From positions 1 through 27,663 of the IMG/VR virus record IMGVR_UViG_3300025941_000084: 27,663 nucleotides of DNA. One strand, given 5' to 3'. The notes under the pieces were generated by a model, which saw only the letters and a list, made by a program, of their open reading frames with translations, was not told where the DNA came from and ran no database searches. The stretch comes from a virus. How positions within the stretch are numbered: the stretch's first letter is position 1; each line of letters opens with the position of its first letter. Below are positions 1 to 27,663 of the stretch, piece by piece. The position numbers and the translations under genes are program-made.

Positions 1-501
1 ACCCGCAGCGCCGACCTGCTGGGCTTGAACGGCCCGGCCGCCGCTGATGCCGCTTTCGCTGGATATCGCACGTCGCCTGGTTACGGGTTCCAGATGTCGG
101 AGGGCCTGCGCGCGGTGGATGCCGGCGCGGCCGCCAAGGGGCTTCTGAGATCAGGGGCAACGCTTAAAGCGGAGCAAAATTTCGGCGCCGGATTGGCGGA
201 TAGCGACTTTGGCGCTTACTACAATCGTCTATTCGATATGTCGAAGCTGGGCGAAAGCGCGGCGGCAGGACAGGGCGCCGGGGCAATCACGACCGGGCAC
301 GGTATTGCAGAAACTGAGGCCAGCGCCGGTAACCAACAGGCCAGCATCTTCGGCAATGCGACAAAAGGATTGGGGAACTCGGTCAATTCGCTGTTCGGCG
401 GCGGCGGGGGCGGGCAGTTCGGTTTCCAGATGCCGGGCTTCGGAACGTCGATCCCCGGCACTTACAGCATCGGCCCAGGGCCGGGCATGATCTCGGGATG
501 A
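1..501 (+). CDS. Phage virion DNA-transfer/ejection-like protein, C-terminal part (5' end outside window)
   Basis: The frame is open from base 1 to a TGA at 499-501, so the true start lies upstream; a TTG at 25 is only an internal codon. The visible part has the pattern GYxTSPGYxF...EGLRAVDAGAAAKGLLRSGATLKA, then a segment with FGAYYNRLFDM, then a Gly-rich tail. Small podovirus DNA-transfer or internal virion proteins commonly look like this: short helices with Ala/Gly-rich linkers. The two following genes on the same strand look like larger ejection proteins, which fits a cassette of proteins released into the cell with the DNA. The family call rests on resemblance only; a tail assembly chaperone or other minor virion protein is possible. 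Confidence 0.55.
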   Translation, partial: TRSADLLGLNGPAAADAAFAGYRTSPGYGFQMSEGLRAVDAGAAAKGLLRSGATLKAEQNFGAGLADSDFGAYYNRLFDMSKLGESAAAGQGAGAITTGHGIAETEASAGNQQASIFGNATKGLGNSVNSLFGGGGGGQFGFQMPGFGTSIPGTYSIGPGPGMISG

Positions 502-508
502 GGCACTG

Positions 509-2698
509 ATGGCCATATTCACCGGATCGCCGCTACCGTCGCCGTTCCCCTCCATGAACGAGCTGCTGGCGCCCCGCGAGTTGGCGCTGGCAAGTGCCCG
601 CCAGGCCGACTATCACCAAAACGCACTGATGCAGCAGCAGCAGAGCCAGCGGGCGATCGGCGCGGCCGACATGGAAATGGGCTCGCGCATCGCGGCAACG
701 CTGGTCGCGACCGGCGACGAAGCGAAGGCGGCGGAAATGTATCCCGGCCTGATCGCTGAAGCGCAGCGCAATGGCTACCTGAGGAACGCCCCGCCGGTGT
801 TTCCGGGGATGGAACGGGCGCGGGCGTTGGCCGCGATGGGCACGTCGTCCGAGAAGCTGGGCGATCGCGCCACCAACAAGGCCGGTTGGGACCAGATCCT
901 TGGCGGCGGCGCACCGGGATCAGGTGCTGGTGGCCCGGCAGGCGGCGGCAGCAACACGCGCCCGGAAGCATCCGGCGCACCTCCGGCGGCAGGCACGCCC
1001 GGTGCGGCGGTGGCGCAGCGAACGCACGACTTCTGGACGGGCCAGGGTTTCAACGAGGAGCAGACCGCCGGCATTCTGGCAGGCGGGCCCGGCTCCGAAA
1101 GCGACTTCACGCCGAGCGTGCTGGGCGACAACGCCACATCCTATGGCCTGTATCAGCACCACGGCCCGCGCTGGGCCGGCATGCAGCAGCGCTACGGCAC
1201 CAAGAACCCGACCGAGGCGCAGCAGAATGAATACGCCGCGTGGGAAATCTCGCCGGCCGGGCCCCTCGCCCGGGTCGGCGAGCAACTGAAGAACGCCAAG
1301 ACCGCCGAGGAAGCCGCGACAATCTGGACGCGCGACTTTGGCGTGCCGGGCGACAAGACGGAGATCCCCAGGCGTGCCCGCGGCGCTCGCCGGTATGTCG
1401 GCATTTACGGCGGCCAGCAGCAGGCCAGCACGCCCCCTGGCGTTCAGATGGGGGGAGAGCCGCCGCCGCCGCCAGGGGGCGGCCAGGGCGCTCCCGGCGG
1501 CGCTTATACGGGTGGCGGCTTTGGCGCCGCGATTGCTCCGGCGACGGCCGCCGCCAAACCCCCAGGGCAGGCAGCGGCTGACATCATCGAGGGCGGGATC
1601 AGGCAGGCCCAGGCGGCCCCGCTAGTGCCCGGCACCGGGCTGGAGGCCGGACCATCCGGCGCCGTTGCGGCCACCGCGGAACCTGGGTGGGGCACTACGC
1701 TGGGCAACTACGGCACCAGCCCTGGCACCCCGCCGGTAGCGCCCACGCCGCCGCCGCCTGTTTCCGCGCCTTCTGCCGCCCCGCCGCGGCCAGCGCCAGC
1801 GGGCGGCCTGCTCTCAGGGCTGACCCCGGAGCAAACCACCGCACTTCGGGCGCTGGGCGCGACCAACGCCTCGCCGGCCGAAGGGCTGAAGCTGATCCAG
1901 CACTTCCGCGAGCAGAACGCCGCCACAGCACATCAGGCGATGGAGGATCAACGCCAGCAGCGTAGGGATGCGCTGGCGGAGGAAACCGCTACGCAGAAGG
2001 CGAAGGAAGCCGACCGGCCATTCCAGTCCAAGGGCGATGATGCCGATCTCCGCAATTATCTGGTCGATCCGAACCATGATCCGAAGAGCCCGGTGTACCA
2101 TGCGGCCTATTCGGCTTATGCCGACACCAAGGACGTAAACGGGTTGATCATCAAGCGGAACATGGGAGCGTTCCGCATGCCGCAGGATGCGGATGGCAAT
2201 CCGGTCACGACTTACGACCAGTCGCACATGGCGATCGGGCCGGGCGACCTCACCAAGATGCGCCAAATCGAGACCGAGTCCGGCACGCTGATCTCCGCGC
2301 TTGATGATTTCGTGAAAACCGCGAAGAACGCCAGCTTAGGTGAACGCCTGGCGACGGTGGCCGGTGCCTCGACCGACCTGGGAAGCGCCTGGACCAATCT
2401 GGCCCTCATGGCCAAGGGCGAAGGATTGTTCGTCCTCGGCGTTCTGAGCGGGCCTGACATGAGGGTGCTTCGTGGCGTCTTTGCCGATCCAAGCACATTC
2501 ATGGGTTCGTTGGCTTCGACCGACACCATCGAAAAGCAGGCCAACCGGGCCAGGACGTTGCTGCAAACACGGTTGGAGCAGGCCCACATTGCGTATGGTC
2601 GCGGCGTGAGCGGTACGGTGCCGGCAGCCAAGGCGGCGGAGCCGACCGCCGCCGCGCCGGCTGCGTCCGGCGGCTGGTCCGTGAAAAGGCTCGACTGA
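509..2698 (+). CDS. Internal virion (ejection) protein with phage tail-lysozyme-like domain
   Basis: This 729-residue protein starts at ATG 509, seven bases after the previous stop. From about residue 175 to 280 it carries a segment resembling the Phage_lysozyme2 (tail lysozyme) family: FW-x-GQGF, then AGILAGGPGSESDF with a Glu in the usual catalytic place, then SYGLYQHH and a Trp-Ala-Gly helix. Long Pro/Gly/Ala-rich linkers flank it (roughly residues 135-170 and 300-440), and a helical, charged C-terminal half follows. Such proteins act as peptidoglycan-cutting parts of the injected virion apparatus, opening the wall during DNA entry. The stop TGA and the next ATG share one base (TGATG). The exact role in the virion is inferred from domain and position. 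Confidence 0.65.
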   Translation: MAIFTGSPLPSPFPSMNELLAPRELALASARQADYHQNALMQQQQSQRAIGAADMEMGSRIAATLVATGDEAKAAEMYPGLIAEAQRNGYLRNAPPVFPGMERARALAAMGTSSEKLGDRATNKAGWDQILGGGAPGSGAGGPAGGGSNTRPEASGAPPAAGTPGAAVAQRTHDFWTGQGFNEEQTAGILAGGPGSESDFTPSVLGDNATSYGLYQHHGPRWAGMQQRYGTKNPTEAQQNEYAAWEISPAGPLARVGEQLKNAKTAEEAATIWTRDFGVPGDKTEIPRRARGARRYVGIYGGQQQASTPPGVQMGGEPPPPPGGGQGAPGGAYTGGGFGAAIAPATAAAKPPGQAAADIIEGGIRQAQAAPLVPGTGLEAGPSGAVAATAEPGWGTTLGNYGTSPGTPPVAPTPPPPVSAPSAAPPRPAPAGGLLSGLTPEQTTALRALGATNASPAEGLKLIQHFREQNAATAHQAMEDQRQQRRDALAEETATQKAKEADRPFQSKGDDADLRNYLVDPNHDPKSPVYHAAYSAYADTKDVNGLIIKRNMGAFRMPQDADGNPVTTYDQSHMAIGPGDLTKMRQIETESGTLISALDDFVKTAKNASLGERLATVAGASTDLGSAWTNLALMAKGEGLFVLGVLSGPDMRVLRGVFADPSTFMGSLASTDTIEKQANRARTLLQTRLEQAHIAYGRGVSGTVPAAKAAEPTAAAPAASGGWSVKRLD

Positions 2699-4599
2699 TG
2701 CCGCGGTTTGAAGTCACCGGACCGGACGGACACAAGTACCAGGTTGAAGGGCCGGAAGGCGCTACCGAGCAGGACGCGCTGGCGCAGGTGCAGAAGCAGG
2801 TGGCCGCGCCTCCCGCCGAAGCGGCACCGGCCGGAGTAGACGACTACGGCCGCCCGATGGGCCCGGCCACTTTCAATGCCGGACCCGACATCTCGACCAC
2901 CATCCGCAATGCGCTCGCGCCTGCCCCGAACACCACTTACGGCGACGTGGTTCCGCTCGCCAAGGACGATACGACAGGCGCGGTCCGGTTGGCGCTGCCC
3001 AACATGATACGCTCACCGCTCATTGGCCTAACCCAAGAGGGAGGCCAATCCACGATCAACCCGGAAACCGGCACGCTCGGCATCACCCCGGAGGCGCAGT
3101 CGGTTGCTCCGTTCTTTGCTTCGCCGCTGCGGATCGGCCCAATGGGCGCGGTTCCGCCCGGTCTGGCCGCTCGCGAGGCTCCCTTGTCGGGAGAGTTCCG
3201 CGCCAACCCGATGGCGCCAACCGCGGTAACGCGCGTTACCGAGGCGGGCAACCAGCCCGTGACGATTCCAGGCCCGACAGCGCCAACGCCATTCCAGCCG
3301 CCCGCCGCGGCTGGGCCTCCCGCGGTAACGCCGACCGGAATCCCGGCCACGCCGCCCCCGGCCGCTCCGGCGCCTGCCGGCATGAGGGCGGCTGGAGCGC
3401 AGGCAACTCCATCGTACCAGACGACGCTCACGGCCCAGGAGGCGGCAGAGTACGGCTCCACCGCTGACAAGCAATGGCTCTACAAGAGCCTGCCGCCCGG
3501 CGAGGTCGATGCAACGGAGTACGTCAAAGGCATCGTTCCCACCATGGCGCAGCGCGAGCAGTCGGTGATCGCCGCGCGTGAAACCAAAGCCGCGCGCAAC
3601 CTTTCGCCGGCCGCCGATCAGGCGGAGCGGGAATTGCTCGATGAACACAACACGATCCGCAAGGACGCTTTCCAGTTAACCGCTGGTTCCGACGTTACGC
3701 AGGGCATCGCCGTGCGGGAGGCCAACAAGAATATCGACGACGCACTGACTGCGGCGTACAGCGCGGGCGGCAAGGTCGATGCGCAACCCATTGTTGAGGC
3801 CATCCAGGCCGAACTCGACGCGCCATCCGGGAAGCTGCCGCCGGTGCGGGCAGTAATGGCTACCGTCCAGAAGGCGCTACAAAAAGCCGACGAAAGCGGC
3901 CTGGAGAACGATCCGCGCCAGGTGCATGGGGTTCGTCGCGTGATAAACTTCCTGCAATCGAAACAGGGAATCGCGGAGAATCCCGCTTATGGTGCGCGCG
4001 ACGTGCAGGCCGCGTTGATCCGGGTCAAGGAAGCCATCGATGCTGCGATCGAGCCGGCAGCGCCGGGCTTTCGTCAGGCGATAGCGGACTATGCCACGGC
4101 ACAACGCGCGATCGAGGCGCAGGAGGCGTTGCAGAAGGCCGAGCCTAAGCTGATGGACGACAAGGGGCGCCTGCAATTCAGCCGGTTCCACAGGTTTATG
4201 AGCGATGTCATCAAGTCGCGCGATCCGAACGCGCCGCTAAACCCCTACCAGTCGCTGACCGAAGCGCAGATGAACCAGCTTAAATCCTTGCATGACGATC
4301 TGATGCGCGTAGCCAGTGCCGATGATCTGGCCAAGGCGCGTGGTTCGGACACCACGCCGAATCTCCTCGATGCGGTGAAACAGACCGTGCGGGGAGTTCC
4401 CGGCACCATTGCCGCCGGACTGGCGGGCCAGTTGTTCGGGGGACCGATCGGCGCCGTCACGGGCGCGGGCATAAAGTCCGGGGTCGAGGGGATATTTTCA
4501 CGCCGCGCCGAAACTGCCGCCACCAGGAAGATGGAGGGGCTTCTACGGCCAGATCCCGCCAAGTACCCCACCAGGCAGAATCCTCTCCTTTCACCCTAG
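2698..4599 (+). CDS. Large internal virion/ejection-like protein
   Basis: This 633-residue protein is translationally coupled to the previous gene through TGATG. The N-terminus has the motif F-E-V-T-G-P-D-G-H-K-Y-Q-V-E-G-P-E-G-A-T followed by a DALAQVQKQV helix, a short module often seen at the start of phage structural and ejection proteins. Residues about 155-235 are a Pro/Ala linker, followed by a long helical region (about 240-560) and a C-terminal Gly/Ala-rich hydrophobic segment (AAGLAGQLFGGPIGAVTGAG) that could insert in a membrane. The order lysozyme protein then helical protein resembles P22-type gp16/gp20 ejection proteins, but no specific family is recognised. Its TAG stop overlaps the stop of the opposing small gene in a CTAG tetranucleotide at 4596-4599. 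Confidence 0.6.
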   Translation: MPRFEVTGPDGHKYQVEGPEGATEQDALAQVQKQVAAPPAEAAPAGVDDYGRPMGPATFNAGPDISTTIRNALAPAPNTTYGDVVPLAKDDTTGAVRLALPNMIRSPLIGLTQEGGQSTINPETGTLGITPEAQSVAPFFASPLRIGPMGAVPPGLAAREAPLSGEFRANPMAPTAVTRVTEAGNQPVTIPGPTAPTPFQPPAAAGPPAVTPTGIPATPPPAAPAPAGMRAAGAQATPSYQTTLTAQEAAEYGSTADKQWLYKSLPPGEVDATEYVKGIVPTMAQREQSVIAARETKAARNLSPAADQAERELLDEHNTIRKDAFQLTAGSDVTQGIAVREANKNIDDALTAAYSAGGKVDAQPIVEAIQAELDAPSGKLPPVRAVMATVQKALQKADESGLENDPRQVHGVRRVINFLQSKQGIAENPAYGARDVQAALIRVKEAIDAAIEPAAPGFRQAIADYATAQRAIEAQEALQKAEPKLMDDKGRLQFSRFHRFMSDVIKSRDPNAPLNPYQSLTEAQMNQLKSLHDDLMRVASADDLAKARGSDTTPNLLDAVKQTVRGVPGTIAAGLAGQLFGGPIGAVTGAGIKSGVEGIFSRRAETAATRKMEGLLRPDPAKYPTRQNPLLSP

Positions 4600-4730
4600 T
4601 AAATGCGGCGCTCGTAGACTTCACGGGCGAGATCAGCTCGGCGTTTGCTTTCGGCGGCGGCATGCGCGCGGTCAGCGGCAAAGCACAAATGTATCAATAC
4701 GCTGATGATGACAGCTAGTACGATAGCCAC
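4596..4730 (-). CDS. Small single-pass membrane protein (44 aa)
   Basis: Read on the minus strand from GTG at 4730 to TAG at 4598-4596. A strong ribosome-binding site (GGAGG, seven bases upstream) supports the start, which lies 15 bases after the stop of the upstream gene 4746-4946. The product begins with a hydrophobic helix (VAIVLAVIISVLIHLCFAA) and ends with a charged cytoplasmic-type tail rich in Arg and Glu (ESKRRADLAREVYERRIY). It forms a two-gene operon opposing the late genes. Function unknown; phage proteins of this build include superinfection-exclusion and lysis-timing factors, but nothing here shows which. Confidence 0.6.
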   Translation of the reverse strand: MAIVLAVIISVLIHLCFAADRAHAAAESKRRADLAREVYERRIY

Positions 4731-4745
4731 AACCCCGCCTCCGCG

Positions 4746-4946
4746 TCACGCTTCCTTGGTCTGGGCCAGAACGACCGAATACGCCAGCCACCAGTTGCTC
4801 TGGCGCTCCAGCAGCGTGACATCGCCGCGGGCGCCCAGGCGGCGCATGTGGTCGGCCAGGCCCTTGTAATGCCGGGCGACATCGCGCGCCTGCTCCGCCG
4901 ACATCAATGGCGGGGTTTCGTCCAGCATGAATGGCTCGTCGCTCAC
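4746..4946 (-). CDS. Hypothetical protein (66 aa), first gene of a two-gene minus-strand unit
   Basis: The GTG at 4946 is chosen because GGAG lies eight bases upstream; an open frame continues to an ATG at 4997 but lacks such a site. The product is acidic at the start (SDEPFMLDETPP), followed by a helix (MSAEQARDVARHYKGLADHMRRLGARGD) and a Trp-containing helix (LLERQSNWWLAYSVVLAQ). No family is recognised. It lies divergent to the GH26 gene, so the short gap 4947-5002 must hold promoters for one or both. Its strand, opposite to every surrounding late gene, suggests independent expression, for example from the prophage. Confidence 0.6.
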   Translation of the reverse strand: MSDEPFMLDETPPLMSAEQARDVARHYKGLADHMRRLGARGDVTLLERQSNWWLAYSVVLAQTKEA

Positions 4947-5002
4947 GTCCCGTTCTCCAATTCCCGCCACCATACGCCCATTTCGTTGCGAAAGCAAGAT
5001 AT

Positions 5003-6319
5003 ATGACCGATCACACGCTTATCGCGCCGCAGGACATCACCATCGGCCCCGACGTGTATCACATCCTCGCCCCGGAGGTGCCGCCGACCCGCCCACCGCC
5101 GTCGCCGGCCTGGACCATGATGCCGCCCGCCGCCTCGATCGTGATGGACGACGGCTGCGTGGTGGCCGTGCTGGCCGGGGAGCTGCAGCTCGACGGCGCC
5201 CCGATGGGGAGCACGTCCTTCGTCGATCTGGTGGTCAAGGACGCCGCCGGGAAGATATGGCACCGCAGCACGGCGCCGGGCCTGCCGGCCGACTCCTGGT
5301 GGGGCTGGACCGGCGCCAGCTGGAGCTGGACCGGAGGCCCCGATCCGCGTCCGGTGACGCCGCCTGTGGTGACGCCGCCCGTGGTTACGCCGCCCGTCAC
5401 CACCTCGCCCAAGGATCGCGCGCTGGCGTTCTTCGCTGGCATCCGGGGCAAAAGCTGGGTGCTCGCGCAACAGGTCCACGACTCGATGTTCGAGCGCGAT
5501 ATGGACGTGAGCGCGGGCCTTCACCCGGCGATGCTCACCGCTGATCTCTACATGGATTTCCAGCCCTACAGTAGCGCGTCGATCCCGGCGCTGCGGGCGC
5601 ACGCCGCGGCGAACGGCCTGGTGGCGGTGTCGGCGATCGGCCTGCCCAATCCGGTCTCCGGCGGCAACGCGCTGGACCAGAGCGGCGTGAGCGCGGTCCA
5701 AATCACCACGCCGGGCACCGCGCAATATGCCGCGTTCGTGGCCCTCGCCGACCGGGTGGCGGCTGGCCTCAAGCCGTTGGACGATCTCGGCATCCCGGTG
5801 TTTCACCGCGCGCTGCACGAAGCCGACATGGCGGGCGGCTTTTGGTGGAGCGTCGGCGGCACGCCCGGCAGCGGCATGTTCACGACGGCGCAGTATGTCG
5901 CGCTCTACGGCATCTACGCGGCGCGGCTGCGCGCGGCGCTGAAGCACGTCATCATGTGCTGGTCCACGAACGGCAACCGGGTGGACCACTATCCGCCGAC
6001 CTGCGACATCGTCGGCTTCGATGCCTATACCTCCGCCCCCGCAGGCTACGGCGCGCACTATGACGCGCTCGTGGCGAAGGCGCCGGGCAAGCCGATCTGG
6101 ATGTGCGAATTCGGCAGCGGCTCTTGGCAGCACGGCGACCGCGCCTTCGACTGCCAGACGCTGATCGACGCGATCCGCAGCCGCATGCCGGCGATCTCGC
6201 TGGTCAATGCCTGGTCCGACGATCCCGGTCACACCGGATGGGCGTGGGGCAGCTACGCCAACACCAGCGTCCTGACCCGCGCGCCGGTGCTGGGCCTCGG
6301 GCAGACGCCACTCGGATGA
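5003..6319 (+). CDS. Glycoside hydrolase family 26-like protein, probable polysaccharide depolymerase
   Basis: This is a 438-residue protein. ATG 5003 is preferred over the in-frame ATG 4931 because the longer start runs through the opposing gene's coding region, although neither has a strong Shine-Dalgarno. Residues 1-115 form a Trp-rich N-terminal module (WWGWTGASWSW), followed by a VTPPV linker and then a catalytic domain from about 128. GH26 hallmarks are visible: a GKSWVLAQQ motif early in the domain, ALHEADMAGGFWWS with the acid/base Glu at 273, WSTN, and WMCEFGSGSW with the nucleophile Glu at 369. GH26 enzymes cut beta-mannans and related glycans by a retaining mechanism. On a phage this would most simply be a depolymerase that strips host surface or exopolysaccharide. 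The substrate is not known. Confidence 0.7.
   Translation: MTDHTLIAPQDITIGPDVYHILAPEVPPTRPPPSPAWTMMPPAASIVMDDGCVVAVLAGELQLDGAPMGSTSFVDLVVKDAAGKIWHRSTAPGLPADSWWGWTGASWSWTGGPDPRPVTPPVVTPPVVTPPVTTSPKDRALAFFAGIRGKSWVLAQQVHDSMFERDMDVSAGLHPAMLTADLYMDFQPYSSASIPALRAHAAANGLVAVSAIGLPNPVSGGNALDQSGVSAVQITTPGTAQYAAFVALADRVAAGLKPLDDLGIPVFHRALHEADMAGGFWWSVGGTPGSGMFTTAQYVALYGIYAARLRAALKHVIMCWSTNGNRVDHYPPTCDIVGFDAYTSAPAGYGAHYDALVAKAPGKPIWMCEFGSGSWQHGDRAFDCQTLIDAIRSRMPAISLVNAWSDDPGHTGWAWGSYANTSVLTRAPVLGLGQTPLG
5354..5398 (+). repeat. Three tandem 15-bp units encoding a VTPPV linker
   Basis: Three near-identical 15-base units in frame encode VTPPV three times, joining the N-terminal module of the GH26-like protein to its catalytic domain. 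Pro-rich linkers of this kind separate binding and catalytic modules in polysaccharide hydrolases. Confidence 0.8.
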
Positions 6320-6963
6320 GCGAGGTAAGCAACCCGTTCATCAACTCGATCATCCTCGCGGTCGTCGCCGCCGCGTTGAGCGCGTTATCGACCTGGGTGT
6401 TCGTGCTTCGCGCCAACGCCAAGGCAACCGCGCGACAGGTCAAGGAGGATGCCGCAAAGGAAGCCGAAAAGATCGCCATCGGGCATCAGAAACTAACCGA
6501 TGAAGTCAACGTCCTCAAGGAAAAGCTGACGTTGGTAACGGCCCAGGTGGTGCCGTTCAACACGGCGTTTCAACAGATCCTCATCGCCCAGCTTACGCAT
6601 GCTCACACTCCCGAGTTGGATGCTTTGATGGCGAAGATCGGCCCGCCGATCACGCTGACCGTCGATGAGGAAAAGCACCTGTACAAGCTGCTGATCGAGA
6701 GGCAGAAGGACCTCGGCCCGGAGATTTCCCAGGAGGAACGCGAGGCCGCGCTGATCCTGCCGTATGTGATGCGGCGCGCCCGTGCCGAACAGGAGCAGAT
6801 CGACCTCGCGGAGAAGGCTGGCCTGCAGATGATCGGCGTGGTTGCGGTGGTTGGTGTCCCAGCGTCCGCGATCAACGCTGCCAAGGCGGCGGCGGGGCTT
6901 GATAAAGGCCATCCGGTGGACCTGCACACGGAGATGGAACCCACACGAATGAAACCGAAATAG
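6316..6963 (+). CDS. Membrane-anchored coiled-coil protein of the lysis/envelope cluster
   Basis: Starts at ATG 6316, overlapping the GH26 stop as ATGA. The 215-residue product has an N-terminal transmembrane segment at about residues 8-30 (SIILAVVAAALSALSTWVFVL), then a charged coiled-coil region (about 31-80, rich in Lys, Glu and Ala), then a soluble helical part. A second weakly hydrophobic stretch lies near the C-terminus (MIGVVAVVGVPASAI). This build of short cytoplasmic end, one membrane helix and coiled coil resembles inner-membrane spanin subunits, but its length and position upstream of the lysis genes make that only one possibility. Confidence 0.65.
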   Translation: MSEVSNPFINSIILAVVAAALSALSTWVFVLRANAKATARQVKEDAAKEAEKIAIGHQKLTDEVNVLKEKLTLVTAQVVPFNTAFQQILIAQLTHAHTPELDALMAKIGPPITLTVDEEKHLYKLLIERQKDLGPEISQEEREAALILPYVMRRARAEQEQIDLAEKAGLQMIGVVAVVGVPASAINAAKAAAGLDKGHPVDLHTEMEPTRMKPK

Positions 6964-6973
6964 GAGAGCCACA

Positions 6974-7303
6974 ATGCATCGCCTGCTCCCAAGCATCGCC
7001 CTCGCCACGCTCGCCGCCTGCTCGTCCAATCCGTTCGCGCCCACGCCCGTCGCACCGGCGGCGGCGCCGGCGCCCACCGCGGCGCAGATCGAGACGCGCG
7101 CCGCCACGCGCGACTCAACGTCATCGCGCGAGCAGATCAAGGCGGTGCAGCTTCGGCTGGCACGCCTCGGCTACTACCCCGGCACCACAGACGGCGTCTG
7201 GGGCCCCGCAACCGAGAACGCGCTGAAGCGGTATCAGGAGAAGAACAGCCTGCCGGAGAGCGGCAAGATGGATCAGCCGACGATGGATAGCCTGGCGCCA
7301 TAG
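6974..7303 (+). CDS. Peptidoglycan-binding lipoprotein
   Basis: ATG 6974 follows a GGAGAG ribosome-binding site. The 109-residue protein has a lipoprotein signal peptide with lipobox LAAC (Cys16), a Pro/Ala-rich tether, and a C-terminal peptidoglycan-binding_1-type domain from about residue 52: IKAVQLRLARLGYYPG, TDGVWGPATENALKRYQ, then a final short helix. The family binds the stem peptide or glycan of peptidoglycan. In context it would be anchored in the outer membrane and tied to the wall, perhaps aiding the final lysis step or modifying the envelope. Confidence 0.75.
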   Translation: MHRLLPSIALATLAACSSNPFAPTPVAPAAAPAPTAAQIETRAATRDSTSSREQIKAVQLRLARLGYYPGTTDGVWGPATENALKRYQEKNSLPESGKMDQPTMDSLAP

Positions 7304-7313
7304 GAGTACGCAG

Positions 7314-7481
7314 ATGCTCTCGATCATCCTGCTGGTCTTTGCCTTTGTGCTGGCGTGCCTTGCGGCATTTCCCGGCATCCGGTTCGACCCATATCGGATG
7401 CACCTCGGTTGGGCCGCCATAGCGTTTTGGATTGCGTCGGAATTGTTCGGCCGCGCCGGACCGGCATTTGGGGTTCACTGA
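7314..7481 (+). CDS. Small two-helix membrane protein (55 aa)
   Basis: Starts at ATG 7314 eleven bases after the lipoprotein stop, with GGAG just upstream (taGGAGtacgcagATG). It has two hydrophobic segments, residues 2-19 (LSIILLVFAFVLACLAAF) and 31-45 (LGWAAIAFWIASELF), joined by a short loop containing RFDPYRMH. Small proteins of this form are common beside lysis genes in proteobacterial phages. The function is unknown; holin-like or antiholin-like activity is possible. Confidence 0.6.
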   Translation: MLSIILLVFAFVLACLAAFPGIRFDPYRMHLGWAAIAFWIASELFGRAGPAFGVH

Positions 7482-7482
7482 T

Positions 7483-7659
7483 ATGCCACTGCTGCTCATC
7501 GTCATCGTGCTGGTGCTTTTGTTTGGCGGCCTCGGAGGTGGCTATTATGGCCACAGCGCCGGCTACTACGGCAGCGGCGGATTTGGGATTATCGGCCTCG
7601 TTGTGATCGTGCTTGTCGTCCTGGTGCTGTTCGGCGGCCTGCGAGGCGGCGGATTGTGA
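7483..7659 (+). CDS. Small glycine-rich membrane protein resembling DUF3309-type proteins
   Basis: The product is 58 residues from ATG 7483, one base after the preceding stop, so translation is probably coupled. Two strongly hydrophobic Leu/Val/Ile helices flank a Gly/Tyr-rich centre (GGGYYGHSAGYYGSGGFG). The arrangement resembles DUF3309 proteins, which are short membrane proteins of unknown function. It belongs to the envelope cluster and could act as a membrane pore or accessory factor; that is inference. Confidence 0.6.
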   Translation: MPLLLIVIVLVLLFGGLGGGYYGHSAGYYGSGGFGIIGLVVIVLVVLVLFGGLRGGGL

Positions 7660-7668
7660 GGTGATGAC

Positions 7669-7755
7669 ATGCACCTGCATTTTCCAGCGCGCGGTCTGCA
7701 TCTGTGGCAATCCGCCGCCCGCAGTCCCCAGCAAGGGGAATTGTCATGTCGATGA
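7669..7755 (+). CDS. Possible 28-residue peptide overlapping the holin-candidate start
   Basis: An ATG at 7669 follows a good GAGGTG site at five-base spacing, and the frame ends at TGA 7753-7755, ten bases into the next gene. The peptide is rich in His, Arg and Gln and has no recognisable domain. It may be a leader whose translation controls the next gene, or a chance reading frame. Confidence 0.3.
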   Translation: MHLHFPARGLHLWQSAARSPQQGELSCR

Positions 7756-8126
7756 GCGACTTCGCTCCATTGATCCAGGCGGTAATTGCGCTTCTCGCGG
7801 CGGTGATGACTGGACTGATTGGTATATACGTGCCCCGAGCCATCGCCGCGTTCGAGGCACGAACCGGGATTGCGCTTACTCAACAGCAGCGTGAGGCGGT
7901 GCGCGGCGCGGCGCTGACGCAGGCGGGCATCATCGAGACGCAGCTACAGCAGAACATCTTGCGGCTCTCTCAGGTGCGGGCGGACAGCCCCGAGATGCTG
8001 GCCGCGGCCAAGCAGGCGCTGGCACGTGTGCCGCAGGCGGCGGCTGCGGTGGGCACGACGCCGGCCGCGATGAGCGCGATCATTGTCGGCGCCGCCGACA
8101 CCAGCAAAAAAGGATCGATGGCATGA
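7746..8126 (+). CDS. Putative holin-like membrane protein
   Basis: ATG 7746 is chosen because AAGGGG precedes it at about seven bases; the open frame reaches back to 7704 without a good site. The 126-residue product has one N-terminal transmembrane helix at about residues 6-28, then a charged linker (RAIAAFEARTG) and an amphipathic Gln/Ala-rich C-terminal region. The layout of one membrane helix plus a helical tail resembles LLH-type (superfamily 6) holins, and the gene sits in the lysis region upstream of the endolysin. The holin role is inferred from topology and neighbours; no diagnostic motif was seen. Confidence 0.5.
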   Translation: MSMSDFAPLIQAVIALLAAVMTGLIGIYVPRAIAAFEARTGIALTQQQREAVRGAALTQAGIIETQLQQNILRLSQVRADSPEMLAAAKQALARVPQAAAAVGTTPAAMSAIIVGAADTSKKGSMA

Positions 8127-8455
8127 CCCCACGCATCGGCACGATCGCCGGCCTGTGCCTGTGCGGCGCGCTTGCCGCGTGGGCGATGTCGGGATGCACG
8201 CCGGCTGGCGCTCCCACGGACAAGACGCAGCGCATCATCGACGTGCTGTGCCGCGGCGACGCGGTGGCGCAGCCGGTCATTGTGCCCGTGGTCGCGACGG
8301 TATCGCCGATCGCGGGGACGGCGGACGAACTGCTGGTGCATCCTGCCGTGGTCAGGGCCTGCGCGAAGTATGCGAGCCGGCCGGCCGAGATCGTGCCGGC
8401 GGTGCCGCCTGACGCTGTGGTTGCCGCGCCGGTGCTGGTCCCGGTCGCGCCGTGA
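8123..8455 (+). CDS. Small lipoprotein of the lysis cluster
   Basis: Starts with ATGA overlap on the previous stop. The 110-residue protein has a lipoprotein signal sequence ending at Cys25 (AWAMSGC), then a compact domain with a second Cys pair (VLCRGDA ... VRACAKYA) and a Pro/Val-rich C-terminal tail. Outer-membrane spanins (Rz1 type) are Pro-rich lipoproteins, so it could be the outer partner of a spanin pair, with the membrane coiled-coil protein at 6316 as inner partner, but the two genes are not nested or adjacent as usual. The homing endonuclease follows on the other strand. Confidence 0.55.
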   Translation: MTPRIGTIAGLCLCGALAAWAMSGCTPAGAPTDKTQRIIDVLCRGDAVAQPVIVPVVATVSPIAGTADELLVHPAVVRACAKYASRPAEIVPAVPPDAVVAAPVLVPVAP

Positions 8456-8497
8456 CGCCGCTTGCCGCCGACTTTTTACCGGGTCTACCACAGGGCT

Positions 8498-9124
8498 TCA
8501 ACGCATCTTCGGCGTCTGGAATGCCCTTTCAACGGACCACCCAAGCCGGAGGCGAGCTTCCACTGTGTTATAAGGAAGACCATATAGGTCGCATCCCTCT
8601 CGGATCGTCATCTCTTTACCGTTCACCGCATACCGTTTCGTCCGTCGAGTGTTGTTGCTTTGTGCAACCCGTGATCTCCATTCGCAGTTCTCGGGGCAGT
8701 AGTTCCCGTTGTTATCAATTCGGTCTAGCGTCAGTCCTGGCGGCCTGGGTCCCATATCGCGGAAGAACGCCTCAAAACTCTCTGCCCATTCCTGGCATAC
8801 TTTGATGCCACGGAGCCCGTATCTATCGAACGCCTGGGCCTGCGGATTTAGGCATCTCGCTTTCATAGCCTGCCAAATACCGTATTCCGTGTGATATCCT
8901 CCCGAGGTAAACCCATGTGTAACCGATCTCCGTATCCTAAGTTCTCTGGCAAGACACCCACAACTCATTGTAAGCCCTCGCCTTAGATTGTTTTGTATTA
9001 TTATCCGTTGGTTACCGCAGTCACATTGGCAAAGCCAGTGTGTGTGCTTGCCGGCGCGGTGATGGAGTGAAATCGCGACAAGACGCCCGTATCTTTGGCC
9101 TGTAATATCGAGAGGAACTGGCAT
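8498..9124 (-). CDS. Phage homing-type HNH/AP2-like endonuclease
   Basis: Start ATG 9124 is supported by GGAG eight bases upstream; the frame is open to 9256 but that part is the endolysin's coding region read backwards. The 208-residue protein begins with GQRYGRL and has a zinc-ribbon-like set of Cys (WLCQCDCGN ... SCGCL). These are followed by a GIW..MKARC...YGLRGI-KVCQEW segment, an HNH-like LDRIDNNGNYCPENCEW core, and a C-terminal helix-turn-helix-like DNA-binding tail (MTIREGCDLYGLPYNTVEARL). Such proteins are free-standing phage homing endonucleases. The gene has visibly lower GC than its neighbours and splits the lysis cluster on the opposite strand, so recent insertion is likely. Its start codon overlaps the endolysin start in CATG. 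Confidence 0.75.
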   Translation of the reverse strand: MPVPLDITGQRYGRLVAISLHHRAGKHTHWLCQCDCGNQRIIIQNNLRRGLTMSCGCLARELRIRRSVTHGFTSGGYHTEYGIWQAMKARCLNPQAQAFDRYGLRGIKVCQEWAESFEAFFRDMGPRPPGLTLDRIDNNGNYCPENCEWRSRVAQSNNTRRTKRYAVNGKEMTIREGCDLYGLPYNTVEARLRLGWSVERAFQTPKMR

Positions 9125-9836
9125 GATCGCCACTCCAGTAGAGGCATTCGCGGCGTGGAACGCCTTCCTTGGACCTGTTGAGGGGGTGCTAAGTCTTAAC
9201 CCTAAGGATAGCGGAAACTGGTCGGATGGTAAACTAGTAGGAACGAAATTTGGCATTGCAGCTTCGTCTCATCCTGGCCTCGACATCGCGCACCTTACCC
9301 TTGCTCAAGCCATCCAGATCAGGAAGACCGAGTACTGGGACGCGATTCACGGTGACACCATGCATCCGTCCATCGCGTTCGTGTTGGCAGAGGCAGCGTA
9401 TGGAAGTGGGCCGGTTACAGCCCGGCGGCAGATGCAATCGGCGCTCGGCGTGAAGCCAGATGGCGTGTTCGGGGCACTCACCTTCGCGGCGATAACCCAG
9501 GCGGTCACGGCGAAGTCTCGGGTGGGTCTGGCGTCCGGCCTGGACGATTTGCTCACTGAGTTCTCGGCGGTTCGGCTGCTTTTTGAGGCGTCGCTCGGTA
9601 CGAAATGGCTCGACTTCGAGGGCGGCTGGACGCGGCGCTTGTTCCGCGGGCTTCTGGTGGCGCGCTCACTGGCCAACGGATCGACTGCAATAGCCCTGCC
9701 TCCCGTCATCAACATACCCGTCACCGTGCTGCCTAGCGTTCCTTCTCCACCGTTCGGTCCCATCACCGATGACGCGGACACATCGGCTGACGTGCTCAAT
9801 GCTGCGGAACTGGCTAGGATCAGGGCGGAAGCGTGA
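9123..9836 (+). CDS. Endolysin: GH108-type muramidase with C-terminal peptidoglycan-binding domain
   Basis: This is a 237-residue protein from ATG 9123 with GAGAGGA upstream; that site lies inside the opposing endonuclease gene. The N-terminal domain matches glycosyl hydrolase 108: FLGPVEG with the expected catalytic Glu20, NPKDSGNW, GTKFGIA, then helices with RKTEYWD. From about residue 95 a PG_binding_3-like region follows (ALGVKPDGVFGALTFAAI). The tail after 190 is Pro-rich. It cuts the glycan backbone of peptidoglycan at the end of infection. No signal peptide is evident, so export would depend on a holin. Confidence 0.8.
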   Translation: MIATPVEAFAAWNAFLGPVEGVLSLNPKDSGNWSDGKLVGTKFGIAASSHPGLDIAHLTLAQAIQIRKTEYWDAIHGDTMHPSIAFVLAEAAYGSGPVTARRQMQSALGVKPDGVFGALTFAAITQAVTAKSRVGLASGLDDLLTEFSAVRLLFEASLGTKWLDFEGGWTRRLFRGLLVARSLANGSTAIALPPVINIPVTVLPSVPSPPFGPITDDADTSADVLNAAELARIRAEA

Positions 9837-9922
9837 CGCCGCTGCCGGTTGCCGCTGTACCGATGATCGCCCCGGCGGTGCTGGGCGTGGGACGGTGGCT
9901 GGTCACGGTGGAGCCGGCCTAG
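9833..9922 (+). CDS. Possible 29-residue hydrophobic peptide after the endolysin
   Basis: A GTG at 9833 overlaps the endolysin stop as GTGA and the frame ends with TAG 9920-9922 in a CTAG shared with the stop of the opposing gene. The peptide is mostly Pro, Ala and Val. Overlap at both ends favours a real gene, but its size and lack of similarity leave it doubtful. Confidence 0.3.
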   Translation: MTPLPVAAVPMIAPAVLGVGRWLVTVEPA

Positions 9923-10119
9923 GCAGCCTCCGGCGGCTCGGTCACCGCCGCTAGCGGACAACCCAATCGCTCGCGCATCAACGTATGATGCTCGGGCGGC
10001 ACGTTCTCCCTGATCCAGTCGCAGGATGCACAACGCTTGCCCGGCGCTGCCACGCCATAGAAACCGAACGCGATGATATGCAGACCGCAGTCTGGGCAGT
10101 CGTATTCGATCTCGTCCAT
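9919..10119 (-). CDS. Small zinc-finger protein (66 aa), last gene of leftward operon
   Basis: ATG 10119 overlaps the preceding stop (TGATG); a GTG one codon earlier is equally possible. The product has two CxxC pairs (CPDC near residue 8 and CASC near 30) that would bind one zinc. Its last nine residues, AVTEPPEAA, are identical to those of the upstream gene. Target unknown. It is the distal gene of the leftward early operon and meets the rightward lysis genes at CTAG 9919-9922. Confidence 0.6.
   Translation of the reverse strand: MDEIEYDCPDCGLHIIAFGFYGVAAPGKRCASCDWIRENVPPEHHTLMRERLGCPLAAVTEPPEAA
9926..9950. repeat. 25-bp direct repeat, copy 1
   Basis: Identical to 10126-10150, exactly 200 bp away, and beginning GCCTCCGGCGG. 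Both copies encode the C-terminal AVTEPPEA of adjacent minus-strand genes. Both could pair in homologous recombination and delete the intervening gene. Confidence 0.9.
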
Positions 10120-10358
10120 CACGCGGCCTCCGGCGGCTCGGTCACCGCCGAGAACTGGTGCGCATTCATCTGCGGCGCGTCGGCCGATACGGGCGCTTCC
10201 TTCAGTCGCCGCCGTATCCGGGTCCGACCGTCTCCCAGTGACGCTATCAAACCATCGACCTCTGCCAACCGAGCACGGGCGTCGGTTATGCGATCTTCCA
10301 GTTCCCGTTTGCGCTCGCGAAGATGTTGCAGAACGGGATCTTCGATGCTGTCGCTCAT
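10119..10358 (-). CDS. Coiled-coil hypothetical protein (79 aa)
   Basis: ATG 10358 is preferred, with GGGAGG eleven bases upstream, over a TTG at 10397 that would overlap the preceding small gene. The product has a strongly charged helix (LQHLRERKRELEDRITDARARLAEVDGLI in outline), a predicted coiled coil, then a basic patch (RTRIRRRLKE) and the AVTEPPEAA tail shared with the next gene. Function not recognised. Confidence 0.55.
   Translation of the reverse strand: MSDSIEDPVLQHLRERKRELEDRITDARARLAEVDGLIASLGDGRTRIRRRLKEAPVSADAPQMNAHQFSAVTEPPEAA
10126..10150. repeat. 25-bp direct repeat, copy 2
   Basis: Second copy of the repeat at 9926-9950, inside the 3' end of the 79-residue gene. With one mismatch the similarity extends three bases further on one side. 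Confidence 0.9.
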
Positions 10359-10359
10359 G

Positions 10360-10464
10360 TCAGTGACATCCTCCCATGTGCTTGCTGTAGGTCTCAACGG
10401 CGATGGCGAAGAACATCGCGCAGACCATGATGGTGATGGGCCAGCGCCATTCGTGCCAGTTCAT
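10360..10464 (-). CDS. Tiny membrane protein (34 aa) coupled to the GcrA homologue
   Basis: ATG 10464 overlaps the stop of the GcrA-like gene as ATGA, and its TGA stop lies one base before the next ATG. The peptide MNWHEWRWPITIMVCAMFF... has a single hydrophobic helix followed by AVETYSKHMGGCH. The tight coupling on both sides supports translation. Role unknown. Confidence 0.5.
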   Translation of the reverse strand: MNWHEWRWPITIMVCAMFFAIAVETYSKHMGGCH

Positions 10465-10985
10465 GCTGCGTCGCGCACGCGCACATACGCGATGCGTGCG
10501 TGCTCCGGGCAGTATGGCCGGTCCAGCGTGGTGACGTTAGCGCAACAGAACCGGAAGCTACTGGTTCCCGGATTGCCGAGCGGCCAGCAGCACTCCCGCA
10601 CCGTCCGTGGCACGTAAGGGGCCGGCAGCGGCCCTGGCATTGCCGGCAGCACCACGGGGCGGGCGAGCGATGGCAGGCCGCCGTCACCGACCGGACGCGG
10701 CAGATGGTGGCCCCCCGGCGGCGGCAGCCTGCCGGCATCGGCGCGGCGCTTGCGCTCCGCCCGCAACCCGGACTGCGGGCCACCGTGCCGGATCGGCGAC
10801 GGGCGCGGCAGGAGTTTCAGCCGGTGGACCTTGCCGACAACGGAGTTTTTCGACACACCTAGCGCGATGGCAATGAGGCGTGCAGAGTGCCCGGCGGCCC
10901 ACGCCGCGCGCAGATACTTGGTGCGCTCCAGCGGCCACTCCGGCGAGCCGGCGGCGTAGGTGCGGCGGCTCCTGGCGGCGGGCAC
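10461..10985 (-). CDS. gcrA: GcrA-family cell-cycle regulator homologue
   Basis: This is a 174-residue protein from GTG 10985, which shares one base with the bet stop. The N-terminus has the GcrA helix-turn-helix: a Trp near residue 17, a helix LRAAWAAGHSARLIAIALG, then VSKNSVVGKVHRL (44-56), matching the family signature of vSrNAVIGKvHRL. The C-terminus has the family's Cys-rich end: C-WPLGNP near 132-139, FRFCC, then PYCPEHARIAYV. GcrA binds RNA polymerase sigma70 and acts at promoters with GANTC methylation sites in alphaproteobacteria. A phage copy could redirect host cell-cycle transcription. The middle is Pro/Arg-rich linker. Confidence 0.85.
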   Translation of the reverse strand: MPAARSRRTYAAGSPEWPLERTKYLRAAWAAGHSARLIAIALGVSKNSVVGKVHRLKLLPRPSPIRHGGPQSGLRAERKRRADAGRLPPPGGHHLPRPVGDGGLPSLARPVVLPAMPGPLPAPYVPRTVRECCWPLGNPGTSSFRFCCANVTTLDRPYCPEHARIAYVRVRDAA

Positions 10986-11947
10986 TAGCCTGCGAGCACC
11001 TTGTCGGCGCCGCTGATCTCCACGTCGGCCAGCTCCGGCACGGTGGCGTCAGGCGGGGCGGCTGGCGTTATCGCCACCAGCAACTCGGTGATGATCGCGT
11101 TGAGTTCCGCGAGCGGCTGGTCCTTCAGGTACGCCTTCATCCGCAGCACCTCCTCGCCACACACCAGCTGGTTGACGGCTTCGGCCGGGTTTGGCTCCCG
11201 CAATGCGTCCTGTCCGCTGAGCCGCAGCGTGGCCAGGAACTCGCCCACGGTGCGCTTGCGAGCGCCGTTGCCGTTGGGTGCCGGCTCGGTGACGCGCGCG
11301 CCTCGCGGCATCGCCGTGGCCGCGGCGCGGATAGGCGGTTCAGCGTCGATTGTCTCACCCGCGAAGGTGTCGCGGCCCTCCATCTCTTCGGCCGTGTAGC
11401 CTGCTGAGAACTCGGGGAACGCCATGCGCAACGCCTGGCTCTCAGCGCACTTGGCGAGTTGCCCGTAAGCACGCTTCTTCCACATCTTGTTCGGCGCGTC
11501 GGTGTTTCGTCCCGCCGTCGCGTAGTTCTCCAGCCAACGCTCATTCGCCACGAATTCGCGGGCCTGCCCCTGCACGATACGTTTGACGGTGACGCGGCAC
11601 CACGCGGGGAAGATGACCGTTTCATCGCCCCAGACCTTCGTCACGTCGGGGCCGAACTCAGGTTCGCTCTTGCCGCCATACTCGCCGCTGCGTGCTGCCT
11701 TGATACGATAGTCAGCAATGCCCGGCATGAGGACATCGCGCATTTCCCATCGGTCGGGATTGGAGGATGTCTTGATGCTTGTCGGCACAATATGCACTGG
11801 CTTTAGGAACGGGTCCATGCCGTTCGCCCTGCAATACGCCAGCACTAGTTGGATGCTTTCCGGCTTGGCGCCGGGGTACAGGGAATTGCCGAGGATGCGG
11901 ATAACATCCTGCTCGTTCTCTGTGCCGACGACGGTCAACTCACTCAT
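10985..11947 (-). CDS. bet: Phage recombination protein Bet (RecT/Redbeta-type single-strand annealing protein)
   Basis: This is a 320-residue protein from ATG 11947 with AGGAG about ten bases upstream. The core (about 15-195) is clear Bet/RecT: VLAYCRANGMDPF-KPVHIVP, MPGIADYRIKAARSGEY, FPAWCRVTVKR, WKKRAYGQLAKCAESQALRMAFPE, GYTAEEM. The C-terminal 120 residues are a poorly conserved extension. Such proteins anneal complementary single strands during phage replication and repair. No exonuclease partner is adjacent. Its start overlaps the end of the upstream truncated gene. Confidence 0.9.
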   Translation of the reverse strand: MSELTVVGTENEQDVIRILGNSLYPGAKPESIQLVLAYCRANGMDPFLKPVHIVPTSIKTSSNPDRWEMRDVLMPGIADYRIKAARSGEYGGKSEPEFGPDVTKVWGDETVIFPAWCRVTVKRIVQGQAREFVANERWLENYATAGRNTDAPNKMWKKRAYGQLAKCAESQALRMAFPEFSAGYTAEEMEGRDTFAGETIDAEPPIRAAATAMPRGARVTEPAPNGNGARKRTVGEFLATLRLSGQDALREPNPAEAVNQLVCGEEVLRMKAYLKDQPLAELNAIITELLVAITPAAPPDATVPELADVEISGADKVLAG

Positions 11948-12263
11948 AGCTATTTACTCCTAACCGTGATCCCTCTTTCGGGATTTGATCGTCGAGTGCG
12001 TGCCATTGCACCTTTCCGCCCGCGTCGAGGAAATCGCGCAGCATCGCCTCGGCTTTCTTCGCTGGCCTGCCCTGGATAATATCATAGTCCCGTGCCGCAA
12101 GCGCCGGATGCCGCCCCTCGGCGTGGGCGATCATCATAAGGGCCACGGCCTGGTCGGTGGTCTTGATGCCGAACAGCCCGGACTTCGCAATAGACGCGGC
12201 CAGCCTCTCGATGTCGTCGTAGGCCAGCGGCATTGAGCGTTCGGTTTTGACGAGGGCGTTCAT
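11940..12263 (-). CDS. Truncated RecT-associated phage protein (N-terminal domain only)
   Basis: ATG 12263 follows TTGGAGAACGCT. The 107 residues contain IAKSGLFGIKTTDQAVALMMIAHAEG-HPALAARDYDIIQGRPAKKAEAML, a conserved block found at the start of longer phage proteins (roughly 250-350 residues) associated with recombination. Here it ends abruptly after GGKVQWHALDDQ with an unrelated 15-residue tail, and the stop lies inside the first codons of bet. From memory of the family this is a C-terminal truncation. It may be a functional small form or a remnant left when bet was acquired. Confidence 0.65.
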   Translation of the reverse strand: MNALVKTERSMPLAYDDIERLAASIAKSGLFGIKTTDQAVALMMIAHAEGRHPALAARDYDIIQGRPAKKAEAMLRDFLDAGGKVQWHALDDQIPKEGSRLGVNSYE

Positions 12264-12275
12264 AGCGTTCTCCAA

Positions 12276-12797
12276 CTAGCGGGTTCGGACGGTTAGCCCC
12301 ACGCCACCGTTCGACAGTGACGCGCCTTCAATTTGCTCGCCGGCTTTCAATGCCGTGGCGAGCGCGGCTTTGTCCGGTTCTCGTTTCACACGAAACCATT
12401 GGTCCCCGAGCCGCGCCTCGTCCACCATCACCTTCGGCGCCCGGTTGGCGACGGAGGCAGTCCACGCGGCAGTCTCCAGCCGTCGCATGTTGATCGCTTC
12501 CAGGGCTTGGAGCGCCACGGTGCGGTAAGCATCCCGGCGCCGCTCGAACCGGGTCTGCCGCTCGGCAATGTCGGCCTTGCGTGCCTTGGCGGCGTCGGCC
12601 AGTGCATCGGACTCTACTGACGCTTCGATAAGGCGTTCGATCACCGCGAGGCTATCGCCGCCCTCGCCCTGCATCATGTCGTGAAACAGAGCGTCGTCCG
12701 TTTCCATATCAGGGCAGATGGCAAGTAGTTGCTCGCGTATCTGCGACAGTTCCACGACCGCGTTCATCACCGCGTAGGAACTCGGCGGGGTGCTCAT
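12276..12797 (-). CDS. Siphovirus Gp157-like protein
   Basis: ATG 12797 overlaps the preceding stop (ATGA). The 173-residue product has an N-terminal acidic helical part and a long charged coiled coil (DALADAAKARKADIAERQTRFERRRDA). It ends in the typical Gp157 C-terminus: MRRLETAAWTASVANRAPKV, D...LGDQWFRVKREPDKAAL, ALKAGEQIEGASL. Gp157 proteins are common in early operons beside recombination genes; the family has been linked to phage resistance when expressed in hosts, and its mechanism is unclear. Confidence 0.8.
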   Translation of the reverse strand: MSTPPSSYAVMNAVVELSQIREQLLAICPDMETDDALFHDMMQGEGGDSLAVIERLIEASVESDALADAAKARKADIAERQTRFERRRDAYRTVALQALEAINMRRLETAAWTASVANRAPKVMVDEARLGDQWFRVKREPDKAALATALKAGEQIEGASLSNGGVGLTVRTR

Positions 12798-13009
12798 TGC
12801 TGCGCGTCCAGAATGGTCTCAATGTATGGTCGGATGCGTGCCGCGTTGTTCTGTATCGAGTTGTGCAGGCGCAGCAGTTTCCCCTGCGCGTCGAGCGGTG
12901 TCGCGGCGTTCTTCACGTCGTCAGACATCTGGACGATCACGCTTAGAATCTCCACGACATGGAGGGCGGATTTCGCCAGCGACGGCGGCGGGCGGGCGGT
13001 GGTGCTCAT
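12794..13009 (-). CDS. Hypothetical protein (71 aa)
   Basis: Start ATG 13009 overlaps the stop of the upstream gene and its own stop overlaps the Gp157 start, both as ATGA. The product is predominantly helical, with LAKSALHVVEILSVIVQMSDDVKNAA and KLLRLHNSIQNNAARIRPYIETIL. No family recognised. Confidence 0.65.
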   Translation of the reverse strand: MSTTARPPPSLAKSALHVVEILSVIVQMSDDVKNAATPLDAQGKLLRLHNSIQNNAARIRPYIETILDAQQ

Positions 13010-13185
13010 GGGGCCGGTTCCCTGGCGGTGGCGATGAACGGTCGCGTTTCGAGCGCGGCAACGGCGTGCGCGTGCTTCAGCAGCTCGCGCTCCAGCGCGA
13101 CGGCGAACTCAGGCTCGATGGCGCAGTGATGCAGCGCATACGCTGACAGGCGCGCAGCGAGTTGGAACAAAGCGTCGCTGGTCAT
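13006..13185 (-). CDS. Hypothetical protein (59 aa)
   Basis: ATG 13185 is chosen because GGAGGGAAG precedes it and it overlaps the upstream stop (ATGA); a longer frame to 13266 lacks such a signal. The product is a helical, acidic protein (LFQLAARLSAYALHH, PEFAVALERELLKHAHAVAALE). No known domain. Confidence 0.6.
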   Translation of the reverse strand: MTSDALFQLAARLSAYALHHCAIEPEFAVALERELLKHAHAVAALETRPFIATAREPAP

Positions 13186-13379
13186 GCGGCTTCCCTCCGT
13201 TGCTGGGCTACGGCTACGGCACGTTGAAACGCGGCGCGCTCCGGCCGCTCGATCAGGGTGCGCCACTCCCCGAGCATTGCCAGCGCGTTGCGGCGGGTGC
13301 GGTGCCTGTGCTGCGGCGCGGCCGCGCGGTAGTCCGCGATGGCAGTGAGGAGATCCGCGAGGCGCTGCTGCCTGGTCAC
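13182..13379 (-). CDS. Hypothetical protein (65 aa)
   Basis: GTG 13379 has GGAG eight bases upstream; the frame is open further but in a region coded by the previous gene in another frame. The protein is Arg/Ala-rich and helical (TRQQRLADLLTAIADYRAAAPQ ... ERPERAAFQRAVAVAQQRRE). Function unknown. Coupled to the next gene by ATGA. Confidence 0.55.
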   Translation of the reverse strand: MTRQQRLADLLTAIADYRAAAPQHRHRTRRNALAMLGEWRTLIERPERAAFQRAVAVAQQRREAA

Positions 13380-13407
13380 GTCCCGCGCTCCGCCGCGGCG
13401 GCGGCGC

Positions 13408-13584
13408 CTACCGCTGCACCCGGCGCAGCAACGGCCGCAGCTCGGCGGCCAGCAGCGCCTCCAGCTCGTCCCGCACGCCACGCGGCAACCGCGGCATCGC
13501 CAACACGCGCTCCAGCACGACCTCCAGCCGCGTCAGCGTGTCGGTCACCTCGCGCCAGGTCGGCGGCCTCGGTCGCGTAGGCAT
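13408..13584 (-). CDS. Hypothetical protein (58 aa), first gene of the leftward operon
   Basis: ATG 13584 follows GGGAGGG at about eight bases. The product is helical: MPTRPRPPTWREVTDTLTRLEVVLERVLAM, then LPRGVRDELEALLAAELRPLLRRV in outline. It ends 28 bases before the next start. A different, longer open frame runs over the same bases but has no ribosome-binding site and biased composition. This is the first gene after the long leader from the putative leftward promoter. Confidence 0.55.
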   Translation of the reverse strand: MPTRPRPPTWREVTDTLTRLEVVLERVLAMPRLPRGVRDELEALLAAELRPLLRRVQR

Positions 13585-13930
13585 GATGGCGCCCTCCCGG
13601 CGATTTCTTACGATTTGTCAGACGCGCGCCGGGTGCAAACGGTGCCAACGGATTACGGGCGTGATGTACGATAGTGTCGGAGCTTACTCGCTGGTAAATA
13701 ACAACTTTATGACGAGAATCTTCGTCTGAATGCGTAACATTGGTTGCGGAAATTGTGGCGGATATTAGTCTGCGCGGGCCGCGAGGGACGGCGACTACCT
13801 CCGCCTCAGTTGCGACCGCCGACCGCCGAGAACGGGCCGACGCCGACCATTCGGCAACGATAGGGGAGAGGACGCAGTGACGATCCGGCACGATGGCCTC
13901 CGCTTCGACAGCGGGGCCGATGTTGGCCTA
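13585..13930 (-). other. Long untranslated leader of the leftward operon (no gene seen)
   Basis: About 345 bases separate the predicted leftward transcription start from the first leftward gene. It includes an imperfect 16-bp dyad at 13711-13726 (GACGA/TCGTC arms) in an A+T-richer patch. Lambda-like phages carry antitermination sites in such leaders; none was recognised here. Confidence 0.4.
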
Positions 13931-13937
13931 TCCGACA
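13921..13937. promoter_or_regulatory. Repressor operator, left (oL1-like)
   Basis: The 17-bp dyad TGTTGG-N5-CCGACA has both half-sites identical to the operator at 14462-14478. It covers the predicted start point of the leftward promoter. Confidence 0.7.
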
Positions 13938-13965
13938 TTAAAAGGCAATGGCCTACGTCTGCCTA
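13937..13965 (-). promoter_or_regulatory. Putative leftward early promoter (PL-like)
   Basis: On the minus strand, TAGGCA (13965-13960) and TTTAAT (13942-13937) are separated by 17 bp. The start point would fall near 13930 within the operator. The -35 matches the consensus at four of six positions and the -10 at five of six. Confidence 0.5.
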
Positions 13966-13976
13966 CCAAACATTTT

Positions 13977-13993
13977 TGTTGGCAGGTACGCCA
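13977..13993. promoter_or_regulatory. Degenerate second left operator
   Basis: TGTTGG-N5-ACGCCA has a perfect left half-site and four of six bases of the right half-site relative to the two strong operators. It lies 56 bp from the first left operator, just upstream of the leftward promoter. Confidence 0.4.
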
Positions 13994-14013
13994 TGAGCGC
14001 GAAAATTGATGAT

Positions 14014-14424
14014 CTAGGCGGCCGTGTGGTTTCGCTCCGGGATAGACAGAAGCCGACACATCAGCGTCCGCTGTTCGTCCGTCATCCCACGCCAAAATTC
14101 GACCCAGGCCAATTCGTTGGGGTCATCAATGATCTGGCGCGGGCTTGGCGCTCCTGGGCCGGGCATCCCATGACGCATCTCATCGATCGTAATATGGAAG
14201 AAATCCGCAAGGGCGGCTAAGGTCTCCCGACCCGGCATGTAGTTGCCGCGCTCGATGCCGGCGATGGTCGAGCGGGCCACACCGATCTCGGTGGCCAACT
14301 CGATCTGCGTGAGCTGCTTCCGCTTGCGCAGAACCTTGATGAGGCGCCCGAAACTCGCGGCATGATTCGCCATGTCGGGCAACATGGCTGGCATTTCCAG
14401 ACTGGGTGCCGGATCAGCAAACAT
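14014..14424 (-). CDS. CI-like XRE-family repressor
   Basis: This is a 136-residue protein if ATG 14424 is used (GGAAGGG just upstream, spacing short); ATG 14370, nearer the domain, is an alternative. The helix-turn-helix is clear: FGRLIKVLRKRKQLTQIELATEIGVARSTIAGIERGNYMPGRETLAALADFF in outline, an XRE domain. The C-terminal 60 residues lack the Ser/Lys autoproteolysis domain of LexA/CI repressors, so induction would need another trigger, such as an antirepressor. It is divergent from the cro-like gene and flanked on both sides by matching operators, the arrangement of an immunity repressor. Confidence 0.8.
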   Translation of the reverse strand: MFADPAPSLEMPAMLPDMANHAASFGRLIKVLRKRKQLTQIELATEIGVARSTIAGIERGNYMPGRETLAALADFFHITIDEMRHGMPGPGAPSPRQIIDDPNELAWVEFWRGMTDEQRTLMCRLLSIPERNHTAA

Positions 14425-14451
14425 CTTCCCTTCCGTGTCGCTGGTTCGCCG

Positions 14452-14480
14452 TTGACTAACTTGTTGGTAGGTCCGACAAT
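14452..14480 (+). promoter_or_regulatory. Rightward early promoter (PR-like)
   Basis: TTGACT (14452-14457) and GACAAT (14475-14480) are separated by exactly 17 bp. The -10 ends only seven bases before the cro-like ATG at 14488, so the transcript probably starts at or next to the start codon. The repressor operator lies between and over these elements. Confidence 0.75.
14462..14478. promoter_or_regulatory. Repressor operator, right (oR-like)
   Basis: TGTTGG-TAGGT-CCGACA is a 17-bp near-palindrome placed between the -35 and -10 of the rightward promoter. Repressor bound here would block RNA polymerase. Both half-sites equal those at 13921-13937. Confidence 0.75.
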
Positions 14481-14487
14481 ACCCGCC

Positions 14488-14706
14488 ATGCGGGTTCAGG
14501 ACCTGATCGATAAGGCTGGGGGCGTCGGCAAGCTCGCTGCGCTGTGCAAGGTCAGTCATTCGACTGTCTGCGATTGGAACCGCGCGAACGCCCTGCCGGG
14601 ACATAGATTGCCGCGTATCAGCGCCGCGCTGGGCATTGAACCTGCGCTACTTATTCCCCTGGTGAATGAGCCGAAATCGAAGATGCTCGCCTGTGAGGCG
14701 GCATGA
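14488..14706 (+). CDS. Cro-like / YdaS-type DNA-binding protein
   Basis: The product is 72 residues from ATG 14488, directly behind the PR-like promoter and without room for a Shine-Dalgarno, so probably leaderless. The helix-turn-helix is visible: VQDLIDKAGGVGKLAALCKVSHSTVCDWNRANALPGHRLPRISAALGI in outline, the pattern of Cro/YdaS proteins. It would compete with CI at the shared operators and promote lytic growth. First gene of the rightward early operon. Confidence 0.8.
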   Translation: MRVQDLIDKAGGVGKLAALCKVSHSTVCDWNRANALPGHRLPRISAALGIEPALLIPLVNEPKSKMLACEAA

Positions 14707-14936
14707 CGGCTGTGTGCGCGAGCGTACGCTGGTGCTATGGTGGGCGTGGCCATCGCGGTGTCACCCTCGCCGTATGGTGCCTCAGCGGCGCACCGGCGTT
14801 CGTAGCGCCGGGCGTCGCGCTGCGTACTGAACCATACCCCATCGCAAATCGCAACCATGTCGCGGAGTCGGTCGCGGACGCGGGGCTGGTGCGGCTGGGT
14901 GCGTATGCGCCGTCGCTGCCGGCGGGTGCGCCATGA
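14703..14936 (+). CDS. Hypothetical protein (77 aa)
   Basis: The frame starts by ATGA overlap with the cro-like stop and ends by ATGA overlap with the methyltransferase start. The composition is unusual (Cys, Arg, Gly and Ala rich, several short hydrophobic pieces), and no family is seen. Only the chained overlaps support it. An antisense frame at 14858-14556 is considered under rejected items. Confidence 0.45.
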   Translation: MTAVCASVRWCYGGRGHRGVTLAVWCLSGAPAFVAPGVALRTEPYPIANRNHVAESVADAGLVRLGAYAPSLPAGAP

Positions 14937-15655
14937 GCCGGGTCGAGGTCATCGGCGGGGCCGAGCTTTGGCTTGGCGATGCGCGTGAGATTGTGCCGAC
15001 GCTGGCGCCGGTGGACAGCCTGATCACCGATCCGCCTTATGGGATCGATTTCGGCGGGAAGAGCACGAAACACACGACGCGCCGGCATGACGGCTACATC
15101 GGCGGGGATACCGCTGAAGGCCCGGCGGTTGTGGCATTGGCCCTTGCCATCGCAGTAAGGGGTGCTGTGTTCCCCGGCATTCGTCAGATGTTCCGATACC
15201 CCGAACCTGACGACATTGGCGGCATTTTCTGCCCTGCCGGCGCTGGCGTCGGTCGATGGGGATGGGTGGGTTATCATCCGGTGCTGTTCTACGGGACACG
15301 GCCGGGAAGCGGTCTATATCCGACGTGCATCACATCGTTTGCGACCGCCGAGCCAAGCGAACATCCGTGCCCGAAACCTGAAAAGTGGATGCGGTGGTTA
15401 ATCTCGCTGGCATCACTGCCGGGCGAGACGGTCCTCGATCCTTTCATGGGAGCAGGAACAACGCTCGTCGAGTGCATCAGGGCTGGCCGTTGCGGCGTCG
15501 GGATCGAGATCGAGCCGAAGTACTACGAAATTGCGCTGCGTCGGATCGAGGCTGCGTCGCGTCAGGCGGACCTGTTCCATGCGCCTGCCCCCGCCCCGCG
15601 CGCCGCGCCCGCCGACCTGTTTGCCGTGGAGGCCATCGCAACGCAAGGAGACTGA
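14933..15655 (+). CDS. DNA (adenine-N6 or cytosine-N4) methyltransferase
   Basis: This 240-residue protein has motif IV DPPYG at 33-37 ahead of the AdoMet-binding motif I DPFMGAGTT at 169-177, the order of beta-class N6-adenine/N4-cytosine methyltransferases. The C-terminal region CGVGIEIEPKYYEIALRRI completes the fold, followed by a Pro/Ala tail. It transfers methyl from S-adenosylmethionine to DNA bases. The target-recognition region (about 60-150) is small and lacks the CcrM C-terminal extension, so GANTC specificity cannot be claimed. No restriction enzyme is adjacent; protection from host restriction or regulation are the likely uses. Confidence 0.85.
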   Translation: MSRVEVIGGAELWLGDAREIVPTLAPVDSLITDPPYGIDFGGKSTKHTTRRHDGYIGGDTAEGPAVVALALAIAVRGAVFPGIRQMFRYPEPDDIGGIFCPAGAGVGRWGWVGYHPVLFYGTRPGSGLYPTCITSFATAEPSEHPCPKPEKWMRWLISLASLPGETVLDPFMGAGTTLVECIRAGRCGVGIEIEPKYYEIALRRIEAASRQADLFHAPAPAPRAAPADLFAVEAIATQGD

Positions 15656-15657
15656 TC

Positions 15658-15846
15658 GTGCCGCCAGCGCCAACGCCGGCGGCCGGTATCGTGGCCGCAC
15701 CATCCCGCACCGTCCTATGGGAATGCGCCATGCTGATGTACCGCGAGTATGGCGCGGCGGCATATCAGGCGTTCGTCGTGACGAACCCGCGTGGCCGGAT
15801 CAGGATCATCGAGCGCGCGATCACGCGCGGCTGGGGCGCGGCATGA
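15658..15846 (+). CDS. Hypothetical protein (62 aa)
   Basis: GTG 15658 follows AAGGAG at seven bases. The N-terminus is Pro/Ala-rich, then a helix with TVLWECAMLMYREYGAAAYQAFVV and RGRIRIIERAITRGW. No domain recognised. Coupled to the next gene by ATGA. Confidence 0.6.
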   Translation: MPPAPTPAAGIVAAPSRTVLWECAMLMYREYGAAAYQAFVVTNPRGRIRIIERAITRGWGAA

Positions 15847-16031
15847 GTGCCGCCGTTCCCTGCGCCTGCTGTGAGGCGCCCGGCGCGCTGTTCGACGTGG
15901 GCGGCCGGCGGTTCTGCGGGAAATGCGCGGCTGAGCCTGTGCTGGTGGCTGCGTTCAGCGAGGGCGTCCTGCGCGCTGCGGGGCAGGAGGTGGTGCTGGC
16001 GCCGCGAGTGCCGGTGAGCGTGGTGCCGTGA
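15843..16031 (+). CDS. Small zinc-ribbon protein (62 aa)
   Basis: ATG 15843 overlaps the previous stop. Two Cys pairs (CACC near residue 7, CGKC near 25) around VGGRRF suggest a zinc ribbon. The tail is Val/Ala-rich. It may bind nucleic acid or protein; unknown. Confidence 0.55.
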   Translation: MSAAVPCACCEAPGALFDVGGRRFCGKCAAEPVLVAAFSEGVLRAAGQEVVLAPRVPVSVVP

Positions 16032-16249
16032 CCGCGGTGCAACTCCCGCTGTTCCCTCCGTCTGCGCTGCCGGAGGTGGCGACGCCGGTGGGCGAAGGGT
16101 CGCCGGAGTGGCGCGACGCGATGCTGCTGCGTCTGGTCGAGGGCGTGCGGTTCGATCCCGAGCGGCTGGCGCGGGCTTCGGTGGGCCATCCCGACATGCG
16201 GGATTTCCTCGATCATTGCCTCTGGCAACTGGGAGGGCGGTCGCAGTGA
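16028..16249 (+). CDS. Hypothetical protein (73 aa)
   Basis: GTG 16028 overlaps the previous stop (GTGA) and its own stop overlaps the next GTG in the same way. It contains QLPLFPP near the start, a short motif like clamp- or partner-binding QLxLF peptides, then a helical region (WRDAMLLRLVEGVRFDPERLARA ... MRDFLDHCLWQLGG). A beta-clamp interaction is only a suggestion. Confidence 0.55.
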   Translation: MTAVQLPLFPPSALPEVATPVGEGSPEWRDAMLLRLVEGVRFDPERLARASVGHPDMRDFLDHCLWQLGGRSQ

Positions 16250-16851
16250 CCAAGCGCCCGTTCCGGCTGATGCCAGTGATCACGAAAGAATGCCCTGCTT
16301 GCGGTCGGGCTTTCTTGGTAAGCGCCAAGCATCCCAACCAGCAGTCGTGCAGCCGAGAGTGCGTTTATGTCTCGCGTCCAAAGCGTGAGCGGTACGTGTG
16401 GACTGAAGCCATGGATTCGGTTGTTCGGAATGGGTACAAGCGTGGTGATGATGCTCGGGTGATCGCAGCGCGGTTGGGGATAACGCTATTTTCCGTATCA
16501 AATCAGGCTAGGCTTCTTGGTCTGACGCACCGCCGATACTCGCGCACTCTCGAACAGAGGTTTTGGGATTATGTATCCTGCGAGCCAAACAGCGGATGTT
16601 GGCTGTGGGAAGGGTCAAGAGATCGCAAGGGCTATGGCCAGCTTCGAATTTCGCACAGCGGCCCTCGTTCTCTGCGTTATGCGACTCACATTTCACTGGA
16701 ATTGGACGGCCGACCGGTGCCGGCAGGAATGTTGGCTTGTCACACGTGCGATATTCCGTCTTGTGTCAATCCGGATCATCTATTCATCGGGACGCCGCTA
16801 CAAAACACTGCCGATATGATTGCCAAAGGGCGCGAGAGGTTTGCGCCATGA
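16246..16851 (+). CDS. HNH homing-type endonuclease
   Basis: This is a 201-residue protein from GTG 16246. Residues 12-45 contain a zinc-finger pattern (CPACGRAF ... SCSRECVY). Residues about 50-95 form a helix-turn-helix-like segment (WTEAMDSVVRNGYKRG...VIAARLGITLFSVSNQARLLGL). The rest is an HNH_3-type nuclease: GCWLWEGSRDRKGYG, YATHISLELDGRPVPAGMLACHTCDIPSCVNPDHLFIG, then QNTADMIAKGR. Its first codons, VTK-RPFRLMPV, resemble those of the next gene, MTK-PFRLTPYV, so it may have inserted at that gene's start. It has lower GC than its neighbours. Confidence 0.8.
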   Translation: MTKRPFRLMPVITKECPACGRAFLVSAKHPNQQSCSRECVYVSRPKRERYVWTEAMDSVVRNGYKRGDDARVIAARLGITLFSVSNQARLLGLTHRRYSRTLEQRFWDYVSCEPNSGCWLWEGSRDRKGYGQLRISHSGPRSLRYATHISLELDGRPVPAGMLACHTCDIPSCVNPDHLFIGTPLQNTADMIAKGRERFAP

Positions 16852-17237
16852 CCAAGCCATTCAGGTTAACGCCCTACGTCGTGCCCGAGGACGATCTGCA
16901 CCAGGCGGTGCGGGATGCGTTCGCGGTGCTGCTGCCGCGGGATGCGATCTGCACGACCTGGGAACTGCGCAACGCGGCATCGGCCGCGGAGGGCGCGCGG
17001 CGCAAGCGGCTCGGAGCGTTGGCGGGCTGGCCTGACATGGGAGTCTTCCATGCTGGCCGTGTCGTGCTGCTTGAACTGAAGCGGGAGCGTGGCGGCGTGC
17101 TGTCGCCGGCGCAGAAGCTGCTGCATCCGAGGCTGGCCGATGCCGGGTTCCCGGTTGCAGTCTGCCACACGGTTGTCGAGGCGCTGAACGCGGTCGGCGA
17201 CGCCGGTGTTCCGCTGAAAGGTCGGGTGGCGGCATGA
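16848..17237 (+). CDS. VRR-NUC domain nuclease
   Basis: The product is 129 residues from ATG 16848, overlapping the HNH stop (ATGA). It has the PD-(D/E)xK-type VRR-NUC pattern: an N-terminal Asp/His helix (EDDLHQAVRDAFAVLLP), RKRLGALAGWPDMGVF with the metal-binding Asp, VVLLELKRERGGVLSPAQ with the E-x-K, and LADAGFPVAVCHTVVEAL. Phage VRR-NUC proteins are stand-alone nucleases, probably acting on branched or flap DNA in replication and recombination. It could act with the Bet protein of the other operon. Confidence 0.85.
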   Translation: MTKPFRLTPYVVPEDDLHQAVRDAFAVLLPRDAICTTWELRNAASAAEGARRKRLGALAGWPDMGVFHAGRVVLLELKRERGGVLSPAQKLLHPRLADAGFPVAVCHTVVEALNAVGDAGVPLKGRVAA

Positions 17238-17353
17238 CGGCGCGTCCTCGCGACGACCGCGGCGTGTCGGCGCGGTGCATCATATGGGCGGCGGTGATCT
17301 CGCTGCCGTGGTGGATCGCGCTCGGTGCCGGGATCTGGATGGTGGTGCGGTGA
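17234..17353 (+). CDS. Tiny membrane protein (39 aa)
   Basis: ATG 17234 overlaps the VRR-NUC stop and its TGA overlaps the next GTG. It has one hydrophobic, Trp-rich helix (CIIWAAVISLPWWIALGAGIWMVV). Both couplings support expression. Role unknown. Confidence 0.5.
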   Translation: MTARPRDDRGVSARCIIWAAVISLPWWIALGAGIWMVVR

Positions 17354-17691
17354 CGGCGCTGGGCGGCACGCGGCCTCCGGCGCTCACGGATGGCCAGAAG
17401 CGCGAGGTGGTGCGGCAAAAGACTGCTCACGTCGCCTACAAGGTGATCGCGCGCACGGTCGGCTGCACCATCGCGCAGGCCATCCGTTGCTGGGCGTGCT
17501 CCAAGCCGGCGCAGGCGGCCAGGCGGCGGCGGATCGAACGGAACTCGAAGCAGCGGACCCGCGGGGCGGCGCGGCGGCTGGCGCAGCGGCAAGCCGAAGC
17601 GCAGGCGGAATTGGCGTCACAGATCGAGGCGGCGAAGCGCGAGGCGGCGAGCGGCAAAGTCCCGCTGTATCGGGGGGGCTGGCCATGCTGA
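17350..17691 (+). CDS. Hypothetical helix-turn-helix-like basic protein (113 aa)
   Basis: GTG 17350 overlaps the previous stop. A possible DNA-binding segment (LTDGQKREVVRQKTAHVAYKVIARTVGCTIAQAIRCW in outline) is followed by a long Arg/Ala/Gln coiled coil. A 15-codon frame (17685-17732) overlaps its end and leads, via TGATG, toward the next gene. No family assigned. Confidence 0.55.
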   Translation: MTALGGTRPPALTDGQKREVVRQKTAHVAYKVIARTVGCTIAQAIRCWACSKPAQAARRRRIERNSKQRTRGAARRLAQRQAEAQAELASQIEAAKREAASGKVPLYRGGWPC

Positions 17692-17745
17692 TTGCGCGGC
17701 GGGTGTGCGATGCGGCGCGGGGTGGGGCGTGATGGCGGCGCGGTC

Positions 17746-18585
17746 ATGAGTCCATTGGCGCAGATGATCGTAAACCAAGACCTTGCGCTCGGGGTGGGGC
17801 AGAAAGTTTCAACGCCTGAGTTGCAGACCAGCGACTGTCATTGCTTCGAGACATCCGAGGTAATGGACCTGATCGGCGACCTGGTGGGAAACTACAACTG
17901 GCGAGGACGTGACGATCCCCACATATTCCTGCCGTCCCCCTACACCTGGATCGAAAACAAGACGAAGAACGGTCGCAACGGCGCGCTGCTATATCGCAAC
18001 CCGTATGGCCCGGTGCCGCTGAAAGGCGGCATGGGCAAGATGCCCGATCCGATCGTCGCGCGACTGTTCGCGTTCAATGCCGATGATACCGCCGTGCTGT
18101 TCTGCCAGAACATTATGTTCATCGGTATGAGCGACACCGGCGCTTTCACGGTCGGACAGCACGGCGAGCATGACGGAACGCGCTTTGATGATATGGAATT
18201 GCGGGTTCGTGGCAGGCTGCTGGCGGCGACGCTGGCGGTCATCAACACGCCGCGCATCATCGGGCGGCGCCAGCACATGCCGCATGCCGGGTTGCAAAAG
18301 CGAATTGCGGCGGCGAAACGTATGGTCGGCAGGTTCCCCTTGCGTTCGTGGACCGAAATCAAGCTGGAGGTTACGGCGCCGTCGATCGACGGCACCGAAC
18401 ACGAGGCGAGACTGAGCGGCGGCAAGGCGCTGCACTTCTGTCGCGCGCACCTGCGGATCAGGTTGGGGAAGCTGGAGCGGGTAAGTGCCCATTGGCGCGG
18501 TGATCCATCGCTCGGCATCAAGCGCAGCCGTTACGTCATGGTGCCGCCTCGGAAGCCACAGCCCATGGGCGAGACCGTGCAATGA
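17746..18585 (+). CDS. Conserved-looking phage protein of unknown function (279 aa)
   Basis: ATG 17746 is chosen as the nearest good start; the frame is open to 17692. No catalytic motif is recognised. Features include a Cys/His-containing start (TSDCHCFETSEVMDLIGDLVGNY), an aromatic loop (LPSPYTWIENK), a central GQHGEHDG segment, and a C-terminal block KALHFCRAHLRIRLGKLERVSAHWRGDPSLGIKRSRY. That block looks like one shared by uncharacterised phage proteins near replication genes. Its place before the DnaA-like gene suggests a replication-associated role; this is inference. Confidence 0.65.
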   Translation: MSPLAQMIVNQDLALGVGQKVSTPELQTSDCHCFETSEVMDLIGDLVGNYNWRGRDDPHIFLPSPYTWIENKTKNGRNGALLYRNPYGPVPLKGGMGKMPDPIVARLFAFNADDTAVLFCQNIMFIGMSDTGAFTVGQHGEHDGTRFDDMELRVRGRLLAATLAVINTPRIIGRRQHMPHAGLQKRIAAAKRMVGRFPLRSWTEIKLEVTAPSIDGTEHEARLSGGKALHFCRAHLRIRLGKLERVSAHWRGDPSLGIKRSRYVMVPPRKPQPMGETVQ

Positions 18586-18767
18586 TGGCGTTGCCAATAC
18601 GGGCGAATCAGCGGAAAATGAACAACCCCGCGCCGGCTGTCACCGAACGCGGGGCTGTAACTGAATGCGGTGGCCGGGGGGGCCACGCGAGAACCACAGG
18701 ATTGGGTATCCGAGTTCTCGCCGAAACGCCCCTGGCTGTCAATGCCGGAGGTATGTCCGATGCGTGA
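18582..18767 (+). CDS. Possible small protein (61 aa) across a hairpin-rich stretch
   Basis: The ATG at 18582 overlaps the previous stop (ATGA) and the TGA at 18765-18767 lies just inside the DnaA-like gene. A tandem 18-bp repeat at 18636-18670 encodes AVTERG AVTECG. Two of its three differences are synonymous, which hints at coding. The same stretch also holds three inverted repeats, so the DNA or RNA may be the functional part. Confidence 0.35.
   Translation: MMALPIRANQRKMNNPAPAVTERGAVTECGGRGGHARTTGLGIRVLAETPLAVNAGGMSDA
18626..18721. repeat. Three consecutive inverted repeats upstream of the DnaA-like gene
   Basis: CCCCGCG/CGCGGGG (18626-18632 with 18648-18654), GTGGCC/GGCCAC (18670-18675 with 18681-18686, loop of five G) and GCGAGAAC/GTTCTCGC (18687-18694 with 18714-18721) are all perfect. 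The second and third abut directly. No T-run follows, so a simple terminator is unlikely. Confidence 0.7.
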
Positions 18768-19116
18768 GGCGGTAATTCCGACAATCCGAGAGGTGCAGGA
18801 GGCGGTAGCGGCACGCTGGGGCGTGACGGTGCTCGACCTAGTGTCGCAGCGCCGCACTCAGCCGGCGGTGCGGCTGCGCCAGATCGCCATGTGGTTATGC
18901 CGGCATACGACGCTGCACGGCTATCCGCCGATCGGGCGCGCGTTTGGCGACCGGGACCATACGACGGTCATGCACGCGATCAGGCGGGTGGACGAGATGC
19001 TGGAGCGTTCGCCGGAACTGGCGCTTGAACTGGCACAGTTGCGATACGCGTTGAACAGCGGGGAAAGCGTTGATTCCGTGGAAAAGCGGCGCGCGATGAT
19101 GAGGCTGGTCGCATGA
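18760..19116 (+). CDS. DnaA C-terminal (domain IV) DNA-binding protein
   Basis: ATG 18760 is set by a strong GGAGGT site seven bases upstream. The 118-residue protein matches the DnaA box-binding domain over residues 8-82: IREVQEAVAARWGVTVLDLVSQRR, QIAMWLCRHTTLHGYPPIGRAFG, then DRDHTTVMHAIRRVDEML, the DnaA signature. The ATPase domain III is missing. It probably binds DnaA-box-like DNA, either helping phage replication start or interfering with host DnaA. It lies in the replication part of the rightward operon. Confidence 0.85.
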   Translation: MREAVIPTIREVQEAVAARWGVTVLDLVSQRRTQPAVRLRQIAMWLCRHTTLHGYPPIGRAFGDRDHTTVMHAIRRVDEMLERSPELALELAQLRYALNSGESVDSVEKRRAMMRLVA

Positions 19117-19448
19117 GCGGCCTACCTGAACCGCGCTGCCTCGTCTGCACCACGGAGAAATGCCGAAGGTCCTGGATCTACGTTGCGCGGGACTACACTG
19201 ACGGTCTGACCAAGATCGGCAAGAGCGTGAACGTCAGCGCGCGTTTCATCCACTACCGAAAGCGAATGAAGCACGACGTTCGCCCGGTCGCACGGTTCCA
19301 GCCGACGTGTGATTTCCTGATAACCAAGCCCGAGTCTGCCGCTATCGCCCTGCTTCCGGTTAGCGCGTGGGTATGGGGTGACTGGTATCGGGTGCCTCCA
19401 AGCGTGGCCATCGAGGCCGTCACCACAATCCTGGAGGGCGCCCATTGA
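19113..19448 (+). CDS. GIY-YIG-like (T5orf172/MUG113-type) nuclease
   Basis: ATG 19113 overlaps the DnaA-like stop. After a Cys-containing start (CLVCTTEKC), the segment WIYVARDYTDGLTKIGKSVNVSARFI matches the T5orf172/MUG113 branch of the GIY-YIG superfamily, with the conserved KIGKS and a following Arg (44). A Glu lies in FLITKPESAAI, near the place of the catalytic Glu. The 111 residues are short but close to the domain size. It may cut DNA during replication or recombination, or act as a mobile nuclease. Confidence 0.65.
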   Translation: MSGLPEPRCLVCTTEKCRRSWIYVARDYTDGLTKIGKSVNVSARFIHYRKRMKHDVRPVARFQPTCDFLITKPESAAIALLPVSAWVWGDWYRVPPSVAIEAVTTILEGAH

Positions 19449-20248
19449 GCGACCTACCAAACCCTCTGACACCACCCGACTGCGATCTGCGAGGCGGGTT
19501 CGATTGGATGCCTCTGTGGGGCCATCGGATGTTCTCCAGCAGTTGGTACCGCGTTGCCCGCAAGGATGGGCGCGGTGGAATTGCGTCGCTGAAATTGTGG
19601 TGGTCGGCGATGCTTCAGCACCCGGCCGGAAGCCTGCCCAACGATGAGGAGGAACTGTGCATGCTCGCCGACTTCGGCGAGGACATGCGGGCATGGCGCA
19701 AGCACCGCGCCGTGGCGATGCACGGCTTCATCCTATGCTGCGACAACCGCTGGTATCACCCAATGGTAGCGGAGCAGGCGGTCGAGGCATACGGGCGCCG
19801 GCTGAAGGCTCAGGCGTCGAGACAGACTGATGCGGAACGGCTCCGGCGCTGGCGTGCGGCCAATGGTCATCCACCCACCAAACCGAACGGTCACCATCCT
19901 CCTGAAACGGAGGATGAAACGCGTTTCACAGAGGGTTCCGTCCACCGCTCCGAAACGGGGAGTGAAACGCACGACGAAACGCGTGCTGAAACCCCGGACG
20001 AAACGTCGCGCGCGACTACAGTACAAAACAAAACAAGACAGGTACCCCCCCGTAGCCCCCCCGTGAACGGGGGGGCCGCGCAACGCGTTTCTCGCCGGTC
20101 CAGGCCAGCCAAGAATGCTTTCCACGATCTGGGTCGGGAGTTTGACGCCGAGATGGCGCAGAGTGGCAGGACGATCGAGGGAACTGCCGAGGAAGTGGCG
20201 GATTTCCAAGCGTTTAGGCGCAGGTTGGCGGGAGGGGGTTATGGCTGA
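19445..20248 (+). CDS. DUF1376-like phage replication protein containing the putative origin
   Basis: The start is TTG 19445, overlapping the previous stop as TTGA; the first ATG in frame is at 19508. The 267-residue protein has a DUF1376-like N-terminus: DWMPLWGHRMFSSSWYRVA, ASLKLWWSAMLQHPAGSLPNDEEELCMLADFG, RAWRKHRAVAMHGFILC-DNRWYHP. DUF1376 proteins are found in phage replication regions and are thought to take an initiator (lambda O-like) position. A repeated Glu-Thr segment with four-residue period (about 154-187) is encoded by the iterons described separately. The C-terminus has a basic stretch and an acidic helix. Confidence 0.65.
   Translation: MSDLPNPLTPPDCDLRGGFDWMPLWGHRMFSSSWYRVARKDGRGGIASLKLWWSAMLQHPAGSLPNDEEELCMLADFGEDMRAWRKHRAVAMHGFILCCDNRWYHPMVAEQAVEAYGRRLKAQASRQTDAERLRRWRAANGHPPTKPNGHHPPETEDETRFTEGSVHRSETGSETHDETRAETPDETSRATTVQNKTRQVPPRSPPVNGGAAQRVSRRSRPAKNAFHDLGREFDAEMAQSGRTIEGTAEEVADFQAFRRRLAGGGYG
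19904..20075. other. Putative lambda-type replication origin: iterons, A-rich tract, hairpin
   Basis: GAAACG occurs at 19904, 19916, 19952, 19964, 19976 and 20000, with GAAACC at 19988, all in exact 12-bp register. An inverted CGTTTC at 19922 makes a 12-bp palindrome with the copy at 19916. An A-rich tract (about 20015-20044) follows, then a perfect hairpin CCCCCCCG-TGAA-CGGGGGGG at 20056-20075. Lambda ori in gene O has iterons, an A+T-rich tract and a palindrome in the same order. Confidence 0.65.
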
Positions 20249-20702
20249 TCAACTCGTTGTCCGGCGCTGGTTGATCGACCTCGGCAAGCTCTCCGCGGCC
20301 CGTTTGAGCCACGACGAGGCGGCCGATTTCATCGACACATCGACGCCGATCCTGGCGATGAGGTTCCCGAATGATGCGTTCAACGTCGTCTCTCTGGAGG
20401 CTGTCGCGAGCGAATGTAAGTACCTCCCCACATACGGTGAACTGGTGCCGCTGTTGAGCGCGTGGTGGCGGCAGAACCGTCCCCATCATCCCGCTTTGCC
20501 ACCCCCGCCAATCCCTGCCAGAACTCCACCGACCGAGGACGAGATCGAGGCGGTTCACGCGCGGGTGGTCGAAACGGTTGCGCTGCTGCGGTCCAGCATC
20601 CAGCCGCTTGCCGACCGGCCATCGGGTCCTCGCTACCTATCCCGAGAGCAGCTTGCACGAGCTTACCGCGAGGCGGGCGTTGTGGCTCCGAACGTGCCAT
20701 GA
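20241..20702 (+). CDS. Hypothetical replication-region protein (153 aa), possible helicase-loader position
   Basis: ATG 20241 follows GGAGGGGG and overlaps the end of the DUF1376-like gene by eight bases. It is helical at the N-terminus (QLVVRRWLIDLGKLSAARLSHDEAADFI), has LEAVASECKYLPTYGELVPLLSAWWRQ, a Pro-rich linker and a C-terminal helix (YLSREQLARAYREAGV). In lambda-like phages the gene after the initiator encodes a helicase loader; no sequence motif confirms that here. Confidence 0.6.
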   Translation: MADQLVVRRWLIDLGKLSAARLSHDEAADFIDTSTPILAMRFPNDAFNVVSLEAVASECKYLPTYGELVPLLSAWWRQNRPHHPALPPPPIPARTPPTEDEIEAVHARVVETVALLRSSIQPLADRPSGPRYLSREQLARAYREAGVVAPNVP

Positions 20703-20736
20703 CCGCGCTCGCCGCGATCCACGCCCAGCCGCGCCG

Positions 20737-20934
20737 ATGAGCACTTACCTGGTGCGGTTCGCCGCCGTGGTCGAGCGTCTGGTCGAGGTGCCGAACGACC
20801 TCAACTGGACCGAGGCATATCAGTTCACCCGCGATCAACTCGGGTGGTATCAGGTCGCGCACGCGCCTGCCGCGAAACTTATCATCGACACCACCAAGGT
20901 CGTCGATTTCCAGCGCCAGCCGCGGCTGCCGTGA
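20737..20934 (+). CDS. Hypothetical protein (65 aa)
   Basis: ATG 20737 overlaps the TGA of a 13-codon frame that itself overlaps the previous gene. The product includes STYLVRFAAVVERLVEVPNDLNWTEAYQF and KLIIDTTKVVDF. No domain recognised. Confidence 0.5.
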   Translation: MSTYLVRFAAVVERLVEVPNDLNWTEAYQFTRDQLGWYQVAHAPAAKLIIDTTKVVDFQRQPRLP

Positions 20935-21032
20935 GCGCGGGCATGGATGACCGTGCTCGGACCATCGCAGCGGTCGTCATCGGCGTGGCCCTCGGCGCCG
21001 CTATCCTCGGCTTCGTGCTGGCCGCTTGGTGA
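20931..21032 (+). CDS. Tiny membrane protein (33 aa)
   Basis: GTG 20931 overlaps the previous stop; ATG 20943 is an alternative start. A short charged start (MDDRART) leads into one hydrophobic helix (IAAVVIGVALGAAILGFVLAAW). A 26-codon frame (21029-21109) overlaps its end as GTGA. Role unknown. Confidence 0.5.
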   Translation: MSAGMDDRARTIAAVVIGVALGAAILGFVLAAW

Positions 21033-21098
21033 CCTGGGCGATCGCCATCGGCTGCTACCTGGCCAGACGCAGCGTAGGGGTCGGAAATCGGTCCTGCC

Positions 21099-21296
21099 GT
21101 GGCTGTTAGCCTGATGCGCCCCACCGGCACCGGATCACGCATCCCGCCCCGGCGCTTCGTCTGCACCACCTGCGGCCGCGTCCAGTTCATGGCCGTCACC
21201 CGCTTGCGGAACCGGCGCACCACGCTCTGCCGCACCTGCGCCAACCGTGCCTCCGGCGCCGCACGCCGCGGAGTCAGGGCGCGGTGGGTGGTCTGA
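21099..21296 (+). CDS. Small zinc-finger protein (65 aa), end of rightward early operon
   Basis: GTG 21099 or ATG 21114 may be the start; neither has a strong ribosome-binding site. Two Cys pairs, CTTC near 22-25 and CRTC near 44-47, with Arg-rich spacing (AVTRLRNRRTTL) suggest a zinc ribbon binding nucleic acid. The function is unknown. It is the last gene before the intergenic region that precedes the NusG-like gene. Confidence 0.5.
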   Translation: MAVSLMRPTGTGSRIPPRRFVCTTCGRVQFMAVTRLRNRRTTLCRTCANRASGAARRGVRARWVV

Positions 21297-21447
21297 ACGG
21301 CAAAGGGGCCGGCCTCAGTCCGACGCCCGGAACCAACGCAATCCATCGCCTCCCGTATCACGCCGATACGACGCAACGACCCTGCCGTTCGGCCTGGTCA
21401 CGGTGCAACGATCAGCCGTCGTGCCGTAACATGATAGGTCAGCACCG

Positions 21448-21492
21448 TTGACCCTTGACTTTAGGGACGATATGTGCCTATCGTGATAGCAC
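21448..21492 (+). promoter_or_regulatory. Putative promoter with operator-like dyad before the NusG-like gene
   Basis: TTGACC (21448) and TTGACT (21455) are two possible -35 elements, paired with TATGTG (21471, 17 bp) or TATCGT (21479, 18 bp). A dyad GTGCcTATC-GT-GATAGCAC at 21474-21492, with one extra base in the left arm, covers the start region. The rest of 21297-21546 holds a 6-bp hairpin (CGTATC/GATACG, 21354-21370) and no gene. Confidence 0.5.
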
Positions 21493-21546
21493 AACGACAG
21501 CGCGGACAGCCCTCGTCGGTCCCCGCATGTCGTGCGGATGCCATCC

Positions 21547-22047
21547 ATGACCCTCTGGTACTGCGCCTGGACCGAACCAGCCCGCGAGTGGCGCGCCTAC
21601 CACGAACTCACTGCCGCCGGCTTCAAAACCTATCTCCCGCTCCATCTCCACCACTTCGACACCAAGCGTGATCACCGCAGCGGATACCGCATCGAGGTCA
21701 TGTTCCCGCGCTATCTGTTCACCGCCCTCGATCTCGCCATCGACCAGTGGGGCGCCGTCGTGCGAACCCGAGGCGTCGCCGGACTGATCCGACACGCACT
21801 AGACCAACCAACCGCGTTGCCCCCCGGCGTCGTCGAGAACCTGATCGAGCGCACCAGCCCACGCGGCATCGTCGACGACCCAGGCGACAACGCCCCGCAC
21901 AGCGCGCTACACGCCGTCCAGCCGCCGGAGTGGCGCAACATCACCAGCCTGGGCAGCTCGGCGCGTGTGAGGCTCCTATGCCGGCTATTCGGGCCCGATG
22001 CCGCACAGCGCATTGTCTCGGAAGATGAGACGGCGCACGCGGCGTGA
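21547..22047 (+). CDS. NusG/RfaH-like transcription elongation factor (NGN domain)
   Basis: This is a 166-residue protein if ATG 21547 is used (ATG 21538 and GTG 21532 are alternatives; no clear ribosome-binding site). The N-terminal domain has the NGN pattern: LWYCAWTEPAREWRAYHELTAAGFKTYLPLHL, IEVMFPRYLFTAL, VVRTRGVAGLIRH, LPPGVVENLIERT. NusG-family NGN domains bind RNA polymerase and affect pausing and termination. A typical KOW domain is not seen in the last 60 residues. Its position just before the packaging genes suggests a phage-specific antiterminator for late genes. Confidence 0.75.
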   Translation: MTLWYCAWTEPAREWRAYHELTAAGFKTYLPLHLHHFDTKRDHRSGYRIEVMFPRYLFTALDLAIDQWGAVVRTRGVAGLIRHALDQPTALPPGVVENLIERTSPRGIVDDPGDNAPHSALHAVQPPEWRNITSLGSSARVRLLCRLFGPDAAQRIVSEDETAHAA

Positions 22048-22083
22048 GGCGTATCGCGGATTAAATATCGAGCTAGATCAATT

Positions 22084-22416
22084 ATGGGACAACGCGGCGG
22101 CAAGCGTGAAGGTGCTGGACGGCCGCCAGGCGCGCTGAACAAGATGAACAGCGACATCAAGGGCATGATCCTTGAAGCGCTGAACATGGCCGGCGGCGCC
22201 GACTACCTGATGCAGCAGTCGAAAGCCAACCCCTCCGCGTTTATGGTGCTGGTCGGCAAGGTGCTGCCGCTGCAGCTCACCGGCGCCAACGGCGGACCCG
22301 TCGAACTGATCGTCACCGGCGTGCGTCGCGCGATCGAGATCGACGGCGAGGCCGCAGCGGTGGACATCGGCACCGGGGTGCAGCGCGCAATCGAGGCCGG
22401 CGACGGCGACGATTGA
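22084..22416 (+). CDS. Small terminase subunit-like protein
   Basis: The product is 110 residues from ATG 22084 without a strong ribosome-binding site. The N-terminus GQRGGKREGAGRPPGALNK is the Gly/Lys/Arg-rich AT-hook-like start common in phage packaging proteins. The following helices (IKGMILEALNMAGGADYLMQQSKANPSAFMVLVGKVLPLQL) fit small terminase proteins that bind the packaging site. It lies upstream of the large terminase, with an HNH gene and a small zinc-finger gene between. Confidence 0.65.
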   Translation: MGQRGGKREGAGRPPGALNKMNSDIKGMILEALNMAGGADYLMQQSKANPSAFMVLVGKVLPLQLTGANGGPVELIVTGVRRAIEIDGEAAAVDIGTGVQRAIEAGDGDD

Positions 22417-22733
22417 TGGCGTGGGGCGACGCGTACTACACGCAGGACTGGTACAGGCTCCAGGATAGCGTGCTGGAGAATGCTAACGGGCGGTGTTCCG
22501 ATTGCGGCTGGCCCGCTATCGTTGCGCATCACAAAACCTACGCGGACGGTATCCTATGCCATCCGAAACATTTGGTCGCTCTGTGTAAGGGGTGCCACGA
22601 TGTTAGGCACGGCCGAAGCGTGATGCGGCGTGAGCCGTATGTGGATTTCATGGCGCGGCGTGGGTGGCGGCTGGTCGCAGAGCATGAGCGCTGGACGATG
22701 AAAGAACCAGGATATTGTTGGGTGAGGCGATAG
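22416..22733 (+). CDS. HNH nuclease beside the terminase genes
   Basis: ATG 22416 shares a base with the previous stop (TGATG). The 105 residues contain an HNH-type zinc core: RCSDCGWPAIVAHHKTYADGI, CHPKHLVALCKGCHDVRHG, with two Cys pairs and the HH pair of the active site. HNH proteins beside terminases can aid genome packaging and cleavage in cos phages (as with HK97 gp74); a mobile nuclease is the alternative. Confidence 0.75.
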   Translation: MAWGDAYYTQDWYRLQDSVLENANGRCSDCGWPAIVAHHKTYADGILCHPKHLVALCKGCHDVRHGRSVMRREPYVDFMARRGWRLVAEHERWTMKEPGYCWVRR

Positions 22734-22759
22734 CGTCCGCAAAGGCCGATTATCGGACG
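22734..22759. repeat. Inverted repeat after the HNH gene
   Basis: CGTCCG/CGGACG arms (22734-22739 and 22754-22759) begin immediately after the HNH stop. The inner part contains a second dyad, CCGAT-T-ATCGG (22746-22756). No T-run follows; a packaging (cos/pac) or regulatory role is possible. The rest of the gap to 22927 holds no supported gene. Confidence 0.5.
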
Positions 22760-22927
22760 TAATAACGGCCACTTACCGCGCCTTTGCCGCCGCTGCCTTA
22801 ATCCTCATTCGGTGTCCTGGTGGGGGCGCCGCATCCGATCCGCCGCTCGGGACTGCGGCGGGACATTCATCCCCAAACCTCCGCCGGGCGCGCTTGCAGG
22901 TGCGTCCGGCGCCTTTCGGAACACCGC

Positions 22928-23095
22928 ATGCAACCGATTGCTGAGCAATCCATGACCTGGACCTGCGCCAAGTGCGGCAAGCGGCCATGGAGCCACGCCG
23001 AGCACTGCGCGTGCGGCGCGGCGCGACCGGAGCCGCCGCCGGCCGCCGAGCCGACCGACATCGCACTCGCCGAGGTGATGCCCGATGGCGGCTAA
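22928..23095 (+). CDS. Small zinc-finger protein (55 aa) before the large terminase
   Basis: ATG 22928, or ATG 22952, starts a product with CAKCGKRPWSHAEHCACG, a compact Cys4-type zinc ribbon, then a Pro/Ala linker and an acidic tail (TDIALAEVMPDGG). Its stop lies eleven bases inside the large terminase gene. It may be a packaging accessory; function unknown. Confidence 0.55.
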   Translation: MQPIAEQSMTWTCAKCGKRPWSHAEHCACGAARPEPPPAAEPTDIALAEVMPDGG

Positions 23096-24410
23096 GCCCA
23101 CCAGGCGCATCGATCTCGGCTATCACGCGCGCCCGCAGTTCGCGCCGTTCCACGCGCGCCGCCAACGCTGGGCGTGCATCGTCGCGCATCGGCGTGCCGG
23201 CAAGTCGGTGGCGTGCGTGATGGATTTGATCGACGCGGCATTGCGCTGCAAGCAGCCGGATGGCCGGTTCAGCTTCCTGAGCCCCACGTATACACAGGCC
23301 AAAGATACCGTCTGGCAATATTTGAAACGCTTCACCGCCGAGATCCCAGGCGTCGAGCAGCGCGAGAGCGACCTGATGGTGAACTTCCCCAACGGGGCGC
23401 GCGTGCGTTTGTACGGCGCGGAGAACTACGATCGGCTGCGCGGCACCTACAGCGACGGCATGATCCTCGACGAGTACGCCGACATCAGCCCGCGCGCATG
23501 GCCGGAGGTGCTTCGCCCCACGCTTGCCGATCGCAAGGGGTGGGCGGTGTTCATCGGCACGCCGCGCGGGCGCAATGACTTCTGGCGCGTGCATGAGTTC
23601 GCCGAACAGCATCCCGACGAGTGGTTCTCGCTGGTGCTGCGCGCCGACGAGACCGGGCTGCTGTCACCGGCCGAACTTGAGGACATGCGCACACAGACCA
23701 CGCCCGAGCAGTTCGCCCAGGAGTTCCTGTGTTCATTCGATGCCGCGATCCTCGGCAGCTACTTCGGCCGTGAGCTGGCGGAGGCGGAGGAGGCGGGCCG
23801 CATCACCGATGTGCCATACGATCCGCTGCTGCCTGTCCACACTGCGTGGGATCTTGGCATCGGCGACAGCACGGCCATCTGGTTCTTCCAGGTCTCGCGC
23901 ATGGAACTGCGGATCATCGACCACTACGAGGCGTCGGGCCACGGCTTGCCGCACTATGCCGCGGCGCTGGAGGCGCGGGGTTATACCTACGGCACCGACT
24001 ACCTGCCGCATGACGGCGACGCGCGCCAGCTCGGCACCGGGCGCACCATCCGCGAGACGCTGGCCAGCCTGACCAACCGGCAGCCGCGCATCCTTGCGGC
24101 GCAGAACGTGATGGATCGCATCAACGCGGGCCGCGTGACGCTCGCCAGCGCCTGGTTCGACGGGGACAAGTGCCACGATGGCCTGGAGGCGTTGCGCGCC
24201 TACCGCGCCGACTACGACGAGAAGCGCAAGGCGTTCACCGACCGGCCGCGGCACGACTGGGCCTCACATACGGCCGATGCGTTCACCTACATGGCGCTGG
24301 CCTGGCGTGAGATGCAGCCGGCGAAGCCGCCGCCGCCGCCGCGCGATAGCTGGGCGCGGGCCTTCGAGCGGGCGAGTGCAGAGGATGTTATGGATTGGAG
24401 AATCGCTTGA
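23085..24410 (+). CDS. terL: Large terminase subunit
   Basis: This is a 441-residue protein from ATG 23085 with GAGGTG upstream. The ATPase domain shows a Walker A-type AHRRAGKS (34-41), SPTYTQAKDTVW, NYDRLRGTYSDG, and Walker B MILDEYAD (126-133) followed by the coupling motif FIGTPRGRNDFW. The nuclease domain has AWDLGIGDSTAIWF with Asp near 256 and HDWASHTADAFTYMALA with Asp near 398. It drives ATP-dependent packaging of DNA into the prohead and cuts the concatemer. The length is normal for the family. Confidence 0.95.
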   Translation: MAAKPTRRIDLGYHARPQFAPFHARRQRWACIVAHRRAGKSVACVMDLIDAALRCKQPDGRFSFLSPTYTQAKDTVWQYLKRFTAEIPGVEQRESDLMVNFPNGARVRLYGAENYDRLRGTYSDGMILDEYADISPRAWPEVLRPTLADRKGWAVFIGTPRGRNDFWRVHEFAEQHPDEWFSLVLRADETGLLSPAELEDMRTQTTPEQFAQEFLCSFDAAILGSYFGRELAEAEEAGRITDVPYDPLLPVHTAWDLGIGDSTAIWFFQVSRMELRIIDHYEASGHGLPHYAAALEARGYTYGTDYLPHDGDARQLGTGRTIRETLASLTNRQPRILAAQNVMDRINAGRVTLASAWFDGDKCHDGLEALRAYRADYDEKRKAFTDRPRHDWASHTADAFTYMALAWREMQPAKPPPPPRDSWARAFERASAEDVMDWRIA

Positions 24411-24640
24411 CCGACGAACAACCAGACTACACCACGATGAGCGGCGCGCAGTTCCGGCGTGCGGTCGGCGTTGACCCCGAGAAGTGGGCAATGGCGTTCA
24501 CTCAGAGCAAGAGTGAAGGCATTACTGACGCGGCTATATTGGAACGGCGCATGCAGGAAGTCCTGCCCTGGTTCCGTGATGCGATGACGGCCGCCGCCGC
24601 CGCCGCGCCGAGCCAGATCGCCGAGATGATGGACGAATGA
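24407..24640 (+). CDS. Hypothetical protein (77 aa)
   Basis: TTG 24407 has GGAG six bases upstream and overlaps the terminase stop as TTGA. The product contains MSGAQFRRAVGVDPEKWAMAFTQSKSEG and EVLPWFRDAMTAAAAAAPSQIAEMM. Similar short proteins follow terminase genes in other podoviruses of proteobacteria, as far as I recall; function unknown. Confidence 0.6.
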   Translation: MTDEQPDYTTMSGAQFRRAVGVDPEKWAMAFTQSKSEGITDAAILERRMQEVLPWFRDAMTAAAAAAPSQIAEMMDE

Positions 24641-24653
24641 GCGGCGCCTGCCT

Positions 24654-24890
24654 TTAGTGCGCGTTGTGCTTTTGGATTACCTGCTCCGCCTCTGCGGCAG
24701 CCTGCTGAAACGTTAGCCCGCGCATTGCGGCGTCGGCGAACACGCGCGCCGTCCCCGGCACAAGCCTGGGGAATCGCGCCATCGCTTGCAATGCAAGTCG
24801 CAACACGAGCTCGTCGTACGCATCCATAGCGTGCCCGCTGGCTTTCATCATGGCGCGCATTGCAGTCTCAAGGGTTTCCAGATCATCCAT
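24654..24890 (-). CDS. Minus-strand hypothetical protein (78 aa) divergent from portal
   Basis: ATG 24890 overlaps the portal start codon in CATG; AGGG lies about eight bases upstream. The product is a coherent helical protein (DDLETLETAMRAMMKASGHAMDAYDELVLRLALQAMARFPRLVPG, FADAAMRGLTFQQAAAEAEQVIQKH in outline). No family recognised. It is alone on the minus strand among packaging genes, so it would be separately expressed. Confidence 0.6.
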   Translation of the reverse strand: MDDLETLETAMRAMMKASGHAMDAYDELVLRLALQAMARFPRLVPGTARVFADAAMRGLTFQQAAAEAEQVIQKHNAH

Positions 24891-27456
24891 GTCCGCAACC
24901 CTAAACCAAGTCCTGACGCCTGCCGAGCCCGACGCGCCGGACGCGGACGAGTATGCCGACGACCAGGACGCGCTGCACGTCAAACTGGTGCGCTGGTTCG
25001 AGGAGGCGGAGAGATCGTCCTACGACGCGCGCGCGCTGTCGGAGCGTGACCGCGCCTACTTCGACGGCGAGCAGTGGACCAGCGCCGAACGGGAGGCATT
25101 GCGGCTGCGCGGCCAGCCACCGATCACCATCAACAAGATCGCCGACAAGATTCAGTTATTGTGCGGATTGGAGCGCAAGGCGCGCACCGATCCGAAAGCG
25201 TTTCCCCGCACACCGACCGAGGAGGATCGCGCCGAGGCGGCAACCCAGGCGCTGCGGTATATCGACGACGACAACAACTATCCGGTTATCCGCTCGGCGG
25301 TGTTCGCCAACATGCTGATCGAGGGCGTGGGCGCGGTCGAGGTGGGGCTTGAGGATGACGGCAAGGGCGGCGCCGACATCACGCTCGCGCACGTCTCGTG
25401 GGAGCGGCTGTGGTGGGACCCGCACTCGCGCGCCATCGACTTCGCCGATGCACGGTATCGCGGTCTCGTGGTGTGGATGGATCGCGACCAGTGCGAGGAG
25501 ATGTATCCCGACGCCGCGGCGGTGATCGGCGATGCGTTCAGCCCGACCGGCGGCAGCTACGACGATCGCCCGGCGCTCGCGGTGTGGAGCGACAACAGAC
25601 GCGAGCGGGTGCGGGTGGCGCAGTGCCATTGGACCGAAAAGGGCGAATGGTGGAGCGCGCACTACACCAAGGCCGGCATTCTTAGCGAGCCGCAGCGATC
25701 CAAATTCAAGGATCGGCGCGGACAGTCGGCGTGCTCGCTGTTGATGCAGAGCGCGTATATCAACGCCGACAACTGGCGCTACGGCGCGGTGCGCAACTGG
25801 ATTTCGCTGCAGGACGAGATCAACAAGCGGCGCAGCAAGGCGCTGCATCTGTTGAGCGTGCATCAGGTGGTGGCGGAGAAAGCCGCGGTCGATGATGTGG
25901 ATCACGCGCGGCGCCAGGTGGCGCGGCCGGACGGCTATATCGAGGTCACGCCCGGCATGAAGTTTGAGATCCTGCCCGGCGGTGACCTGGCTACCGGGCA
26001 GTTTCAGTTGCTCCAGCACGCAACGTCCGAGATGCAGTTGTCCGGGCCGAACGCGGCGATGTCGGGCACCGATCCGCGGGAGTTGAGCGGACGTGCGATC
26101 CTGGCGCAGCAGGCCGGCGGCGCGGTGCAGAACGAGCCGCTGGCGGACAGCCTGCGTATGTTCAGCCGGCGCGTTTATGAAATGGCGTGGATGGCGGCGC
26201 GCGAGCACTGGCGGGCCGGCAAGTGGGTGCGGGTGACCGACCAATTGAATGATACCAGGTGGGTCGGGATCAACCGCGCGATTACGTTGCAGGACGAACT
26301 CGCCGAGATGCCGGAGGAGAAGCGCGCTGCGGTGATGCAGCGCATGATGCCGCCATTGCAGCCGGGCGACCCGCGCTTGCAACAGGTGATCCGGGTCGAG
26401 AACGACATCACCGACTTGGACGTGGATATCAGCATCGAGGAAGGCAGCAACCTGCCGACGATGGAAGCCGAGAACTTCCAGACCTTGGTGCAACTCGCCG
26501 GCATGCAGCCGGGGCTGATACCGGGCGACGTGCTGATTGCCGCGTCGTCGCTGCGCAACAAGGAGGACCTGCTGTCGCGCATGAAGCAACACATGGAGGC
26601 GCAGCAGGCCAAGGAGCAGCAGCAGGCGCCGTTGCAGCAGGCGCACGCGGTTGCCACGGTGCAGGCGCTGCAGGCCAAGGGCGCGGCCGATGCGGCGCTC
26701 GCCAAGGAACGCAATATCAGCGCCGTGCATGGGTTGCACGACATGCACGCCGAGTTCAGCGCACCGCCGTATGGGCAGCCGTATCAGGCCCCGCCGGATG
26801 CGCCGAGCGCGCCGGGCACGGTCGGGCCGGCCTCGATGGTGCCGCATGCATCGGGTGGGTTGGTGACGCGGACGCTGCGCGATCAGGCGGCCGACTGGAG
26901 TTCCCCGCTGCACCACGAGCAATACACGGGATTTGATTCCCACCTGCCGCCAAATCAGTTGGGCTACGATCCGGCCTTGGTCGAACCGAACGCCCGCGAA
27001 TATCAGGGCGAAACCCGCGATAATTATTGGCGGGATGGAGCGACGCAGCCACCGCAGGGCGGATACAACTTCAATCCGCCGCACTACCTCGACAACCCAA
27101 CAATATCGCACGCCGCTGGCGGCCCGATCACGCCGATGAGCGGCGGCGATCCGTCCGGCCCCGACGACGGCTACATCACCGCGAAGGCGGGCGAATACGT
27201 GCTGAACCGCGGCGCGGTGGCACGCTACGGCCAGCCGCTGCTCGATGCGATCAATGCCGGCGAGATCGATCCCAAGGTGATGCAGATGGCGGCGGCGCAC
27301 GCGCTGGCCGATCTGCGCGCCAAGCACGCCAAGGCGGCGGTGGACGAGGCGAAGGCCGCGCACGAGCCGCACCGCGCGGTGAACACGATCGCGGCCACCC
27401 ACCAAATCCATCAGAACATCATGGCGCCGCCGGAGCCGAAGGGAACCAACGCATGA
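24889..27456 (+). CDS. Portal protein (P22-like family)
   Basis: This is an 855-residue protein from ATG 24889; the longer frame from 24850 lies over the opposing gene. It matches P22-type portals: WFEEAERSSYDARALSERDRAYFDG-QWT, RGQPPITINKIADKIQLLCGLERKARTD, YIDDDNNYPVIRSAVFANMLIEGVGAVEVG, WERLWWDPHSRAIDFADARY. A later part has RRSKALHLLSVHQVVAE, LSGRAILAQQ and a Gln-rich helical crown (about 565-620). After about 650 comes a Pro/Gly-rich extension ending in a GGPITPMSGG / GEYVLNRGAVARYGQPLLDAINAG module. The portal forms the dodecameric DNA gate at one capsid vertex. Confidence 0.9.
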   Translation: MSATLNQVLTPAEPDAPDADEYADDQDALHVKLVRWFEEAERSSYDARALSERDRAYFDGEQWTSAEREALRLRGQPPITINKIADKIQLLCGLERKARTDPKAFPRTPTEEDRAEAATQALRYIDDDNNYPVIRSAVFANMLIEGVGAVEVGLEDDGKGGADITLAHVSWERLWWDPHSRAIDFADARYRGLVVWMDRDQCEEMYPDAAAVIGDAFSPTGGSYDDRPALAVWSDNRRERVRVAQCHWTEKGEWWSAHYTKAGILSEPQRSKFKDRRGQSACSLLMQSAYINADNWRYGAVRNWISLQDEINKRRSKALHLLSVHQVVAEKAAVDDVDHARRQVARPDGYIEVTPGMKFEILPGGDLATGQFQLLQHATSEMQLSGPNAAMSGTDPRELSGRAILAQQAGGAVQNEPLADSLRMFSRRVYEMAWMAAREHWRAGKWVRVTDQLNDTRWVGINRAITLQDELAEMPEEKRAAVMQRMMPPLQPGDPRLQQVIRVENDITDLDVDISIEEGSNLPTMEAENFQTLVQLAGMQPGLIPGDVLIAASSLRNKEDLLSRMKQHMEAQQAKEQQQAPLQQAHAVATVQALQAKGAADAALAKERNISAVHGLHDMHAEFSAPPYGQPYQAPPDAPSAPGTVGPASMVPHASGGLVTRTLRDQAADWSSPLHHEQYTGFDSHLPPNQLGYDPALVEPNAREYQGETRDNYWRDGATQPPQGGYNFNPPHYLDNPTISHAAGGPITPMSGGDPSGPDDGYITAKAGEYVLNRGAVARYGQPLLDAINAGEIDPKVMQMAAAHALADLRAKHAKAAVDEAKAAHEPHRAVNTIAATHQIHQNIMAPPEPKGTNA

Positions 27457-27551
27457 AATGCAGTGCCTGCGGCGGCCCGCGCGAGGCCGGCAAGAAGTGC
27501 CCGAACTGCGGCGGGATGATCCGCAACCGTAGGACAGTAATACATGGCTGA
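27453..27551 (+). CDS. Tiny zinc-ribbon protein (32 aa)
   Basis: ATG 27453 overlaps the portal stop (ATGA), and its stop overlaps the next gene. The peptide MKCSACGG ... CPNCGGMIRNRR has two CxxC pairs and is a minimal zinc ribbon. The tight overlaps support expression. Confidence 0.55.
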   Translation: MKCSACGGPREAGKKCPNCGGMIRNRRTVIHG

Positions 27552-27663
27552 AAACGAAATCGCCGCGTTCCTCAAGCGGGACGCGGAACCCGAGGCCGTG
27601 CCGGTCGAGGCGCCGCAAGCCAAGCCGGAGCCGGAGCCGAAGGCCGACATCGCCGCCAAGCCG
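27544..27663 (+). CDS. Probable scaffold protein, N-terminal part (runs off window)
   Basis: ATG 27544 starts a frame open to the window end. The 40 visible residues, MAENEIAAFLKRDAEPEAVPVEAPQ followed by PEPEPKAD repeats, are acidic and Pro/Ala-rich, as in phage scaffold proteins, which usually follow the portal gene in P22-like genomes. Identification rests on position and composition. Confidence 0.5.
   Translation, partial: MAENEIAAFLKRDAEPEAVPVEAPQAKPEPEPKADIAAKP

Follow-up and report, generated by a model that had tools for sequence, protein, structure and literature searches.

Two 17-bp sites that flank the repressor gene of an uncultured virus are probably the right and left operators of the lysogeny switch of a temperate phage (rough probability 0.8). 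In the window, which is the whole stretch of 27,663 bases that was analysed and makes up the viral record, the exact pattern TGTTGG-N5-CCGACA was found by pattern scan in two copies, at positions 13921-13937 and 14462-14478. The sites are read as operators because their recurrence, their positions on predicted promoters and the order of the surrounding genes agree.

A palindrome repeated on both sides of the repressor gene

The left site (TGTTGGCCTATCCGACA, 13921-13937) and the right site (TGTTGGTAGGTCCGACA, 14462-14478) are putative operators of OL and OR type, assigned to neither strand. Each is a 7+7 imperfect palindrome with one mismatch between the arms, and the half-sites are identical at 12 of 12 positions on the two sides of the repressor gene, as the earlier note had described. 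The flanking pair is A..T in one site and T..A in the other, with complementarity kept. The scan of the whole genome that had been proposed as a check was run, and the exact pattern is confined to these two sites rather than scattered, with no third copy in the 27,663-base record. From base composition, the expected number of exact copies is 0.0035 for the record and 0.00013 for 13585-14487.

In a recurrence test that takes the choice of motif into account, every near-palindromic 6-N(0-10)-6 element within the 63-bp intergenic region was scored for exact recurrence in the 840 bp leftward. Recurrence was seen in 0 of 3000 trials with the left region shuffled, in 0.07% with both regions shuffled, and in 0.7% (34/4836) of random pairs of real stretches. 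Because recurrence is rare in all three nulls, a chance origin of the pair is unlikely. The most improbable of the alternatives considered is that both matches are chance, or that the sites have some other role, for instance in recombination or integration. A relaxed third match in an unrelated coding ORF would fit it, whereas the recurrence statistics, the placement on two promoters and the lack of an integrase gene among the ORFs checked speak against it. That match, at 8084-8100, is the one extra match to the relaxed symmetric pattern TGTYGG-N5-CCRACA in the whole record, and is probably a coding coincidence. It is a perfect palindrome, TGTCGGCGCCGCCGACA, near the end of the probable coding ORF 7704-8126.

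With at most two mismatches allowed, the operator pattern has nine matches in the record, including four inside 13921-14478. The degenerate copy at 13977-13993 (+ strand), pointed out earlier, is indeed present with two mismatches, but with nine such positions in the record it is statistically insecure. A second, likewise insecure copy with two mismatches (14407-14423, - strand) lies in the first codons of the repressor gene. Measured between centres, the two lie 56 and 55 bp from the strong sites, each towards the repressor gene, in a near mirror-image layout. They could be auxiliary sites but are near chance level. The copy at 13977-13993 also covers the -35 of a rightward promoter-like sequence, TTGGCA-16-GAAAAT (13979-14006, + strand), whose transcript would run antisense to the repressor gene at its 3' end.

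Predicted promoters under the two sites

Promoters were predicted with a weight matrix scan blind to the 17-bp sites; the matrices are E. coli-like whereas the host is probably an alphaproteobacterium, a point against the operator reading. The top match on the + strand of 13585-14520, termed PR, is the promoter-like sequence TTGACT-17-GACAAT (14452-14480), with the -35 TTGACT at 14452-14457, a 17-bp spacer and the -10 GACAAT at 14475-14480. On the - strand of the same region the top match, termed PL, is TAGGCA-17-TTTAAT (13937-13965), with the -35 TAGGCA at 13965-13960, a 17-bp spacer and the -10 TTTAAT at 13942-13937. Both rank within the seven top-scoring promoter matches of the record.

The right site had been claimed to sit between the -35 and -10 of a rightward promoter. 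It lies inside the PR spacer and reaches into the -10 as far as its fourth base. The left site spans about -7 to +10 of PL, so that the claim that it covers the start point of a leftward promoter is borne out by a scan that took no account of the site. A random 17-mer overlaps any of the seven top promoters with a probability of 0.016, and both sites would do so by chance with a probability of about 0.0003; when placement is limited to the non-coding parts of the region, p is only about 0.05, which speaks against the operator reading. PR and PL face outward from the repressor gene, PR towards a Cro-like gene and PL towards a RecT-type recombination operon. The site-blind scans thus support the proposed anatomy, a repressor gene between two copies that each lie on an outward early promoter. 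As is general for phage operators, a recurrent palindromic site overlaps, in silico, the promoters it would control. Transcription from PR is predicted to start at the very ATG of the Cro-like gene (14488), which would give a message with little or no leader.

The leftward operon and its leader

Leftward from the left site follow small genes, a Gp157/Gam-like protein and an annealing protein (10985-11947, - strand), which family scans assign to the RecT family (PHROG 2449). What had been called a Bet operon is thus a recombination operon facing PL, as proposed, but its annealing protein is of the RecT family. The probable first gene of the operon (13408-13584, - strand) encodes 58 aa and has a codon-position GC typical of coding genes here. 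Two further ORFs, one on the + strand at 13877-13996 and one on the minus strand from the GTG at 13891, were rejected as genes, their codon-position GC being unlike that of coding genes here. Because of this atypical codon-position GC, 13585-13891 is tentatively read as a mostly untranslated leader.

Just downstream of PL, the leader (13878-13918, - strand) contains a hairpin and a block conserved in L005, the nearest relative found, whose RecT is 94% identical over the first 200 residues. L005 retains leftward genes and the leader block that follows the predicted PL directly. The hairpin (13918-13895, - strand) carries a GGAGG motif in its 3' arm, shortly ahead of the GTG at 13891. The block at 13909-13878 is identical at 28 of 32 positions in the corresponding leader of L005 (5691-5732, + strand), where the 3' arm and the bases following it are kept and the 5' arm is different yet still pairing. 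The two fold z-scores are -2.8 and -3.9. An Rfam search gave no match, and matches to the leader in two other genomes (L021 and L022) were short and GC-rich and were dismissed as chance. The PL leader is possibly a translation- or termination-control element.

The leader also bears on the possibility that the right site alone is a repressor operator, the left match having arisen by chance and the recombination operon using another promoter, for instance in the AT-richer segment 13640-13760. Other minus-strand promoter-like sequences do occur in that segment (e.g. TTACCA-18-TATCGT, -35 at 13697), closer to the first probable gene (13584); the conserved leader is also present in L005, which is without the site, and the 0.7% of random real pairs sharing such an element would allow for an accidental left copy. 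However, the left copy matches at all 12 half-site positions and lies on the top minus-strand promoter-like sequence of the region, and the conserved leader is directly downstream of PL, as expected of a transcribed leader. An operator on the right side only is thus considered unlikely, and operators on both sides remain the preferred reading.

The repressor, the Cro-like protein and a proposed switch

The repressor gene (14014-14424, - strand) encodes 136 aa with an HTH_3 domain. Its earlier designation as CI-like holds for the DNA-binding domain but not for the remainder, as family scans of the 136-aa protein matched HTH families only and found no S24 peptidase domain. The repressor is therefore unlikely to undergo classical RecA-stimulated self-cleavage, and induction may need another route, e.g. 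an antirepressor. The Cro-like HTH gene (14488-14706, + strand), whose ATG lies at the predicted PR start, encodes 72 aa; in family scans its best matches are PHROG 35/409 (transcription-regulator), with a sub-threshold match to YdaS. The two genes are divergent, with an operator-type site on the promoter between them, and a DNA methyltransferase gene (14933-15655) comes after the Cro-like gene. AlphaFold models of both proteins, made from single sequences, were of low confidence and were left out of the analysis.

From the sequence we infer that both promoters are active and that the repressor (14424-14014), presumably as a dimer, is the protein that binds the imperfect palindrome TGTTGG-N5-CCGACA and sets the immunity specificity. 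At the right site the bound repressor would occlude the PR spacer and -10, so that neither the Cro-like gene nor the rightward early genes are expressed; at the left site it would cover the PL start point and silence the recombination operon of RecT type. Competition for the right site probably comes from the Cro-like protein.

Alternatively, a different regulator might bind the sites, be it the Cro-like protein on its own or some other protein of the phage or the host. The binding protein is not assignable by sequence alone, the right site adjoins the Cro-like gene, and the phage has a further regulator, of the GcrA type. Yet the sites flank the repressor gene and lie on both outward early promoters, as targets of the repressor should, and in characterised lambdoid switches the operators are common to repressor and Cro. 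A different binder is therefore regarded as very unlikely, and the repressor is retained as the candidate. A more elaborate form of the switch, unlikely as a whole, would pair the one strong operator on each lytic promoter with a weak one lying about 55 bp towards the repressor gene, the two being used jointly by a peptidase-less repressor; a leader hairpin masking the RBS-like motif would add a second level of control to the PL transcript.

Relatives, host and lifestyle

Searches with the repressor and the Cro-like protein in IMG/VR, phages, plasmids and 398 sampled genomes yielded no relative carrying the same repressor, only distant HTH matches that do not share the sites. The 19-bp right site had no exact match in IMG/VR. 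One candidate relative (L004) was rejected as a chance match, and another genome (L019) has no comparable immunity region. In L005 both the repressor and the Cro-like gene differ from those of the window, and no copy of TGTTGG-N5-CCGACA is present. This contrast is consistent with an exchange of immunity cassettes between relatives and is not proof that the sites belong to the repressor. An intergenic palindrome of L005, TTGTCGGCTGACAA, shares only 7-mers with the left region of that genome (4 seen, about 3 expected), and no significant analogous repeat was found there. Because this sharing is about at chance level, the palindrome argues neither for nor against the operator reading.

Among the other products of the record are terminase, portal, tape-measure and endolysin proteins. 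A GcrA-type cell-cycle regulator is encoded at 10461-10985 (- strand; Pfam PF07750, E 2.5e-20), which suggests that the phage probably has an alphaproteobacterial host. In alphaproteobacteria GANTC is the motif linked to GcrA; it occurs 28 times in the record, against 89 expected from base composition. A NusG-like protein (21532-22047, + strand) matches a PHROG antiterminator family and is possibly a late-gene antiterminator. The ORFs checked yielded no integrase, and the record may be a fragment; a temperate lifestyle is suggested by the presence of the repressor.

Comparison with known lysogeny switches

In the immunity region of lambda, CI and Cro are divergent, one operator lies over PR, a second lies at the promoter of the leftward recombination operon, and the operators are 17-bp imperfect palindromes. 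The window likewise has divergent repressor and Cro-like genes with an operator-type site on the intervening promoter, and, in silico, a second site (13921-13937) on the leftward early promoter beyond the repressor gene. It differs from lambda in having a single strong site on each side rather than three adjacent operators per control region, in the operator sequence, in an annealing protein of the RecT family to which Bet is not the direct top match, and in a 136-aa repressor in which the C-terminal S24 peptidase of CI was not found. Pairwise cooperativity of the lambda type inside an operator is not evident, given the short repressor and the single strong site on either side.

Rhizobium phage 16-3 is similar in being an alphaproteobacterial temperate phage with a C repressor, and in the phage collection its p096/p097 methyltransferase is the top match for the one at 14933-15655 here (31% identity). 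The 16-3 operators are 434-like, with ACAA/TTGT arms, and are unlike the sites described here.

The CI-MOR switches of TP901-1 and phi13 work with few separated palindromes (PMC7250872, PMC8516035). They resemble the present arrangement in a repressor without a peptidase domain, a divergent small partner gene and few separated palindromic operators, whereas their operator consensus, AGTTCAYR, is unlike the present sites (PMC7250872, PMC8516035). TP901-1 has a third operator, OD, in the distal part of mor (PMC7250872, PMC8516035). A counterpart of OD is absent here, as the Cro-like gene (14488-14706) contains no copy with two or fewer mismatches.

The outcome for this uncultured and probably alphaproteobacterial phage is a testable operator sequence, from which its immunity specificity is predicted, and a pair of promoters that its repressor is expected to silence. 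The arrangement itself is the classical one of the textbooks, and what is new is its occurrence in an unstudied phage.

Follow-up and report, generated by a model that had tools for sequence, protein, structure and literature searches.

A stretch of viral DNA from IMG/VR record IMGVR_UViG_3300025941_000084 (27,663 nt, analysed over its full length and termed the window) carries a regular array of short repeats within one gene, which raises the question of whether these repeats form an origin of replication or matter only for the peptide that they encode. Lambdoid phages provide known examples of origins that reside within an initiator gene. The gene in the window (19445-20248, + strand) begins with a TTG codon and specifies a protein of 267 amino acids. 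The layout of its repeats, selection acting at the DNA level, conservation in related and more distant phages, and the presence of replication genes nearby argue that positions 19904-20091 are very probably an autonomous iteron origin within the gene of its initiator, arranged like ori-lambda in gene O.

Layout of the candidate origin

An earlier note on this DNA had described seven GAAAC units in a single 12-bp register with two slots empty, accompanied by a 12-bp palindrome, an A-rich tract and a GC hairpin, and each of these parts is present. The units, all on the + strand, are GAAACGGAGGAT (19904-19915), GAAACGCGTTTC (19916-19927), GAAACGGGGAGT (19952-19963), GAAACGCACGAC (19964-19975), GAAACGCGTGCT (19976-19987), GAAACCCCGGAC (19988-19999) and GAAACGTCGCGC (20000-20011), wherein GAAAC is followed by G in six cases and by C in one. 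The second unit is a perfect palindrome that occurs once in the window and is kept in loci L002-L006 and L017, and at the slot of the sixth unit relatives also keep the form GAAACCCC. When the whole window was simulated 300 times with a first-order Markov model, GAAAC reached a same-register count of 1-2 at best, compared with 7 observed, and the maximum for any 5-mer was 2-4. This layout is far beyond chance.

The iterons are followed by an A-rich tandem tract, ACAAAACAAAACAAGACAG (20015-20044, + strand), which is a candidate unwinding element. Its A+T content is 20/30 within 65% GC DNA, a richness reached by about six stretches in the window, and relatives carry an ACAAGACAAGACAG-type repeat. 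Beyond the tract lies a hairpin, CCCCCCCG-TGAA-CGGGGGGG, at exactly 20056-20075 (+ strand), in which the second of two C7 runs pairs with a G7 run; it gains one pair if G20055-C20076 is counted. Three further parts had been overlooked. A 12-bp palindrome, GTCGCGCGCGAC, spans the border between iterons and tract (20005-20016), and its core TCGCGCGCG is invariant in six aligned phages. The first C7 run (20045-20051, + strand) completes a C-run/C-run/G-run element and is able to compete with the second for the G7 run. Lastly, an inverted half-site, AACGCGTTTC, is found past the hairpin on the - strand (GAAACGCGTT, 20082-20091) and is of uncertain significance.

The likeness to lambda ori proposed in the earlier note holds for the order of parts: phased iterons in the gene, an A/T-rich tract beside them and an inverted repeat beyond, just as an A-rich tract and then an inverted repeat follow the iterons of lambda. 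In lambda and Stx phages, the iterons likewise lie within the initiator gene and encode the linker between its DNA-binding and C-terminal parts, and it is established for lambda-type origins that O binds both the iterons and A/T-rich single strands (PMC7466680). Lambda iterons are 18-19-bp imperfect inverted repeats present in 4 to 6 copies (PMC7466680), whereas window-type units are 12 bp long with GAAAC heads, number 6 to 9, and vary in sequence between phages.

Two other possible signs of an origin were examined. The GC-skew minimum that the earlier note had proposed to look for is absent from the site; cumulative skew shows a local maximum near 20 kb and therefore lends the origin reading no support. 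DnaA boxes were considered because a DnaA domain IV gene lies at 18670-19116, and they were rejected as an origin part (9 near-matches against 11.6 expected, none inside the origin). That gene encodes a DnaA domain IV-like DNA-binding domain alone (PF08299, E 3e-24) and sits two genes upstream of the initiator-like gene. It was not seen among the upstream ORFs of L002, L017 and L018; in Synechococcus phage Ssp-JY42 a DnaA C-terminal gene adjoins the initiator gene. Elsewhere in the window, 12276-12797 (- strand) encodes a Mu Gam-like end-protection protein (phrog_253, E 2e-21).

The initiator-like protein and its neighbours

The window protein is divided into a putative DNA-binding domain (residues ~1-140), a disordered linker (141-222) and C-terminal helices (225-262). 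AlphaFold2 predicts residues 1-140 with confidence (mean pLDDT 91.6 when folded alone), assigns low confidence to residues 141-222, which are exactly the origin-encoded part, and places two helices after them. Residues 4-133 match phrog_22470, annotated 'replication protein' (E 3.8e-22), and the only other PHROGs match is the primosomal family phrog_3992. The earlier note had called the gene 'DUF1376-type', after a widespread family of unknown function that has ydaU as its member in E. coli K-12. The window protein matches PF07120 weakly (E 4e-4) and misses the gathering score (21.1 versus 30.1 bits), whereas its fold matches in BFVD are DUF1376 proteins (E 6e-11); the related protein of phi297 reaches 32.4 bits by genome search and 29.7 by hmmscan.

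The product had also been called an 'O-like initiator', a term that is supported by its domain layout, gene neighbourhood and iteron placement, whereas sequence and fold searches do not support membership in the lambda O family. The window protein has no profile match to Phage_rep_O (PF04492) at E<=0.1, and fold comparison with the PDB gave no hit with E under 0.7 (domain) or 1.0 (whole chain) and no sign of a relation to O or RepA. A PDB sequence search returned nothing relevant. Since solved structures give no match, it is from the predicted winged-helix-like layout that we infer DNA binding by domain 1-140.

In initiator-like genes of this kind, the gene that follows often encodes DnaB, a primase-helicase, a DnaC/AAA-type loader or lambda P. 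The proteins of phrog_22470 in Pseudomonas and Burkholderia phages resemble the window protein in the N-terminal domain and in having a helicase or loader nearby: in phi297 a DnaB-like helicase gene comes directly after, and in vB_PaeS-D14L and Hali a helicase loader and then DnaB follow. The name of phrog_22470 is an annotation only, and the records of these three phages annotate no origin. Among 114 downstream proteins there were 16 matches to AAA_25, 14 to DnaB_C, 10 to Toprim_2, 4 to IstB/DnaC-type families and 2 to lambda P. In the window, the next gene (20238-20702, + strand) encodes 154 amino acids, shares 60% identity with its homologue in L002 across 100 aa, and is conserved alongside the initiator gene in L002, L003 and L018. 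Its product matches no family at E<=0.5, lambda P, DnaC and other loaders included; its conserved position makes it a candidate helicase loader. Farther downstream, 21532-22047 carries a NusG-like gene (PF02357, E 1e-11), possibly a phage antiterminator, and resembling ORFs follow in L002, L003, L017 and L018.

These features are consistent with a mechanism in which the helically phased GAAACG half-sites and the GAAACGCGTTTC palindrome would serve as binding sites for the DUF1376-related N-terminal domain (1-140). The bound initiator would then build a nucleoprotein array, on which the adjacent A-rich tract would open, and the C-terminal helices together with the conserved next gene product would recruit host DnaB helicase. 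At the far end, the C/G hairpin would form the border, and as a folded single strand it may signal the loading of helicase or primase. Iteron binding, tract melting, helicase loading and origin activity at 19904-20091 are all predictions of this mechanism.

Alternatively, the sites might be operators through which the same protein achieves autoregulation or copy control, or a partition-like cluster, with replication starting elsewhere. In iteron replicons, binding to the iterons often represses the initiator gene as well, and a palindrome under a winged-helix-like protein fits an operator equally well. However, about 460 bp of the gene precede the sites, no promoter-like site is close by, and an operator has no need of the A-rich tract and hairpin that come next, in an order that is kept in distant phages. 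We therefore regard operators or a partition cluster as improbable, and an origin as the better account of the site.

Selection on DNA versus peptide

Another alternative is that the repeats act only in the protein, as a low-complexity Glu-Thr linker produced by tandem duplication. As the earlier note had observed, the window repeats are aligned with codons and spell Glu-Thr, and such (ETxx)n sequence falls in a predicted disordered linker. However, the iterons do not follow the codon usage of either the gene or the record: all seven ET units of the window use GAA, as opposed to 53 GAA and 127 GAG codons in its long ORFs. The alignment of homologues that the earlier note had proposed likewise revealed the opposite of a Glu-Thr peptide kept with unrelated codons and no register.

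The close relatives are five IMG/VR phages with proteins 55-63% identical to the window protein. Their linkers contain 6 to 9 GAAAC units, all five have the palindrome and tract, and all except L005 have the hairpin; the A-rich repeat persists but is less A+T-rich than the window tract. When residues identical to those of the window are pooled, their codons agree as well in 92/106 cases (87%) for the iterons and 24/26 for the hairpin, but in 205/485 (42%) for the DNA-binding domain, and the C-terminus stands at 56/91. The difference between iterons plus tract and domain is significant by Fisher test in L002 (p 0.0002) and L006 (p 0.00009). Taking window and relatives together, GAA accounts for 50/52 Glu codons in the linker, whereas GAG is preferred 38:9 in the DNA-binding domain. 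In L018, whose domain is 56% identical, GAAACGCGTTTC is replaced by GTGACGCGTCAC, with both halves altered symmetrically around an unchanged ACGCGT core. This change moves the peptide from Glu-Thr to Val-Thr, and the hairpin is retained (CCCCCCCGTAGCCCCCCCGT...GGGGGGG).

We extended the comparison by alignment scans that gave 148 non-redundant loci, of which 144 genes entered a linker test. In this test the protein was held fixed, codons were resampled from the usage of the locus, and shared 7-mers were counted. Linker DNA exceeded the synonymous null at p<0.01 in 104/144 genes, and in 74/144 when the tandem tract was masked. Among control regions, 16/144 (first 115 codons) and 13/107 (C-terminal part) passed the same threshold, a rate of about 11-12% that marks the null as somewhat liberal. 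The linker of lambda O, the positive control, scores as the window linker does (p=0.001 for each; 37 direct 7-mer pairs in lambda O versus 6.4 expected), and lambda P and ydaV have no significant excess. A terminase-like gene of the window (23085-24410) has a mild 7-mer excess (p 0.006-0.014 under this liberal null).

The iterons themselves drift in sequence from phage to phage (GAAACG, GTCACGC, TGTCAC, GTAACG, TGTCCC and others). Same-strand spacings are mostly 11-12, 21-24 and 33-36 bp, many of which are not multiples of three. Among the 67 genes with a 7-mer in at least four copies, the copies occupy more than one codon phase in 54 and both strands in 44. A GGGACA/GGGAGA tandem tract after the iterons is translated as Gly-Gln/Gly-Glu at 30 loci, Gly-Thr at 14 and Arg-Asp/Arg-Glu at 9. 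Furthermore, Paracoccus-type phages encode a short DUF1376-like protein and carry the iterons (CTGAAAT/CTGTAAT, both strands) and tract (ACAGGACAAGGACAAAAC) as noncoding DNA 3' of the stop codon. These arrays are intergenic (L012:3564-3811, L175-L177), which separates the origin naturally from coding sequence.

Because codon phase and strand vary and noncoding versions exist, the peptide is an inadequate explanation. The codon-phase and noncoding cases refute a protein-level role as the sole basis of the repeats, and the symmetric palindrome change in L018 also speaks against it; we give it very little credence. Judged by comparison of more than 140 related phages and prophages, a DNA pattern is kept while the encoded protein changes, which reveals selection at the DNA level. 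Two other candidate signals were discarded. A T-free run, considered as a mark of origins in general, gave way to tandem repeats because its length does not exceed the synonymous null (13/145 at p<0.05), and domain columns that covary with iteron type are scattered and confounded by ancestry.

A hairpin element in unrelated initiator genes

The strict C-run/C-run/G-run element is present in 12/144 linkers, where 0.5 would be expected, and in 2/1641 control windows, and its copies cover all three codon phases. At this frequency the hairpin is an optional rather than a universal part. IMG/VR DNA was also scanned blindly for the pattern C6N3C5N3G5, with the permuted pattern C6N3G5N3C5 as a control. 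In the ORFs recovered, a tandem tract usually precedes the element. Among 58 of these ORFs, Pfam matches include DUF1376 (10), Phage_rep_O (4) and HTH_36 (4), and PHROGs replication-initiation families are matched by up to 18 ORFs each. The permuted pattern gave at most ~3/50 per replication-initiation family, with ORF picking that differed slightly in allowing control ORFs on either strand. When 20 ORFs, hand-picked after the group counts were known, were scanned singly, 17 matched replication initiation, O-like, primosomal or DnaD-type families.

One Phage_rep_O gene (L333) combines a lambda-like iteron, CTCAAAACAGGGG, with an A-rich tract and the element. Scan matches L260-L339 place tract and element inside many replication-initiator genes of unrelated families. 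A 737-aa ORF in L297 has the element (L297:4850-4871) in its N-terminal portion and matches terminase large subunit in its C-terminal one; it may be an unusual fusion or reflect overlapping annotations.

A stable GC hairpin might instead act in RNA, as a terminator or attenuator, or as a recombination signal unrelated to the iterons. However, no T-run follows it on the + strand, it has no Rfam family match, and most occurrences of the element are in genes for phage replication initiators, which makes such a role most unlikely. The scans suggest rather that tract and hairpin form a cassette common to unrelated initiators. Whether this is an exchangeable 'opening and loading' cassette common to lambda O, DUF1376, HTH_36 and DnaD-like initiators, with only the iterons and DNA-binding domain family-specific, is a proposal to which we assign about even chances.

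The ydaU gene of the Rac prophage in E. coli K-12 is a full member of PF07120 (92 bits), above the cut-off that the window protein, at 21 bits, falls under. YdaU is like the window protein in gene position, with the AAA protein gene ydaV next, and in three DNA parts of its linker: TGTTCAAACA sites in both orientations, an AAAGATACAGATAAAGATC tract and an ATCCCCCCCTAAATCCCCCCCGGGGGAATC C/C/G element. This linker departs from the synonymous null (p=0.005). The Rac prophage carries an active, normally repressed origin, oriJ (PMC3945230). The ydaU segment L178:5511-5665, with its inverted TGTTCAAACA sites, GATACAGATAAAGAT tract and C/C/G element, is a candidate for oriJ.

Taken on these comparisons, the DUF1376-related family, including ydaU, probably starts phage DNA replication. 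As far as the open-licence literature searched shows, what is new is the DUF1376/phrog_22470 assignment with iterons that drift, the evidence from codon phase, and a hairpin element shared between initiators. One tract read in three codon phases across phages is an unusually clear sign of selection on DNA and not on protein. The hairpin element in several unrelated initiator families may help to locate origins and poses the question of what reads it; if the cassette reading is true, many temperate phage origins would be locatable from DNA alone. DUF1376 itself gains a concrete, testable role as an origin-binding phage initiator, with an exact DNA target in each genome.
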